NCBI RefSeq assembly: GCF_013387495.1
Contig: NZ_JABZEE010000049.1
Location: forward strand, 62,001-126,000
DNA: 64,000 nucleotides
Source: Streptomyces sp. PKU-EA00015
GTDB lineage: Bacteria > Actinomycetota > Actinomycetes > Streptomycetales > Streptomycetaceae
Direction: 5' to 3'
Part shown: one piece after another, positions 1 to 64,000 of the stretch
Numbering within the stretch: the stretch's first letter is position 1
How the letters are laid out: the number at the start of each line of letters is the position of its first letter
Notes under the pieces: generated by a model
What the model was told of the DNA's origin: nothing
Seen by the model: only the letters and a program-made list of their open reading frames with translations
Databases searched by the model: none
Made by a program: the position numbers and the translations under genes

Positions 1-1428
1 GCCCGAGGCCACGTTCACCATCGCGTTCAGCAACGGCCAGTCCGCGATCGCGTCCGACCCGTCCAGCATCGCCTCCGTCTCCCGGTACGGAGAGGCGACC
101 GAACCGCAGTCCAGATGGTCACGGCCGATGGCCAGCGGCGCGGCCAGCTCGCCCGAGGCGACCATGTCGTTGAACCGCTCTCCGGCCTTTTCCCGCTCGC
201 CGTAGCCCAGCCAGCAGATCCGCGCCGGCAGGCCCTGGAAGTGGACACGCTCGCCCGCCATCTTGATCCAGCGCGCCAGCGACTCGTTCTCCGGGAAGAG
301 CTCGAGCATCGCCTTGTCGGTCTTGTGGATGTCCGAGGCCTCGCCCGAGAGCGCCGCCCAGCGGAACGGGCCCTTGCCCTCGCAGAACAGCGGCCGGATG
401 TAGGCGGGGACGAAGCCGGGGAAGGCGAACGCCCGGTCGTAGCCCGCGAGCTGGGCCTCGCCGCGGATCGAGTTGCCGTAGTCGAAGACCTCGGCGCCCG
501 CGTCCATGAAGCCGACCATGGCCTCCACGTGCCGGGCCATGGACTCACGGGCTCGGGTGGTGAACCCGGCCGGGTCCTTCGCCGCGTACGACTGCATGTC
601 GCCGAAGTCGACACCGACGGGGAGGTACGACAGGGGGTCGTGCGCGCTGGTCTGGTCGGTGACGATGTCGATGGGCGCGCTCTCGGCGAGCATGCGCGGA
701 AGGAGGTCCGCCGCGTTGCCCAGCAGGCCGATGGAGAGCGGGCGGCGCGCATCGCGGGCCCCGACCGCCAGCTGGAGGGCATGCTCCAGGGAGTCCGCCT
801 TCACGTCCAGGTAGCGGTGCTCGATACGGCGCTCGATCGCGCGGGGGTCGCAGTCGATGCAGATCGCCACGCCGTCGTTCATGGTGACGGCGAGCGGCTG
901 GGCGCCGCCCATGCCGCCCAGACCCGCCGTCAGCGTGATCGTCCCCGCCAGCGTCCCGCCGAACTTCTTCGCCGCCACCGCCGCGAACGTCTCGTACGTG
1001 CCCTGCAGAATGCCCTGCGTACCGATGTAGATCCACGACCCGGCCGTCATCTGCCCGTACATGGTCAGACCCAGCTGCTCCAGACGCCGGAACTCCTCCC
1101 AGTTCGCCCAGTCCCCCACCAGGTTCGAGTTCGCGATCAGCACCCGCGGCGCCCACTCGTGCGTCTGCATGACGCCGACCGGGCGGCCGGACTGGACGAG
1201 CATCGTCTCGTCCTGCTTGAGGGTCTTCAGCGTGCGCACCATCGCGTCGAAGGAGCGCCAGTCGCGGGCCGCCTTGCCGGTGCCGCCGTACACGACGAGC
1301 TTGTCCGGGTGCTCGGCCACCTCGGGGTCGAGGTTGTTCTGGAGCATCCGGAGTGCGGCTTCCTGCTGCCATCCCAGTGCGCTCAGCTCGCTGCCGCGCG
1401 GTGACCGTACGGGGCGGGGTCCTGACAT
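1..1428 (-). CDS. hutU: Urocanate hydratase, C-terminus off the window edge
   Basis: Urocanate hydratase (urocanase) adds water to urocanate to give imidazolone propionate, step two of cytoplasmic histidine degradation, using tightly bound NAD. About 476 codons are visible in an open frame that reaches base 1; the family is usually about 550 residues, so roughly the last 80 are outside. The ATG is at 1428-1426, preceded by a GAGGAGG ribosome site. Seen in the protein: an N-terminal [13 protein letters not shown] block, the NAD-binding GGMGGAQP motif, a Rossmann-like region with CIDCDP, and [11 protein letters not shown], whose Cys matches the catalytic cysteine of the family. It is divergent from the LysA-like gene, and its promoter is overlapped by an inverted repeat. 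Identification is secure. Confidence 0.97.
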
Positions 1429-1460
1429 GGCGTTGCCTCCTCGCGAGGGTGTGTCGATTT

Positions 1461-1498
1461 TCTATTCACATACTTACCTTCTGAATAGATGTAGTCAA
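1461..1498 (-). promoter_or_regulatory. hutU promoter with overlapping inverted-repeat operator
   Basis: Read on the minus strand, TTGACT (1498-1493) is followed by a 17-base spacer and AAGTAT (1475-1470), a plausible housekeeping promoter. A perfect 8-bp inverted repeat, TCTATTCA (1461-1468) and TGAATAGA (1482-1489), places one arm in the spacer and the other just after the -10 box. Arm starts are 21 bp apart, two helical turns, as for a dimeric repressor. The regulator is not known from the sequence. Histidine degradation is normally substrate-induced, so repression at this site is the simplest reading. Confidence 0.6.
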
Positions 1499-1537
1499 CC
1501 GCTGCGGCGCGACCCGCCGGATGATTGGCTGGCGGAC

Positions 1538-2854
1538 ATGACTGTCGACCGCCGGGACCTGGCCGTACGAGCGGCCGTGGAACAGGGACTTCTCACCGAG
1601 GACCAGCCCGTCACCGCCCTCCTCGACGTGGCGGGTATCCGCTCCTCGGTGGCGGCGCTGCGGGCCGCCTTCGCCGCCGTCACCGACGCGCCGGTGCTGC
1701 ACGCCTTCGCCGTCAAGGCCGCCCCGCTGGTGCCGGTCCTCGCCCTCCTGCACGCCGAGGGCATCGGCGCGGAGGTCGCGAGCCCCGGCGAACTGGCGCT
1801 CGCGCGGGCCGCCGGCCTGCCCGCCGCTCTGACCGTGCTCGACTCCCCCGCCAAGACCGGCGCCGAGCTGCGCGAGGCCCTCGCCCTGGGGATCGCGGTC
1901 AACGCGGACAACTTCCAGGAACTGTGGCGTATCGACGCCCTGATGGCCGAGGGACCGAGCGCCTCGCCGCTGGGCCTGCGCGTCAATCCGCAGGTCGGCG
2001 GCGGCTCGATCGGGGCGCTGTCGACGGCCACCCCGACCTCCAAGTTCGGCTTCGCGCTCGCCGACGCGGGGGCCAGGGAAGCGGTCGTGCGCGCCTACGC
2101 GGAACGCCCCTGGCTGACCCGTCTGCACACCCACTCCGGTTCCCAGGGAATGCCGCTCGCGCGCATGGCTCAGGGCGTCCTCGCGGTCTACGAGCTCGCC
2201 GAGGAGATCAACGCGGCGGCCGGCCGGCGGCAGGTCGACACGATCGACATCGGCGGCGGCCTCCCGGTCAACTTCGCCTCCGACGAGCACACGCCGACCT
2301 TCGCCGCGTACGCCCGGCAGCTGAAGGAGCACGTGCCGGGCCTCTTCGACGGGCGCTACGGACTGGTCACCGAGTTCGGCCGCTCCCTCATCGCCAAGCA
2401 CGGCCTGGTCCTCGCCCGTGTCGAGTACGCGAAGTCCGCCGGCGGCCGTCCCATCGCCGTCACCCACGCCGGCGTCCAGGTCGCCACCCGCACCGTCTAC
2501 GACCCGGTGTCCTGGCCGCTGAGGATCGCCGCGTACGACGCCAAGGGCCTGCCCAAGCCGGGGCCGGACGTGGCGCAGGACGTCGCGGGACCGGCCTGCT
2601 TCGCCGGCGACCTGCTCGCCGAGAAGCGGGCCCTGCCGCTGCTGGAGCAGGGCGACGTGATCGCGGCGCTCGACACGGGCGCGTACTACTTCTCCAGCCA
2701 CTACGGCTACAACAGCCTGCCGAGGACGCCCGTGCACGGCTTCACCACCGCACCGGACGGCGGGGTGCGGTTCGTCACCGTCCGGGAGGCCCAGAGCATG
2801 GAGGCGATCGTCGCGGAGTCCGGAGGAGCTCAGCGGGACGCCCTGCTCGGCTGA
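1538..2854 (+). CDS. LysA-like PLP-dependent decarboxylase (fold type III)
   Basis: A 438-residue alanine-racemase-fold decarboxylase, closest to diaminopimelate decarboxylase. The PLP lysine is in HAFAVKA (K60). The glycine-rich phosphate loop is IDIGGGLPVNF, and the C-terminal barrel holds EFGRSL and ALDTGAYYFSSHYGYN. The substrate-binding CES motif that marks true diaminopimelate decarboxylases is replaced by CFA (GPACFAGD), so the substrate may differ. ATG at 1538 is chosen because upstream codons overlap the hutU promoter; no strong ribosome site is visible. It is not next to other lysine genes. It could be a diaminopimelate, ornithine or other amino-acid decarboxylase, or part of a small-molecule pathway. 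Family assignment is firm, reaction uncertain. Confidence 0.85.
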   Translation: MTVDRRDLAVRAAVEQGLLTEDQPVTALLDVAGIRSSVAALRAAFAAVTDAPVLHAFAVKAAPLVPVLALLHAEGIGAEVASPGELALARAAGLPAALTVLDSPAKTGAELREALALGIAVNADNFQELWRIDALMAEGPSASPLGLRVNPQVGGGSIGALSTATPTSKFGFALADAGAREAVVRAYAERPWLTRLHTHSGSQGMPLARMAQGVLAVYELAEEINAAAGRRQVDTIDIGGGLPVNFASDEHTPTFAAYARQLKEHVPGLFDGRYGLVTEFGRSLIAKHGLVLARVEYAKSAGGRPIAVTHAGVQVATRTVYDPVSWPLRIAAYDAKGLPKPGPDVAQDVAGPACFAGDLLAEKRALPLLEQGDVIAALDTGAYYFSSHYGYNSLPRTPVHGFTTAPDGGVRFVTVREAQSMEAIVAESGGAQRDALLG

Positions 2855-2933
2855 GCCCCGCCGCCCGGCCCTGCTCGGCCGACGCGCCCGTGGCGCGAAG
2901 GCGAGCGCCGGACACCGGTGGTTCCATGGACCC

Positions 2934-3398
2934 ATGGCTACCAGCACTGTCGTCGTCGAGCGCCTGATCCTCGCGGCGCCCGGAGCCGTGTGGCAGGCCC
3001 TGACCGACATCCAGGGCTGGGAGCGCATCCTCGGCGGCGTGGAGCGGATCGAGGTGCTCTCGTCCGGCGGTTTCGGCGTGGGCACCCGGTGGCGCGAGAC
3101 CCGGCGGATGCTCGGCAAACAGGCCACGGAGGAGATGTACGTGACGGCCTGCGAGCCGCCCGAGCGCTATGTCGTGGAGGCGGACTCGCAAGGCACCCAC
3201 TACGTCTCGGAGTTCAGGCTGCTGCCGGCGGGCCAGGACGCGACGACGGTCCGCATGACCTTCGGTGCCAAGCCGCCCGGCGGCTTCACAGGCCTGCTCG
3301 CGAAGGTCCTCGGCGGGCTCGGTGCCAGAGCGGTGCGCAACGCGGTCACCAGGGACCTGGACGACGTCGCCGCCGCTGTCGAGCGCCGGGGCGACTGA
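2934..3398 (+). CDS. SRPBCC / polyketide-cyclase-like protein
   Basis: A 154-residue protein of the START-like SRPBCC superfamily, which binds hydrophobic ligands in a deep cavity. It shows the typical layout: an N-terminal beta strand (STVVVERLILA), the helix-grip segment with VWQALTDIQGWERIL, curved strands, and a long C-terminal helix (FTGLLAKVLGG to DLDDVAAAVERR). No signal peptide or membrane segment is present, so it is cytoplasmic. It follows the LysA-like gene by 79 bases and precedes an APC permease, but the gaps do not prove an operon. The ligand cannot be told from sequence. Confidence 0.85.
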   Translation: MATSTVVVERLILAAPGAVWQALTDIQGWERILGGVERIEVLSSGGFGVGTRWRETRRMLGKQATEEMYVTACEPPERYVVEADSQGTHYVSEFRLLPAGQDATTVRMTFGAKPPGGFTGLLAKVLGGLGARAVRNAVTRDLDDVAAAVERRGD

Positions 3399-3501
3399 CC
3401 GGACACCCGCGTCCCCCGGTCCGCCGCACGGGTAGCGGCACGCATCACGCACAGCACGCAGGGGCAGAAACCTTCCCATCCGACTCCGGGAGAGGTGTTC
3501 C

Positions 3502-4875
3502 ATGGCCACATCCGCAGCGTCCGAGGCACCAGCGGCACAGGGCGGGCTCAAACGGGTGATCGGGCCCAGGCTGCTGATCCTCTTCGTGATCGGCGACATC
3601 CTCGGCACGGGCATCTACGCCACCACCGGCGCAGTGGCGGGCAAGGTCGGCGGGGCACTGTGGCTGCCGTTCGCGATCGGCTTCGTGGTCGCCATCCTGA
3701 CGGCAGCGTCGTACGTCGAACTGGTCGGCAAGTACCCGAAGGCCGCCGGGGCGGCGCTGTACACCCAGAAGGCCTTCAAGGTCCCCTTCCTGACCTTCAT
3801 CATCGGGTTCATGGTGATGTGCTCCGGCCTGTCCTCGGCGAGCGCGGCCGCCCGTGCGTTCGGCGGGGACTACTTCCAGGAGTTCACCGACGCCGTCCCG
3901 TCGACGCTCATCTCGATCGTCTTCATCCTCGCCCTCGCCGGACTGGCGCTGCGGGGCGTGTCGGAGTCCGTGAAGACCAATATGGTGCTGACCGTCGTCG
4001 AACTCACCGGTCTCGTGGTGATCCTGGGCATCGGCGCCTGGGCGGTGGTGACCGGCGACGGGGAGCCGTCCCGGCTGGGTGAGTTCGAGGCGTCCGGCAC
4101 CGGGTACGCGCTGATCACGAGCGTCCTCGGGGCGACGGCGCTGGGCTTCTTCGCGTTCGTCGGATTCGAGGACTCGGTCAACATGGCCGAGGAGACCCGT
4201 GATCCGGTCCGCACGTTCCCCCGCGCGATCTTCACCGGTGTCGCCGTCACCGGCACCATCTACGTGCTCGTCGCGCTGGTGTCCTCGCTGCTCGTCGACT
4301 ACCGCACGCTGGAGAAGTCGAGCGGCCCGCTGCTGGAGGTGGTCAAGGCGGGAGGCGTCGCCTTCCCGCCGAAACTCTTCGCGCTGATCGCCTTGTTCGC
4401 GGTCACCAACTCGGCCCTGATCAACATCATGATGGCCTCCCGGCTCTGCTACGGGCTGGCCAACGAGAAGGTGCTGCCGCGCGGCATGGGAAAGGTCCTC
4501 CGCAGGCGCCGCACCCCCGTCACCGGCATCGTGTTCGTGGCGCTGCTGGCCATCGGGCTGGTGTCGACGGGCGAGATCGCCGGGCTCGGCGACACCACCG
4601 CGTTCCTGCTGCTGTGCGTCTTCACCGTGGTCAACGTGGCCGTCCTGGTGCTGCGCAAGGACCGCGTGGAGCACCGGCACTTCCGTACGCCGACGATCCT
4701 GCCGGTCATCGGCGCCACCACCGCGCTGATCCTCGCCAGCCCGCTGGCCGACCGGGCGGCGGACGTCTACATCAGGGCCGGTGTGCTGGTCGGCATCGGC
4801 ATCGTGCTGTGGGGCGTCAACAAACTGGTGATGAAGCTGCGCCACGAGGAGGTGGCAGGCACCGGCAACGGATAG
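3502..4875 (+). CDS. APC superfamily amino acid permease
   Basis: A 457-residue integral membrane protein with about twelve hydrophobic segments. It begins with the APC signature region LLILFVIGDILGTGIYATTG, whose helix 1 holds the GTGIY substrate-binding break. SVNMAEETRDPVRTFPRAI is the conserved cytoplasmic loop of amino acid/polyamine/organocation carriers. It should import an amino acid or amine by proton symport. ATG at 3502 follows a GGGAGAGG ribosome site. Neighbours (hutU, a LysA-like decarboxylase) suggest amino acid use, but substrate specificity cannot be read from the sequence. Confidence 0.92.
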   Translation: MATSAASEAPAAQGGLKRVIGPRLLILFVIGDILGTGIYATTGAVAGKVGGALWLPFAIGFVVAILTAASYVELVGKYPKAAGAALYTQKAFKVPFLTFIIGFMVMCSGLSSASAAARAFGGDYFQEFTDAVPSTLISIVFILALAGLALRGVSESVKTNMVLTVVELTGLVVILGIGAWAVVTGDGEPSRLGEFEASGTGYALITSVLGATALGFFAFVGFEDSVNMAEETRDPVRTFPRAIFTGVAVTGTIYVLVALVSSLLVDYRTLEKSSGPLLEVVKAGGVAFPPKLFALIALFAVTNSALINIMMASRLCYGLANEKVLPRGMGKVLRRRRTPVTGIVFVALLAIGLVSTGEIAGLGDTTAFLLLCVFTVVNVAVLVLRKDRVEHRHFRTPTILPVIGATTALILASPLADRAADVYIRAGVLVGIGIVLWGVNKLVMKLRHEEVAGTGNG

Positions 4876-5020
4876 GGCTCCCGGCCGGGCGGACTCTACC
4901 GGGCGCGCGCATGTTCCGATGGAAAATGCCAGAACTCACCCGAACGGGCGCCACGTTGCGTAACCTCTCCGTCACTGCCGCGCCGGTGCGCGGCACACCG
5001 AGGCGGGGAGGGGAGTCCGC

Positions 5021-5422
5021 GTGCCCGGAATCGACGAGTGTCTGCTGCAAGCCATGGTGGTGCCCGGGGCCCGGGGAGCCTCCATCGTGGACTGGACCAG
5101 CGGCCTCGCCCTCGGCACCGTCGGGGAGACCCCAGGCGGCGACCACGAGGCCACCGCGGCCGAGACGGCCGAACTGGCCAGGATGGCCGCCGAGTACCCG
5201 TCCTTCGCAACCGACGAGACCCCGGCACCCGACGGCGCCAAGGGGTTACCCGTCGAGGACCTCATCGTCACCACCCGCACCGGATACCACGTGATGCGGT
5301 TCGTGGAGACCACGTTCGACAGCAGTGTGTTCCTGCATCTGTGGCTCGACCGGGACACCGGCAATCTGGCGCTCGCCCGGCTGCGCCTCGCGGACCTCGC
5401 AGAGCGGCTGGTCCTCGGATGA
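5021..5422 (+). CDS. Roadblock/LC7 protein 1, with TTA codon
   Basis: A 133-residue cytoplasmic protein with a Roadblock/LC7 fold, the family that acts as regulator or scaffold for small Ras-like GTPases. The core GASIVDWTSGLALGTVG is nearly the same as GAALVDYTSGMALGTIG in the fourth gene of the cluster. The C-terminal half (EDLIVTTRTGYHVMRF, then FLHLWLDRDTGNLALARLRL) also aligns with it, so the two are paralogues; this copy has an insertion of about 20 residues between the halves. GTG start at 5021 after a GGGGAGGGGAG ribosome site. Codon 76 is TTA (5246-5248), read in Streptomyces only by the bldA tRNA. It overlaps the next gene by ATGA. Confidence 0.85.
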   Translation: MPGIDECLLQAMVVPGARGASIVDWTSGLALGTVGETPGGDHEATAAETAELARMAAEYPSFATDETPAPDGAKGLPVEDLIVTTRTGYHVMRFVETTFDSSVFLHLWLDRDTGNLALARLRLADLAERLVLG

Positions 5423-6192
5423 CCGCAGCGGCCACGACCGTCTCCCCCATGCTCGTGCGGCTGGCCGAGGAGCGCGCCACCGGCGTCCTGGTCCGTGACC
5501 ACGGGGCCCTCTACCTCGCCGACGGCCAGGTGGTGCACGCCGAGAGCCCGGCAGCACCCGGCCTCGACGTGCTGCTGACCGCCGGCGGCCAACTGGCACC
5601 CGAAGGCTGGCAGGAGGCGGTGGCCAGGGCCGGCGCACGCCGCGAAGTGGCACGCTTCCTCGTCGACAGCGGCCAGGTCACCGGCGGCGCACTGGAGATC
5701 TGCCATCTCGGTGCCCTCCACGACGCCGCCTTCTTCGCCCTGGCCCCCGGCAGCGGACCGACCCGCTTCCGCTACGGCGTCGCGCACTGGATCGGCACCG
5801 TGCGCCCCGTGCCCGCTGCGGCCGTCGTCCGGGAGGCGCGCCGGCGGCGCGGGCTGCTCGACTCCGTGTGGCCGCACCCCGAGGTGGACACCGCACCGCT
5901 GCGCCGCCGTCCGCCGGGCCACGGCGCCACGGCCACCCGCAGACAGCGGGCGCTGCTGGAGCTCGCCGACGGTGTGCGCACCCCGCCGGCGATCGCCCGG
6001 GCCGTCGGCCGTCCCGCATTCAACACCCTGATCGAGGTACGGCGGATGGCCGCCGCGGGGCTCGTCGAGACACCGTCGGAGCCCGCCGCGCCCGCCCCCG
6101 CCTCGCTGCCCGACTGGGTCGCCGGATTCCCCGCCGACCCGGACATCGCCCTGTTACGCCGGCTCCGCGACGCTCTGGAGGCAAGCCTGTGA
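5419..6192 (+). CDS. PATAN/DUF4388-like protein with winged-helix C-terminus, TTA codon
   Basis: A 257-residue soluble protein whose start overlaps the stop of Roadblock protein 1, implying translational coupling. The N-terminal part (residues 10-110: LAEERATGVLVRDHGALYLADGQVVHAES, shortened here) resembles the PATAN/DUF4388 domain found in bacterial signalling proteins with GTPases and receiver domains. Residues about 175-225 (LLELADGVRTPPAIARAVGR, then EVRRMAAAGLVE) read as a winged helix. It could be a transcriptional effector or a protein-binding adaptor. Codon 246 is TTA (6154-6156). No GTPase, kinase or receiver gene lies beside it, unlike the Streptomyces conservons. Domain naming is by pattern, so moderately sure. 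Confidence 0.65.
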   Translation: MTAAATTVSPMLVRLAEERATGVLVRDHGALYLADGQVVHAESPAAPGLDVLLTAGGQLAPEGWQEAVARAGARREVARFLVDSGQVTGGALEICHLGALHDAAFFALAPGSGPTRFRYGVAHWIGTVRPVPAAAVVREARRRRGLLDSVWPHPEVDTAPLRRRPPGHGATATRRQRALLELADGVRTPPAIARAVGRPAFNTLIEVRRMAAAGLVETPSEPAAPAPASLPDWVAGFPADPDIALLRRLRDALEASL

Positions 6193-6271
6193 CCCACCGC
6201 ACGACCCACCGGGCCCTGCGCACACCGTCATGAGGCGTGCTTTGAGGCTGCGCGCCGAGAGGAGACAGCTC

Positions 6272-6658
6272 ATGACGGCCGAGACCGAGGTGCTCGGTGA
6301 ACTCAGAAGACTGCGCGCCCGTGTGCCGCAGCTGACCGGTGTGCTCGCCGCGAGCGTCGACGGCCTGGTGCTGGCGACGGACACCCCGGACGCGGAGGGC
6401 GTCGCAGCGCTCACCGCCGCCGCGCTCGGGGTCGCGCTGCGGCTGACCGAGGCGACCGGACAGGGCGGCTTCAAGGAACTGCTCGTACGGGGCGAGGCGG
6501 GCTACATCGCCACCTATGCGGCCGGCTCGTCGGCCGTGCTCACCGTACTGGCCGAGCCGCGCATCAACGTGGGCCGGCTCCATCTCGAGGCCCGCCGGGC
6601 CTGTGTCCGTGTCGGGGCGCTGGTGGACGCCGCCCTCGAACGACCGCAGGAGGCCTGA
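6272..6658 (+). CDS. Roadblock/LC7 protein 2
   Basis: A 128-residue Roadblock/LC7 protein of the actinobacterial type: LRARVPQLTGVLAASVDGLVLATDTPD, shortened here, then an alternating helix/strand segment ending GSSAVLTVLAEPRINVGRLHLEARR. This pattern is close to CvnB-like proteins, which bind a Ras-like GTPase (CvnD). ATG at 6272 is chosen because GAGAGGAGAC lies just upstream; an in-frame ATG at 6230 lacks such a site. It sits third in the cluster, 79 bases after the winged-helix gene. No CvnA-, CvnC- or CvnD-like neighbour is present. Confidence 0.85.
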   Translation: MTAETEVLGELRRLRARVPQLTGVLAASVDGLVLATDTPDAEGVAALTAAALGVALRLTEATGQGGFKELLVRGEAGYIATYAAGSSAVLTVLAEPRINVGRLHLEARRACVRVGALVDAALERPQEA

Positions 6659-6769
6659 CACATGCCCGCCGCCCCCGCAGACCCACCCGCACGAAACCGC
6701 ACCGGAACGACCCGCAACACAACCACCGCAAGAACGACAGCCAACCGACGGAAGGAACGTGCGCCTGCC

Positions 6770-7141
6770 ATGGCCAACACCGAGACCGCGCTCAAGGAAG
6801 CCACCACCATCGAAGGTGCCATCGGCGCCGCGCTCGTCGACTACACCAGCGGCATGGCGCTGGGCACCATCGGCGGCGGCAAGGACCTCGACCTCACGGT
6901 CGCCGCCGCCGGGAACACCGACGTGGTCCGCGCCAAGGTCCGCACCATGGAGCACCTGGGCCTCAAGGACGAGATCGAGGACATCCTGATCACCCTCGGC
7001 TCGCAGTACCACCTGATCCGCCTGATGAAGGGCCGCGGCTCCAACGGCCTGTTCCTGTACCTGGCCTTGGACAAGGAGCGCGCGAACCTGGCGATGGCCC
7101 GACACCAGTTGAAGAGGATCGAGGCCGAGCTGGAGGTCTGA
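6770..7141 (+). CDS. Roadblock/LC7 protein 3
   Basis: A 123-residue Roadblock/LC7-like protein, last in the cluster and the better-preserved paralogue of the first gene. It has ATTIEGAIGAALVDYTSG at the N-terminus, a helix around VVRAKVRTMEHLGLKDEIED, strands ILITLGSQYHLIRLM and LFLYLALDKERANLAMAR. ATG at 6770 has GAAGGAA 12 bases upstream; an in-frame ATG at 6662 would add a low-complexity Pro/Thr/Arg head and is less likely. The gene ends 12 bases from the convergent membrane-protein gene. Partner GTPase unknown. Confidence 0.82.
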   Translation: MANTETALKEATTIEGAIGAALVDYTSGMALGTIGGGKDLDLTVAAAGNTDVVRAKVRTMEHLGLKDEIEDILITLGSQYHLIRLMKGRGSNGLFLYLALDKERANLAMARHQLKRIEAELEV

Positions 7142-7153
7142 CCCCGGCCCCGC

Positions 7154-7717
7154 TCAGCTCCGGCGCCGCGCCCCTCCGGGCGCGGCGTCACCGGCGGCGA
7201 TCCCGGTCGTACAAAAGCCCTTGACGGGCTTGCCGACCGCTCCCCCGGCCAGCCAGTCCGTACGCATCCACAGCAGCGTCTCCTCCGTGCGCTCGCGCCG
7301 GCCCAGCCACACGGCCTTGAGCCACAGGCCCGCTCCCGCGCCGGCGAGCAACGCCCCTCCCGCAGCCGGCAGCACGAGCGAGCTCGCGACGGCGGCGAGG
7401 AAGGCGAGCAGCAGCCACCAGCGGCGCGACCGGCGCACCACCTTCATCGTCACCCGGCGGTCCTGGAGCACGTCGTGCCGTCCGGCACGGGTCGCGCAGT
7501 CCGCGAGACGCGTGTACCGACGGCGCCGCACGAGAGCGACCGCGGCAGCGGTGACAAGGAACAGTACGGCCCCCGCCGGCACCCCGATGCGACGTCCGGT
7601 GAGCCCCGGCAGCAGCAGCCCGGTCCCGGCGGCGAGGACGCCGAGCCACCACAGGGGCGCCGCGCCCGCCCGTACCGTCACCGCCACCCGCGCCAACGAC
7701 TGCGCTCCGCGCCCCAC
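7154..7717 (-). CDS. Small four-segment membrane protein, unknown function
   Basis: A 187-residue membrane protein with two pairs of hydrophobic helices (about residues 15-55 and 85-125) separated by a basic loop (VRRRRYTRLADCATRAGRH). It ends in a soluble tail with LLWMRTDWLAGG. No family recognised. The GTG at 7717 is preferred because GGAAGGGAA lies just upstream; longer versions would run into the RpiR gene. It is the same strand as the RpiR regulator and begins about 90 bases after its stop. It converges with the Roadblock cluster. Confidence 0.7.
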   Translation of the reverse strand: MGRGAQSLARVAVTVRAGAAPLWWLGVLAAGTGLLLPGLTGRRIGVPAGAVLFLVTAAAVALVRRRRYTRLADCATRAGRHDVLQDRRVTMKVVRRSRRWWLLLAFLAAVASSLVLPAAGGALLAGAGAGLWLKAVWLGRRERTEETLLWMRTDWLAGGAVGKPVKGFCTTGIAAGDAAPGGARRRS

Positions 7718-7805
7718 TGCCCGTTCCCTTCCGCCGAGTTCCGTTGCCGCGGGAGGGTAGCGGCCGTTTCTGAGCGGTGCATGAGAATCGCGAAGGGGCG
7801 CCTGC

Positions 7806-8642
7806 CTAGTCCACGAACAGGCCGCGCTCCGCCGCCTGCGCGTCGAAGTCCTCGAGCCGCGCCTGGGCGTCCGGGAGGTCGTCGCACATGGCCTCCAGCA
7901 GCACACGCCCGAGCAGCATCGGGGCGCACGCCGTGTCGAAGGCGAGGCCCGTGCCCACGGCGGCGGGGATCAGCAGATCGCTGTGGGCCGCTACCGGCGC
8001 GAACGCCGAGTCCGCGACGGTCACCACCTTCAGTCCGGCCGCGCGCGCGTACTCCAGCGCCGCCACGACCTCCTTGGGGTGGCGCGGCAGCGCGAAGCAC
8101 AGGAGCGCGCTCGCCCCGGCCCGCCGCGCGGAGTCGATGCGGTCGGCGAGCATCGAGCCGCCCTCGTCGAGGAGGCGGACGTCGGGGTGGACCTTGGCGG
8201 CGAAGTACGCGAAGCCGCGGGCCTGCGAGGACGCGGCGCGCAGCCCGAGCACCGGCAGCGGACGGGAGGCGGCGAGCAGCCGCCCGGCGCGCTCCACGAG
8301 GGACGGGTCGGCGAGCATCTCGGCCAGCTGCCGCAGATTCTCGATCTCGGCCTGGACCGCCTGCTGGTACTCGTTGTTCGTGTCCTCGTGCGCGACGGCC
8401 TCCGGCGGCACGACCTCGCGCAGGTGCCTGCGCAGCGCCGGGTAGCCGTCGAAGCCGAGGGCGACGGCGAAGCGGGTGACCGACGGCTGGCTGACGCCCG
8501 CGAGTTCGGCGAGCTCCACGCTGGACAGGAACGGCACGTCCCCGGCCCGGCGGACCATGCTGTGCGCGATGCGCCGCTGGGTCGGGGTGAGGCGGTGCCC
8601 CTCGAAGAGCAGCTGCAGCCGCGCCGCAGGGCTGTCGTTCAT
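7806..8642 (-). CDS. MurR/RpiR family transcriptional regulator
   Basis: A 278-residue regulator. The N-terminal RpiR helix-turn-helix (about residues 1-75) contains LTPTQRRIAHSMVRRAGDVP, then VELAELAGVSQPSVTRFAVALGF. The C-terminal SIS sugar-isomerase domain (about residues 105-260) holds VLGLRAASSQARGFAYFAAK and ALLCFALPRHPKEVVAALEYA. These proteins sense phosphosugars or other metabolites and usually repress catabolic genes. ATG at 8642 follows GAGGGGGA; a TTG further up is less likely. The gene is divergent from pqqA with 268 bases between; a palindrome there may be its own operator. Target genes are unknown. Confidence 0.92.
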   Translation of the reverse strand: MNDSPAARLQLLFEGHRLTPTQRRIAHSMVRRAGDVPFLSSVELAELAGVSQPSVTRFAVALGFDGYPALRRHLREVVPPEAVAHEDTNNEYQQAVQAEIENLRQLAEMLADPSLVERAGRLLAASRPLPVLGLRAASSQARGFAYFAAKVHPDVRLLDEGGSMLADRIDSARRAGASALLCFALPRHPKEVVAALEYARAAGLKVVTVADSAFAPVAAHSDLLIPAAVGTGLAFDTACAPMLLGRVLLEAMCDDLPDAQARLEDFDAQAAERGLFVD

Positions 8643-8686
8643 GCCATCCCCCTCGTCCGGCCCCAACTATTCAGCCACCGACAACT

Positions 8687-8704
8687 CTGCATGACCATAT
8701 GCAG
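8687..8704. promoter_or_regulatory. Palindrome between rpiR-type gene and pqqA
   Basis: CTGCAT (8687-8692) and ATGCAG (8699-8704) form a perfect 6-bp inverted repeat with a 6-base spacer, upstream of the RpiR gene on the minus strand. About 20 bases nearer that gene lies ACTATTCA (8668-8675), which shares CTATTCA with the hutU operator arms. The site may be an autoregulatory operator. No promoter for pqqA is obvious on the plus strand. Confidence 0.4.
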
Positions 8705-8910
8705 CTGCCCGGCGGAGGGGCAAGAGCGGCCCTGACGGGTGAATCCGAGTGGTCGGCCGGGTGCATTGCGTCAAGACTCCGTAACAGAAGGTCGCGGCGC
8801 GCTGCCTCTCGACACTGCGCGGCGGGCGGCTGTGGCGTGTCCCGGTCGTCGGGGGCGCCGGGGCTGCCGTCGGAGCAGGTCCCGACCCACCGCAAACGGA
8901 AGGCAGCACC

Positions 8911-9051
8911 ATGAACGAAGCCGAGGCACTCACGGAGCAGGCCGAGGAGACCGCCGTGGAGACGACGGACGACTCCGCCTGGGAGACCCCGGGGCACACG
9001 GTCGTCGAGACCGCGCGGGAAGTCACCGGCCAGTACAGCGACTCCGTCTAG
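8911..9051 (+). CDS. pqqA: PqqA-like precursor peptide with altered cross-link motif
   Basis: A 46-residue peptide, found by reading the sequence upstream of pqqC. PqqA is the ribosomal precursor of the cofactor PQQ; PqqE joins a Glu and a Tyr held in an E-x3-Y motif, often EVTxY. This peptide has WETP in the middle, as other PqqA do, and near its end EVTGQY (E37 to Y42), so Glu and Tyr are four residues apart rather than three. ATG at 8911 follows GGAAGG. The N-terminus is longer and more acidic than usual. With pqqE missing beyond a stub, the peptide is probably no longer processed, or is used differently. Confidence 0.75.
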   Translation: MNEAEALTEQAEETAVETTDDSAWETPGHTVVETAREVTGQYSDSV

Positions 9052-9071
9052 CCGGCGGGGATGGTGATCGA

Positions 9072-9800
9072 GTGGTGACCACGCTGCTCACCCCGGTCGG
9101 CGACGCCCCCTGGAGCACCGCGGAGTTCGAGTCACGGCTCCGCGCGGTGCCCGAGGAGCGGTACCACGACCGCCACGCCTTCAGCATCCGCATGCACAGC
9201 GGCGCTCTCAGCCGGGCCGAGTTGCGCTGCTGGATCGCCAACCGCTTCCACTACCAGCGCCACATCCCCGTCAAGGACGCCCTGATCACCGCCAAGCTTC
9301 CCACCTGCGCACTGCGCCGCATGTGGCTGCGCCGCATTCAGGACCACGACGGCCTGGACGACGGCGAGGGCGGCATCGAGCAGTGGCTGCGACTGGGCGA
9401 GGCGGCCGGCATCGACCGCGAGACGCTGCTGCGCGGCGACACCGTGCTGCCGGGCGTACGGCTCGCCGTCGACGGCTACGTGAACTTCTGCCGCCTGCGC
9501 CCGCCCCTCGAAGCCGTCGCCGCCTCGCTGACCGAACTGGCCGCCCCGGACCTGATGCGCACCCGCATCGACGCCTTCGAACGCCACTACCCGTGGATCG
9601 AACCGGACGGCCTCGCCTGCTTCCGCTCCCGCGTCTCCCAGGGCGGGCGGGACAGTGCCGAGGCGCTCGGGCTGGTCCTCTCCTGGGCGTGCACCCGCGA
9701 CGACCAGGAACGTGCGGTGGCGGCGCTCCGCTTCAAGTGCGACGTCCTGTGGGCGCTCCTCGACGCCGTTGCCCACGCTCACTGCCCGGAGGGGTCGTGA
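9072..9800 (+). CDS. pqqC: Pyrroloquinoline-quinone synthase PqqC
   Basis: A 242-residue helical-bundle oxidase of the PqqC/TenA-like family that performs the last, cofactorless ring closure and oxidation in PQQ synthesis. It aligns along its length with the Klebsiella enzyme as I recall it: WIANRFHYQ, IPVKDA, RIQDHDG, GIEQWLRLGEA, VLPGVRLAVDGYVNF, SLTEL, HYPWI, FRSR and FKCDVLWALLDA. His92, Glu155, Arg165, Arg187 and Lys222 match the Klebsiella active-site residues His84, Glu147, Arg157, Arg179 and Lys214. His154 is Met162 and Tyr175 is Cys183 here. Tandem GTG codons at 9072 and 9075 are possible starts. It overlaps pqqD by GTGA. Confidence 0.92.
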   Translation: MVTTLLTPVGDAPWSTAEFESRLRAVPEERYHDRHAFSIRMHSGALSRAELRCWIANRFHYQRHIPVKDALITAKLPTCALRRMWLRRIQDHDGLDDGEGGIEQWLRLGEAAGIDRETLLRGDTVLPGVRLAVDGYVNFCRLRPPLEAVAASLTELAAPDLMRTRIDAFERHYPWIEPDGLACFRSRVSQGGRDSAEALGLVLSWACTRDDQERAVAALRFKCDVLWALLDAVAHAHCPEGS

Positions 9801-10069
9801 AGGCGTCGCACGCGGACGGCTGGCAGCCGGCCCTGGCCCCGGTCATCGTGCGCCGCCACGACCAGGTCCGGGGCACGGACCTGCTGGTCCTCCCCGAACG
9901 TGTCGTCGTCCTCACCGGCAGAGCCGCTGTCGTCGTCGAGCTGTGCGACGGGACCCGCACCGTGCGGGCGATAGTCGAGGAGCTGACCGGACGCTTCCCG
10001 GGCGCTCCGGTCGCCACGGACGTCCCGCCGTTCCTCGACCGTCTGCGGCAGGAGGGCTGGCTGCAATGA
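9797..10069 (+). CDS. pqqD: PQQ biosynthesis peptide chaperone PqqD
   Basis: A 90-residue RiPP recognition element that binds the PqqA peptide and presents it to the radical-SAM enzyme PqqE. Visible family features: an N-terminal strand PVIVRRHDQV, the VLPERVVVLTGRAAVVVELCDG winged-helix core (shortened here), TVRAIVEELTGRF, and the C-terminal FLDRLRQEGWL helix. GTG at 9797 overlaps the pqqC stop, and the pqqD stop overlaps an ATG that opens the pqqE stub, so the locus kept its translational coupling. Its usual partner PqqE is not present as a complete gene here. Confidence 0.93.
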   Translation: MKASHADGWQPALAPVIVRRHDQVRGTDLLVLPERVVVLTGRAAVVVELCDGTRTVRAIVEELTGRFPGAPVATDVPPFLDRLRQEGWLQ

Positions 10070-10128
10070 CGTCCGGCGCACCCGGCCGCCCGCTCCGGTG
10101 CCCGCGGACTCACGTGGCGGTCGCGTGA
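10066..10128 (+). pseudogene. pqqE: pqqE start remnant, 20 codons
   Basis: ATG at 10066 overlaps the pqqD stop (ATGA), exactly where pqqE begins in pqqCDE operons. The frame reads MTSGAPGRPLRCPRTHVAVA and stops at 10126-10128. No CxxxCxxC radical-SAM cluster motif follows in any frame I read up to 10665. I infer a truncated pqqE; the assignment rests on position and coupling, since 20 residues are too few for similarity. Confidence 0.5.
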
Positions 10129-10665
10129 GCTGACCACCGATCAGTGGACGGACGGCGTACCAGGAAGGCGAGTTCGGCGGACACCTTCGACGCCGTCGTC
10201 GAACGGGCGTCTGCCCCCGCCCCACAGGGGTGCCGGCCCCACTGACGCGGTCGTGGCCCCGGCCTGGTCGTCGCCTGGCTCGGCATCGTCGGCGTGAACG
10301 CCGCCCACGCGGCGCACCTGTGGCCCTCCCTGGCAGCGGGCTTCACGGCGCCGCAAGTCCGACTGGGAGGAATAGGCCGGGCCGTTGAAGAATGTCGCGG
10401 GGACCGCCGCACCCCCGGCGAGCCGGGGGGCGGGACGACGGCGGTCCCCGCGAAGGACACGGACCGGGTCAGGGCCGGTCTCCGCGTCCGTGGCGTCCAG
10501 GGGTCCGGGAGCCGCTCCGGAAGTCCTTGACGCCGCTGGCTGCCGGCCGGGTTACCTGCCCGGTCCCCCTGCCGACATCCACCAATGTGCCGGACGCGTG
10601 TTAAGCGGGTGCTGCGCGAACGTGTCGCCCTCGTACCGTTTTCACGAAAGGACTTCCGCCGCCGG
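10129..10665. other. Gene-free region after the pqq remnant
   Basis: This 537-base stretch between the pqqE stub and the convergent cystathionine beta-synthase gene holds no recognisable gene. A short segment (about 10262-10370) reads VVAWLGIVGVNAAHAAHLWP, a membrane-like or degraded sequence I cannot name. A strong nested hairpin lies at 10396-10452. No pqqB-like metallo-hydrolase fragment (HxHxDH) was seen. It may be decayed remains of the rest of the pqq operon. Confidence 0.55.
10396..10452. terminator. Nested perfect hairpin, probable bidirectional terminator
   Basis: A 14-bp perfect outer stem (10396-10409 with 10439-10452) encloses a second 8-bp stem, CCCCCGGC (10412-10419) and GCCGGGGG (10422-10429), with a 2-base loop. 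It has no U-tract on either strand, common for Streptomyces. It lies between the pqq remnant and the cbs gene, which converge. Confidence 0.65.
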
Positions 10666-12054
10666 TTACTTGGCGTCGTTCGCGAGGAAGGCGAGCAGGT
10701 CCTGACGGCTCACCACACCCGTCGGCTTGCCCTCGACCAGCACGATCGCCGCGTCCGCGAAGTCGCCGAGCACCGTCATCAGGTCGGCCACGGGCTCGCC
10801 GGAGCCCACCTGGGGCAGCGGGGCGGACATGTGCTTCTCCAGCGGGTCGTGCAGCGAGGCGCGCTGGGTGAACAGGGCGTCGAGCAGCTCGCGCTCGACC
10901 ACCGAGCCGATGACCTCGGCGGCCATCACGTCCGGGTGGCCGGCGCCGGGCTTGACGATCGGCATCTGCGAGACGCCGTACTCGCGCAGCACCTCGATGG
11001 CCTGGCCGACGGTCTCCTCCGGATGCATGTGCACCAGGCTGGGGATGGCGCCGCCCTCCTTGTGGCGCAGCACGTCCCCCACGTTCGCGGAGCCCGTCTC
11101 CTCCAGGAAGCCGTAGTCGGCCATCCACTCGTCGTTGAAGATCTTGGAGAGGTAGCCGCGGCCGCTGTCGGGAAGCAGGACGACCACGATGTCGTCCGGG
11201 CCGAGCCGCTCGGCGACGCGCAGGGCGGCGACGACCGCCATGCCGCAGGACCCGCCGACGAGCAGGCCCTCCTCCTTGGCGAGGCGGCGGGTCATCTGGA
11301 AGGAGTCCTTGTCGGACACGGCGACGATCTCGTCGGTGACGGTCCGGTCGTAGGCGCTCGGCCAGAAGTCCTCGCCGACGCCCTCGACGAGGTAGGGCCG
11401 CCCGGAGCCGCCGGAGTACACCGAGCCCTCGGGGTCGGCGCCGATGATCTTCACACGGCCGTCGCTCACCTCCTTGAGGTAACGGCCGGTGCCCGAGATC
11501 GTGCCGCCGGTGCCGACGCCCGCGACGAAGTGGGTGATCCTCCCCTCCGTCTGCTCCCACAGCTCCGGACCGGTGGTCTCGTAGTGCGAGCGCGGGTTGT
11601 TCGGGTTGGAGTACTGGTCCGGCTTCCAGGCGCCGGGGGTCTCCCGCACAAGGCGGTCGGAGACGTTGTAGTACGAGTCCGGGTGCTCGGGGTCCACCGC
11701 GGTGGGGCACACGACGACCTCGGCACCGTACGCGCGCAGCACGTTGATCTTGTCCGTGGACACCTTGTCCGGGCAGACGAAGATGCACTTGTAGCCCTTC
11801 TGCTGGGCCACGATCGCGAGTCCGACACCGGTGTTCCCGCTGGTCGGCTCGACGATGGTGCCACCGGGCTTCAGCTCGCCGCTCTGCTCGGCCGCCTCGA
11901 TCATCCGCAGGGCGATGCGGTCCTTCACCGACCCGCCGGGGTTGAAGTACTCGACCTTGGCGAGGACGGTCGCCGAAATGCCTGCGGTCACGTTGTTCAG
12001 CTTCACCAGCGGGGTGTCGCCGACGAGGCTGATCATCGAGTTGTGGATACGCAC
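10666..12054 (-). CDS. cbs: Cystathionine beta-synthase
   Basis: A 462-residue cytoplasmic PLP enzyme that condenses serine and homocysteine to cystathionine (reverse transsulfuration). The fold-II catalytic domain (about residues 1-330) shows the PLP lysine in GGSVKDRIAL (K44), the substrate loop PTSGNTGVG, and the phosphate loop GVGTGGTISGTG. The C-terminal part (about 345-462) carries two CBS repeats, e.g. AIEVLREYGVSQMPIVK and DAAIVLVEGKPTGVVSRQDL. GTG at 12054 with GGAGA just upstream is the best start. It is divergent from the SGNH gene. A cysteine synthase with CBS domains is the only alternative, and less likely. Confidence 0.93.
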   Translation of the reverse strand: MRIHNSMISLVGDTPLVKLNNVTAGISATVLAKVEYFNPGGSVKDRIALRMIEAAEQSGELKPGGTIVEPTSGNTGVGLAIVAQQKGYKCIFVCPDKVSTDKINVLRAYGAEVVVCPTAVDPEHPDSYYNVSDRLVRETPGAWKPDQYSNPNNPRSHYETTGPELWEQTEGRITHFVAGVGTGGTISGTGRYLKEVSDGRVKIIGADPEGSVYSGGSGRPYLVEGVGEDFWPSAYDRTVTDEIVAVSDKDSFQMTRRLAKEEGLLVGGSCGMAVVAALRVAERLGPDDIVVVLLPDSGRGYLSKIFNDEWMADYGFLEETGSANVGDVLRHKEGGAIPSLVHMHPEETVGQAIEVLREYGVSQMPIVKPGAGHPDVMAAEVIGSVVERELLDALFTQRASLHDPLEKHMSAPLPQVGSGEPVADLMTVLGDFADAAIVLVEGKPTGVVSRQDLLAFLANDAK

Positions 12055-12188
12055 AGTGTTCTCCGGGGTCTCCGTAATGGTGCGGCCAGCGTATGCCGGA
12101 TGGGCGCTGGATTGGGCGACACCGGCTACGGGGCAGTTAGCTCTAGTACGGCAAGACGGCGGCCTGCGAGGGCCGCGAGGAGGTGGCT

Positions 12189-13208
12189 GTGTCGAGGGCG
12201 AGGGTGGCCAGGCGCATCGCGGCGGGTGCCGCGTACGGCGGAGGCGGTATCGGCGTGATCGGTGCGGCGGCGGTGGGCGTGCTGCTGGCGGAGGTCCAGC
12301 TGGCGAAGCGCTCGGTCGGCGGGGGCACGGCACCCATCCCCCCACGGGGCAACGGCCTGTACGGGATGGCGTTCGGCCGGGACGACCCGCTGTATCTCGC
12401 GGTCCTCGGCGACTCCACGGCGGCCGGCCAGGGCGTGCGCAGGGCCGGCCAGACGCCGGGGGCGCTGCTGGCCTCCGGGCTCGCGGCCGTGGCCGAGCGA
12501 CCGGTCGAGGTCCGCAACATCGCGCTGCCGGGCGCCCAGTCGGACGACCTGGAGCGGCAGGTGACCCAGCTCCTCGCGGACCGCACCCGGACCCCCGACG
12601 TGTGCGTGATCATGATCGGCGCGAACGACGTCACGCACCGGATGCCGCCGACGCAGTCGGTGCGCTACCTGGCGTCGGCGGTGCGCCGGCTGCGGACGGC
12701 CGGGGCGGAGGTGGTCGTCGGCACGTGCCCGGACCTGGGCACGATCGAGCCGGTGTACCAGCCCCTGCGCTGGCTGGCCCGCCGGGTGTCGCGGCAGCTG
12801 GCGGCCGCGCAGACCATCGTGGTGGTGGAGCAGGGCGGGCGCACGGTTTCGCTGGGCGACCTGCTCGGCCCCGAGTTCGCGGCGAACCCGCGCGAGATGT
12901 TCGGCGCGGACAACTACCACCCCTCCGCCGAGGGGTACGCCACGGCGGCGATGGCGATGCTGCCGACCCTGTGCGCGGCCCTCGGCCTGTGGCCGGAGAC
13001 CGACGCGCTGGACGTGGACCGCGACGAGGACATGCTGCCTGTGGCGCGTGCGGCGGCGACCGCCGCCTCGGAGGCGGGCACCGAGGTCACGGGCGCACGG
13101 GCGCCCTGGGCGCTGCTCAAGCACCGCAGGCGCCGCCGTCTCCCGGCGGCGGAGGTGCCCCCGACCCCGGAGAGGGAGCCCGCGGAGGCCCGCGTGGAGA
13201 CGGACTGA
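12189..13208 (+). CDS. SGNH/GDSL hydrolase, membrane-anchored
   Basis: A 339-residue SGNH-fold esterase. Block I is AVLGDSTAAGQG with the catalytic Ser. Block III is IMIGANDVTHR with the oxyanion Asn. Block V is NYHPSAEGY with the catalytic His. Residues about 10-35 form one hydrophobic segment (GIGVIGAAAVGVLLAEVQ), so the enzyme is probably tethered outside the membrane. The basic C-terminus (LLKHRRRRRL) is unusual. GTG at 12189 follows GAGGAGG with five bases between; GTG at 12183 overlaps that site. Substrate unknown; lipid or cell-wall ester hydrolysis is plausible. Confidence 0.88.
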   Translation: MSRARVARRIAAGAAYGGGGIGVIGAAAVGVLLAEVQLAKRSVGGGTAPIPPRGNGLYGMAFGRDDPLYLAVLGDSTAAGQGVRRAGQTPGALLASGLAAVAERPVEVRNIALPGAQSDDLERQVTQLLADRTRTPDVCVIMIGANDVTHRMPPTQSVRYLASAVRRLRTAGAEVVVGTCPDLGTIEPVYQPLRWLARRVSRQLAAAQTIVVVEQGGRTVSLGDLLGPEFAANPREMFGADNYHPSAEGYATAAMAMLPTLCAALGLWPETDALDVDRDEDMLPVARAAATAASEAGTEVTGARAPWALLKHRRRRRLPAAEVPPTPEREPAEARVETD

Positions 13209-13228
13209 CGGCCGTACACTTTTCACTG

Positions 13229-13242
13229 AACAAGCGCTTAGA
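13229..13242. promoter_or_regulatory. KstR2-like TetR operator upstream of thiolase
   Basis: AACAAGCGCTTAGA lies about 104 bases before the thiolase start. It fits the recalled KstR2 consensus AnCAAGnnCTTGnT except at two positions on the right side, and its core AAGCGCTT is a perfect palindrome. TetR-type regulators of acyl-CoA breakdown use such sites. No TetR gene is adjacent, so the regulator would act in trans. Confidence 0.4.
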
Positions 13243-13345
13243 AAAGAGTCCCTCATCACACGGCCCGTACGGTGACCAGGCCGGTACGTACGGGTAACTT
13301 CCCAGTCAGTCAGCCTGACCGTCCTTCTTTTCCCATGGAGCCGTG

Positions 13346-14566
13346 ATGCCCGAAGCCGTGATCGTCTCTGCCGCCCGTTCGCCCATCGGCCGGGCCTTCA
13401 AGGGCTCCCTGAAGGAGCTGCGGCCCGACGACCTGACCGCCACGATCATCCAGGCCGCGCTCGCCAAGGTGCCCGAGCTGGACCCCCGCGACATCGACGA
13501 CCTGATGCTCGGCTGCGGCCTGCCCGGTGGCGAGCAGGGCCACAACCTGGGCCGTATCGTCGCCGTGCGGATGGGCATGGACCACCTCCCCGGCTGCACC
13601 GTCACCCGCTACTGCTCCTCGTCGCTGCAGACCTCGCGCATGGCCCTGCACGCCATCAAGGCGGGCGAGGGCGACGTCTTCATCTCGGCGGGCGTCGAGA
13701 TGGTCTCCCGCTTCGTCAAGGGCAACTCCGACACCCTGCCGGACACGCACAACCCGTTCTTCGCCGAGGCCGAGGCACGCACCGCTGCCGTCGCCGAGAC
13801 CGAGGGCACCACCTGGCACGACCCGCGCGAGGACGGCCTCGTCCCCGACGCGTACATCGCCATGGGGCAGACCGCCGAGAACCTGGCCCGCTGGAAGGGC
13901 GTGACCCGCCAGGAGATGGACGAGTTCGGCGTGCGCTCGCAGAACCTGGCCGAGGAAGCCATCAAGAACGGCTTCTGGGAGCGGGAGATCACCCCGGTGA
14001 CGACCCCCGACGGCACGGTCGTCAGCACGGACGACGGCCCGCGCGCGGGCGTCACCCTGGAGGGCGTCCAGGGCCTCAAGCCCGTCTTCCGCCCCGACGG
14101 CATGGTCACCGCGGCCAACTGCTGCCCGCTCAACGACGGTGCCGCCGCGCTCGTCATCATGAGCGACACCAAGGCCCGCGAGCTCGGCCTGACCCCGCTC
14201 GCCCGCATAGTCTCCACCGGCGTCTCGGGCCTCTCGCCCGAGATCATGGGCCTCGGCCCGGTCGAGGCGTCGAAGCAGGCTCTGCAGCGCGCGGGCCTGA
14301 CCTCCTCCGACATCGACCTGGTCGAGATCAACGAGGCGTTCGCGGCGCAGGTCATCCCGTCCTACCGCGACCTCGGCTTCGACCTGGACAAGGTCAACGT
14401 CAACGGCGGCGCGATCGCGGTCGGCCACCCCTTCGGCATGACCGGCGCGCGGATCACCGGCACGCTGATCAACAGCCTCCAGTTCCACGACAAGCAGTTC
14501 GGCCTGGAGACGATGTGCGTGGGCGGCGGCCAGGGCATGGCGATGGTCATCGAGCGGCTGAGCTGA
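13346..14566 (+). CDS. Acetyl-CoA C-acyltransferase (thiolase)
   Basis: A 406-residue thiolase that cleaves 3-ketoacyl-CoA with CoA, or condenses two acetyl-CoA. All family hallmarks are present: the nucleophile Cys90 in [10 protein letters not shown], the NEAFA motif ([13 protein letters not shown]), the catalytic His in [12 protein letters not shown], and the second Cys in [11 protein letters not shown]. Length is normal for the family. ATG at 13346 is five bases after GGAG; a GTG directly before it is in the same frame. It is a single gene with a possible acyl-CoA-responsive operator upstream. Beta-oxidation is more likely than acetoacetyl-CoA synthesis, but chain-length preference is not readable. 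Confidence 0.93.
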
Positions 14567-14875
14567 GCCGGAGCGGAGGGTAGGGGTCGCCCCGGCGCCC
14601 CCACCCGCAGCGGTGCGAAGGACCGGGCGGATCTGCCGCCCTGACGCGGTCCCGCGGGTCTACGCGCTGTGGATCTCAGTTCGTGACGCAATCTCCCCCA
14701 GGATGTGACCTATCTCCTGGGGGAGACTCTTTTGCCAGGTCAAAGCCTTTTTCCGGCTAAACACAAGGCACAAAGTCCTGTCCAATTCGTGACGTAATGC
14801 ACTGACAGGAGGCGCGGGCACATCGCAAGCTGAGGTAGGAAGTCGGGGGTATCGAGTGAAACCGGGAGTACGTCA
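14567..14875. other. Intergenic region with terminator and short direct repeats
   Basis: This 309-base gap holds the thiolase terminator (14692-14733) and the leader of the next gene. The sequence TTCGTGACG(C/T)AAT occurs twice, around 14680 and 14788, about 108 bases apart, once on each side of the terminator. No gene or RNA was recognised. GTG at 14876 belongs to the next gene; only a weak ribosome site (CGGGAG) precedes it. Confidence 0.5.
14692..14733. terminator. Intrinsic terminator after thiolase gene
   Basis: TCTCCCCCAGGA (14692-14703) pairs perfectly with TCCTGGGGGAGA (14715-14726), loop of 11 bases, followed by CTCTTTT. This is a classical hairpin with a short T-run on the plus strand, 125 bases after the thiolase stop. 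Confidence 0.8.
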
Positions 14876-15727
14876 GTGAGCGCCATGCCTCTTGCCCTGC
14901 TGCTGACCGCGGCCGCCGCCACGGCCGTGGGCGCCGCTGCCCTGCACGCCGCCCACGGACTCCGCAAGCAGGTCACCGCCCTGCGCGCCGAGCTCGCCGC
15001 GTCGTACGGGCCCGGCCGCACGGCCTCCGTACCCGCGGCCCGCACCAGCGACACCGCCGAGATACGCGCGGCCGTCGCCGAGGCGCTGGCCGAGGAGCGG
15101 GAGCGCGAGCTGGCCGAGGCGCGCGCCTTCTGGGCGGCGCAGGAGGCCCGGGACGCCGCGGACGCCTCCGCCCGCTACGCCGGCGACGGCTCCGCGCCGC
15201 AGTTCGGCGGCCTTCCCGGCGGGGACGAGATCCCGCCGTTCTTTGTGCCCCGCCAAGCCGACTTCGTGGGTCTGGAGGCCATGGACCTGGACGCCGTTGA
15301 GGGACTCGACGACATGGCGGACCTGCCGGAGATGACCGAGTTCGCCGAGGACTCCCCCGAGCTGGCAGCCGCCCGCCGCCGCCACCCCTCGCACCCCGAC
15401 TTCGTCCCGGTCCAGACGCCGGTGGTCACCGACCACGAGCGCACGGTCGCACGGCTCGAGGAGCTGGCCGAGACCGGTACCGAGCTGGCCGACGTCCGGC
15501 CGGGTCCGCTGGGGACGCTCGACGTGTACGTGTTCGCCGACGGGACGACGCTGTGCATGACGCCCGGCCACCGCGAGACCGCCGAACGCCTCGCCGAGGC
15601 GCTGCGCGCGGGCCACGCGCCCGTCCTGCTCGGTGGTTCCGGCGTCTCGGGCGCGTACGCCCTGACCTTCACCTGCGGCGAGGAGAGTGTCTACATCCTC
15701 GCGGACCGCGTGATCGCCTCCCACTGA
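14876..15727 (+). CDS. Conserved Streptomyces protein with N-terminal membrane anchor
   Basis: A 283-residue protein of unknown function. Residues 3-25 (MPLALLLTAAAATAVGAAAL) form one membrane segment or signal anchor. A helical, probably coiled-coil stretch follows (LRKQVTALRAELAAS, then AVAEALAEERERELAEARAFW). An acidic linker precedes a C-terminal globular domain (about 185-283) with LDVYVFADGTTLCMTPGHRETAERLAEAL and VYILADRVI, parts quoted short. It is a bitopic protein with its tail likely on the cytoplasmic side. I recall similar proteins in most Streptomyces but no known role. It converges with a small minus-strand gene. Confidence 0.75.
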   Translation: MSAMPLALLLTAAAATAVGAAALHAAHGLRKQVTALRAELAASYGPGRTASVPAARTSDTAEIRAAVAEALAEERERELAEARAFWAAQEARDAADASARYAGDGSAPQFGGLPGGDEIPPFFVPRQADFVGLEAMDLDAVEGLDDMADLPEMTEFAEDSPELAAARRRHPSHPDFVPVQTPVVTDHERTVARLEELAETGTELADVRPGPLGTLDVYVFADGTTLCMTPGHRETAERLAEALRAGHAPVLLGGSGVSGAYALTFTCGEESVYILADRVIASH

Positions 15728-15759
15728 GGCTCCCCGGGCCCCCGCCGCCCGCCGAGCAC

Positions 15760-16083
15760 CTAGAGCCCCGCCCGCGCCGCGGCCTCCTGTACGAGGACGA
15801 CCGCGGCGTCAACCTGTTCGGAACCTGCCGGGCTGAACCGCAGGGCCTCGGCCATGTCACGGACCGCCACCATCAGCTGGTCCGCCACCACGAACACCCC
15901 CTCGTCGGGCATGATCATCGGCTCGCCCGACGGGTCCTCCAGACGCTGCGCCCGCACCGACAATTCCCTGGCCAGGGCCAGCCCCTCGGCCGCCGCGCCC
16001 CGTTGGAGACGGCTCTGCGGGGCCGCCCGCAACCGGTCCGCGAATCGCTCACCGACGGTGATCAGTTCACTCGTATCAAGCAC
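15760..16083 (-). CDS. Small conserved helical protein, unknown
   Basis: A 107-residue soluble, mainly helical protein (GERFADRLRAAPQSRLQR, AAAEGLALARELSVRAQRLED, VFVVADQLMVAVRDMAEAL). No motif recognised. GTG at 16083 is the first start in frame. It is divergent from the DUF4287 gene with about 100 bases between them. It could be a regulator of its neighbour or unrelated; nothing in the sequence tells. Confidence 0.65.
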   Translation of the reverse strand: MLDTSELITVGERFADRLRAAPQSRLQRGAAAEGLALARELSVRAQRLEDPSGEPMIMPDEGVFVVADQLMVAVRDMAEALRFSPAGSEQVDAAVVLVQEAAARAGL

Positions 16084-16181
16084 GCCGCGACCCTACGCGC
16101 CCTCGCGGGACTGTTGCCAATACGCGAACCCTCAGGCACGGTTGCGTGAAGAGCACACGCGCAATGCGTCCGGAGGCGCCG

Positions 16182-16412
16182 ATGTCCCAAGTCTTCTCCG
16201 AAGAGACCCATCGAAATCTGCTCTCCCGAATCCCCGAGTGCACCGGTCGTGAGATCTCCGACTGGCTGCGCACCGTCGAAGAAGGTCCGTCGCTCTTCCG
16301 CTTCGAGGAGAAGGTCAGCTGGCTACGCGGCGAACACAACCTCTCGTACGGCCAGGCCAAAGCGATCATCCATGAGTACGATCTGAGGCGCGCCGCGCGC
16401 AAGCTGCTGTAG
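16182..16412 (+). CDS. DUF4287-type small protein
   Basis: A 76-residue soluble protein. The segment REISDWLRTVEEGPSLFRFE, then VSWLRGEHNLSYGQAKAIIH, matches the DUF4287 pattern, a helical domain of unknown function common in actinobacteria. ATG at 16182 is five bases after GGAGG. An in-frame GTG at 16146 is possible but poorly supported. A strong hairpin follows the stop. Confidence 0.78.
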   Translation: MSQVFSEETHRNLLSRIPECTGREISDWLRTVEEGPSLFRFEEKVSWLRGEHNLSYGQAKAIIHEYDLRRAARKLL

Positions 16413-16443
16413 CGGCTTGGCGGAATCGCGCACGAGCAACGGA

Positions 16444-16477
16444 AAGGGCCCGCCCGGCAAGTGCCGGGCGGGCCCTT
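16444..16477. terminator. Bidirectional terminator, 16-bp perfect stem
   Basis: AAGGGCCCGCCCGGCA (16444-16459) and its perfect complement (16462-16477) form a very stable hairpin with a tiny loop, flanked by AA and TT so it works for both strands. It separates the DUF4287 gene from the convergent Bax-inhibitor gene. Confidence 0.85.
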
Positions 16478-16508
16478 CGTGCGTGTGCCGCACGGGTGAC
16501 GACCTGGA

Positions 16509-17399
16509 TCAGTCGTCGCCCTGGAGGATCGACAGCAGACGCAGCATCTCCAGGTAGATCCACACCAGGGTCAGGGTGAGGCCGAAGGCCGCCAGCCAGG
16601 ACTCCTCGCGCGGAGCGCCGTACGCGATGCCGTCCTCGACCTGCTTGAAGTCCAGGGCGAGGAAGCAGGCGCCGAGGATGACGCCGATGACACCGAACAG
16701 GATGCCGAGGCCGCCGCTACGGAAGCCGAGGCCGTCACCGCCACCGAAGACGGAGAACAGCAGGTTCACCAGCATCAGCAGGACGAAGCCCATCGCCGCC
16801 GCCATCACGAAGCCGTAGAAACGGCGCGTGACACGGATCCAGCGCATCTTGTAGGCGATCAGCACGCCGGCGAAGACCGCCATCGTGCCGAGCACGGCCT
16901 GGGCGACCACGCCGTCCGAGATGTACGTGGAGACCGCGCTGGAGATCACGCCGAGGAAAACGCCCTCGAAGGCCGCGTACAGCAGGATCAGCGCGGGCGA
17001 GGCCTTGCGCTTGAACGCCTGGACGAGCGCCAGCACCATCGCGACCAGAGCCGCGCCGACGGCGATGCCGTACGACGTGCCGAGGTTGGCCGGGTCGACC
17101 GGCAGCAGCACCCAGGACAGGATCGCGGTGAGCACGACCGTGCCGAGGGTCATGGCGGTGCGCGTGACGACGTCGTCGATCGTCATCACGCCCGTGCGGG
17201 CGGGAGCCTGCACGGGAGCGCCGGCCTGCGTGCCTGCCGGGGCGTAGGGGTTGGTGGCGTACGGGTTGCCCGCGCCCTGTGCGTAGGGGTTCGTTCCAGC
17301 GGCGGGGCCCCCGGCCTGCGTCTGCTGCGCGTTGAAGCCCGCGTAGCCGTTGTCGCGGCTGAACCCCCGTCGCGAGAAGACCGGGTTGCTGCTCCTCAT
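16509..17399 (-). CDS. Bax inhibitor-1 / YccA family membrane protein
   Basis: A 296-residue integral membrane protein. The first 95 residues are a Gly/Pro/Asn/Gln-rich cytoplasmic head (NPYAQGAGNPYATNPYAPAG). About seven membrane helices follow, with family signatures VDPANLGTSYGI, LILLYAAFEGVFLGVISSAV, shortened, and DFKQVEDGIAYGAPREESWL near the end. The BI-1 family forms cation-leak channels, best known for calcium; the bacterial role is unclear. The start ATG at 17399 has AAGGAGGAG upstream. It is transcribed away from the bldA side, which lies 165 bases upstream. Confidence 0.9.
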   Translation of the reverse strand: MRSSNPVFSRRGFSRDNGYAGFNAQQTQAGGPAAGTNPYAQGAGNPYATNPYAPAGTQAGAPVQAPARTGVMTIDDVVTRTAMTLGTVVLTAILSWVLLPVDPANLGTSYGIAVGAALVAMVLALVQAFKRKASPALILLYAAFEGVFLGVISSAVSTYISDGVVAQAVLGTMAVFAGVLIAYKMRWIRVTRRFYGFVMAAAMGFVLLMLVNLLFSVFGGGDGLGFRSGGLGILFGVIGVILGACFLALDFKQVEDGIAYGAPREESWLAAFGLTLTLVWIYLEMLRLLSILQGDD

Positions 17400-17564
17400 C
17401 TCACTCCTCCTTGGCCACCGTGCGCGGCCTAGAAGTCAAGAGTAATGCGGAAGCAAAGAGAACACCCTAGTGCTCGGGGAGGATCTTTCCGAGATCGTGA
17501 CGTACCGAACGGCCGCCGGGCCGGTGGCCTGGCGGCTGCGGGACGGGTGCCCGAGGCGCAGGTG

Positions 17565-17646
17565 TGCCCGGAGCCGGACTTGAACCGGCACGCCCCGAGG
17601 GGCAGCGAGGTTTAAGCTCGCCGTGTCTGCATTCCACCATCCGGGC
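17565..17646 (-). tRNA. bldA: tRNA-Leu (UAA), bldA
   Basis: An 82-base class II tRNA on the minus strand, 5' end at 17646. The acceptor arms GCCCGGA and TCCGGGC pair perfectly; the D arm is GTGGAATGCAGACAC; the anticodon stem GCGAG/CTCGC encloses CTTAAAC, giving anticodon UAA at 17614-17612. A variable arm GCCCCTCGGGGC and a T arm with GGTTCAAGTCC follow. CCA is not encoded (the genome reads CAC after the discriminator A). This tRNA reads the rare TTA codon and in Streptomyces is the developmental switch bldA, needed for aerial growth and many antibiotic pathways. TAGGCT at 17679-17674 is a possible -10 box. Confidence 0.96.
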
Positions 17647-18036
17647 GTGTACGCGGCTCCGCGTTGGCACACGAGCCTATCGGTGGAGATCGAACCGGCA
17701 TCGGCCCCGATGGCCCGATGTTGTCTTATTTTATTGGCACCTGAGGGTCCGTCAGTGCTGGTACATGGGTGTTCGTACCCGCAGCACAGGGGTCCTGCCC
17801 GCCCGCGCCCGGCATCGGGAATGACGGAAAACTGCCGGGCGCGTATGTCAGGTCGGCACCGGTCCGCCGTCCCCCGGCCGGGCTCAGGGGCGCTGTCATA
17901 CCCAAGGATGACGAGCACGCCGCCCGGTCCGACCGGAGAGGGCCCCGGGAACGGGCATCGGGAGTGACGATTCGCCGCCGGGCGGGCGACACGATGGGGT
18001 GGTCCCCGCAGCACAAGGCCGACAGGAGCCCTTCTC
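17647..18036. other. Divergent region between bldA and ABC exporter
   Basis: No gene is seen in these 390 bases. They must hold the bldA promoter (minus strand; TAGGCT at 17679-17674 would start transcription about 20 bases before the tRNA) and the exporter promoter. An A/T-rich patch, TCTTATTTTATTGG (17721-17734), stands out against the high-GC background and may be an upstream promoter element. Confidence 0.45.
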
Positions 18037-18807
18037 GTGACCACCACGCCCATCGCTCACCGCGCCACCGCCGTGGCCGCCCGCGCCACGGACCTTTCCA
18101 AGGTGTACGGACAGGGCGAGACCCAGGTGGTCGCACTCGACCGGGTGAGCGTCGACTTCCGCCAGGCGGAGTTCACCGCGATCATGGGGCCCTCGGGCTC
18201 CGGCAAGTCGACGCTGATGCACTGCGTCGCCGGCCTCGACACCTTCAGCTCCGGCTCCGTGCGCATCGGCGACATCGAGCTCGGCTCCCTGAAGGACAAG
18301 CAGCTGACCCAGCTGCGCCGCGACAAGATCGGCTTCATCTTCCAGGCGTTCAACCTGCTGCCGACGCTGACCGCGCAGGAGAACATCACGCTCCCCATGG
18401 ACATCGCGGGCCGCAGGCCCGACAAGGAGTGGGTGCAGCGCGTCATCGAGATGGTCGGTCTGCGGGACCGGCTCGGCCACCGTCCGGCCCAGCTGTCCGG
18501 CGGCCAGCAGCAGCGCGTGGCCGTGGCCCGCGCCCTGGCCTCCCGGCCCGAGATCATCTTCGGTGACGAGCCGACCGGAAACCTGGACTCGCGCTCGGGC
18601 GCCGAGGTGCTGGGCTTCCTGCGGAACTCGGTGCGCGAGCTCGGCCAGACCGTCGTCATGGTGACCCACGACCCGGTGGCCGCCTCCTACGCCGACCGCG
18701 TGATCTTCCTGGCGGACGGGCGGATCGTCGACGAGATGCTGAGCCCGAGCGCCGACGGGGTCCTCGACCGGATGAAGGCCTTCGACGCCAAGGGCCGCAC
18801 GAGCTGA
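18037..18807 (+). CDS. ABC transporter ATP-binding protein (MacB/LolD type)
   Basis: A 256-residue ATPase of the family that powers FtsX-like permeases. Walker A is GPSGSGKST (residues 51-59), the signature LSGGQQQR, Walker B IIFGDEPTGNLD and the switch His in MVTHDP. The VYGQGETQVVALDRVSVDF head is typical of MacB/LolD ATPases. GTG at 18037 follows a weak AGGAG. It pairs with the permease 160 bases downstream. A close paralogue with its own permease lies at 60682-61470. Such systems expel peptides or lipids or sense envelope stress; the substrate is unknown. Confidence 0.95.
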   Translation: MTTTPIAHRATAVAARATDLSKVYGQGETQVVALDRVSVDFRQAEFTAIMGPSGSGKSTLMHCVAGLDTFSSGSVRIGDIELGSLKDKQLTQLRRDKIGFIFQAFNLLPTLTAQENITLPMDIAGRRPDKEWVQRVIEMVGLRDRLGHRPAQLSGGQQQRVAVARALASRPEIIFGDEPTGNLDSRSGAEVLGFLRNSVRELGQTVVMVTHDPVAASYADRVIFLADGRIVDEMLSPSADGVLDRMKAFDAKGRTS

Positions 18808-18969
18808 CGCTCCCCCGCCCGGCGGGCCGTACGACCGGCCCCGCGCCCCGGGTGTGCGGCGACGCACCGCACGCCTGAGGGGCCCCTCCTCTCCTGTTGT
18901 CATCGTCCGGCCCGTGGCCGAGCCCGCCGGGCTCCTTCGTCGCGCGCCGGCCCACTCCCAGGACACACC

Positions 18970-21507
18970 ATGTTCCGTACCGCCCTGCGCAATGTGCTCG
19001 CGCACAAGGCCAGGCTGCTGATGACCGTGCTCGCCGTGATGCTCGGCGTGGCCTTCGTCTCCGGCACCCTGGTCTTCACCGACACCCTCGGCAACGCCTA
19101 CCGCAAGCAGTCCGCCAAGAGCTACGACGACGTCGCGGTCGCCGTGACCACCTACGCCGACCCGGACGACAGCCGGAAGAACCCCGGAATCGACGACAGG
19201 ACCCTCGAGAAGATCCGCGCCCTCGACGGCGTGGCCGGAGCCACCGGACGGGTCTCCGGTTTCGCCGGGGTCGCCGACCAGGACGGCAAGCTCATCGGCA
19301 ACGGCTGGTCCAACACCGGAGCCAACTTCGCCCCCGGCGAGGACGGCGAGGACCCGGCGTACGACTTCACCGACGGCACGGGCCCGAAGGCGGCCGGCGA
19401 GATCGCCCTCGACAAGGACTCCGCGGAGAAGGGCTCGTACAAGGTCGGCGACACCGTACGCGTCGCCACCAACGGTCCGGTGAAGGAGTACACCCTCGCC
19501 GGGGTGTTCACCACCGAGGACGGGGCGGTGAACGCGGGCGGCAGCCTGGTCCTGTTCGACACCGCCGTCGCGCAGAAGCTCTACCTCCAGCCCGGCTACT
19601 ACAAGGACGTCACCGTCACCGCCGCGGCGGGCGCGTCCGACGCGAAGATCCTCGGCGCCGTCGAGCCCCTGCTGCCCGAGGACGCCGAGGCCCAGACCGG
19701 CACGCAGCTCGCCGACGACCAGGCCCGGCAGATCGAGAGCGGCCTGTCGAACCTCAACACGATGCTGCTCGCCTTCGCGGCCATCGCCCTGTTCGTCGGC
19801 GTCTTCCTGATCGCCAACACCTTCACCATGCTCGTCGCCCAGCGCACCAAGGAGCTGGCGCTGCTGCGCGCCGTCGGCGCCTCGCGCCGCCAGGTCAAGC
19901 GCTCGGTGATCCTCGAGGCCATGGTCGTCGGAGCGGTCGCCTCGGTGGTCGGCTTCGTCCTGGGCCTCGGTCTGGCCACCGGGCTGCGGTCCGCGATGAG
20001 CGCGTTCGGGGCGAAGGTGCCGGCCGGTCCGCTGGTGGTGTCCCCGACCGCGGTCGCCGCGGCGTTCGCCGTCGGTGTGCTGATCACGATGCTGGCGGCG
20101 TGGCTGCCGGCCCGCCGCGCCGCGAAGATCGCGCCGGTCGCGGCGATGGGCAGCGTGCACGCGGTCGCGACGACCAAGTCGCTCGTCCTGCGGAACAGCA
20201 TCGGCGGCGCCGTCACCCTGCTCGGCGCGGCCGGCATCGTCGGTGGCGCGGCGATCGGCAAGGACGGCCGGATGCTCATCGGCGCCGGCGCCTTCTTCGC
20301 CCTGGTCGGCGTCATCGTCCTCATCCCGCTGCTGTCGCGGCCGGTCATCGCCCTGGCCCGCCCGCTCCTGCACAAGGTGTTCGGTGTGTCCGGCAAGCTG
20401 GCCGGACAGAACGCGGTCCGCAACCCGCGCCGCACCGGCGCCACCGCCTCCGCGCTGGCGATCGGCCTGACCCTGGTCACCGGCCTGTCGGTACTCGGCG
20501 CGACGATGGGCCGGGCCGTCGACAGGATGACGACGGACAACATCCGGGCCGACTACATGGTCTCGATGGCCGGCGGCGGGGCCCTGGACGAGTCGGCGCT
20601 GGAGGCGATCCGGAAGGCGAAGGGCATCAGCGCGGTCTCGCCGCAGCAGGCGACGTCGCTGGAGATCAAGGGCACCTGGCACGCTGCGTCGGCGGTCACC
20701 CCCGGTGCCGTGGAGAAGGTCTTCGACCTGAAGACGGTGTCCGGATCGCTCGCGACACTCGCCAAGGGCGAGATCGCGGTCGCCGAGGACACGGCGAAGT
20801 CCAACGGCTACAAGGTCGGTGACACGCTGCCGGCGGACTTCGGCGACGCGGACGAGCCGGAGAAGAAGAACGTGCGGATCGGCGCCGTCTACCAGGGCAA
20901 CGAGTTCCTTTCGCCGGTGCTGGTGTCGACCGACCTGGTGGCCCCGTACGAGACCAAGCCGTTCATCCCCGAGATCTGGGTGGCCATGGACGGCGGTGCG
21001 AGCGAGGCGAACGAGCAGGCGCTGGTGGACGCGCTCGGCGACAACCCGGCGATGAGCGTCATGGACCAGCAGGACATCCGGAACATGTTCGGCGGCTTCA
21101 TCAACACGGCGCTGAACATCATGTACGGCCTGCTCGCGATGGCCCTGATCATCGCGGTGCTCGGCGTGATCAACACACTGGCGATGTCGGTGTTCGAGCG
21201 CCAGCAGGAGATCGGCATGCTGCGCGCGATCGGTCTCGACCGGCGGAAGGTGAAGCGGATGATCCGCCTGGAGGCCGTGGTCATCTCGGTGTTCGGCGCG
21301 GTGATCGGTGTGGGCCTGGGTGCGTTCCTGGCGTGGGCGATCGGCGAGACGATCCGCTCCGAGATCCCGGGCTACGCGCTGATCCTGCCGTGGGACCGGA
21401 TCGGGATCTTCCTGCTGCTGGCCGGTGTGGTGGGCGTGCTGGCGGCGATGTGGCCGGCACGGAGCGCGGCGCGGCTGAACATGCTGACGGCGATCAAGAC
21501 GGAGTAG
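18970..21507 (+). CDS. ABC transporter permease, FtsX/MacB family
   Basis: An 845-residue permease: an N-terminal helix (LLMTVLAVMLGVAFVSGTLVF, shortened) followed by a large extracellular MacB-like periplasmic-core domain (about residues 50-250). Next come an FtsX block of three helices (NTFTMLVAQRTKELALLRAV), a second core domain (about 520-690), and a final FtsX block (NTLAMSVFERQQEIGMLRAI). The ...QRT/RQQE-LxLLRAxG motifs couple to the ATPase. The duplicated layout is normal for Gram-positive versions. It is the intact paralogue of the frameshifted permease at 58110-60685. The ATG is at 18970 after AGGA. Confidence 0.95.
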   Translation: MFRTALRNVLAHKARLLMTVLAVMLGVAFVSGTLVFTDTLGNAYRKQSAKSYDDVAVAVTTYADPDDSRKNPGIDDRTLEKIRALDGVAGATGRVSGFAGVADQDGKLIGNGWSNTGANFAPGEDGEDPAYDFTDGTGPKAAGEIALDKDSAEKGSYKVGDTVRVATNGPVKEYTLAGVFTTEDGAVNAGGSLVLFDTAVAQKLYLQPGYYKDVTVTAAAGASDAKILGAVEPLLPEDAEAQTGTQLADDQARQIESGLSNLNTMLLAFAAIALFVGVFLIANTFTMLVAQRTKELALLRAVGASRRQVKRSVILEAMVVGAVASVVGFVLGLGLATGLRSAMSAFGAKVPAGPLVVSPTAVAAAFAVGVLITMLAAWLPARRAAKIAPVAAMGSVHAVATTKSLVLRNSIGGAVTLLGAAGIVGGAAIGKDGRMLIGAGAFFALVGVIVLIPLLSRPVIALARPLLHKVFGVSGKLAGQNAVRNPRRTGATASALAIGLTLVTGLSVLGATMGRAVDRMTTDNIRADYMVSMAGGGALDESALEAIRKAKGISAVSPQQATSLEIKGTWHAASAVTPGAVEKVFDLKTVSGSLATLAKGEIAVAEDTAKSNGYKVGDTLPADFGDADEPEKKNVRIGAVYQGNEFLSPVLVSTDLVAPYETKPFIPEIWVAMDGGASEANEQALVDALGDNPAMSVMDQQDIRNMFGGFINTALNIMYGLLAMALIIAVLGVINTLAMSVFERQQEIGMLRAIGLDRRKVKRMIRLEAVVISVFGAVIGVGLGAFLAWAIGETIRSEIPGYALILPWDRIGIFLLLAGVVGVLAAMWPARSAARLNMLTAIKTE

Positions 21508-21548
21508 GCCGGGGGGCCTGGGGGCCGGGGGGTCCGCGCGGCGGTGTG

Positions 21549-21650
21549 GCCGCTGCGCGGAGCCGTTCCCCACCCCGCCCTCCCCCTACGGCCTGGCGGC
21601 CGTGGGAGATACCCCCATCCCGTAACCGGGGCAAGCCCCGGACCCCGGAC
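21549..21650 (+). repeat. Left copy of inverted ~100-bp intergenic element
   Basis: This stretch, just after the permease stop, matches in reverse complement the stretch at about 22495-22590. Shared blocks include CCGCTGCGCGGAGCC, GTTCCCCACCCCGCCCTCCC, CGGCCTGGCGGCCG, CCCCCATCC and an ACCGGGG...CCCCGGACC hairpin. Each copy follows a gene end in the direction of transcription (permease on plus, cfa on minus). I recall such GC-rich 3' elements as frequent between Streptomyces genes. A third partial copy of its CTACGGCCTGGCGGCCGTGG core is at about 21682-21702. Confidence 0.7.
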
Positions 21651-21797
21651 CGCGCTTCGCGCGGTGTCCTCAACCTCCCCCTACGGCCTGGCGGCCGTGG
21701 GGAGTGCCCCCAGAGGGGCTGATTTCGCTCCGCCGAATCCAGCCCGCCGGCGCTTGAGGCGCGGGGGGTCCCCGCACGCCCGCAGGGCGTAGGCGGG

Positions 21798-22490
21798 GGG
21801 TCCCGCCCACGCCCGCCAGGCCGTAGGCGGCGGTCCCTCCCACAACCGCCAGGCCGTAGGCGGCGGTCCCTCCCACACCCGCCAGGCCGTAGGCGGCGGT
21901 CCCTCCCACACCCGCCAGGCCGTAGGCGGCGGTCCCTCCCACACCCGCCAGGCCGTAGGCGGCGGTCCCTCCCACACCCGCCAGGCCGTAGGCGGCGGTC
22001 CCTCCCACACCCGCCAGGCCGTAGGCGGCGGTCCCTCCCACACCCGCCAGGCCGTAGGCGGCGGTCCCTCCCACACCCGCCAGGCCGTAGGCGGCGGTCC
22101 CTCCCACACCCGCCAGGCCGTAGGCGGCGGTCCCTCCCACACCCGCCAGGCCGTAGGCGGCGGTCCCTCCCACACCCGCCAGGCCGTAGGCGGCGGTCCC
22201 TCCCACACCCGCCAGGCCGTAGGCGGCGGTCCCTCCCACACCCGCCAGGCCGTAGGCGGCGGTCCCTCCCACACCCGCCAGGCCGTAGGCGGCGGTCCCT
22301 CCCACACCCGCCAGGCCGTAGGCGGCGGTCCCTCCCACACCCGCCAGGCCGTAGGCGGCGGTCCCTCCCACACCCGCCAGGCCGTAGGCGGCGGTCCCTC
22401 CCACACCCGCCAGGCCGTAGGCGGCGGTCCCTCCCACACCCGCCAGGCCGTAGGCGGCGGTCCCTCCCACACCCGCCAGGCCGTAGGGAG
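21798..22490. repeat. 21-copy tandem array of a 33-bp unit
   Basis: The core CGCCAGGCCGTA recurs at 21814, 21847 and so on to 22474 in exact 33-bp register, giving 21 copies. Nearly all inner units are identical; the first two and the last vary at their edges. The unit is the reverse complement of the CTACGGCCTGGCGG core found singly at about 21586 and 21684. The period is a multiple of three, so open frames run through it on the minus strand (repeating PPPTAWRVWEG), but I do not think it is coding. There are no spacers, so it is not CRISPR. It lies between convergent genes. Confidence 0.95.
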
Positions 22491-22494
22491 AGGG

Positions 22495-22590
22495 TCCGGG
22501 GGCGGAGCCCCCGGTTCGGATGGGGGCACCTCCTCCGGCCGCCAGGCCGACGGGAGGGCGGGGTGGGGAACAGGCTCCGCGCAGCGGTCC
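22495..22590 (-). repeat. Right copy of inverted ~100-bp intergenic element
   Basis: Reverse-complement counterpart of 21549-21650, ending a few bases after the cfa stop. In minus-strand orientation it reads from the cfa end into the array: CCGCTGCGCGGAGCC, then GTTCCCCACCCCGCCCTCCC, CGGCCTGGCGGCCG, CCCCCATCC, and an ACCGGGGGCTCCGCCCCCGG hairpin. The two copies differ by small substitutions and indels, so they are not a fresh duplication. Confidence 0.7.
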
Positions 22591-22597
22591 TCGCCCC

Positions 22598-23902
22598 TCA
22601 GCCCCGCCACTCCCGTGCGCGCGGGCGAAGGCCGGACTCGCCCGTCGTCGGGGTCCGGACCGCCAGGATCTGGTTGACTCCGATCCGGTTCCGTTCGAAC
22701 GACACCGCCGACGCCGCCATGTACAGCCGCCATACCCGCGCCCGGCCCGGGGACGTCAGGCGGGACGCGCGGGGCCAGGACGCCTCCAGGTTGGCGACCC
22801 AGGCCCGCAGCGTGCGGGCGTAGTGCTCGCGGATCGCCTCCACGTCGCGGACCTCGAAGCCCGCCTCCTCCAGCGTGGCGACCGTACGGCCGAGCGGGGC
22901 CAGTTCACCGTCGGGGAAGACGTACCGGTCGATGAACTCGTCCACCTGGTACGCCGCTTCGTTCTTCTCCGGGCGGCGCGCGATCTGGTGGTTGAGCAGC
23001 CGGCCGCTCGGCTTCAGCAGCGACAGGAGCTGGTCGGCGTACTCGCGGTAGCGGACCCGGCCGACGTGTTCGGCCATGCCGATGGAGGAAATTGCGTCGT
23101 ACGGACCGTCCCTGACGTCGCGGTAGTCCTGCACGCGGATCTCGATCCGGTCCGTCAGCCCCTCGTCGGCGATCCGCTTGCGGGCGTACGCGGCCTGCTC
23201 GCGGGAGAGTGTGATGCCCGTGACCTGCGCGCCGTACTCGCGTGCCGCGTGGATCGCCATCGAGCCCCAGCCGCAGCCGACGTCGAGCAGCCGGTCGCCC
23301 TTCGCCAGCCCCAGCTTGCGGCAGACCAGGTCGAGCTTGTCGCGCTGGGCGTCCTCCAGGGTGCCCTCGCCCTCGTCCCAGTAGGCGCACGAGTAGACCA
23401 TCGACGGGCCGAGCACCAGCCCGTAGAAGTCGTTGCCGACGTCGTAGTGGTGGCTGATGGCCTCCTTGTCGCGCCGTCTGGTGTGCAGCGGGCCGGTGCG
23501 GCGCCGCACCTCCTCGGCGGGGGCGGCCGGCGGGGGAAGCGCGCCGCCGAGCTTCAGCAGCCCCCGGGCGGCGGCCCGCAGCCGGGGGTCGCGCAGCGGG
23601 TGCACGGCGGGGGCGGCGGCAGCAGGGTCGGAGTTCCGCTCCCACACGAACCCGGACAGCCGGTCGAGCGCCTCGTAGAGGTTCCCGTCGACGTCGAGCT
23701 CTCCGGCGACCCACGCGCGCGCGAGGCCGAGCTCGCCCGGCCGCCACAACAGCCGCCGCAGCGCCCGCCGGTGGCGTACGACGACGACCGGCGCGTCCGG
23801 GGGACCGGACTCGCTGCCGTCCCAGGCCCGGATGCGCACCGGGAGCGGGACTCCCAGCACTTCCTCGGCAAGAGTGGTCAGCCGCAGCGCGGCGTCGGCC
23901 AT
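22598..23902 (-). CDS. cfa: Cyclopropane-fatty-acyl-phospholipid synthase family
   Basis: A 434-residue SAM-dependent enzyme that adds a methylene bridge (or methyl group) to unsaturated acyl chains of membrane lipids. The N-terminal lipid-binding domain (residues 1-130) is followed by the family marker ISHHYDVGNDFY (150-160), the SAM motif LLDVGCGWGS (205-214), SSIGMAEHVG with the active-site region, and a C-terminal YFPDGEL-like block (RYVFPDGEL). ATG at 23902 has GGAGG eight bases upstream. The stop is directly followed by the inverted intergenic element. Methyl-branching enzymes are close relatives, so the exact product is less sure than the family. Confidence 0.9.
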   Translation of the reverse strand: MADAALRLTTLAEEVLGVPLPVRIRAWDGSESGPPDAPVVVVRHRRALRRLLWRPGELGLARAWVAGELDVDGNLYEALDRLSGFVWERNSDPAAAAPAVHPLRDPRLRAAARGLLKLGGALPPPAAPAEEVRRRTGPLHTRRRDKEAISHHYDVGNDFYGLVLGPSMVYSCAYWDEGEGTLEDAQRDKLDLVCRKLGLAKGDRLLDVGCGWGSMAIHAAREYGAQVTGITLSREQAAYARKRIADEGLTDRIEIRVQDYRDVRDGPYDAISSIGMAEHVGRVRYREYADQLLSLLKPSGRLLNHQIARRPEKNEAAYQVDEFIDRYVFPDGELAPLGRTVATLEEAGFEVRDVEAIREHYARTLRAWVANLEASWPRASRLTSPGRARVWRLYMAASAVSFERNRIGVNQILAVRTPTTGESGLRPRAREWRG

Positions 23903-24039
23903 GGCGCACACCTCCGTGACGGTGGTTCCGCGGAACGCTCCACTTCCGTCCAACACGATGCCCACCCTGTGTACTTCCCCGCACTACGCCATGCACAGGC
24001 AAAATGCCTGCATGGCCCACAGGGTGTACGCCGGGAACG

Positions 24040-24083
24040 CCGAAGGGGCCGCCCGCACCACGGATGGCGGGCGGCCCCTTCGG
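24040..24083 (-). terminator. Terminator after ndh, 17-bp perfect stem
   Basis: The arms at 24040-24056 and 24067-24083 (CCGAAGGGGCCGCCCGC and complement) pair perfectly around a 10-base loop, 17 bases after the ndh stop and upstream of cfa. It should end ndh transcription. Confidence 0.85.
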
Positions 24084-24099
24084 GGCAGTGCGGGTGTCG

Positions 24100-25479
24100 T
24101 TACGACGCCTTGGCCTTCTCGGCCTCCGGCTTCGCGGCGACCGGGGCCGGCTTGGCGGCCTCGTAGAACTCCTCGCGCGGGCTCTCCATCGCACCGAGGG
24201 AGACGACCTCGCGCTTGAGGAACATCGCGAGCGTCCAGTCGGCGAAGACCCGGATCTTGCGGTTCCAGGTCGGCATGGCCATGCCGTGGTAACCACGGTG
24301 CATGTACCAGGCGAGCCGGCCCTTGAGCTTGATCTTCACCTTGCCCATGACGATCATCGCGACGCCCTTGTGCAGGCCGAGACCGGCGACCGCACCCTTG
24401 TTCGCGTGCTCGTACGTCTTCTGCGGGAAGCCGCGCATCCCGGAGATCACGTTGTCGCCGAGAACCTTGGCCTGGCGCAGCGCGTGCTGGGCGTTCGGCG
24501 GGCACCAGGCGTTCTCGACGCCGGCCTTGCGGGCGGCCATGTCCGGGACCTGGGCGTTGTCGCCGGCGGCCCAGATGTAGTCGGTGCCGTTGACCTGGAG
24601 CGTCTCGTTGCAGTCGACGTGGCCGCGGGGGCCGAGCGGCAGGCCGTAGCGGGCCAGCGCCGGGTTGGGCTTCACGCCGGCCGTCCACACGATGGTGTTG
24701 GAGTCGACCTCGAGGCCGTTCTTGAGCACCACGTGGCCGTCGATGCAGGAGTCCATGGAGGTGGAGAGGTAGATCTCGACCCCGCGGGCCTCCAGGTGCT
24801 CCTTGCCGTACTTGCCCAGCTTGGGGCCGACCTCGGGAAGGATCTTGTCGGCGGCGTCGACGAGGATGAAGCGCATGTCCTCGCGCTTGACGTTGGTGTA
24901 GTACTTGGCCGCGTCGCGGGCCAGGTCCTCCACCTCGCCGATGGTCTCCGCACCGGCGAAGCCGCCGCCCACGAAGACGAAGGTCAGCGCCTTGCGGCGG
25001 ACCTCCTCGTCGGTCGTCGAGTCGGCCTTGTCGAGCTGCTCGAGGACGTGGTTGCGCAGACCGATGGCCTCCTCGATGCCCTTCATGCCGATGCCCTGCT
25101 CGGCGAGGCCGGGGATCGGGAAGGTACGGGAGATCGCGCCGAGGGCGATGACCAGGTAGTCGAAGGGCAGCTCGTACGCCTCGCCGACCAGCGGGGAGAC
25201 GGTGGCGACCTTGCGGTCCTGGTCGATGGTCGTGACCCGGCCGGTGAGAACCTCTGCCTTGGGCAGCACGCGTCGCAGCGGGACGACGACATGCCGAGGC
25301 GAGATGCTGCCGGCGGCAGCTTCGGGGAGGAAGGGCTGGTACGTCATGTACGAGCGCGGGTCGACGACCGTGACGGTCGCCTCGCCGTAGCGCATCTTCT
25401 TCAGGATGCGACGTGCCGCGTACAGGCCTACGTACCCACCGCCTACAACGAGGATCCTGGGACGCTCCGTGGTGCTCAT
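24100..25479 (-). CDS. ndh: Type II NADH dehydrogenase
   Basis: A 459-residue single-subunit, non-proton-pumping NADH:menaquinone oxidoreductase on the inner face of the membrane. Two Rossmann folds are visible: FAD site RILVVGGGYVGLYAARRI at the N-terminus and NADH site LTFVFVGGGFAGAETIGEV (parts). The quinone-enzyme signatures TYQPFLPEAAAGSI, AAGDNAQVPD and KNGLEVDSNTIVWTAGVKPN (part) are present. The C-terminal amphipathic region with RVFADWTLAMF anchors it to the membrane. ATG at 25479 is best by homology; the ribosome site is weak. A Rex-like operator lies 36 bases upstream, in line with control by the NADH/NAD ratio. Confidence 0.94.
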   Translation of the reverse strand: MSTTERPRILVVGGGYVGLYAARRILKKMRYGEATVTVVDPRSYMTYQPFLPEAAAGSISPRHVVVPLRRVLPKAEVLTGRVTTIDQDRKVATVSPLVGEAYELPFDYLVIALGAISRTFPIPGLAEQGIGMKGIEEAIGLRNHVLEQLDKADSTTDEEVRRKALTFVFVGGGFAGAETIGEVEDLARDAAKYYTNVKREDMRFILVDAADKILPEVGPKLGKYGKEHLEARGVEIYLSTSMDSCIDGHVVLKNGLEVDSNTIVWTAGVKPNPALARYGLPLGPRGHVDCNETLQVNGTDYIWAAGDNAQVPDMAARKAGVENAWCPPNAQHALRQAKVLGDNVISGMRGFPQKTYEHANKGAVAGLGLHKGVAMIVMGKVKIKLKGRLAWYMHRGYHGMAMPTWNRKIRVFADWTLAMFLKREVVSLGAMESPREEFYEAAKPAPVAAKPEAEKAKAS

Positions 25480-25514
25480 GCCATCGAGTATCCACCCCCC
25501 TCGGAGGGGGTGCT

Positions 25515-25530
25515 CGTGAGCCCCTTCACA
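25515..25530. promoter_or_regulatory. Rex-like operator A, next to ndh
   Basis: CGTGAGCCCCTTCACA fits the recalled Streptomyces Rex operator TGTGAACNNNTTCACA at 11 of 13 fixed positions with correct spacing. It is 36 bases upstream of the ndh start. Rex is a redox-sensing repressor released by high NADH. Confidence 0.55.
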
Positions 25531-25787
25531 AGCAGTCGCGTGTGCTCTGCTACACTGCGCGGCCCACGTGACCGAGGTCATGGCGTGGTACGGGAACCAC
25601 GGTGTAACGGAGGACGTTGTCCACCCCTCGTGAGCTGGCCCCTAAGCCTTCTCGGCGGGAGAACCACTCCTCCTTCCCCTCTGCGGGCAACGCATACCGA
25701 ATGCCTTGGAATCCGCTGCAGAACACCCAACAGGCGGATGGAGAGAGAGTTTCGGGGCTTCGGAGCGCCCATCGGGGCCGAATTCCT

Positions 25788-25803
25788 TGTGAAGAACTTC
25801 ACG
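25788..25803. promoter_or_regulatory. Rex-like operator B, far upstream
   Basis: TGTGAAGAACTTCACG contains the perfect arms GTGAA and TTCAC with the 4-base Rex spacing, 11 of 13 fixed positions. It lies about 309 bases before ndh and 265 before the VOC gene. It could pair with site A by looping or control another promoter. Confidence 0.5.
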
Positions 25804-26067
25804 AACTTTCTCCGCGGGCGCTTCCCGGGCCCTCCGATCCGTCCACCGGACCCGGCCCGGAGGCCGGCAGGGCGAGCACCTCGCGCTCGCGCCGGGGGGT
25901 TGAATGCCGAGCCGCCCCGTCGGTCCACAGGGCCGGCCGGGCGGCTTCCGCGTACCCGTCGGGACGGTCCCGGGCTGTTCGGCGCGCGACGGGACGCGCC
26001 TGGTGCCAGGCTGACAAAGGTGTGCCACGAGCCCTGAGACACAGCCCCGGAGAGAGAGAACCCGACC

Positions 26068-26862
26068 ATGATCACGACCGACTTCGTCCCCGGCTCCCCG
26101 TGCTGGATCGACCTGGGCGCGCGCGACGTCCCGGCGGCGGCGGCCTTCTACAACGCCGTCTTCGGCTGGGAGGCCCATCCGTTCGGCGACGAGCCGAGCG
26201 ACTACAAGGCCCTCCGCCTCGACGGCAAGGTGGTCGGCGCCATCGGGCCGCTCACCGAGGAAGGCGCCCGCTCGGCCTGGATGGTCTACTTCCACACGCG
26301 CGACATCGAGGCCACCGTCAAGGCCGTCGAACAGGCGGGCGGCTCCGTCCGCACCCCGCCGTCCGAGGCCTCGGAGGAGGGCCGGTTCGCGCAGCTCACC
26401 GACCCGCAGGACGCCCAGTTCGCCGTCTGGCAGCCCGGCAGCTACCCGGGCATCGAGGTCGCGGACAGCCCGGGCAGCCTGAGCTGGGTCGAGCTGTACA
26501 CGAACGACTCGTCGGCCGCGCGGGACTTCTACGGCACGGTCTTCGGCTGGACCGGCCAGGACATGGAGCTCCCGGGCGGCGGCGGCACGTACACGATGCT
26601 GACCCCGAAGGACCATCCGCCGGAGCGGATGTTCGGCGGCCTGATGGCCGTGCCCGGCATGTTCGAGTCGGGCGACGCGAAGCCGTACTGGCACCCCGTC
26701 TTCGGCTCGGCGGACTGCGACGCCACGGTCGCCCGTGTGCGGCAGAACGGCGGGGCGGTCTCGATGGGCCCGGAGGACGCGGAGGGCGTCGGCCGGCTGG
26801 CGGTGTGCAACGACCCGGCGGGTGCGGAGTTCGTCGTGCTGACCCCCGCCCCGCCGGCCTGA
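26068..26862 (+). CDS. VOC family protein, two glyoxalase-like domains
   Basis: A 264-residue protein of two tandem vicinal-oxygen-chelate domains: residues about 8-125 (GSPCWIDLGARDVPAAAAFY, FGWEAHPF) and 135-260 (SLSWVELYTNDSSAARDFYG, FGWTGQDMEL). AFYNAVFGWE and DFYGTVFGW mark the paired beta-alpha-beta units. Metal ligands are not clear, so it may bind small molecules rather than catalyse. I recall such proteins annotated as hydroxylases or antibiotic-binding proteins without proof. ATG at 26068 follows GGAGAGAGAG. It converges with the ppx/gppA gene, seven bases apart. Confidence 0.88.
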   Translation: MITTDFVPGSPCWIDLGARDVPAAAAFYNAVFGWEAHPFGDEPSDYKALRLDGKVVGAIGPLTEEGARSAWMVYFHTRDIEATVKAVEQAGGSVRTPPSEASEEGRFAQLTDPQDAQFAVWQPGSYPGIEVADSPGSLSWVELYTNDSSAARDFYGTVFGWTGQDMELPGGGGTYTMLTPKDHPPERMFGGLMAVPGMFESGDAKPYWHPVFGSADCDATVARVRQNGGAVSMGPEDAEGVGRLAVCNDPAGAEFVVLTPAPPA

Positions 26863-26868
26863 GACACC

Positions 26869-27807
26869 TCAGAACCAGCCTTCGGCCGCCTTGTACGCGA
26901 TGCCGTCGAGGATGTCGTGCTCGCTGACGACGACCTCGCGGGCGCCGATGCGCTGCATGATCGTGAGCAGGACGAGCGCCCCGGCCTGGATGACGTCGAC
27001 CCGGCCGGGGTGCATCACGCCGATCGCCGCGCGCTCGTCGTGCGTCGAGTTCAGCAGCATCGTCGTGACCTCCTCGACCTGCTCGTAGGAGATCCGCGAG
27101 TGGTGGATCCTGGCCGAGTCGTACGTGTCGAGACCGAGCGCGATCCCGGCAACCGTGGTCACGGAACCGGCGAGGCCGACCAGGGTGCGGGCCTCGTCGA
27201 TCGGGACGGTCTGCGCCGCGAGGTCCAGCGCGGCCTCGATGTCGGCGCGGATCGCCGCGATCTGCTCCGGCGTCGCGGGGCTGCTCGGCGCGTGCCGCTC
27301 CGTCATCCGCACGCAGCCGATGTCGACCGACCGGGCGGCGCGGGAATGCTCCTCGCCGAGCACGAACTCGGTCGAACCGCCGCCGATGTCGACGACCAGG
27401 TACGGCTTGTCCAGGTCGGTGCGCCCCGCGAGCGAGCGGGTGGCGCCGGTGAAGGAGAACTCGGCCTCCTGGTCGCCGGAGATGACCTCCGGCTCGACGC
27501 CGAGGATGTCGAGGACACCGCGGACGAAGTCGTCGCGGTTCTCGGCGTCCCGGGAGGCGGACGTGGCGACGAAGCGTACGGTCTCGGCGCCGAGTTCCTT
27601 GATGACGGCGGCGTACTCGCGGCAGGCCGCGAAGGTCCGCTCCAGCGCCTCGGGGGCGAGCCGCCCGGTGCGGTCGACGCCCTGCCCCAGCCGGACAATG
27701 ATCATCCGCCGGTCGAGGTCGACCAGGCTGCCCGACTCCGGGTCGACGTCGGCGACGAGGAGCCGGATGGAGTTGGTGCCGCAGTCGACGGCGGCGACGC
27801 GGGTCAC
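26869..27807 (-). CDS. Ppx/GppA family phosphatase
   Basis: A 312-residue exopolyphosphatase/pppGpp phosphohydrolase of the actin-like ATPase fold. Phosphate loop 1 is AAVDCGTNSIRLLVADV and loop 2 is VVDIGGGSTEFVLG. The TSASRDAENRDDF stretch is typical. About 310 residues is the length of the actinobacterial one-domain forms. GTG at 27807 overlaps the DUF501 stop by four bases, so the two are co-translated. It may cut long polyphosphate chains or pppGpp; actinobacterial Ppx proteins of this length mostly prefer short polyphosphate. Confidence 0.92.
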   Translation of the reverse strand: MTRVAAVDCGTNSIRLLVADVDPESGSLVDLDRRMIIVRLGQGVDRTGRLAPEALERTFAACREYAAVIKELGAETVRFVATSASRDAENRDDFVRGVLDILGVEPEVISGDQEAEFSFTGATRSLAGRTDLDKPYLVVDIGGGSTEFVLGEEHSRAARSVDIGCVRMTERHAPSSPATPEQIAAIRADIEAALDLAAQTVPIDEARTLVGLAGSVTTVAGIALGLDTYDSARIHHSRISYEQVEEVTTMLLNSTHDERAAIGVMHPGRVDVIQAGALVLLTIMQRIGAREVVVSEHDILDGIAYKAAEGWF

Positions 27808-28340
27808 TTGTCGTCCTCCTCCGTGACGAGGCCGGTCACGCACGGGCCCTTGCGCCACCACTCGGGCAGCATCGCGATCGCCTCGTCCCCCAGCGGGTTC
27901 ACGCCGGGGCCCGCCGCGAGCGAGTGGCCGACCAGGACGTGCAGGCACTTCACCCGGTCCGGCATGCCGCCCGCGCTGGGGAAGCCCTGGAGCACCTCGA
28001 TCGCGTCGCGGCGCGCGATGTAGTCCTCGTGCGCGGCGCGGTAGGCGGCGGCCAGCTCGGGATCCGTGGCCAGGCGTGCCTGCATCTCCTTCATGACGCC
28101 GTTGGCCTCCAGCGTGCCGATCGCGGAAGCGGCCCGCGGGCAGGTCAAGTAGTACAGCGTGGGGAAGGGCGTCCCGTCCGGCAGACGGGGTGCGGTCTCG
28201 ACGACATCCGGCTGCCCGCAGGGGCAGCGGTGCGCGATGGCGCGCAGTCCGCGCGGCGGCCGGCCGAGCTGCTGCTCGAACGCGGCGATGTCCGCGTCGG
28301 TCGGCTCGGTGTGCTCGGTGATGGGAGGAGGGGTTTCCAT
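27804..28340 (-). CDS. DUF501 domain protein
   Basis: A 178-residue soluble protein of the DUF501 family, found almost always between divIC and ppx/gppA in actinobacteria. Visible marks: a Cys pair in HRCPCGQPDVV and the TLYYLTCPRAASAIGTLEA block (shortened), with VKCLHVLVGHSLAAGPGVNP near the C-terminus. The conserved Cys and His residues could bind a metal. Function unknown. ATG at 28340; coupled to the downstream phosphatase by overlap. Confidence 0.92.
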   Translation of the reverse strand: METPPPITEHTEPTDADIAAFEQQLGRPPRGLRAIAHRCPCGQPDVVETAPRLPDGTPFPTLYYLTCPRAASAIGTLEANGVMKEMQARLATDPELAAAYRAAHEDYIARRDAIEVLQGFPSAGGMPDRVKCLHVLVGHSLAAGPGVNPLGDEAIAMLPEWWRKGPCVTGLVTEEDDK

Positions 28341-28372
28341 GCCTGCCTTGCTGCTGTGTTCGCTACTGGGGG

Positions 28373-28846
28373 CTACTGGCGGTCGGCGTTGTCCACGCCG
28401 TTCCAGACGTTGGAGTACCAGGGCCGGTCCGCCGCGCTCTCGTCCTCGCGGCGCTCCTCGGCGGTCTCGGGGTCGATCACCGTGTAGCCGGTCTCGCCCG
28501 GGAGCACGTAGTGCAGGTGCTCACGGGCGAGGCGCCGGATGTACATGTCGTCCTGGAGGCGGGCCTTCTCGTCCCGGAGCTCCTCGACCTGTTCGCGGGC
28601 CTCGGCCATCCGGCGTTCCTGCTCGGCGATCTCGGCGCGCTGGGAGACGTACTGACGCATCGGGTAGGCGAGGGCGACCACCAGGGAACAGACGACCAGC
28701 GCGAGGAACGCGGCCCGGCCGGTGAGCCGGGAGCGGCGGGCCTGGCGACGGCTCTGCGACCGGTAGACGCGGGCGGCGGTCTGCTCGCCGAGCAGCCGCA
28801 GTCTCGTCGCGGTGGAGAACCGGTCCGGCTCCGGCCTGCGTGCCAT
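28373..28846 (-). CDS. divIC: Septum formation initiator DivIC/FtsB
   Basis: A 157-residue bitopic cell-division protein. A basic cytoplasmic head (residues 1-43) is followed by one membrane helix (AAFLALVVCSLVVALAYPM), a coiled coil (EIAEQERRMAEAREQVEEL onward, about 70-105), and an extracellular tail with the REHLHYVLPGETGYTVI motif of actinobacterial DivIC. It joins FtsL and FtsQ in activating septal wall synthesis; in Streptomyces it is needed for sporulation septa but not for growth. It sits between eno and DUF501 on the same strand. Confidence 0.93.
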   Translation of the reverse strand: MARRPEPDRFSTATRLRLLGEQTAARVYRSQSRRQARRSRLTGRAAFLALVVCSLVVALAYPMRQYVSQRAEIAEQERRMAEAREQVEELRDEKARLQDDMYIRRLAREHLHYVLPGETGYTVIDPETAEERREDESAADRPWYSNVWNGVDNADRQ

Positions 28847-28871
28847 GCTCTCTCGCCTCCCCTTTCACACG

Positions 28872-28916
28872 CGTACGTCCCCGGACACGGTACGGGACCG
28901 GGGACGGGGACGTACG
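28872..28916 (-). terminator. Terminator after eno
   Basis: CGTACGTCCCC (28872-28882) pairs perfectly with GGGGACGTACG (28906-28916), with further CCGG/CCGG pairing inside. It lies between the eno stop and divIC, 24 bases after the eno stop. Confidence 0.7.
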
Positions 28917-28939
28917 GAGGCGGGGGTGTCAGCCCGTGG

Positions 28940-30286
<1,347 letters not shown>

Positions 30287-30419
30287 CTAACCGTCTCGGG
30301 GGCAAAGGCCGGCCGATGCCCGCCCCGTGGGACGAAAAAGGGCATGAACGCTGGGCGTGCCGGACAAAACCCCCGCAAGCTACTCGTAAGTAAGGCTCTT
30401 CGGGGCCCTTCACGACCGA

Positions 30420-30463
30420 ACCCCGGCCCGGCGCTTACGGGGGAAGCAGCGCCGGACCGGGGT
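30420..30463 (-). terminator. Terminator after the first rpf gene
   Basis: The arms 30420-30435 and 30448-30463 pair over 16 bases with one G-U wobble in the minus-strand transcript. The hairpin is about 40 bases past the rpf stop and upstream of the eno promoter region. Confidence 0.75.
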
Positions 30464-30501
30464 GCTCGGAACCCGTCCGCGGGCCCGCGGACGGCGGGCG
30501 G

Positions 30502-31406
<905 letters not shown>

Positions 31407-31443
31407 CCCGCGGTGGCGAGCGGTTCCGACCGTAAACACACCG

Positions 31444-31475
31444 CTCCCCGATGTCCAAAGTCGAACATCGGGGAG
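31444..31475. terminator. 11-bp hairpin between the two rpf genes
   Basis: CTCCCCGATGT (31444-31454) and ACATCGGGGAG (31465-31475) pair perfectly around a 10-base loop. It lies about 150 bases past the stop of the upstream rpf gene and just before the c-di-AMP leader. It could end the upstream transcript or act as an operator for the downstream promoter. Confidence 0.55.
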
Positions 31476-31626
31476 AAATCGCCCGAACCGCCCTCCACTT
31501 GGGAGGCGTTTATGCAGGTCGGGCACGGCTTGGGCGAATTTGCTGGGCGATATCGGCCAGTTGCGGCAAAGAGACCCTTGTCTCACTTGCACAGAACGGA
31601 CATATACCAGCGAATCGCCGCTTGAA

Positions 31627-32589
31627 CTACTCGCCGTTCAGGCCGAGATCGAGGCTCTGACCGGGGAGGATGAGATCGGGGTCGGCGCCCACGGTCTTCT
31701 CGTTCGCCTCATAGAGGGCGCCCCACCCCCCGGGCACCTCGCGCTCGTCGGCGATGGCCCACAGGGTGTCGCCCGGCTGGACGGTGTACGTGCCGTCGGA
31801 TGCGCCCTCTGTCACCCCGTCACGTGCCGTTGTGTCACCTCGCGAGGCATGACGACCGCTTTCACGTTCCTTGTCCTCGATGCCCGTTTCGGCGTCGTCG
31901 GGGGCGGGCTCGCCCCGGTGCCTGCCCGCGCCGGTCGCGGGGTCCGACGCCTCGGCGCCGTCCGTGTCGGCGGACGGGGCCGGGGACGCCTGCGCGTCGC
32001 CGTCCTCGGGCGTGGGCGTCGTGGAGGCGTCCGGCGCGGGGGTCTCCCGCGAACCGTCCGACGCGTCCGCGGCCGGGTCGCCGGCATCCGCGTCACCGGA
32101 GTCGGCCGGCGCACCCTCGTCGGACCTCGTGTCGGCGCTCGCGCCGGTGCCGGCGTCCGCGCTCGCGTCCGGCAGGGGCAGGAGGTCCCCGGGGTCGACA
32201 CCGGTCGAGGCGTCGTCGTTGGTCAGGCCCGCGATGGGGGCGCATGCCTGCCAGGCGTCGGGCCCCTGCGCGTCCAGCACCTTCTCCGCGACCGCGATCT
32301 GCTGCGAACGGCTCGCAAGGTCGGCGCTCGGCGCGTACGCCGTGCCGCCGAACTCCTCCCACGTCTGCTGCGACAGCTGCAGCCCGCCGTAGAAGCCGTT
32401 GCCGAGGTCGGCGCTCCACATGCCGCTGCTCTCGCATTCGGCGACGCGGTCCCAGGTGGCCGCGTCGGCGGCGGAGGCGGAGCCCGCGCCGAGCAGGGGG
32501 AGCGCGATGGCGGATCCGGTCACCCCTGCCGCGACGACGATGGCCGGAGCCTGACGGGGGCGGCGGTGACGTCCGTTCCCGGAGCGCAT
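31627..32589 (-). CDS. Resuscitation-promoting factor with long acidic linker and LysM
   Basis: A 320-residue secreted Rpf-family enzyme. The signal peptide is basic then hydrophobic (APAIVVAAGVTGSAIALPLL, cleavage near ASA). The Rpf domain (about 40-115) has TWDRVAECESSGMWSADLGN with the catalytic Glu and GFYGGLQLSQQTWEEFGG. A 150-residue low-complexity linker rich in Asp, Ala, Pro, Thr and Ser follows, then one LysM (YTVQPGDTLWAIADEREVPG, LILPGQSLDLG). The linker suits an extended reach through the wall. ATG at 32589. No c-di-AMP aptamer is seen in its short leader, unlike its neighbour. Confidence 0.92.
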   Translation of the reverse strand: MRSGNGRHRRPRQAPAIVVAAGVTGSAIALPLLGAGSASAADAATWDRVAECESSGMWSADLGNGFYGGLQLSQQTWEEFGGTAYAPSADLASRSQQIAVAEKVLDAQGPDAWQACAPIAGLTNDDASTGVDPGDLLPLPDASADAGTGASADTRSDEGAPADSGDADAGDPAADASDGSRETPAPDASTTPTPEDGDAQASPAPSADTDGAEASDPATGAGRHRGEPAPDDAETGIEDKERESGRHASRGDTTARDGVTEGASDGTYTVQPGDTLWAIADEREVPGGWGALYEANEKTVGADPDLILPGQSLDLGLNGE

Positions 32590-32730
32590 GCAGTTGCCTT
32601 TCGCGTGACTACTGGGGACTGTGCGGCCTGCTGATGCCTGCCGAGTCGACGGTGAACGTAGCCGCATTCGAACGTGAGTCACAAGTCGATGCAGCGGAGA
32701 TCACGTAAAAGTCACAGACTTGACGCTTCG

Positions 32731-33975
32731 TCAGCTCCTGATGGCGGTGAACTCAACGGGCAGACTGCGCAATCCGCGCATGATGAGTCCCCCACGCCAC
32801 CGCAAATCGGCCGGATCGCCCGCAAGTCGCAAGTCCGGCATCCTCCTGAGCAGCGTCGCGATCGCCGTCTGCCCTTCGAGCCGGGCGAGCGGGGCGCCGA
32901 GGCAGTAGTGGATGCCGTGCCCGTATCCCAGGTGCTGGTTGTCGCGCCGGGACAGGTCGAGCGTGTCCGGCTCGGTGAACCGCTCCGGGTCGCGGTCGGC
33001 GGCGGCGAGCACGACGAGCACGGGGTCGCCTGCCGCGATCCGCTGCCCGCCGACGGTCAGCGGCTCGGTGGCGAACCGCCAGGTGGCGAGCTCAACGGGG
33101 CCGTCGTAGCGCAGCAGTTCCTCGACACCGGTCGCGAGCAGTCCGCTCTCGCCCGCGGCCAGCGAGAACTGCAGCCGCTCGCGCTGCTCCTGGTTGCGCA
33201 ACAGCGCGTACACGCCGTTGCCGATGAGGTTGACGGTCGTCTCGAAGCCCGCGAAGAGAAGGATGAACGCCATGGCGGCGGCCTCGTTCTCGGTCAGGTG
33301 CTCACCGTGGTCGGACGCTTTGATGAGCCCCGAGATGAGGTCGTCCCCCGGGTCGTTCCGCTTGCGGTGGATCAGCTCGGCCAGGTATCCCCGCATCTTC
33401 TTCACAGAGCGGGCGACACCGCCGCGCGGACCTCCGCCGTGACGGATCATCATCCCGGCCCAGTCGCGGAAGTCGTCCTGGTCCTCACGGGGAACGCCCA
33501 GCATGTCACAAATGGCGTAAATGGGCAGCGGGAAGGCGAACTCGTGGATGAGGTCGGCGCTCCCCTTTGCAGCGAAGTTGTCGATCAACCGGTCCGTCAG
33601 TTCCTGCACGCGCGGCGCGAACTCCGCCACGCGCCGCGGCGTGAACGCCTTCGACACCAGGCGGCGCAGCCGTGTGTGGTCCGGCGGGTCGATGTTGAGC
33701 AGATGCGTCATCAGCTCGGCCTTGCGCTCACCCGGGATCCCCGTCTTGCCCTTGGCGTGCGCGGGCTCGTCGTGATGCGCCGGGTTCTTGGACAGCCGCT
33801 GGTCCGCGAGCGCCTGCCGGGCGTCCGCGTACCGCGTCACCAGCCACGCCTCGACGCCGGACGGCAGCGCAGTGCGGTGCACGGGCGCGTGCTCGCGCAG
33901 CCAGGCGTAGGCGGGGTAGGGGTCGGTGGCGAACTCCCAGGTGAAGAGTTCGGGCGGGGTGTTCGGGTCGTTCAC
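32731..33975 (-). CDS. Cytochrome P450, CYP107U-like
   Basis: A 414-residue soluble bacterial P450. The heme-thiolate motif is LGYGHGIHYCLGAPLARLE (Cys358). The oxygen-activation helix is LLFAGFETT. The ExxR motif is EELLR, and LATWRFATEPLTVGG is typical of the CYP107 group. Gene order next to mazG, surA-like and rpf genes matches CYP107U1 of S. coelicolor as I recall it, a P450 linked to sporulation. The substrate is not known. ATG at 33975 overlaps the mazG stop (ATGA), an unusual coupling. Redox partners are not encoded nearby. Confidence 0.92.
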   Translation of the reverse strand: MNDPNTPPELFTWEFATDPYPAYAWLREHAPVHRTALPSGVEAWLVTRYADARQALADQRLSKNPAHHDEPAHAKGKTGIPGERKAELMTHLLNIDPPDHTRLRRLVSKAFTPRRVAEFAPRVQELTDRLIDNFAAKGSADLIHEFAFPLPIYAICDMLGVPREDQDDFRDWAGMMIRHGGGPRGGVARSVKKMRGYLAELIHRKRNDPGDDLISGLIKASDHGEHLTENEAAAMAFILLFAGFETTVNLIGNGVYALLRNQEQRERLQFSLAAGESGLLATGVEELLRYDGPVELATWRFATEPLTVGGQRIAAGDPVLVVLAAADRDPERFTEPDTLDLSRRDNQHLGYGHGIHYCLGAPLARLEGQTAIATLLRRMPDLRLAGDPADLRWRGGLIMRGLRSLPVEFTAIRS

Positions 33976-34958
33976 ACCTCGACGGTATCCGGGCCGCCGT
34001 GCCCCTCCGCCGCGCGGATCGCGTCGCGGTAGGCGCGGGCCGCCGCGCGCAGGGCCGCCTCCGGGTCGACGCCGTCCGCCTCGGCGCGTGCGGCGAGGTG
34101 CAGCAGCTCGTATCCGATGCCCTCGCCGGCCGGGGGCGGCGCGTCCAGTCCCGCCGTCCGCACGCGGGACGCGAGCTTGGCCGCGAGCGCGAGCCCGGGC
34201 TGGCCGAGCGGGACGCCGTCGGTCACCGACGCGCGCTGCTTCTCGATCGCCTTGGTGCGCAGCCAGTGCGCCTTGACCTCCTCCGGCGTCTCGGCGGTCT
34301 CGTCGCCGAAGACGTGCGGATGCCGGTGGATCAGCTTCTCGACGATGGTGCCCGCGACGTCGTCGATCGAGAACGGCGCCTCGGCATCCTCCTCCGCGAT
34401 GCGCGCGTGGAAGACGACCTGGAGCAGTACGTCACCGAGCTCCTCCCGCAGTTCGTCGCGGTCACCGTCCTCGATGGCCTCGACGAGCTCGTACGCCTCC
34501 TCGATGCCGTACTTGGCGAGGCCCTTGTGCGTCTGCTGCGAGGACCAGGGGCAGGCGCGGCGGATGCGGTCCATGACCTCGACGAGGTCGAGCAGCCGCG
34601 CACCGGGCAGGTCGTACGAGCCGGGCAGCAGCTCCAGGTCCGGCATCCGGACCTGGCCGGAACCGCCGAGGCGGGCCAGCCCGTCGGTCAGCGCCCGGTC
34701 GCCTTCGCCGGAGGCGAGGACGACCACGGTGCGCCCTCCGGTACAGGCGTCGACGAGCTCCTGAGCACTCGGCGCGGCCTGCTCGACGGCGACGCCCGCC
34801 TCGCGCAGGTACGGCAGCTGCGGGTGGGCGGCGTCGGCGCAGAGCACCTGGTCGGCGGCGTGCAGCGTCTGCCACGCCGGCCAGGACAGCAGCCCGGGCG
34901 CCACGCGGTGGCTGGCGGTCAGCAGGACGATACGGCCGGCGTCGACAGGTTCGGTCAC
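33972..34958 (-). CDS. mazG: Nucleoside triphosphate pyrophosphohydrolase MazG
   Basis: A 328-residue enzyme that hydrolyses (d)NTPs to monophosphates and pyrophosphate, cleaning damaged nucleotides. Two MazG modules appear: DLVEVMDRIRRACPWSSQQT with the metal-binding EExxE-type helix YGIEEAYELVEAI and ELREELGDVLLQVVFHARIA, then a C-terminal partial repeat. The N-terminal 110 residues (IVLLTASHRVAPGLLSWPAW) resemble the tetrapyrrole-methylase-like domain of actinobacterial MazG. ATG at 34958. Downstream coupled P450 shares the transcript. Confidence 0.93.
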   Translation of the reverse strand: MTEPVDAGRIVLLTASHRVAPGLLSWPAWQTLHAADQVLCADAAHPQLPYLREAGVAVEQAAPSAQELVDACTGGRTVVVLASGEGDRALTDGLARLGGSGQVRMPDLELLPGSYDLPGARLLDLVEVMDRIRRACPWSSQQTHKGLAKYGIEEAYELVEAIEDGDRDELREELGDVLLQVVFHARIAEEDAEAPFSIDDVAGTIVEKLIHRHPHVFGDETAETPEEVKAHWLRTKAIEKQRASVTDGVPLGQPGLALAAKLASRVRTAGLDAPPPAGEGIGYELLHLAARAEADGVDPEAALRAAARAYRDAIRAAEGHGGPDTVEV

Positions 34959-34977
34959 CCTTCGAACCTACCTCGGC

Positions 34978-35622
34978 TCAGGTACCGGCCTCGACGGCCT
35001 CCGCCTCCTTGGAGACCTGGGTGATCCAGGGCGCCTTGTAGGCGCCGAGCTCCAGCTTGGTGTCGTCCCAGGCGCCGTAGCGCGGGTTCACGTCGATCTT
35101 CAGCGACGTGGCGGCGGCGGTGAACACCTCGTTCATCCGCTGCTGGCCCTCGGGGCCGTTCGTCACGCCGAGCGCGGTGGCCAGCTTGTTCACGAGGACG
35201 TCCCGGCGCACGACCTCGTCGAGCTGGCCGGGGGCGACTCCGCGCTGCTGCAGATACATGGCGGCCAGCTGCTCCTGCCCGCCGGACTGCTCCGTGAGCG
35301 CGGCCCGCGCGTCCTGGATCTCCTTGCGGGTGACCTTCACCCCGGCGTCGGCGGCGGCCTTCTCCACGATCCTGTCGACGATCAGGTCGTAGAGCTTGGC
35401 CCGCCCGAGCTGCCCGGTGTCCTTGATCAGCTGGGCGGCCTGCGGTGACGCCTGCTGCGCGTCGCGCACGTCCTTGACCTCGGCCTGGACGGTGGACACC
35501 TCGATCCGCTGCCCGCCGACGACGGCGGCGGCCCCGGGGTGTGCCTCGTTGCCGCAGGCGGCGAGGAGGGGCGCGGCGATGATCGCGGAGACGACGAGCG
35601 CGGTGCGACGACGGCGGTGCAA
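34978..35622 (-). CDS. SurA N-terminal domain lipoprotein
   Basis: A 214-residue lipoprotein of the SurA/PrsA chaperone family without a PPIase domain. With the TTG start at 35622, six bases after GGGAGG, it begins with four arginines and a hydrophobic run to the lipobox LLAAC (Cys23). The remaining part is helical: a short strand AAVVGGQRIEVSTVQAEV, then LYDLIVDRIVEKAAADAGVK and LDEVVRRDVLVNKLATALG. It likely assists folding of exported proteins at the outer membrane face. Earlier ATGs in frame would destroy the signal peptide, which argues for the TTG. It lies 19 bases upstream of mazG. Confidence 0.88.
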   Translation of the reverse strand: MHRRRRTALVVSAIIAAPLLAACGNEAHPGAAAVVGGQRIEVSTVQAEVKDVRDAQQASPQAAQLIKDTGQLGRAKLYDLIVDRIVEKAAADAGVKVTRKEIQDARAALTEQSGGQEQLAAMYLQQRGVAPGQLDEVVRRDVLVNKLATALGVTNGPEGQQRMNEVFTAAATSLKIDVNPRYGAWDDTKLELGAYKAPWITQVSKEAEAVEAGT

Positions 35623-35756
35623 AGGGGCCTCCCGGCGTGATTGTGCTTCGGTGCACAAGGCCTTGCGATGATCGATGGTAGGCAGTCGGAGTGGCGTGGG
35701 CCACTGATTCGCCAAACGATTCGCCAGGTGGTGGGAATGGGGGGGAGGCCGGGGGC

Positions 35757-36170
35757 CTACGTGCGGACCCGCTCCGGCTCCGGAGCGGGTTCACGGCGGC
35801 TGTCCGGGCGGAGCATGATCGTGCGGGAGACCACGAACGTGACGGGGATCGCCGCGGCCGCCGCGATCAGCGGGGCGTACCGGCTGCCGAAGTGGAGCAC
35901 GTCCACCAGCAGGTACACCCCGCTCGTCGTCACCACGAAGTTCGTCGCGTTGGTCAGCGGGAAGAGCAGGAACTTCCGCCACGTCGGCCGCGTGCGGTAC
36001 GTGAAGTACGAGGTCAGGAAGAACGAGCCGACCATGCTCAGCAGGAAGGCGACGACATGCGCCGCCACGTACGGGAGCCAGGTCAGCAGCACCAGGTACA
36101 GGCCGTAGTACGTCCCGGTGTTCACCACTCCCACCAGGGCGAACCTGACGATCTGGCCCCGTACCGTCAT
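35757..36170 (-). CDS. GtrA-like flippase-type membrane protein
   Basis: A 137-residue protein with four membrane helices of the GtrA family: VRFALVGVVNTGTYYGLYLV, HVVAFLLSMVGSFFLTSYFTY, FVVTTSGVYLLVDVL and YAPLIAAAAAIPVTFVVSR (parts). GtrA proteins work with polyprenyl-phosphate glycosyltransferases and are thought to flip the polyprenyl-linked sugar. Its ATG at 36170 overlaps the stop of the GT2 gene, so they are a coupled pair. Confidence 0.93.
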   Translation of the reverse strand: MTVRGQIVRFALVGVVNTGTYYGLYLVLLTWLPYVAAHVVAFLLSMVGSFFLTSYFTYRTRPTWRKFLLFPLTNATNFVVTTSGVYLLVDVLHFGSRYAPLIAAAAAIPVTFVVSRTIMLRPDSRREPAPEPERVRT

Positions 36171-37141
36171 TTCCCTACCAGTTCCCCCGTGCGCCTGTTC
36201 CGCTCGTCGTCCCGTCCGGGAAGGCCGGCGTTGGTCGCCTTCACCAGGAAGTGCGGACGCCGCTTCACCTCGTAGTAGATGCGGCCGACGTACTCGCCGA
36301 CCACCCCCAGCATCAGCATCTGCACGCCGGCGAGCGCGATGACCGCCACGAGTAGGGTGACATACCCGGGGGTGTCCACGCCGTTCACCAGGGCGACGCC
36401 GACGATCCACGCCGCGTACGCCATGGCGACCCCGAGGAGCAGCATTCCCAGATAGATCGCGGCTCGCAGCGGTTTGTTGTTGAAGGAGAGCAGTCCGTCC
36501 AGGCCGTAGTTGAGCAGTTTCCCGAAGCTCCATTTGGAGCGGCCCTGCTCGCGCACCGCATTCTCGTACTCGAAAGTCGTCGTACGGAATCCGACCCAGG
36601 CGAAAATCCCCTTGGAGAACCGGTTGTACTCGGTCAGCTCCAGAATGGCGTCGACCGTCCGCCGCGACAGCAGACGGAAATCGCCCACGCCGTCCACGAG
36701 TTCGACGTCGACCAGCCGGTTGATCAGCCAGTAGTAGGCACGGGCGGTGACGGTGCGGGTGACCCGGTCGCCCTTGCGGGTGCGCTTGGCGATGACCTGG
36801 TCGAAGCCCTCCTCGTGCAGCAGCAGCATGCGCCGGACCAGCTCCGGCGGGTGCTGCAGGTCGGCGTCCATGATGACGACCGCGTCGCCCTCGGCATGCT
36901 GGAGGCCGGCGAGCATCGCCGCCTCCTTGCCGAAGTTGCGACTGAAGGAGACATAACGCGTACGGGAGTCGGCCTCGGCGATCTCCTGGAGGAGATCGAG
37001 CGTTCTGTCCTGGCTTCCGTCGTCCACGTAGACCAGCTCGAATTCCTGCCCGAGCAGGCCCAGTTCGGCGGTCACATGGTCATGGAAGCGGCCGATGATC
37101 TCCTCTTCGTTGAAACACGGGACAACTATCGAGATCAGCAC
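36167..37141 (-). CDS. Polyprenyl-phosphate glycosyltransferase, GT2 (DPMS-like)
   Basis: A 324-residue family 2 glycosyltransferase that moves a sugar from a nucleotide donor to polyprenyl phosphate at the inner face of the membrane. ISIVVPCFNEEEII opens the GT-A fold, YVDDGSQDRT and IMDADLQHPPE carry the metal- and donor-binding aspartates, and FRLLSRR is the acceptor-side motif. Two C-terminal membrane helices follow (AIYLGMLLLGVAMAYAAWIV, YVTLLVAVIALAGVQMLMLG). GTG at 37141 gives the usual N-terminus; ATGs further up would add an unrelated head. It is divergent from the YfhO gene. The sugar is unknown. Confidence 0.92.
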   Translation of the reverse strand: MLISIVVPCFNEEEIIGRFHDHVTAELGLLGQEFELVYVDDGSQDRTLDLLQEIAEADSRTRYVSFSRNFGKEAAMLAGLQHAEGDAVVIMDADLQHPPELVRRMLLLHEEGFDQVIAKRTRKGDRVTRTVTARAYYWLINRLVDVELVDGVGDFRLLSRRTVDAILELTEYNRFSKGIFAWVGFRTTTFEYENAVREQGRSKWSFGKLLNYGLDGLLSFNNKPLRAAIYLGMLLLGVAMAYAAWIVGVALVNGVDTPGYVTLLVAVIALAGVQMLMLGVVGEYVGRIYYEVKRRPHFLVKATNAGLPGRDDERNRRTGELVGK

Positions 37142-37265
37142 GGGAGAACAACAACCCGTCCGAATGTCGCCACCCCGTGTTCCACGTGACATACAGGCGA
37201 CCATTGGGTGAACTGACCTGTGCCCAGCATGTTTTCACGACCGGCGCTGGCATATTCGATTCATC

Positions 37266-39638
37266 ATGTGGACTCTGCCCTCCGCGCGCGGCCGTGCCGC
37301 TGCCCTCGCCGCGCTGATCACCGTCGGGACGGTGAGCGCCGGCGACGCCGTCGCCCGCACCTTCCCCTTCGGACCGCGCACCCGCAGCGTGAACGACCTC
37401 GGCAACCAGTTCGTCCCGTTCCACGCCCACCTGTGGGACCTGCTCCACGGACGCGCCGACGGCGGTGTGCTGCTCAACTGGCATTCGGGCTACGGCACCA
37501 GCGCGCTGCCCGACCTCGGCACGTATCTGACGAGCCCCTTCTCCCTGCTCGTCGGCCTCTTCCCGCGGGACGGGATCGATCTGGCCGTCTACGTCGTGAC
37601 GCTCGTCAAGACGGCCGCCGCAGCCGCTGCCATGACCTGGTTGCTCACCGCCCTGCACAAGGGCCACGGGCGCCGGTGGATGGCGGGCGTGCTCGGCGCC
37701 TCGTACGCCCTGTGCGGCTGGTCGGTCGTGGAGGCGTCGTACAACCCCATGTGGCTGGACGGTCTGATCGCCTTCCCGCTGCTGTGCCTGGTCGGCGAGT
37801 GGGCGCGCAGGGGCAGGAGGCCGCTGCTCGGCCCGGTGATCGTCGCGCTCGCGTGGATCGCCAACTTCTACACCGCGTACATGGCCACGCTCGGCGCCGC
37901 GCTGGTGCTCCTCGCCCGGCTGCTGCTGGAGGACACGCAGGCGCGGGAGAGGATACGGGTCCTGCTGCGCGCCGCATGGACGGTGCTGCTGGGGATCGGC
38001 CTGTCCGCCCCGGTTCTGCTCCCCGTGTTCCTCGGCTCGAAGCACGCCTACCCGGGGTGGACGAAGGAGTTCGCGCCGGCCGGCTGGACGGACGTGTTCG
38101 CCCGGACACTGCCGGCGACGTACAGCTTCTTCACCCCCGCCGTCTTCGTCGGCGGCGGGGCACTGCTGCTGGCCGGCGGCCTCGCGTTCAACCGGTCCGT
38201 GCCGAGGCGCGAGAGACGGTTGTGGACGGCGCTCACCGTCGCGGTCGCCGTCTCGCTCCAGTGGGGCCCGACGCACCTGGTGTGGCACGCCTTCGCCACG
38301 CCGAACGGCAGCCCCTACCGGCAGACCTTCGTCCTCGCGGGCATCGTCGTCATCGCCGCCTGGACCTGTCTGTCGCGCGGCTGGCCGGGACGGCGGACCC
38401 TGCTCGGGGGCGGCGCCGTCGTGGCCGTGATCGCGCTCGGCGCAAGCACCAGCGAACTGGTCACCGGCCCGGCGTACCTGCTGTTCGCCGCGGGGCTGGC
38501 CGCCGTGCTCGGCGGTCTGCTGCTCGCCGCGCGGGGCCGGGCCGTGGCGGTGGCCGCGGTCCTGCTCACCGGTGCGCTCGCCGGCCAGGCCGCGGCGACG
38601 ACCGCGTACGCCGACCGCGAGCGCCCGGCCAGACTCGACGACTACCCGCCGTGGGGCGCGTCGCACAGCGAGCGGGCGGCGGCCGTCGCCGCCGCCGACG
38701 GCTGGCCCGGCTACCGCACGGACCCCGGGCGCACGCAGCTCACCGGCAACGACCCGATCCTGCTGGGCGGCCAGGGCGCCTCGTACTACAGCAGTCACAC
38801 GCCCGACGTCCTGACGCGCACGCTGGCGGCGCTCGGCGGCGGCTGGACGTCCAACGGCCGCAGTCTGCAGTCCCTGGACAATCCGGTCACGGACGCCGTC
38901 TTCTCTGTCGGGGCCCGGCTGCGGACCGCCCCCGGACACAAGCCGCAGGTGATCCGGCAGGAGACCGCCCCGCTCGTGACGGTGCGGCCGGCCGGCGCCG
39001 AACCGCACTACGGCGCCTCGCCGCTGCGCAACCAGGAACTGCTGCTGGGCGCGAAGGTCTACGAATCCCCGGTCGCGGGCGCCTGTCGCGTCGGCACCGA
39101 CGTGTTCCTGTGGGCGCCCGACCACACGGGGACGGCCCGAGTCGGCGACGGCCCCGCGGTGGAGCTGCGCGGCGGACAGCCCAAGCGCCGGGCGGCGCTC
39201 ACCCCGCTCGGCACGGTCACCGAGCCGGGCGCCCGCGTCGTCTTCGGCGGCGAGGCACCGCGTGACGCGAGCATCGGCTGCCTGGACCGCGACCGGCTGA
39301 AGGCCGCGGTCGCCGGTCTCACGAGGACCGGCGCCGTGCGGGTGGCCGTCACGGACAGCGGCGTCACGGCCGAGCTGCCGCCGGGCACGAAGGGCACAGC
39401 CGTGCTCGCCGCGCCGCGGATCGCGGGCTGGAGCTGCGAGGGACGCCCGGCGGACTCGTACCTGGGGCTGGTCGCCGTGCCGCTGGACGGCACGACCTCG
39501 ACCGTCACCTGCTCGTTCCGGCCTCCGGGCCTGGTGGCGGGGTCCGCAGCGGGTGCGGGTGCGCTGGTCGCGCTGGCCGTCACCGTCCTGCTCGTCAGGC
39601 GGCGAGCGGGCGCGGGAGCCGGCCGCCGGGAGGCGTGA
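37266..39638 (+). CDS. YfhO family membrane protein (GT-C-like)
   Basis: A 790-residue polytopic membrane protein of the YfhO family, large GT-C-like proteins with about 12 helices in the first two thirds and a globular outer domain at the end. The N-terminal loop after helix 1 contains VNDLGNQFVPFHAHLWDLLH, with the acidic residue expected of GT-C enzymes, and SGYGTSALPDLGTYLTSPFS. YfhO of Bacillus glycosylates lipoteichoic acid using polyprenyl-phosphate sugar. The nearby GtrA/GT2 pair could supply such a donor. A final membrane helix with RRRAGAGAGR ends the protein. ATG at 37266. Confidence 0.88.
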   Translation: MWTLPSARGRAAALAALITVGTVSAGDAVARTFPFGPRTRSVNDLGNQFVPFHAHLWDLLHGRADGGVLLNWHSGYGTSALPDLGTYLTSPFSLLVGLFPRDGIDLAVYVVTLVKTAAAAAAMTWLLTALHKGHGRRWMAGVLGASYALCGWSVVEASYNPMWLDGLIAFPLLCLVGEWARRGRRPLLGPVIVALAWIANFYTAYMATLGAALVLLARLLLEDTQARERIRVLLRAAWTVLLGIGLSAPVLLPVFLGSKHAYPGWTKEFAPAGWTDVFARTLPATYSFFTPAVFVGGGALLLAGGLAFNRSVPRRERRLWTALTVAVAVSLQWGPTHLVWHAFATPNGSPYRQTFVLAGIVVIAAWTCLSRGWPGRRTLLGGGAVVAVIALGASTSELVTGPAYLLFAAGLAAVLGGLLLAARGRAVAVAAVLLTGALAGQAAATTAYADRERPARLDDYPPWGASHSERAAAVAAADGWPGYRTDPGRTQLTGNDPILLGGQGASYYSSHTPDVLTRTLAALGGGWTSNGRSLQSLDNPVTDAVFSVGARLRTAPGHKPQVIRQETAPLVTVRPAGAEPHYGASPLRNQELLLGAKVYESPVAGACRVGTDVFLWAPDHTGTARVGDGPAVELRGGQPKRRAALTPLGTVTEPGARVVFGGEAPRDASIGCLDRDRLKAAVAGLTRTGAVRVAVTDSGVTAELPPGTKGTAVLAAPRIAGWSCEGRPADSYLGLVAVPLDGTTSTVTCSFRPPGLVAGSAAGAGALVALAVTVLLVRRRAGAGAGRREA

Positions 39639-39785
39639 GCGCCGGGTGGCGGTGCCCCCGCGCGGGGCGTCACCTCCGCTCGACCTGGAATCGGAAGGTC
39701 CTTCACGGCCGCGACATCAAGACTTCACCTGCGCAGCATCAGCCCTTGGTGGGGCCGGGGGCCGTTCACGCGTACGTTCCCGGGC

Positions 39786-40709
39786 ATGCCCTTTGTGCCC
39801 AACCGTTTGACGAAGCGAGTCCTGCGCCCCGCCCTCACGCTGGTCGAACCGCGCGTGAGATGGGGCGTGGAGCGTGTGACCAAAACCCTGCGGGACGACG
39901 TGGACTCCCTGCGCAGAGAGGTCGCGGAGATGCGCACCCGGCAGTACGCGCTGGGTCTGCTCCTCGACAGCACAGGCAGGGGGACGCACCGGATGCCGAC
40001 GCCCGGCGCGATCGACACCCTGGTGCGCCAGATAGAGCAGGTGAGCGGCGGCAGCGAGCACGCACGCCGCAGCGTCGTCGTCGCCTACCGCACGGTGGTC
40101 GCCCAGGAGGCGCTCGGCGTGGGCAGGCTTGCGGGCTCCACGTCCAACGTGTGCGGAAAGCTCGCCACGGTCCCCCTGCTGTCCCCGCCCAACGGGAACA
40201 TCCTCGAGATCGGCACGCTCTACGGGCAGTTCGCCTCCGCCCTGATGCGGATGCTGCACCGGGCCGGCACCCGGCCCGACCTGACGATCGTCGACCCGCT
40301 GGCCGGCTCCCAGCTCCAGCCGGGCACCACCCACCACGCGGACCCGACGGGTACGCCCGTCCAGGAGGACGTCGTGCGGGCCAACCTGGCGCTGGCCGGC
40401 AGCCCGGAGGCGTACGCGTCGAGGATCGAGCGGGGCTTCTCGTCCGACCCCGACGTGCGCGAGGCCGTCTCCGACCGTGAGTACGGGGTGATCATCGTGG
40501 ACGGCGACCACTCCGAGGACGGGGTGCGGGCCGACCTGGAGTGGGTCGAGGAGATCGCCGCTCCCGGCGGGATCGTGGTGCTCGACGACTACGGGGACAA
40601 GAAGTGGCCCGGCGTGCAGGACGCCCTGGACAAGCACCTGGCGGCCGGCACGTCCCGGCTGCGGATGCTGGGCAGGGTCTCGACGTCGGCCTATCTGCGG
40701 GCGAGCTGA
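39786..40709 (+). CDS. Class I SAM methyltransferase (Methyltransf_24)
   Basis: A 307-residue soluble protein. The Rossmann core has NILEIGTLYGQFASALM (motif I), LTIVDPLAGSQ (acidic ribose-binding position) and VIIVDGDHSEDGVRADLEWV, GGIVVLDDYGD (motif IV region), typical of Methyltransf_24 proteins often found in cell-surface or cephalosporin-hydroxylase-like clusters. The first 60 residues are basic and helical, perhaps membrane-associated. It is 147 bases after the YfhO gene on the same strand. The substrate could be a glycan; not readable. Confidence 0.85.
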   Translation: MPFVPNRLTKRVLRPALTLVEPRVRWGVERVTKTLRDDVDSLRREVAEMRTRQYALGLLLDSTGRGTHRMPTPGAIDTLVRQIEQVSGGSEHARRSVVVAYRTVVAQEALGVGRLAGSTSNVCGKLATVPLLSPPNGNILEIGTLYGQFASALMRMLHRAGTRPDLTIVDPLAGSQLQPGTTHHADPTGTPVQEDVVRANLALAGSPEAYASRIERGFSSDPDVREAVSDREYGVIIVDGDHSEDGVRADLEWVEEIAAPGGIVVLDDYGDKKWPGVQDALDKHLAAGTSRLRMLGRVSTSAYLRAS

Positions 40710-40724
40710 CACCGCGCGCCCACG

Positions 40725-40760
40725 GGCGGCCCCGCTGCCGGTGACGGCGGCGGGGCCGCC
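40725..40760. terminator. Bidirectional terminator between methyltransferase and kinase
   Basis: A 16-bp stem (40725-40740 with 40745-40760, one G-T wobble) closes a GTGA loop. It sits between the convergent methyltransferase and kinase genes, 15 bases after one stop and 7 before the other. Confidence 0.85.
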
Positions 40761-40767
40761 TTCCGTC

Positions 40768-42273
40768 TCAGCCCGTGCGGAACTGCTGTTGCCGCTCCAG
40801 TGCGCGCCGCAGCTCGGCCGGGAGCTGGTGGTACGGACCGTACGCGCGCTCGGCGTCGAGCAGGAGCGCCTGGAACTGGTGCCGGGCGGCCGTGTGGTCG
40901 CCGACCGCCAGCAGCAGGTGGCCGATGCGGTGGCGGACCTGGAGCGCGCGGTCGGCGTCGGCGCTCTCGTAGTACGGCAGGACCGCGCGGTACTCGGTGA
41001 GCGCGGCGGCCGGCTCGCCGAGCTGCTCCAGGCACTGGGCCGCGTCGAAGCGGTACTGCAGGGTCTGCGGGTCCAACGGGCCCGCCTCCGCCGTGCGGTC
41101 GTCGGCGAGGCGGCGCAGCTCGGGCAGCGCGCGGCGGTACTGGCCGTCGTCCATCAGCGTCGCCGCGTACTGCTTGCGCAGGATCCGCACCACGGGCGAG
41201 TGCTCCCCGTGCTCGGCGGCGGCGGCCGGGAGGATGCCGCCGAGGATGTCCACCGCCTGGGTGATGCTGCCCTCGCCGAGCAGGCGCTTGACCTCGTCGA
41301 CGGCCGCGGCCACGTCCGGCCGGGGCGCGGGCGCCACCGGCGGTGCCGCCGGGGACGGGATGCTCACCCGGTCCGGCCAGGGCGCGTGCGGGCGCAGGAA
41401 GGGGCGGGTGGGGTCCAGCGGCCCGGCCGGCGCGCCGCGCACGGGCAGCAGGGGCGCCAGCGCCTCGTACACCTCCTGGGCGCCGGACGGCCGGTGCTGC
41501 GGGTCCTTGGACAGCAGGCGCAGGACCAGTGCCTCGAGCGGCTCCGGGACCTCGGGGCGGACCTGGCGGACCGGCAGCGGCGGCTCGTACAGATGGCGGT
41601 GCAGGACGCCGAGGGCGGTCGAACCCGCGAACGGCACGTTCCCGATGAGCAGTTCGTGCAGGAGCACGCCGAGGGCGTACAGATCGGTGTACGGGCCGAC
41701 CGCGCCGCCCATCGCCTGCTCGGGAGCCATGTAGGCGGGGCTGCCGATCGGCGAACCGGTGTGGGTGAGACGGGTGGTGTCCGTGTCGATGACGGAGGCG
41801 ACACCGAGGTCGAGCACGGTGACCGTGCCGTCCGGCTTCACCATCACGTTGCGGGGCTTGAGGTCGCGATGGACGATCGGCACGGCGTGCACCGCGCCGA
41901 GTACCGCGCACAGCTGGGCGGCGACGGAGACGGCCCACTCCCAGGGGTAGGGGTCGTGCTCGGCGAGATGGTCCGCGAGGTCCGCGCCCTCCACGTACTG
42001 CATGACGAGGTACAGGTCGTCGCCGTCGCTTCCCGCGTCGTGGACGGTGACGAGACCGGGGTGGGAGACCTGGGCCGTGACCCGGCACTCCCGCACGAAG
42101 CGGCGGCGCATGTCGTCGGCGGCGGTGCCGGCGGCCATGTGGTCGGGCCGCAGCAGCTTGACGGCCACACGGCGGTCGAGGCGGGTGTCGTACGCCGTCC
42201 AGACCTGACCCATGCCGCCCTGCCCGATGAGCGCGGACAGCTCGTAACGGCCCGCGATCACACGGCCGTTCAT
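40768..42273 (-). CDS. Ser/Thr protein kinase with TPR-like tail
   Basis: A 501-residue Hanks-type kinase. The glycine loop is IGQGGMGQVW, the ATP lysine K39 (VAVKLL), the catalytic loop HRDLKPRN (Asp137), the metal site DLG (Asp155, in place of DFG), and the activation segment TGSPIGSPAYMAPEQ. A Pro-rich linker (about 290-330) leads to a helical TPR-like domain (about 335-495) with VRILRKQYAATLMDDGQYRRALPEL and a typical ALTEYRAVLP repeat, parts quoted. There is no membrane helix, so unlike PknB it is soluble; the adjacent membrane protein may tether it. Its ATG overlaps that gene's stop. Confidence 0.94.
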   Translation of the reverse strand: MNGRVIAGRYELSALIGQGGMGQVWTAYDTRLDRRVAVKLLRPDHMAAGTAADDMRRRFVRECRVTAQVSHPGLVTVHDAGSDGDDLYLVMQYVEGADLADHLAEHDPYPWEWAVSVAAQLCAVLGAVHAVPIVHRDLKPRNVMVKPDGTVTVLDLGVASVIDTDTTRLTHTGSPIGSPAYMAPEQAMGGAVGPYTDLYALGVLLHELLIGNVPFAGSTALGVLHRHLYEPPLPVRQVRPEVPEPLEALVLRLLSKDPQHRPSGAQEVYEALAPLLPVRGAPAGPLDPTRPFLRPHAPWPDRVSIPSPAAPPVAPAPRPDVAAAVDEVKRLLGEGSITQAVDILGGILPAAAAEHGEHSPVVRILRKQYAATLMDDGQYRRALPELRRLADDRTAEAGPLDPQTLQYRFDAAQCLEQLGEPAAALTEYRAVLPYYESADADRALQVRHRIGHLLLAVGDHTAARHQFQALLLDAERAYGPYHQLPAELRRALERQQQFRTG

Positions 42274-42902
42274 CTGTCCTTCTCCTTGCGGAGCAGGTCG
42301 CTGAGCTCGTCGAGCTCGGCGCGGACCTGATCGATACGGGGGTTGCCTTCGGCAACGGAGGGACGTGAGGGCGGCGCCGGGTGCGGCGCGGGCCGGGGCG
42401 CGGCTTGGGGCTGGGGCGCGGCTTGCGGCTGCGGCGCGGGCTGGGGCTGCGCGTGGAGCGGCGGCGCTGCGTAGGGGGAGCCGTGGGTGGGGGCGGTCGA
42501 GGGGGGCGGACAGCCGTATCCGAACTGCGGCTGCGGGTGGGGGCCGTGGTACGCCTGCGGCCGGGTCGCGAAGTGCTTGGTCTCGGCGAACAGGTAGTAC
42601 GTGACCACCAGGACCCCGATGGCGAGCAGCACGGCGATGGCCACGTTCGACCGGGGCAGCTCGAGGTCAGCGGTCGGGTCCGACATCACCAGGCCGAAGC
42701 AGACCGCCACCGCGAGCAAGGTCGCCGCGAACAGTGCCCAGTCCCGCGGGCGGCGCGTGACCACCGCGAGCCGCAGCATGGTGGCCCATGACAGCAGCCC
42801 ACAGCTGATCATCGGCATCAGCGCGAAGAGCACGCGCAGCACGATCACCGAGGCGGAGACCTCCCGCGGGGGCTGCGGCGGCGCATAGCCGGGGCCGTGC
42901 AT
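42270..42902 (-). CDS. Membrane protein coupled to the kinase
   Basis: A 210-residue protein with four membrane helices (about residues 15-120: VIVLRVLFALMPMISCGLLS, WALFAATLLAVAVCFGLVM, VAIAVLLAIGVLVVTYYLF). A long cytoplasmic Pro/Gln/Ala tail with repeats such as PQPQAAPQPQAAPRPAP and a C-terminal helix (IDQVRAELDELSDLLRKEKD) follow. The stop overlaps the kinase start, so the two are made together. I infer a membrane anchor or substrate for the soluble kinase. ATG at 42902 has AGGAG five bases upstream. No family recognised. Confidence 0.78.
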   Translation of the reverse strand: MHGPGYAPPQPPREVSASVIVLRVLFALMPMISCGLLSWATMLRLAVVTRRPRDWALFAATLLAVAVCFGLVMSDPTADLELPRSNVAIAVLLAIGVLVVTYYLFAETKHFATRPQAYHGPHPQPQFGYGCPPPSTAPTHGSPYAAPPLHAQPQPAPQPQAAPQPQAAPRPAPHPAPPSRPSVAEGNPRIDQVRAELDELSDLLRKEKDR

Positions 42903-43001
42903 GAATGCTCCTGGATGGCTGGAAACACACTGGTCGGTGTCGAGCGTATACACCGACACCGACAACGGCCCCGGGGTTGTACGGAACCGTTGTCGAACCC
43001 G

Positions 43002-45050
43002 TCACTCCGGCCGCACGGTGCCGTCCGTCAGCCCGTCGTACAGGCCCTGCACCAGCTGTTCGCCCAGCCTGTTCGCGAGCCGCAGCGCGTCCTCGAACTC
43101 GGCCAGCGCCCGGAAGCGGGCCCCGTAGCGCTGCTGGTCCGCGAGCGGGAGGCGCGGCAGTTGGAGGCGGCGCACGTCGAGGCGGGTCGCGGTCGACGCG
43201 TAGCTGCTGGCCTGGCGCTGGTTGGCGCTGCCGCGCAGGAAGCCCGCGAGGAACCAGGGGTCGAGCGCGGCCGGGTCCGGGCGCAGCAGTTGGAGGTTGC
43301 GGCCGAGGGCCGCGCCCGCCGCGGCGTCGTCGGCCACGCGCACGACCGTGCCGCCGCCGAGCACGGGGACGACGACGTCGCCCGCCTCGACCAGCACGGG
43401 CTCCTCCTCGGGGCCGTCGGGCAGGCTCCCGGAGGGTGGCCTGCCCGCCAGGACGTCCTGCTCGGTGAGGACCGCCACGGGGGCGCCGGCCGGAGCGGCG
43501 CCCGGTCCTCCGGCACGCAGGACGAGAGCGCCCGCGCGGGCGAGCTCGCCCACGGTGGTGGACGGCCAGTGCGCGGGGGCGGCCGGGGGCTGCTCGACGG
43601 GCGGGGGCGTGAGCTCGCCGGTGCGCCGCAGGGTCTCCGTCAGCCGGTCGCGCACGGCGCCCAGTTCGGCGGTGCCGCCGCCCGCGGCCGGGGGCGGCAG
43701 GTGACGGGCGGGGGCCAGGTCCACGTCGTCGTCGAGGAGTTCGATGACGGGGACGGGCCTGCTCACGCCGGGGTTCTCCGTGGCGGAGCCGTTCCGTTCG
43801 AACGGCAGCCACGCCTCCAGCACCGTGTCCTGTACGGCGGGCCAGTCGAGCCTGTCGCGGCCCGCCGCCGTCGCCTGGTCGGTGGCCGCGGCGTCGACGA
43901 GGAGCAGGTCGGGCGAGGGCCGGTCGGTGGCGCCGGGCCTGCGCAGCACCCACAGGTGGAGCGGGATGCCGTACGGGGGTGCCGCCCCGGCGGGCAGGGC
44001 GATGACGGCGCGCAGGGCGCCGCGGCGCAGCAGCCCGGCGCGGATGCGGCGGCCGGAGCGGCGGGAAGCGGCGGCCGGGGGCATCAGAAGGACCGCGGTG
44101 CCGCCGGGGCGGAGGCGGGCGAGCGCGTGCTGGACCCAGGCCAGCTCCGATTCCGTACGCGCGGGGAAGCCGTACTCCCAGCGGGGGTCGTAGGCGAGTT
44201 CGTCGTGGCCCCAGTTGCGCTCGTTGAACGGCGGGTGGCACAGCACGGCGTCCGCGCCGAGATCTCCGAACGCGTCCGCGCGCAGGGCGTCCCCGGCCGC
44301 CGCCCGTACGTCGGCGTCGGTGTTCAGGGCGAGCCGCAGGGCCGTGAGGGCGGCCAGGTCGGGGTCCGCCTCCTGGGCGTACAGCGCGGCGGGCCGCTCG
44401 ACGGCGCGCAGCAGTGCGCCGGTGCCGCAGGCCGGGTCGAGGACGCGGCGGGCGGGGCCGGCGAGAGCGGCCATGAGCGCGGCGGGGCCGGGCGGGGTGA
44501 GCGTGTACTGCCGGGGATTCGCGTCGAGGTGACGGCCGAGCAGGAACTCGAACGCCTGGCGGGCCCCGGTCTCCGCGGCGAGCTCCGCGACGCCGCGCAG
44601 CATCAGCGCGGAGGGGACGAGTTCCTCCGCGAGCGGTGTCCGCACGGCGCGCGGGGCGCCGAATCGCAGGCTCAGCACCTCCTCCAGCGCGCCGGGCAGC
44701 ACCTCGGCGAGGCGAGTGTCGGAGACCGCCGAGAGCTCCAGCCAGCCGGCCGGCCTGTCGCGTACGAGAAGGAGCGCGCAGCCGGCGTGCACCAGGGCGG
44801 TGACGGCGCCGGAGGGGTGGCCCGCCAGTTGCTGCCAGACCCGTTCGCGCAGCGGGACCTCGGCCAGTTTCCCCTGGTCGCGCAGCCACTGCTCGACATC
44901 GGCGAGGGCGAAGGAGGGGCTGGTCTCGGTGCCGCCGACGGGCTTCGGGAAGTCGGCGTGCCGGCGCCGCCAGTTGCTCACGGCGGCACGGCCCACTCCC
45001 GCGAGCCGGGCGATTCCGGCGGCGGTCACCTCTGCTGCGTTGTCCGGCAC
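43002..45050 (-). CDS. HTH-HsdM-HsdS-like fusion, non-canonical motif IV
   Basis: A 682-residue protein. Residues 8-60 form a MerR-like HTH (IARLAGVGRAAVSNWRRRHADF). A helical HsdM-type linker leads to the N6-adenine methylase fold: SAM motif I VLDPACGTGALL (about 203-214) and motif IV HPPF (272-275) where active enzymes have NPPF/NPPY/DPPY. The C-terminus (about 500-682) resembles an HsdS specificity half (WFLAGFLRGSANQRQASSY, LQLPRLPLADQQRYGARF). No nuclease or HsdR gene is present. It may be an orphan methylase, or a DNA-binding protein that lost catalysis. GTG at 45050 follows GAGGGGAG; GTG at 45086 is possible. Confidence 0.82.
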   Translation of the reverse strand: MPDNAAEVTAAGIARLAGVGRAAVSNWRRRHADFPKPVGGTETSPSFALADVEQWLRDQGKLAEVPLRERVWQQLAGHPSGAVTALVHAGCALLLVRDRPAGWLELSAVSDTRLAEVLPGALEEVLSLRFGAPRAVRTPLAEELVPSALMLRGVAELAAETGARQAFEFLLGRHLDANPRQYTLTPPGPAALMAALAGPARRVLDPACGTGALLRAVERPAALYAQEADPDLAALTALRLALNTDADVRAAAGDALRADAFGDLGADAVLCHPPFNERNWGHDELAYDPRWEYGFPARTESELAWVQHALARLRPGGTAVLLMPPAAASRRSGRRIRAGLLRRGALRAVIALPAGAAPPYGIPLHLWVLRRPGATDRPSPDLLLVDAAATDQATAAGRDRLDWPAVQDTVLEAWLPFERNGSATENPGVSRPVPVIELLDDDVDLAPARHLPPPAAGGGTAELGAVRDRLTETLRRTGELTPPPVEQPPAAPAHWPSTTVGELARAGALVLRAGGPGAAPAGAPVAVLTEQDVLAGRPPSGSLPDGPEEEPVLVEAGDVVVPVLGGGTVVRVADDAAAGAALGRNLQLLRPDPAALDPWFLAGFLRGSANQRQASSYASTATRLDVRRLQLPRLPLADQQRYGARFRALAEFEDALRLANRLGEQLVQGLYDGLTDGTVRPE

Positions 45051-45241
45051 CCGGCTGGCTCCCCTCGACCTGTTCCGGCGGCGCACCGGCGGCTGTCGCG
45101 CGCCCCGGCGGGCCGGTCTGCCCAGCGGGGTGGTCCGGCGACCGTCCGCGCGGGCGGTTCCGATGCTGTGGCGGTGATCCTACCCGCCTTCACGGCCGAC
45201 CTCGATTCACATGACGACCCCGGCGTGAATGAGATTTCTTG

Positions 45242-45270
45242 TTGACCCGGTTCACAAGCTCTGCTCTTAT
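45242..45270 (+). promoter_or_regulatory. Housekeeping-type promoter of DUF4190 gene
   Basis: TTGACC (45242-45247), a 17-base spacer and TCTTAT (45265-45270) match a HrdB-type promoter. Transcription would begin about 55 bases before the ATG at 45333. Confidence 0.5.
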
Positions 45271-45332
45271 TGACCCATCGGAACACGGATCCGACTCCAC
45301 GGGTCCGGCCACAACTTTCGGGGGGTACACCC

Positions 45333-46139
45333 ATGTCGCAGTCCGCTCAGCAGCCCGAGGCGCCGCACGGCGCCTGGACGTACGGCGCTCCCGGCGCACC
45401 CGCCCCGGTGCGCAACGGGCTCGGCACGGCCGCCCTGGTGCTCGGCATCATCGGCGCCGTCACCGGATTCGTCCCGCTGCTCTTCTGGCTCGGCGGCCTC
45501 CTCGGCCTGCTCGCCCTGGTCCTGGGCCTGCTGGGCCGGGGCCGCGCCAAGCGCGGGGAGGCCACCAACAAGGGCGCCGCGACGGCCGGAGCGATCCTGG
45601 GTCTGATCGCGATGATCGTGGGCGTGGTGATCGGGATCGCCACGGTGAAGGCCGTGGACGACGCGGTCGACGACCTGAACAAGACCGCCGGGAACACCGC
45701 TCCGAAGGACCCGTCCAAGAAGGACAGGGACGGGAAGAACGCGAAGGCCGAGGTGCTCGCCGCCGGCGAGAGCATCGTCTACGACGACGACCTGACGGTC
45801 ACCGTCTCCGCGCCCGAGCCGTTCACCCCCGGCGAGTACGCCGTCGGCCACACCAAGGGCAACAAGGCCCACCAGGTCACGATCACCATCGAGAACGCCG
45901 GCAAGAAGAAGTTCGACTCGACCCTCGTCACGGTCACGGCCCGCGCGGGCAAGGACGGTGTGAGCGCCGAGCAGATCTTCGACGACAAGGCAGGACAGGG
46001 CTTCGACAGCACGATCCTGCCCGGCAAGAAGGCCACGGTGACCTACGCCTTCGACACCCCGGCAAACGCGAAGAACCTCACGGTCGAGGTCGTCCCCGAC
46101 GTCTGGTACGACGCCTCGCAGTGGGACCTGGCGCTCTGA
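45333..46139 (+). CDS. DUF4190 + DUF4352 membrane protein
   Basis: A 268-residue protein: a Pro/Gln/Ala cytoplasmic head, a DUF4190 hairpin of two membrane-helix segments (GLGTAALVLGIIGAVTGFVP and ATAGAILGLIAMIVGVVIGI) and an extracellular DUF4352 beta-sandwich (about 135-268) with VTVSAPEPFTPGEYAVG and HQVTITIENAGKKKFDSTLV. DUF4352 domains are found on surface and lipoproteins of Gram-positives; the role is unknown. ATG at 45333 after GGGGGGT. The downstream lipoprotein gene is 159 bases away and may be co-expressed. Confidence 0.88.
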   Translation: MSQSAQQPEAPHGAWTYGAPGAPAPVRNGLGTAALVLGIIGAVTGFVPLLFWLGGLLGLLALVLGLLGRGRAKRGEATNKGAATAGAILGLIAMIVGVVIGIATVKAVDDAVDDLNKTAGNTAPKDPSKKDRDGKNAKAEVLAAGESIVYDDDLTVTVSAPEPFTPGEYAVGHTKGNKAHQVTITIENAGKKKFDSTLVTVTARAGKDGVSAEQIFDDKAGQGFDSTILPGKKATVTYAFDTPANAKNLTVEVVPDVWYDASQWDLAL

Positions 46140-46298
46140 GCCGGTCCCCGGCCCCTGCTCCCGCCACCGCGCGGGACGGGGCCGCCCCGGGCGGCCGGCT
46201 TCCCTGACCGGCGCCCGCCGCGCACCCCGGCCGCCGGGCGCCCCCGACGCCCCACCGGACCCCAGCACCCCCTTCCACCCCTGCCTCGGAGAACCTCC

Positions 46299-47066
46299 AT
46301 GCCTGCCACCGCTCCCCGCCGGTTCACGCACCTCGTCCGTGCCGCGCTCTGCGCCGGCGTCGCGCTCGCCGCGACGGCCTGCGGCCCCTTCTCGGGGGCT
46401 TCCGACGAGGCGGACGGGCCCTTCCCCGGGATGTCCGGACCGGAGATCGCCGACAAGGCCGCCAAGGCGACCACGAAGGCGACGTCCCTGACCGTCGACT
46501 TCGCCGGCGACACGACCGACGGAAACATCAAGGCCTACATGGCGATCGACTCCAAAGGCGACTGCAAGGGGACGATCACCATGGGCGGCACCGGGACCGC
46601 CGAGCTGGTGCGCGCCGGCGACACGGCCTACATGCGCTTCGACGAGGCGTTCCTGCGCAGCCAGAACGAGGGCGGCACGGCCGAGGAGAACGCGGAGGTC
46701 CTGAAGATGCTCAAGGGCCGCTGGCTGAAGGAGGAAGCGTCCTCGCCCGAGGCGAAGGAGCAGCTGCAGTTCTGCGAACTGGACACGTTCCTGGGCGAGT
46801 TCCGTGAGGGCTTCTCCCTGATGCGGCGCGGCGAGACCAGCACGCTGCAGGGGAAGCAGGTGGTCGTCCTCACCCAGAAGGACGGGGACGCGAGCTACAA
46901 GTTCTACGTCGCCGCCGAGGGCGAGCCGTACGTGCTGAAGGTGGAGCAGAAGGGCGGCGAGGAGCCGGGCACGATGACGTTCACGGACTTCAACAAGCCC
47001 CTGGGGGCGATCAAGCCGGCCGCCAAGGACGTCATCGACCTGCACAAGACCAGGCCGAAGCAGTGA
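46299..47066 (+). CDS. Lipoprotein, LppX/LprG-like
   Basis: A 255-residue predicted lipoprotein: basic head, hydrophobic run and lipobox LAATAC (Cys28). The mature part (KATTKATSLTVDFAGDTTDG, AYMAIDSKGDCKGTITMGG, GDTAYMRFDEAFL, TFTDFNKPLGAI) follows the pattern of mycobacterial LppX/LprG half-barrel lipoproteins that bind lipids. ATG at 46299 follows GGAGA. A strong hairpin lies 18 bases after the stop. Ligand unknown. Confidence 0.85.
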   Translation: MPATAPRRFTHLVRAALCAGVALAATACGPFSGASDEADGPFPGMSGPEIADKAAKATTKATSLTVDFAGDTTDGNIKAYMAIDSKGDCKGTITMGGTGTAELVRAGDTAYMRFDEAFLRSQNEGGTAEENAEVLKMLKGRWLKEEASSPEAKEQLQFCELDTFLGEFREGFSLMRRGETSTLQGKQVVVLTQKDGDASYKFYVAAEGEPYVLKVEQKGGEEPGTMTFTDFNKPLGAIKPAAKDVIDLHKTRPKQ

Positions 47067-47083
47067 GCGCCGAGGGTGAACGA

Positions 47084-47115
47084 CCGGGGAGGCCGCGGAG
47101 GGGCGGCCTCCCCGG
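47084..47115 (+). terminator. Terminator after lipoprotein gene
   Basis: CCGGGGAGGCCGC (47084-47096) pairs perfectly with GCGGCCTCCCCGG (47103-47115), loop of six bases, directly past the lipoprotein stop. Confidence 0.8.
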
Positions 47116-47200
47116 CCGCCGTGCATGCATGCCCCGGCAGCCGGGCCGGCTCCCAGGACGGGCGTCGTCACCGGCAACGCGGGCCCGCGGGCGCGGAGGA

Positions 47201-47230
47201 GCGGGGGCGAGCGGGGGCGAGCGGGGGCGG
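47201..47230. repeat. Three 10-bp tandem copies of GCGGGGGCGA
   Basis: GCGGGGGCGA occurs twice exactly (47201-47220) and once with a last-base change (47221-47230). It lies in the short gap between the lipoprotein terminator and the GNAT gene. It is probably a simple slippage repeat. Confidence 0.7.
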
Positions 47231-47255
47231 GGGCACGAGCGCCGCCGCGCGGGTG

Positions 47256-48002
47256 TCACACGCCGTGGCGCACCCAGACGTTCGGCTCCACGTACACGGC
47301 GTAGCCGCGCTCGGCCTCGACGTGCACCGGGACCAGCGCACCCGGGACCTCGACCTCGCCGGTGGTGTCGAAGGGCAGTCCCGTCCACTTCCGCCACTCC
47401 GCGGTCGAACCGGACACCGTCATCGACGCGTGCGCCACCTTCTCGACCACACCGCCCGCGCGGACGTGGACGCGCAGCCAGGGGTCGTGCGGAAGGCCGT
47501 CCGACGGGCGGGTACGGAAGGCGTACTCGTCGATGGACGCGGCCGGTTCGGCGCTCTTCGCGCTCGGCCGCACCGGCGCTATCAGCTCGGCGAAGCCGAG
47601 TCGGCGCACGTTGTCCCGCAGTGCGGCCAGCATCTGCCCGGATATGCCCTGCCCCTGCCGGTCCGTGGCCACCGTGATCTCGATCGCGCTGACGACGTCC
47701 GGCTTGCGGCCGTGCCGCAGATCGGAGAACGCCCAGAGCATCACCTGGTCCCAGCCCCGATCGGGCAACTCGCGCCGTCCGTCGGCGTCCAGGGCCAGCG
47801 GCACGCTGAACGCACGTGCCACGACCCGGCCCTCCGGGTCGGTCGCGACCAGCACGTAGTCCGGCAGCTCCGCGACGATCCGCCCGATGTTGGCCCAGCC
47901 CACCGGGTCATGGGTGACGAACTCGTCCCAGGTGTCGAGCATCTGCCACATGGGGCCCTGGAGTTCGGGGCGTTCGGCGAGGGTCGTGATCACGAGATTC
48001 AT
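47256..48002 (-). CDS. GNAT family N-acetyltransferase
   Basis: A 248-residue protein with a GNAT fold: VVARAFSVPLALD (beta strand region), then VSAIEITVATDRQGQGISGQMLAAL (part) containing the acetyl-CoA pyrophosphate loop RQGQGIS, followed by VRRLGFAELIAPVRPSAK. The C-terminal 90 residues (DPWLRVHVRAGGVVEKVAHA, FDTTGEVEVPGALVPV) form an extra domain seen in larger actinobacterial members. The acceptor is unknown. ATG at 48002. Confidence 0.87.
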   Translation of the reverse strand: MNLVITTLAERPELQGPMWQMLDTWDEFVTHDPVGWANIGRIVAELPDYVLVATDPEGRVVARAFSVPLALDADGRRELPDRGWDQVMLWAFSDLRHGRKPDVVSAIEITVATDRQGQGISGQMLAALRDNVRRLGFAELIAPVRPSAKSAEPAASIDEYAFRTRPSDGLPHDPWLRVHVRAGGVVEKVAHASMTVSGSTAEWRKWTGLPFDTTGEVEVPGALVPVHVEAERGYAVYVEPNVWVRHGV

Positions 48003-48099
48003 GCCCGCAGGCTAACGACCGCCGTGTCCTCGCCCCACCGGTTTGTTCCGGCGCGCTGCGGCCGCCCCCACGGTCGCCTCCCCGCCGTCGTGCCTGGAG

Positions 48100-48843
48100 T
48101 CAGCCACCGCACTGACGCAGCATCGCCCTCTTGTCGGCCGCCGTCACGGGCAGTTCGTACGCCGTCGACACCTGGGCGAAGCGCACGGCGTAGGAGCAGC
48201 GGACGCGCTTGTGGGGCGGCAGCCAGGAGGCCGGCCCCGAGTCGCCCTTGGCGCTGTTCGCGCGGCCCTCGACCGGCAGCAGATTCAGCGGGTCGTTCGC
48301 GAGGCGCCGCCGCTTGGCTTCGTCCCAGCGGGCCGCCCCCATCTGCCAGCTGTACGACAGCGGCACGACGTGGTCTATCTGCACCTCGGCCGCCCGGCGC
48401 TTGCGCCACTCGATGGTCCTGCCGGTGTACGGGTCGGCCAGCGTCATGCGCACCACCACGCATTCGGAGCCCGAGCGGTGGGCTATGTCGTGACCGTCGC
48501 GGGCGAGCAGGTCGTTGCGGGTGTCGCAGCCGTTCCGGGCGAACGGCACGCCGTCCGCCGTGTCCAGCCACGCGTAGCCGAACTCGTCCCGGTCGTAACC
48601 GGTCCTGGGCCCCCGCCCCTTGGTGGCCAGCGCTGCGATGATCTCGCGGGCGTCCGCCCGCTCGCGGTCGGTGGTGAGGGCGCCGAGACCGGGCCGGGTC
48701 CCCTCGGGGTTGTCGAGGGGACTGGTGCCGGGGGAGGCATCCCGGGCGTCGGCGCCGGGCCGGGCTCCGGTGCCGTCGCATCCGGCGAGCACGACGACGG
48801 CCAGCAGCGCGGCCCCTCCGGCGAACGTCCCGTGTCTTGTCAC
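48100..48843 (-). CDS. HNH endonuclease lipoprotein (DUF1524-like)
   Basis: A 247-residue predicted surface lipoprotein: a GTG start, hydrophobic head and lipobox VLAGC (Cys22). A low-complexity linker leads to an HNH nuclease domain with VQIDHVVPLSYSW (catalytic His), RRLANDPLNLLPVEG (Asn) and RANSAKGDSGPASWLPP. Upstream, the NGCDTRNDLLARDG block typical of secreted streptomycete HNH proteins is present. It may degrade external DNA for nutrition or defence. No immunity gene is adjacent, and none is needed if it acts outside. Confidence 0.9.
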   Translation of the reverse strand: MTRHGTFAGGAALLAVVVLAGCDGTGARPGADARDASPGTSPLDNPEGTRPGLGALTTDRERADAREIIAALATKGRGPRTGYDRDEFGYAWLDTADGVPFARNGCDTRNDLLARDGHDIAHRSGSECVVVRMTLADPYTGRTIEWRKRRAAEVQIDHVVPLSYSWQMGAARWDEAKRRRLANDPLNLLPVEGRANSAKGDSGPASWLPPHKRVRCSYAVRFAQVSTAYELPVTAADKRAMLRQCGG

Positions 48844-48907
48844 GCCGGTACGCTACCGGGCCCGGGGACCGCGCGGACGGCGGAGTGCGCGGATGCGGGC
48901 CCGGCTG

Positions 48908-49774
48908 TCAGACCTTCCCGATCCCGAGCGTGTTCTGCGCGGGCAGCAGGCCCGTGCCGAGCGCCGCGAGCCAGTAGGGTCCGAGCAGTTCGGACAGGCG
49001 CGTGGTGTCGTCGGGGCCGAGGGCCCGCCACGGCGCGGCGACCGTCTCGTCCGTACGCCGCTCGATCTCGGCGCGCAGGGCGCGTCCTTCGGTGGTGGCC
49101 GTGCCGTCGTGGTCCACCAGCCCGCGCGCGGCGAGCCGTTCGCGTCCGGCGCGCCACTCGGCCTCGCTCCAGCCCCGACCGGCGAAGGTCTCGACAGGAG
49201 CGGCGCCGACGCCGGCGAAGGAGACCAGCGACTCGACCGGGTCGAGTCCGGCGGTCAGCAGGGCGGCGATGTGCCCGTCACCGCGGTGCTCGCGCAGGAT
49301 CGTGGCGGCCTGCCACAGGACGAGGTGCGGCTCGTCGGCCCAGGGCAGCGCGGCGTTGGCGGCGGCGAGGGGCCGGCCGGCGCCGTCGGCGGCCTCTGCG
49401 GCGCGGCGGGCGAGCGCGGCAGCCTCGCCGAGGGCGGGCGTGCCGATGGCGTCCGTGAGGACGTCGCGGTACATGCGGTCGACGGCGCGCAGCCGTGCCG
49501 CGAGGACGTCGCCCGGCGCGGCGGTCCGCCAGGCGGCGGGCACGTACCGGGCCACCATCCGCGGGCTGAAGCTGTGGAACGCGGAGGAGACCTGTGCGGT
49601 CCCCGCCTCGCCCAGGGGTGCGGCGCGCCAGGCGAAGTAGCTGGGCCAGCGCTCGTCGGTGTCGTAGCCGAGGGCCGCGGCCTCCTCGAAGGCCGGCGGC
49701 GCGTAGTACAGCAGGGCGTGCAGGGGCTCCAGCAGATGCCACATCTGCCGTACGCGCCCGAGTTCGTCGGTCAT
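48908..49774 (-). CDS. SCO6745-like helical protein
   Basis: A 288-residue protein matching the actinobacterial SCO6745 family as I recall it: VRQMWHLLEPLHALLYYAP at the N-terminus, FAWRAAPLG, ARYVPAAWR, LPWADEPHLVLWQAATILRE (part) and a C-terminal winged-helix-like part (AAGRERLAARGLVDHDGTAT, part) with LGPYWLAALGTGLLPAQN. Function unknown. ATG at 49774 is preceded by GGAGGAGG. Divergent from a TetR gene and probably its target. Confidence 0.85.
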   Translation of the reverse strand: MTDELGRVRQMWHLLEPLHALLYYAPPAFEEAAALGYDTDERWPSYFAWRAAPLGEAGTAQVSSAFHSFSPRMVARYVPAAWRTAAPGDVLAARLRAVDRMYRDVLTDAIGTPALGEAAALARRAAEAADGAGRPLAAANAALPWADEPHLVLWQAATILREHRGDGHIAALLTAGLDPVESLVSFAGVGAAPVETFAGRGWSEAEWRAGRERLAARGLVDHDGTATTEGRALRAEIERRTDETVAAPWRALGPDDTTRLSELLGPYWLAALGTGLLPAQNTLGIGKV

Positions 49775-49800
49775 GACGCCTCCTCCCGTCACCTGCCTTG

Positions 49801-49851
49801 TCTAGCCACTGCCTAGATTGCTCCCGAGCGGGTAACTTGTCAATGACTAGA
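49801..49851. promoter_or_regulatory. TetR-type operator region with CTAG repeats
   Basis: TCTAG (49801-49805) and CTAGA (49813-49817) form an inverted repeat with a 7-base spacer; a further CTAGA lies at 49847-49851. CTAG is very rare in such GC-rich DNA, so three copies in 50 bases stand out. The region separates the divergent SCO6745-like and TetR genes. Confidence 0.55.
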
Positions 49852-49864
49852 TTCCGCGTAGCCT
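49837..49864 (+). promoter_or_regulatory. Promoter of TetR gene, probably leaderless
   Basis: TTGTCA (49837-49842), a 16-base spacer and TAGCCT (49859-49864) precede the ATG at 49871 by only six bases, so the mRNA probably starts at or next to the start codon. No ribosome site is visible, in line with a leaderless transcript. Confidence 0.5.
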
Positions 49865-49870
49865 GGACTC

Positions 49871-50446
49871 ATGCGTGAGCGCACCTACCACCACGGCGAT
49901 CTGCGGCGGGCGGTCCTGGCGGCGGCCCTCGACGTCATCTCCGCCGAGGGCCCCGCCGCACTCAGCCTGCGCGACCTCGCCCGCCGGGCGGGCGTCTCCC
50001 ATGCGGCGCCCGCCCACCACTTCAAGGACCGGGCCGGCCTGCTCACGGCGATCGCGGCCGAGGGCTACGCGCTGCTGGCCGACGCGCTCGCCCAGGCACC
50101 GGACTTGCGCGAACGGGGCGTGGCGTACGTCCGCTTCGCCCTCGCGCACCCCGCGCACTTCCAGGTCATGTTCCAGCCGGACCTCTACCGCACCGGCGAC
50201 CCGGGCCTGCTGGCCGCCAAGGAACGCGCCTCGGCCGAGCTGCGCGCCGGCATCACCACGCTCGGCACGACCCCGGACCCCCGCACCGCCGGCATCGCGG
50301 CCTGGTCCCTGGCACACGGTTTCGCGACGCTGCTGCTCACCCACAACCTGACCGCCCCGCTCGACGACCGTGATCCGGAGGAGATGTTCCGCACTCTCAC
50401 CGGCCTGCTGTTCACACCGGAGATGCGCCAAGTCCCCCGGGAATAA
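49871..50446 (+). CDS. TetR/AcrR family regulator
   Basis: A 191-residue repressor. The N-terminal HTH is HHGDLRRAVLAAALDVISAE, then LSLRDLARRAGVSHAAPAHHF (part) with the recognition helix. The C-terminal domain belongs to the WHG type (LAHPAHFQVMFQPDLYRTGD, then LAHGFATLLLTHNL), which often binds small hydrophobic ligands. It likely controls itself and the divergent SCO6745-like gene through the CTAG-containing sites between them. Confidence 0.93.
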   Translation: MRERTYHHGDLRRAVLAAALDVISAEGPAALSLRDLARRAGVSHAAPAHHFKDRAGLLTAIAAEGYALLADALAQAPDLRERGVAYVRFALAHPAHFQVMFQPDLYRTGDPGLLAAKERASAELRAGITTLGTTPDPRTAGIAAWSLAHGFATLLLTHNLTAPLDDRDPEEMFRTLTGLLFTPEMRQVPRE

Positions 50447-50465
50447 CCGGAGTCGACCGCCACTT

Positions 50466-50528
50466 GAAGGTGTTCGCAACCAACGCGACGCACCTTCGCG
50501 ACCGGCTGACGCACCTTCGCGATCGGCT
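50466..50528 (+). promoter_or_regulatory. Tandem 21-bp operator-like repeats before SGNH gene
   Basis: GACGCACCTTCGCGA(C/T)CGGCT occurs twice head to tail (50487-50507 and 50508-50528), differing at one base. The first copy's CACCTTC is mirrored upstream by GAAGGTG (50466-50472). A 21-bp period places a bound protein on the same DNA face. The site ends about 28 bases before the SGNH start codon. Confidence 0.55.
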
Positions 50529-50555
50529 TCGGAACGAGCAACGGGCGGGGACCGC

Positions 50556-51869
50556 ATGAGATCCACGAACTCCATACGGTGGCGGCGCACGGGCATCGCC
50601 CTGCTGGCAGCGGCCGGCCTCACCGCACTGCCGGTCGCCGACGGGCAGGGCACAGCCGGGGGATCGGGCGCCGTCGCGGCCGAGCACCCCGCAGATGCCG
50701 GCGCGGCCGATCGCAACGCCGGTGCGTGGCGGGGCGCCTGGGCCGCCTCACCGCAGGCACCGGCGGCGCCCTTCGGCCCCAACTGGTCGACGCGGGGCTT
50801 CTCGGACCACACGGTCCGACAGGTGGTCCGCGTCTCGACCGGCGGCACCAGGGCGCGTATCGAACTCTCCAACCGCTACGGCACCACCCCGCTGCGGATC
50901 ACCGGAGCGACGGTGGCCCGCACGGCCGAGGGCGGTGCGGTCCGGCCCGGCTCCCTGCGACAGCTCTCCTTCGGCAAGGGGCGGTCCGTCACCATTCCGG
51001 CGGGCGGCACGGCACTCAGCGACGGGGTGCCGTTCACGGTACGGGCGCTGGAGTCCGTGACGGTCACGCTGTACCTGGCCGAGGAGACCGGCCCGGCCAC
51101 CTTCCACCACTTCGCCGGAGCGACGAGCTACCGGGCCGGCGGCGACCACCGTGCCGATGTCGGCGGCTCGGCGTTCACGGAGACCAGCACCTCCTGGTAC
51201 TACCTCTCCGGAGTCGAGATCACCGGCGTTCGGACGGCACGCCGGGACGGCGTGGTGACGTTCGGCGACTCCATCACCGACGGGGTCGGCGGCACGAACG
51301 ACGTGAACAACCGCTACCCCGACGAGCTGGCCGAGCGTTTCGCCGCCGCCGGGAAGCCCCGCAGCGTCCTCAACCACGGGATCGGCGGCAACCAGGTCAC
51401 CAACGACACGACCTGGGCCGGCGAGAAGGGCATCGCCCGCTTCAAGAAGGACGTGCTCACCGAGCCCGGCGTGCGCACGGTCATCGTGCTGGAAGGCATC
51501 AATGACATCGGGGGGAACAGCTGGACGGACGGCCCCACCCCCGAGGTGTCGGTCGAGCAGCTGATCGAGGGCCACCGCTCACTGATCCGCCAGGCGCACG
51601 CCAAGGGCATCAAGGTGGTCGGCGCGACCCTGACACCGATCAAGGGCTCCTTCTACGGCACCCCGGAGAACGAGGCCAAGCGGGACGCGTTCAACCACTG
51701 GATCCGCACCTCCGGCGAGTACGACGCCGTCGTCGACTTCGACCGCGCCGTGGCCGACCCCGCCGACCCCGACCGCATCCTCCCGGCCTACGACTCGGGC
51801 GACCACCTGCACCCGGGCGACGCCGGCTACCGGGCGATGGCCGAGGCCCTGGAGCTCGACGAGCTCTGA
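50556..51869 (+). CDS. Secreted SGNH/GDSL hydrolase
   Basis: A 437-residue exported esterase. A signal peptide (WRRTGIALLAAAGLTALPVA) is followed by a Pro/Ala linker and a beta-rich N-terminal domain (about 65-225: RIELSNRYGTTPLRITGATV), then the SGNH domain: VVTFGDSITDG (Ser), LNHGIGGNQV (Gly), IVLEGINDIGG (Asn) and DHLHPGDAGY (His). This layout is shared with streptomycete lipases/esterases of the GDSL type. ATG at 50556 after GGGCGGGGA. Regulation probably through the tandem repeats upstream. Substrate unknown; extracellular lipid or polysaccharide ester. Confidence 0.9.
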   Translation: MRSTNSIRWRRTGIALLAAAGLTALPVADGQGTAGGSGAVAAEHPADAGAADRNAGAWRGAWAASPQAPAAPFGPNWSTRGFSDHTVRQVVRVSTGGTRARIELSNRYGTTPLRITGATVARTAEGGAVRPGSLRQLSFGKGRSVTIPAGGTALSDGVPFTVRALESVTVTLYLAEETGPATFHHFAGATSYRAGGDHRADVGGSAFTETSTSWYYLSGVEITGVRTARRDGVVTFGDSITDGVGGTNDVNNRYPDELAERFAAAGKPRSVLNHGIGGNQVTNDTTWAGEKGIARFKKDVLTEPGVRTVIVLEGINDIGGNSWTDGPTPEVSVEQLIEGHRSLIRQAHAKGIKVVGATLTPIKGSFYGTPENEAKRDAFNHWIRTSGEYDAVVDFDRAVADPADPDRILPAYDSGDHLHPGDAGYRAMAEALELDEL

Positions 51870-51875
51870 CGCGTG

Positions 51876-51908
51876 CGGGCGCCCGGGACCGATGCCCCCG
51901 GGCGCCCG
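51876..51908. terminator. Bidirectional terminator between SGNH gene and mfd
   Basis: CGGGCGCCCGGG (51876-51887) pairs perfectly with CCCGGGCGCCCG (51897-51908) around a 9-base loop, in the short gap between the two convergent stops. Confidence 0.8.
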
Positions 51909-51912
51909 TCCG

Positions 51913-55443
<3,531 letters not shown>

Positions 55444-55634
55444 GAAGGGCTTTCCGTCCAGGAGGACCGGGAGGATCCCCGGAATGGGCAACGCGATGCG
55501 CCCGACACGTCTGGGGTTCCCCATGTCGAAGACCAGGGGCGTGCCGGGGGTCTCCAGCGTACGACGGCGGTACGACACCCGCGTCCCGATCCCAGCGCCG
55601 CCGGCCGGGAGCCGGAACTTCTCCGGTCCGGGTG

Positions 55635-55663
55635 TCAACCGGATGCGGTCCGCCGGGCGTACA
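55635..55663 (+). promoter_or_regulatory. ECF-type promoter before the sigma gene
   Basis: TCAACC (55635-55640), 17 bases, then CGTACA (55658-55663) fits the AAC/CGT pattern of ECF sigma promoters and no housekeeping one. It is about 50 bases upstream of the TTG start, as expected for autoregulation. Confidence 0.5.
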
Positions 55664-55714
55664 GGCAGTGAGACCTGTCCGAACCCGGACGCGTCCGACC
55701 GACCGGGAGCCGCA

Positions 55715-56209
55715 TTGACCGTCGAGGAGTTCGAGGAGTTCTACGCTCACTCCCTCAAACCGCTGGTGGGACAGCTCTACCTGATGACGGGGGACCTGCA
55801 CGAGGCCCAGGACGTGGTCCAGGAGGCGTTCGTACGGGCCTGGGCGCGCCGTTCCCGGCTCTCCCGCGACGCGGGGCCCGAGGCGTGGATCCGTACGGTC
55901 GCCTGGAGGCTCGCGGTCAGCCGGTGGCGCAGGCGCGGGCGGTCCGACGAGGCGTGGCGCAGGCGGCACGGCGGCGCGCCGCCGACGGCTCCCGAACCGG
56001 AACCGGGGACGGTCGTCCTGGTGGACGCGCTGCGCGGGCTGTCGGACCGGCAGCGGCGGGTCGCCGTCCTGCACTACGTCTGCGATCTCACTGTCGAGCA
56101 GGTGGCGGCCGAGACCGGCCTGTCCTCCGGGACGGTCAAGACTCACCTCTCCCGCGCACGGGCCGCACTGCGGCCCCGGCTCACCGCCGAGGAGGACCAC
56201 GGTGTCTGA
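55715..56209 (+). CDS. ECF sigma factor, SigE-like actinobacterial family
   Basis: A 164-residue alternative sigma factor. Region 2 (about 5-75) has FEEFYAHSLKPLVGQLYLMT, DLHEAQDVVQEAFVRAWARR and WIRTVAWRLAVSRWRRRGR (parts). Region 4 (about 105-155) has LSDRQRRVAVLHYVCDLTVE and the HTH AAETGLSSGTVKTHLSRARA. The TTG at 55715 is chosen because GGGAG lies five bases upstream and it gives the normal N-terminus. It overlaps the next gene by eight bases, typical of a sigma/anti-sigma pair. Preceded by an ECF-type promoter, so probably autoregulated. Confidence 0.9.
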   Translation: MTVEEFEEFYAHSLKPLVGQLYLMTGDLHEAQDVVQEAFVRAWARRSRLSRDAGPEAWIRTVAWRLAVSRWRRRGRSDEAWRRRHGGAPPTAPEPEPGTVVLVDALRGLSDRQRRVAVLHYVCDLTVEQVAAETGLSSGTVKTHLSRARAALRPRLTAEEDHGV

Positions 56210-56549
56210 GTTCCCCAGGGGTTTCCGGGACGACGAGGCCCTCGGCGACGCGCTCAAACGGGCGGCCGCGGCCGGGGCGGGCGGGATCGTGCCCGAACCG
56301 GTCGCCAAGATCGCCGAGCGAGGGGCGCGGCGGCGCCGCCGTCGCCATGCCCTGGTCGCGGCCTGCGCCGTGTGCGTGCTGGCCGGGGCGGGGGCGTTCG
56401 CCGGGCTGCGGCTCGCGTCGGACGGCCCCGCGCCGCCGGCGGCGCCGCCCTCGTCGGAGCTGCCTTCACCGATCGGGCCGGACCTGCCCGGCAGTCCCTC
56501 CCCCACGCCCACTGTTGCGCCCGGCGCGTCCTCGTCGATGCCCTCCTGA
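56202..56549 (+). CDS. Probable membrane anti-sigma factor
   Basis: A 115-residue single-pass protein: cytoplasmic residues 1-48 (DDEALGDALKRAAAAGAGGI, then RGARRRRRRH), one membrane helix (ALVAACAVCVLAGAGAFAGL), and a Pro/Ser-rich outer tail. GTG at 56202 overlaps the sigma gene. It lacks the zinc HxxxCxxC motif of ZAS anti-sigmas, so the assignment rests on size, topology and coupling. Confidence 0.65.
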   Translation: MSEFPRGFRDDEALGDALKRAAAAGAGGIVPEPVAKIAERGARRRRRRHALVAACAVCVLAGAGAFAGLRLASDGPAPPAAPPSSELPSPIGPDLPGSPSPTPTVAPGASSSMPS

Positions 56550-56569
56550 CCCGAAGAGGTTCACCCGCC

Positions 56570-57988
56570 ATGCACGGAGCTCTCCTCGCCACGCCCGAGA
56601 ACGCGATGCCCGGTCCCGGCACCGCGCCCGCCGTGCCCGCGCGGCGCCGGAACCGCTCGCCGCACGCCCTCGCGCTCGCGCTCTTCGTCGCCTACACGGC
56701 CGTCTCGGTGCTGCGGCACCGCCGTATGGAGACCCTCTCCTGGGATCTGGGCATCTTCGAGCAGGCGATCCGCGCCTACTCCCGCCTCCAGGCGCCCATC
56801 GCCGACCTGAAGGGACCGGGCACCCACATACTGGGCGACCACTTCAGCCCCGTGACCGCTCTGCTGGCCCCCGCGTACCGGCTCTTCCCCTCCCCCGTCA
56901 CCCTGCTCGTCGCCCAGTCGGCGCTCTTCGCGCTCTCCGCCGTTCCCGTCGCCCGCGCGGCCGGCCGTCTGCTCGGACGCGCCTGCGGGCTCGCGGTCGC
57001 CGTCGCCTACGGACTGTCGTGGGGCATCCAGCGCGCGGTCGACTTCGACTTCCACGAGATCTGCTTCGCGGTCCCCCTCATCGCGTTCTCGCTGGAGGCC
57101 CTCCTGCGCGGACGGTGGCGCGCCGCCCTGATGTGCGCGGTGCCCCTGGTACTGGTCAAGGAGGACCTGGGCCTGACCGCCGCGGCGATCGGGCTCGTCG
57201 TGGCCTGGCGCGCCCGCCGGGCGGCGCCGCGCAGCGCCCTGTGCGGGCTCGGGCTCGCCGCCTTCGGCACGGCGGCCACCCTGCTGACGCTCACCGTCGT
57301 CATACCGGCCTTCAACACCACGGGCGGCTACGACTACTGGGCCAAGATCGACGGCGGTCTGTCCCCGTTCGCCGGCGCCGACGTCAAACTCCGCACGCTG
57401 GCCTGGCTGCTCCTCCCCACCGGCCTGATCGCCCTCCGTTCACCCCTGCTTCTCGTGGCCCTGCCCACGGTCGGCTGGCGCTTCCTGTCCGCCGACGACC
57501 ACTACTGGTCCACGGACTGGCACTACAGCGCCGTGCTGATGCCGGTTCTCGCCCTCGCCCTCGCCGACGCGGTCCGCACGGCGGACCGCAGCCGCCGCCC
57601 GTGGCTACGGGCCTACGCGCACCGGCTGCCCGCCTGTGCGGCCGGCGCGGCACTCGCGCTCACCACCGCACTGCCGCTGTCGGCCCTGGCCGACCCCGCC
57701 GCCTACCGCAAGAGCGCGGCGGTGACGGCCGTCGAGGACCTGCTGGCCCGCATCCCCGACGGTGCGACGGTCGAGGCGAACGTCGGACCGATCAGCAGGC
57801 TCACCGGCCGCTGCCGGGTCCTGTGGGTGGGCAACGCACGAGGAACGACCCCGGACTTCATCGCCCTGGACAACCGCTCCGGATGGGCCGGTGACCCACT
57901 GGCGTACGCACGGCGGCTCCACCCCGAGGCGCGCTACCGCCAGGCCGGTGCGGCAAGCGGCTACGTCGTGCTGGAGCGCCGCGCCTGA
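56570..57988 (+). CDS. DUF2079 polytopic membrane protein
   Basis: A 472-residue membrane protein of the DUF2079 family, related in layout to GT-C glycosyltransferases. The first outer loop carries LSWDLGIFEQAIRAYSRLQA and GTHILGDHFSPVTALLAPAY (parts) with acidic residues typical of the family. About ten membrane helices follow; the C-terminal part (VEANVGPISRLTGRCRVLWV) is soluble and outside. It starts 20 bases after the anti-sigma stop, so it may belong to the same operon. Substrate and role unknown. Confidence 0.85.
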   Translation: MHGALLATPENAMPGPGTAPAVPARRRNRSPHALALALFVAYTAVSVLRHRRMETLSWDLGIFEQAIRAYSRLQAPIADLKGPGTHILGDHFSPVTALLAPAYRLFPSPVTLLVAQSALFALSAVPVARAAGRLLGRACGLAVAVAYGLSWGIQRAVDFDFHEICFAVPLIAFSLEALLRGRWRAALMCAVPLVLVKEDLGLTAAAIGLVVAWRARRAAPRSALCGLGLAAFGTAATLLTLTVVIPAFNTTGGYDYWAKIDGGLSPFAGADVKLRTLAWLLLPTGLIALRSPLLLVALPTVGWRFLSADDHYWSTDWHYSAVLMPVLALALADAVRTADRSRRPWLRAYAHRLPACAAGAALALTTALPLSALADPAAYRKSAAVTAVEDLLARIPDGATVEANVGPISRLTGRCRVLWVGNARGTTPDFIALDNRSGWAGDPLAYARRLHPEARYRQAGAASGYVVLERRA

Positions 57989-58022
57989 CACCCGCGCCGC
58001 CCGCCCCGACTCACCCGCGCAC

Positions 58023-58067
58023 GGCGGCGGCCCCGAGCGTCCGTCGTGGACACCCGGGGCCGCCGCC
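58023..58067. terminator. Bidirectional terminator, 13-bp stem
   Basis: GGCGGCGGCCCCG (58023-58035) pairs perfectly with CGGGGCCGCCGCC (58055-58067), loop of 19 bases, between the convergent DUF2079 and ABC-permease genes. Confidence 0.8.
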
Positions 58068-58109
58068 TTCGTGCCGGGCCCGGACCCCCGTACCGGGCCC
58101 GCCGCCGCG

Positions 58110-60685
58110 CTACTCCGTGGCGATGGCGTTCAGCACGTTCATCCGGCCCGCGCGGAACGCCGGCACCAGCGCCGCGAACAGGCCCACGAACGCCGATGCC
58201 ACGAAGACCGTGATGATCGTCGGCCACGGGATCTCCAGGACGCCCAGGCCCTCCAGCGCCAGCAGCTTCTGCGCCGAGGCGCCCCAGCCCATGCCCAGGC
58301 CGAGTCCGAGCAGCGCACCGAAGAGGGCGATGACGACCGACTCCAGACGGATCATGCGGCGCAGCTGGCGGCGCGAGAGGCCGATCGCGCGCATCAGGCC
58401 GATCTCCCGGGTCCGCTCGACCACCGACAGGGCGAGGGTGTTCACCACACCGAGGACCGCGACGATGATCGCGAGCGCCAGCAGGCCGTAGACGATGTTC
58501 AGCAGCTGGCCGATCTGGTCCTTGAGGTCCTGCTTGAAGTCGGTCTGGTTCTGCACCTTGTACTGCGGGTAGTGGGCCAGCGACTTCTTCAGGGCGGCGT
58601 AGGCCTCCTTCTCCTTGCCGTCCACCGCCTTGGCGAACATGATCAGGTTCTGGGGCATCCTGTCGGCCGGGACGTACCGGGCGGCGGTCGTGAGGTTCAG
58701 GTACATCGCGCCCTTGTCGACGTTCGTGTCGTCGGAGGTGATCGCGGCGACCTTCAGGTCCGCGCGCCGCCCGTTCTTGAACGCCACCTGGAGCGAGTCG
58801 CCGACCTCCACGCCGTGCTTCTTCGCGTAGTCGTCGCCGACGGACATCGCGTCCTTGCCGTACGCGGCCTTCAGCTCGCCCGCCACGGTCTCGCGGCGCA
58901 GGTCGTCGGCGTACGTCGGGTCGGCGGCGACCAGGTTCAGGTCCTCGAAGGCGCCGTCGGGGCCGGTGATCCTCGCCCGCACGGACCGGTACTCGGTGAT
59001 GTGCGCGATGTCCGGCGCCTTCTCCAGCGCCTGCTGGGCCTTCGGCACGATCGCCCGGCCGTCGTTGGCCGAGGACTGCACGATGAAGTCCGCGCCGACC
59101 GACTTGTCCAGCTCCTGTGTCGCCGAGGCGACCATCGACGAGCCGACCACGGACAGGCAGGCCACCAGCGCGAGGCCGATCATCAGGGCGGCGCCGGTCG
59201 CTCCGGTCCGGCGCGGGTTGCGCAGCGCGTTGCGCTCCGCCATGCGTCCCACCGGGCCGAACATCCGCAGCACCAGGGCGCTGATCACCCGGACCACGAC
59301 GCCCGCCAGCAGCGGGCCGATGACGATGAAGCCGATCAGGGACAGCACGACGCCCAGGCCGAGGAACATCGATCCCTCGCTCGCCTTGTCGGCCCGGGTG
59401 GCGACGACGAGCGCGGCCGCGCCGGCGCCCGTGAGGACGAGGCCGATGACGGCGCGGACCCGTCCGGCCCGGCCGTCCGCCGGGGTTCCGGCGTCGCGCA
59501 GCGCGGCCATCGGGGAGACCTTGCCGGCCCGGCGGGCCGGGACGTAGGCGGCGAGCACGGTCACGACGATGCGAGCACCAGGCCGACCGCGGGGGTCGTC
59601 CACTTCACGGTCAGGTCGTCGGTCGAGAGGTTCATGCCGACCGCGCCCATGAGCTTCATCAGCCCGACGGCCAGGCCCACACCGGCCGCGACGCCGGCGA
59701 CGGAGCCGACCACGCCGAGCAGCACCGCCTCCACGAGCACGGAACGGTTGACCTGCCTGCGGCTGGAGCCGATCGCCCGCATCAGGCCGATCTCGCGGGT
59801 GCGCTGGGCGACCAGCATCGAGAAGGTGTTGACGATCAGGAAGATGCCGACGAGGAGCGCGATCCCGGCGAAGCCGAGCATCGCGTACTTCATCACGTCG
59901 AGGAAGGAGCTGACCTCCTCGCGGCCCGCGTCCGCCGCTTCCTTCGCGGTCTGCAGCTTGTACGGGGCGTCCAAGACGGCGGCCACGTTCTTCTTGAGCT
60001 GCTCGTCCGCCACGCCGGGCGCGGCGGTGACCAGGACATGCGTGAACTGCCCCTCCCTGCCGAGGAGTCCACGCTGGGCGGTCGCGGTGTCGAAGTAGAC
60101 GACGGCCGCGCCGGGGTTGGTGACCTTGAAGGAGGCGATACCGGAGATCTTCGCGGTCAGGTCGCCGGTGACGGCGATCGTGCGCAGTTCGTCGCCGAGC
60201 TTCAGGCCGTGCTTGTCGGCGGTGTCGGCGTCGACCATCACCTCGGTGGGGCCACGGGGTGCGTGGCCGGAGGTGATCTCCATGGACTTGAGCTCGTTCT
60301 TCGTCCAGTTGGCGGCGATCGTCGGGGCTCCGCCGTCCGAGCCCATGTTCTTGTTGGCCGAGTCGACGACGGTCACGCTCATGCTCATGACCGCGCCCTC
60401 GGCGGAGGCGACACCCTCCGCGGAGGCGATCTCGTCGACGAGGGAGGCCGGCAGGGCCTCGGGCCTGCCGGCGGCCGGGCTCTCGTCGTCGCCGGAGCCC
60501 TTGGGGCTGACGGTGACGTCGGAGGCGGTCACGGCGAAGAGCTTGTCGAACGTGGTGTTCATGGTGTCGGTGAACACCAGCGTGCCCGACACGAAGGCCA
60601 CGGACAGCAGCACCGCCACCGCGGACAGGGCCATGCGGCCCTTGTGCGCGAAGAAGTTGCGCAGGGAGGTCTTGAGGACGCTCAT
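58110..60685 (-). pseudogene. ABC permease, FtsX/MacB family, frameshifted
   Basis: Two frames together encode one permease of about 858 residues. The N-terminal part (60685 to about 59573) has the first core domain and FtsX block NTFSMLVAQRTREIGLMRAI and ends ...TTPAVGLVLASS. The rest (from about 59572 to 58110) resumes with IVVTVLAAYVPARRAGKVSP and the second FtsX block NTLALSVVERTREIGLMRAI. Comparison with the intact paralogue at 18970-21507 shows that one base is missing near 59570-59573. Either a true frameshift mutation or a sequencing/assembly error in a GC-rich stretch. Coupled to the ATPase gene by a 4-base overlap. Confidence 0.85.
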
Positions 60686-61470
60686 GACGTACGCCCCCGG
60701 GCGTCGAAGTCCTTCATGCGGTCGAGGACGGCGTCGGCGGTGGGCCGGAGCATCTCGTCGACGATGCGGCCGTCGGCGAGGTAGAGCACGCGGTCCGCGT
60801 AGGAGGCGGCGACCGGGTCGTGCGTGACCATCACGATGGTCTGGCCGAGTTCGTCGACGGAGCGGCGCAGGAAGCCGAGGACTTCGGCGCCCGCCCGCGA
60901 GTCGAGGTTCCCGGTCGGCTCGTCACCGAAGATGATCTCCGGCCGGGCGGCCAGCGCGCGGGCGACGGCGACGCGCTGCTGCTGGCCGCCGGACAGCTGG
61001 GTCGGCCGGTGCTTCAGCCGCTCCGCCAGGCCGACGGTCTCGACGACCCTGTTCAGCCAGGCGGCGTCCGGCTTACGGCCGGCGATGTCCATGGGGAGCG
61101 TGATGTTCTCCAGGGCGTTCAGCGTCGGCAGCAGGTTGAACGCCTGGAAGATGAACCCGATCCGGTCCCGGCGCAGCTGCGTCAGCTTCTTGTCCTTGAG
61201 GCCGGTGATCTCGGTGTCGTCGAGGAAGATCTGCCCGGAGGTGACGGTGTCGAGGCCGGCCAGGCAGTGCATCAGCGTCGACTTGCCCGAGCCGGACGGG
61301 CCCATGATGGCGGTGAACTGCCCGCGGGCGATGTCCACATCGACGTGGTCGAGCGCGACGACCCGGGTCTCCCCGGCGCCGTAAGCCTTGACGACCTGCC
61401 GCCCCCGTGCGGCGACGGCCGTGCGCCCTCCGGTCTCCCCGTGGGCGGGGGTGGTTACAGCCGTAGTCAC
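60682..61470 (-). CDS. ABC transporter ATP-binding protein (MacB/LolD type)
   Basis: A 262-residue ATPase for the adjacent FtsX permease. Walker A is GPSGSGKST, signature LSGGQQQR, Walker B IIFGDEPTGNLD, switch MVTHDP. It is nearly the twin of the ATPase at 18037-18807, down to NLLPTLNALENITLPMDIAG versus NLLPTLTAQENITLPMDIAG. The first 25 residues are a variable head. GTG at 61470. Overlap with the permease start (ATG 60685) shows coupling. The exported substrate is unknown. Confidence 0.95.
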   Translation of the reverse strand: MTTAVTTPAHGETGGRTAVAARGRQVVKAYGAGETRVVALDHVDVDIARGQFTAIMGPSGSGKSTLMHCLAGLDTVTSGQIFLDDTEITGLKDKKLTQLRRDRIGFIFQAFNLLPTLNALENITLPMDIAGRKPDAAWLNRVVETVGLAERLKHRPTQLSGGQQQRVAVARALAARPEIIFGDEPTGNLDSRAGAEVLGFLRRSVDELGQTIVMVTHDPVAASYADRVLYLADGRIVDEMLRPTADAVLDRMKDFDARGRTS

Positions 61471-61827
61471 GGTAGGTCTCCTAGCTGTGGGAAGTGACGA
61501 CGTCCGATCGCCACGGGTACGAGTCGAGTCTTGCGACAGAAGCGGTCACGCGCGCTGGTGCGCAGCGCAGTCCTGGCCGGGGGTTTTCCCCACCCCCCGC
61601 CGGTGCGCGGCCCCGACCGGGGCTGTAGGACCAAGGTAAGGAACGGGCCCGGCAGTTCTCGTCGTCCGCCGGGACGACCGCTCCCTGAGCGGAAGTAAGG
61701 ACAACCCCCTAGGGGCCCTCCACCCTCAGGTGGAGGCGCGGTACGACGAGCGTGCACCCTCCCCCTGCGTCAGGTTCAAGTGAGAGGGTGTCCCCCGGAA
61801 ATAGATGCAGGGGGAAAGGATCTGGAC
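61471..61827. other. Divergent ABC/MFS control region
   Basis: No gene in these 357 bases. Structures seen: a 10-bp palindrome CCCCTAGGGG (61706-61715), a hairpin CCTCCACC/GGTGGAGG (61717-61724 with 61729-61736), and CCCCCTGC (61761-61768) complementary to GCAGGGGG (61807-61814) next to the MFS ribosome site. TTCAAG (61774-61779) may be a -35 box for the MFS gene. No regulator gene is adjacent. Confidence 0.45.
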
Positions 61828-63393
61828 GTGAGCGTGGAGGAGACACCCCGGGGCAGCGCGGCCTCCCCGGCGACCGGCACCTCGGCGGCGGGGGGCGGCG
61901 GGCAGGCTGACCCGGCCACGGGACGCCGCGGGCCAGTGGTCGCGGCGCTCATGCTCGGGATGGCGCTCGCCGCGCTCGACGGGACCATCGTGTCCACCGC
62001 CGTACCGCAGATCGTGGGCGATCTCGGCGGGTTCTCCGTCTTCTCCTGGCTGTTCTCCGGCTACCTGCTCGCTGTCACCGTCACCCTGCCCGTCTACGGC
62101 AAGCTGTCGGACACCTTCGGCCGCAAGCCCGTCCTCGTCGCCGGCATCGTGCTGTTCCTGATCGGCTCCCTGCTGTGCGCCGTCGCCTGGAACATGGCCG
62201 CACTCATCGCGTTCCGCGTCGTCCAGGGGCTGGGCGGCGGCGCGCTCCAGGGCACGGTGCAGACGATCGCCGCCGACCTGTATCCGCTGAAGGAACGGCC
62301 CCGGATCCAGGCGAGGCTGTCGACGGTGTGGGCGACGTCGGCGGTGGCGGGCCCGGCGATCGGCGGGCTGCTCGCCGCGTACGCCGACTGGCGCTGGATC
62401 TTCCTGCTCAACCTGCCGGTCGGTGCCGTCGCGCTGTGGCTGGTCGTCCGCCACCTGGTCGAGCCGTCCCGCCCCGCGCCCGCGGCCCGTCCCCGCGTCG
62501 ACTGGGCCGGAGCGCTGCTCGTCTTCGCGGCGGGCAGCCTGCTGCTCACCGCCCTGGTCCAGGGCGGCATCGCCTGGCCCTGGCTGTCGGCGCCCTCCCT
62601 CGCGCTGTTCGGCGGCAGTGCCGTCCTGATCGCCGCCACGGTCGTCGTCGAGCGCCGTGCCGCCGAGCCGATCATCCCCGGCTGGGTCTGGCGCCGCCGC
62701 ACCATCGCGGCGGTGAACCTCGCCCTGGGGGCGCTCGGCCTGTTGATGGTGGCGCCCACGGTGTTCCTGCCGACGTACGCCCAGTCCGTCCTCGGCCTCG
62801 GGCCCATCGCGGCGGGCTTCGTCCTCTCGGTGATGACGCTGAGCTGGCCGGTCAGCGCCGCGCTGTCCAACCACGTCTACACACGCATCGGCTTCCGCCT
62901 GACCGCGATCATCGGCATCGGCCTGGCCATGCTGATCCTGCTCGCGTTCCCCCTGCTGCCGTTCCCCGGGGCGCCCTGGCAGCCGGCGCTCATCATGCTG
63001 CTGCTCGGCGCCGCGCTCGGGCTCTTCCAGCTCCCCCTGATCGTCGGCGTCCAGTCCACGGTCGGCTGGTCCGAGCGCGGCACGACGACCGCGTCGGTCC
63101 TCTTCTGCCGCCAGGTGGGCCAGTCGGTGGGCGCGGCCCTGTTCGGCGCGGTCGCCAACGCCGTGCTCGTCTCCCGCCTGGGCGGCGGCGACCTCGACTC
63201 CGTGTCGCGCGCGCTGGAGCACCCCGCCTCGGGCGCGGCGACCGACACGCTCCGCAGGGCGGTGGACGCGGCGGTGGACCACGTCTACGTGGGAGCGGCG
63301 GCCGCCGCCGGACTGGCGCTTCTGGCGCTGGTGTTCGTGGCGCCGCGCAGATTCCCGGTCATAACCGACAAGCCCGATAAGCCCGACGCCTGA
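61828..63393 (+). CDS. DHA2 family MFS multidrug exporter
   Basis: A 521-residue drug:proton antiporter with 14 membrane helices. Motif A between helices 2 and 3 is GKLSDTFGRKPVL; helix 1 carries LDGTIVSTAVPQI, typical of EmrB/QacA proteins; motif B-like RVVQGLGGGALQ and motif C-like VAGPAIGGLLA are present. GTG at 61828 has AAAGGA seven bases upstream; an in-frame start at 61780 has no such site. The N-terminal 35 residues are a low-complexity tail. Substrate unknown; drug or toxic-product export. Confidence 0.92.
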   Translation: MSVEETPRGSAASPATGTSAAGGGGQADPATGRRGPVVAALMLGMALAALDGTIVSTAVPQIVGDLGGFSVFSWLFSGYLLAVTVTLPVYGKLSDTFGRKPVLVAGIVLFLIGSLLCAVAWNMAALIAFRVVQGLGGGALQGTVQTIAADLYPLKERPRIQARLSTVWATSAVAGPAIGGLLAAYADWRWIFLLNLPVGAVALWLVVRHLVEPSRPAPAARPRVDWAGALLVFAAGSLLLTALVQGGIAWPWLSAPSLALFGGSAVLIAATVVVERRAAEPIIPGWVWRRRTIAAVNLALGALGLLMVAPTVFLPTYAQSVLGLGPIAAGFVLSVMTLSWPVSAALSNHVYTRIGFRLTAIIGIGLAMLILLAFPLLPFPGAPWQPALIMLLLGAALGLFQLPLIVGVQSTVGWSERGTTTASVLFCRQVGQSVGAALFGAVANAVLVSRLGGGDLDSVSRALEHPASGAATDTLRRAVDAAVDHVYVGAAAAAGLALLALVFVAPRRFPVITDKPDKPDA

Positions 63394-63455
63394 CACGCCG
63401 TCGACCGGCAGCGGGCACGCTCACGCCGAATCGTCACCGAAACGACATACCGAAC

Positions 63456-63496
63456 GGTCAGTAACCCCTTACGAAAGGGCTTTACCGGTGAGTAAC
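63456..63496 (+). promoter_or_regulatory. Repeat-rich control region before DUF485 gene
   Basis: GGTCAGTAAC (63456-63465) is repeated as GGTGAGTAAC (63487-63496). The first overlaps the palindrome ACCGAACGGT (63450-63459), the second the palindrome ACCGGT (63484-63489). Between them CCCTT/AAGGG can pair around ACGA. TetR-type regulators often use such sites. Position 60-100 bases upstream of the ATG fits an operator. Confidence 0.4.
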
Positions 63497-63554
63497 GTAC
63501 GCGGACCACCAGCCCCACCCGCCCCGTCCCCTGTGGCGGCAAGGAGCGAGAACG

Positions 63555-64000
63555 ATGTCGTACCACCAGCTCTTCCCCGAACCACCCCCGCAGCCCAGAG
63601 CGGCCGGACGCCACCGGCACGACGCGGCGTCCCACGGCTGGGACGACGGCCCACAGCCCTGGGCCGACGCCCGGCAGCAGCAGGACCCCTGGGACACCGC
63701 GCACCAGCGGCCGCAGCAGCGCTGGGACGCCCCCCGGCAACAGCCGGAGCCGGACCCCGCCCCCGACGACCGCGTCGACATGCGCGCACTCGGCTCCGCC
63801 TACCGCCGGCTGCGCCGCGTCGCGACGTTGACCGCGCTCGGCTACTTCGTCCTCTTCCTGCTCCTGTCCGGCTACGCCCCCGAAACGATGACGGGCCGGA
63901 TCACCGGCGGACTGACCACCGGACTCGTGCTCGGGCTGCTCCAACTGCCCGTGGCGCTCGCCGCGATCGCGGTCTACGAACGGATCGCGCGCAGACGGGT
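63555..64000 (+). CDS. DUF485 membrane protein, 3' end outside window
   Basis: The first 148 codons of a membrane protein. Residues 1-78 are a Gln/Pro/Trp/His-rich cytoplasmic head with short repeats (WDDGPQPWADARQQQDPWDT, QRWDAPRQQPEPDP). Then DMRALGSAYRRLRRVATLTA and two membrane helices (LGYFVLFLLLSGYAPETM, GGLTTGLVLGLLQLPVALAA) in the DUF485 pattern, ending YERIARRR at the window edge. DUF485 genes usually precede a sodium/solute (acetate) symporter gene, so an actP-like gene is expected just beyond. ATG after AAGGAG. Confidence 0.82.
   Translation, partial: MSYHQLFPEPPPQPRAAGRHRHDAASHGWDDGPQPWADARQQQDPWDTAHQRPQQRWDAPRQQPEPDPAPDDRVDMRALGSAYRRLRRVATLTALGYFVLFLLLSGYAPETMTGRITGGLTTGLVLGLLQLPVALAAIAVYERIARRR

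Follow-up and report, generated by a model that had tools for sequence, protein, structure and literature searches.

The window analysed here, a stretch of 64,000 nucleotides from Streptomyces sp. PKU-EA00015, very probably holds a dead PQQ locus, from which the likely client dehydrogenase, PqqB and PqqE have been deleted and in which PqqA and PqqC are changed at key residues. A preliminary description made from the sequence had proposed, as one of two readings, that the locus is in decay and still shows its former coupling signals; the deletions, the remnants of pqqE and the substitutions in PqqA and PqqC support this.

Anatomy of the pqq locus

The locus lies on a contig of 129 kb in a genome assembly of 7.7 Mb, consisting of 159 contigs and rated 99.99% complete. 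The relatives used for comparison in the following list, L005 (Streptomyces sp. TRM64462) and L010 (Streptomyces sp. A3M-1-3), are described below.

7806–8666, minus strand: left flank, presumably a MurR/RpiR-type regulator gene; syntenic in L010, 85% identity over 282 aa
8729–8801, plus strand: remnant of the 5' end/leader of a GSDH-type gene; 87.7% identity to L005 2497–2568, E 2e-18
8807–8860, plus strand: 3' remnant of the same GSDH-type gene; 85% identity to L005 3649–3702, E 8e-11
8911–9051, plus strand: pqqA, open frame of 46 aa; 65% identity to L005 PqqA
9052–9074, plus strand: pqqB scar, the 3' spacer of pqqA fused to the last pqqB codons; window 9056/9058 corresponds to L005 4030/4912
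9075–9800, plus strand: pqqC, full frame; Cys182 replaces Tyr (Tyr175 of K. pneumoniae)
9797–10069, plus strand: pqqD, full frame; four-base overlap with pqqC
10066–10210, plus strand: pqqE pseudogene with the true start codon, at least two internal deletions (three MAFFT gaps) and the 3' part lost; pieces at 10066–10088, ~10101–10179 and 10180–10210
10261–10312, plus strand: small-ORF remnant; 86.5% identity to L010 10543–10594, E 1.5e-10, where the ORF is flanked by pqqE and the CBS-type gene
10395–10453, no strand: 15-bp perfect inverted repeat with a 29-nt spacer; left arm also present in L010
10666–12345, minus strand: right flank, presumably a cystathionine beta-synthase-type (CBS) gene; syntenic in L010, 89% identity over 470 aa

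The remaining set of pqqA, pqqC, pqqD and a pqqE stub, as given in the preliminary description, is borne out by the frames and by the family scores; in profile searches PqqC reached 269.6 bits against TIGR02111 (cut-off 240) and PqqD 61.8 bits against TIGR03859 (cut-off 46). The overlap coupling of pqqC and pqqD was likewise confirmed as four shared bases (9797–9800), and the ATG lying on the pqqD stop, whose frame stops at 20 codons, proved to be the real pqqE start at 10066. Neither pqqB nor a complete pqqE follows pqqD, as had been observed before, and the missing pqqB was formerly located between pqqA and pqqC (junction 9056/9058).

Compared with the PQQ operon pqqABCDE (TIGR02108, TIGR02109, TIGR02111, TIGR03859), the window keeps the order of the remaining genes, PqqC and PqqD proteins that exceed the cut-offs, a PqqA-like peptide and a pqqE ATG overlapping the pqqD stop. 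In contrast to that operon, it lacks pqqB, its pqqE is a pseudogene, the adjacent dehydrogenase gene is mostly deleted, and its PqqA and PqqC lack Tyr and Tyr175, respectively. The inverted repeat at 10395–10453 is possibly a terminator between the pqq locus and the convergent CBS-type gene, as far as its position suggests. No family was detected in an Rfam scan, no GC break was seen in the composition over 8000–12000, and none of the 43 records matched in a plasmid collection covered 80% of the query.

Intact loci in relatives

Relatives were taken from GTDB genomes, and the best 80 of 121 were kept for comparison. The closest PqqC among these 80 is that of L005 (91% identity), where a sugar-dehydrogenase (GSDH-type) gene (ORF at L005 2517–3851) is followed by pqqA, pqqB, pqqC, pqqD and pqqE. 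L005 remains the closest match because a DNA search of 395 genomes found nothing closer than 83%; many of its 263 matches were short and weak, and their tally was set aside. L010 has the same gene set as L005, which lies, as in the window, between the RpiR-type gene (left) and the CBS-type gene (right); it therefore represents the intact version of the window locus. Its DNA aligns with the window at 7806–8795 and, with 84% identity, over 10393–14564. An intact orthologous locus between the same flanks is thus present in a relative.

A pqqE match was found in 77 of the best 80 of 121 relative loci; the other three (L041, L042 and L065) stop shortly past pqqC or inside pqqD. In S. huasconensis (L078 7004–10493) the matches of pqqB, pqqE and the dehydrogenase lie in several pieces, pqqE in two, and this fragmentation is either decay or the product of frameshift errors in the assembly. 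To the left of the regulator gene, about 2.9 kb of the window (4861–7805) have no blastn match in L010, where the aligned flanks are only ~30 bases apart; from the alignment, this stretch may be either an insertion in the window or a deletion in L010.

Deletions and pqqE remnants

Relative to L005 and L010, at least five deletions have left the window with minor parts of the dehydrogenase gene, of pqqE and of an ORF downstream of it, and with almost nothing of pqqB. At joint 8801/8807 the corresponding L005 positions jump from 2568 to 3649, and about 1.08 kb, comprising most of the dehydrogenase gene, is absent from the window. A second joint (8860/8874) links L005 3702 to 3847, and a third (9056/9058) links L005 4030 to 4912, where pqqB is gone except for its last codons. 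Within pqqE the window is ~66 bases shorter than L005 at 10088–10109 (two MAFFT gaps), and ~314 bases are missing at 10179/10180. The two pieces that follow, 10109–10179 and 10180–10210, correspond to L005 6031–6103 and 6418–6449, with E-values of 4e-14 to 8e-16 and of 3e-5 to 5e-6, respectively, depending on the search size; as judged from these values, the matches are not due to chance. A stretch of 15 pqqE codons, now out of frame, encodes residues of which 14 are identical to L005 PqqE 37–51. No pqqE sequence was found past ~10210 in the alignment to L005 and L010, and a repeat search detected no long direct repeats at the deletion joints.

It had been considered beforehand that relatives might carry a complete pqqE and that the window might represent an assembly gap. 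The first part holds, as a complete pqqE starts in relatives from the ATG equivalent to 10066; the second does not, as the window is continuous sequence. A single gap or misjoin would be insufficient, because there are several separate deletions as well as missense changes in pqqA and pqqC. That an assembly or sequencing artefact conceals an intact locus is thus scarcely credible: the genome is indeed a draft of 159 contigs, but the separate joints lie inside one contig of 129 kb with syntenic flanks on both sides, the replacement of Tyr by Gln in PqqA takes two base changes, and the assembly, for all its completeness, gave no PqqB match and no PqqE above the cut-off.

Substitutions in PqqA, PqqC and PqqD

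The tyrosine of PqqA is one of the two residues from which PQQ is built. The window PqqA reads ...TAREVTGQYSDSV and has Gln at the fourth residue past the core Glu (Glu-Val-Thr-Gly-Gln), so that the Glu-x3-Tyr core of functional PqqA is absent. This position is occupied by Tyr in each of the 74 other loci for which a PqqA was called (among the best 80 of 121 relatives), the calls resting on a motif that fixes the context of the Glu and not the Tyr; the motif search found the peptide in 75 of 81 loci including the window and gave no call in six. The residue preceding the Glu is Leu (71 loci) or Met (three loci) in these 74, and Arg in the window. PqqE is described as joining the Glu and Tyr of the PqqA core (PMC10906245), and Phe in place of the PqqA Tyr is reported to have abolished PQQ formation in A. 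calcoaceticus (PMC2294125).

The preliminary description had regarded pqqC and pqqD as intact. Both frames are open, and PqqD does not deviate in any column with at least 95% conservation among the other loci (counting columns with a residue in at least 90% of loci); a second comparison of PqqD gave six departing columns, of which five were gaps and one was the first column of the alignment. For pqqC, intactness holds for the frame only, because the column of K. pneumoniae Tyr175, which is invariably Tyr in the 80 other loci (best 80 of 121 relatives), is Cys182 in the window. The equivalence of Cys182 with residue 175 was obtained by alignment to K. pneumoniae PqqC chains and counted by hand. 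One of these chains, 3hlx, is presumably the Y175F mutant, judging from its sequence; a literature search pairing pqqC with Y175F gave no match. At 12 of 13 selected K. pneumoniae PqqC positions, the window agrees with the other loci. Of the PqqC columns with at least 95% conservation among the other loci, the window deviates at four, one of them in common with L005, the median across the 81 sequences being one; eight loci exceed the window, all of them less similar to it, and two equal it. PMC2294125 reports that, upon binding of the substrate, Y175 shifts by 6.9 Å to the centre of the molecule.

In all 81 PqqC sequences, Met (window residue 161, 9555–9557) takes the place of His154 of the K. 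pneumoniae enzyme, which PMC2294125 describes as moving into the active site.

Selection on pqqC and pqqD

A branch codon model was fitted with a custom script to 13 taxa, in a tree where support was weak at some nodes (47 to 58). For pqqC and pqqD together, omega on the window branch was 0.207 against a background of 0.112, a difference that was not significant (LRT 2.43); the value was below 1 (LRT 8.04). These values do not prove relaxation. For pqqC alone the window value was 0.153 (LRT against background 0.82), and for pqqD alone 0.331 (LRT 1.84), the latter not distinguishable from 1 (LRT 2.45). The intact L005 branch, used as a control, gave 0.127 for both genes together and 0.758 for pqqD alone, and the pqqD estimates are for this reason regarded as noisy.

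The omega result fits a recent loss, in which the genes would have been functional for most of the branch, and is compatible with some remaining constraint. Another point against decay is that three frames, pqqA, pqqC and pqqD, have stayed open beside a fragmented pqqE, a pattern that retention by selection would give likewise. The agreement at 12 of 13 PqqC positions and the unchanged conserved columns of PqqD also speak against it. It is very unlikely that these three genes have been selected after the loss of PqqE and PqqB, with a Cys175 PqqC now oxidising, without a cofactor, a different small molecule or a peptide that is bound to PqqD and has Gln in its core; this retains a slight probability because omega is the main result against simple decay.

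Search for the missing genes elsewhere in the genome

The suggestion that PqqE might be encoded elsewhere was not upheld, as a profile search of the assembly gave no PqqE above the cut-off of 381 bits (best match 116 bits) and no match for PqqB was detected, whereas the same searches in control genomes were positive for both: PqqB exceeded its cut-off in nine of nine, including seven without pqqB beside pqqC, and PqqE in eight of eight. As far as gene content tells, PQQ cannot be produced from this assembly by the known route.

The 116-bit match, a radical SAM gene, was rejected as a second PqqE, being 29% identical to L010 PqqE and far under the cut-off. Among ORFs of at least 90 aa in the surrounding 3.9 kb, this gene lies, by reading, between a pentapeptide-repeat-like ORF and an epimerase-like one; the radical SAM gene and the pentapeptide-repeat ORF beside it, followed by the epimerase-like gene, were placed by reading at L001 259–1440 and 1453–2565 (G000:C105), and the pentapeptide-repeat ORF reads as fused to a 2-oxoglutarate/iron oxygenase-like domain. 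A second radical SAM match (L002) was also dismissed as PqqE, being most like MoaA with 224 bits on the part given, under the MoaA cut-off of 284, and a third match to the PqqE profile (L003) scored 23.5 bits.

The radical SAM gene bears on the other reading offered in the preliminary description, a rewired RiPP pathway in which PqqA, PqqC and PqqD would be selected for a new chemistry and another maturase would replace PqqE on the changed core. Such a pathway would agree with the open frames, the branch omega below 1, the retained coupling and most of the retained PqqC positions, and one radical SAM gene with some similarity to PqqE does exist elsewhere in the genome. However, that gene stands among neighbours that read as unrelated, the PqqA core has lost both the substrate Tyr and the preceding Leu, and PqqC has lost Tyr175; the proposal, whose positive support is confined to the open frames and the low omega, is not upheld and is considered highly improbable.

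The absence of pqqB next to pqqC was rejected as proof of death. Seven of the 80 relative loci (best 80 of 121) also have no adjacent pqqB, and the absence proves nothing by itself because these seven relatives carry pqqB above the cut-off elsewhere. The seven (L013, L021, L022, L055, L064, L067 and L071) have pqqC-D-E together with a PqqA call, and two of them, L055 and L064, come from strains that also yielded a full cluster (L018 and L015, respectively). Nor would the loss of pqqB alone prove death, because a pqqB knock-out still yields small amounts of PQQ, according to work cited in PMC2294125.

Elsewhere in the genome there is a stand-alone gene of the GSDH family (236.8 bits), which shares about 43% identity with the dehydrogenases of L005 and L010. 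Three further GSDH matches are weaker, and the Pfam PQQ repeat family gave three weak matches (22 to 26 bits). On the strength of these family matches, the remaining GSDH-family and PQQ-repeat genes may possibly be PQQ users. The strain would resemble in this respect the Gram-negative PqqU-bearing users of PQQ, as portrayed in PMC12124388, since it has no synthesis of its own and keeps GSDH-family genes; it differs in that the source deals with Gram-negative importers.

Other genomes of the genus

The list of PqqC matches was compared by eye with that of PqqE (threshold 1e-70) across 295 sampled genomes. A PqqC match was present in 67 of the 295 genomes and PqqE above the cut-off in 63; the four genomes with PqqC and without PqqE above the threshold are the window genome, G173, G257 and G285. 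In G173 (L137 5826–6536) pieces of the dehydrogenase, pqqC, pqqD and pqqE lie within about 0.7 kb of one contig, the dehydrogenase piece on the opposite strand. G285 (L138 5798–6300) has retained a complete PqqA, Tyr included, and the initial third of PqqC; the sequence after it reads like part of PqqD, although by tblastn no PqqD match was obtained in this locus. Both resemble the window in having pqq pieces joined by deletions in a genome without PqqE above the threshold, but G173 retains only pieces of its dehydrogenase, pqqC, pqqD and pqqE, and G285 keeps the PqqA Tyr while its PqqC is reduced to the first third. As G173 and G285 also hold broken remnants, breakage of pqq genes has occurred repeatedly in the genus. 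The idea of a parallel pqqB deletion in G285 was dropped, as its pqqA-pqqC order resembles that of relatives without adjacent pqqB; from this resemblance, the lack of pqqB between pqqA and pqqC in G285 is probably the native arrangement.

G257 differs from these broken loci in having a full-length PqqC (L139 5878–6645, G257:C6; 260.6 bits to TIGR02111, 52% identity) with no pqqA, pqqB, pqqD or pqqE match within 12 kb, in a genome without PqqE above the threshold. It is possible that this is an orphan PqqC with another role. By analogy, pqqC and/or pqqD of the window might have been kept for a role unrelated to PQQ, for instance as an oxidase acting on another substrate, the rest being lost. 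The intact, divergent PqqC of G257 and the omega of 0.207 speak for this, but the PqqC of the window has lost the Tyr of all 80 others and departs from conserved columns more often than the median locus, and G257 is probably a separate event because its PqqC is only 52% identical. Such a role is considered very unlikely.

Probable course of the loss

Decay of the whole locus, the preferred explanation, would have started from an ancestor with a GSDH-type sugar-dehydrogenase gene, a likely consumer of PQQ, followed by pqqA-pqqB-pqqC-pqqD-pqqE. The client dehydrogenase would have been lost first, after which the cofactor would no longer have been needed and selection would have been relaxed; deletions and missense changes could then have piled up. 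The loss was probably recent, and the frames of pqqC, pqqD and pqqA would persist because too little time has elapsed, not because they form a working mini-pathway.

The locus would thus represent a case in which a cofactor pathway and the enzyme that probably used it are dying out together, and in which the damage can be read at one place in the genome. For the genus as a whole, a match to pqqC or pqqD alone is no proof of PQQ production, as four of the 67 genomes with a PqqC match in the 295-genome sample have no PqqE above the threshold.
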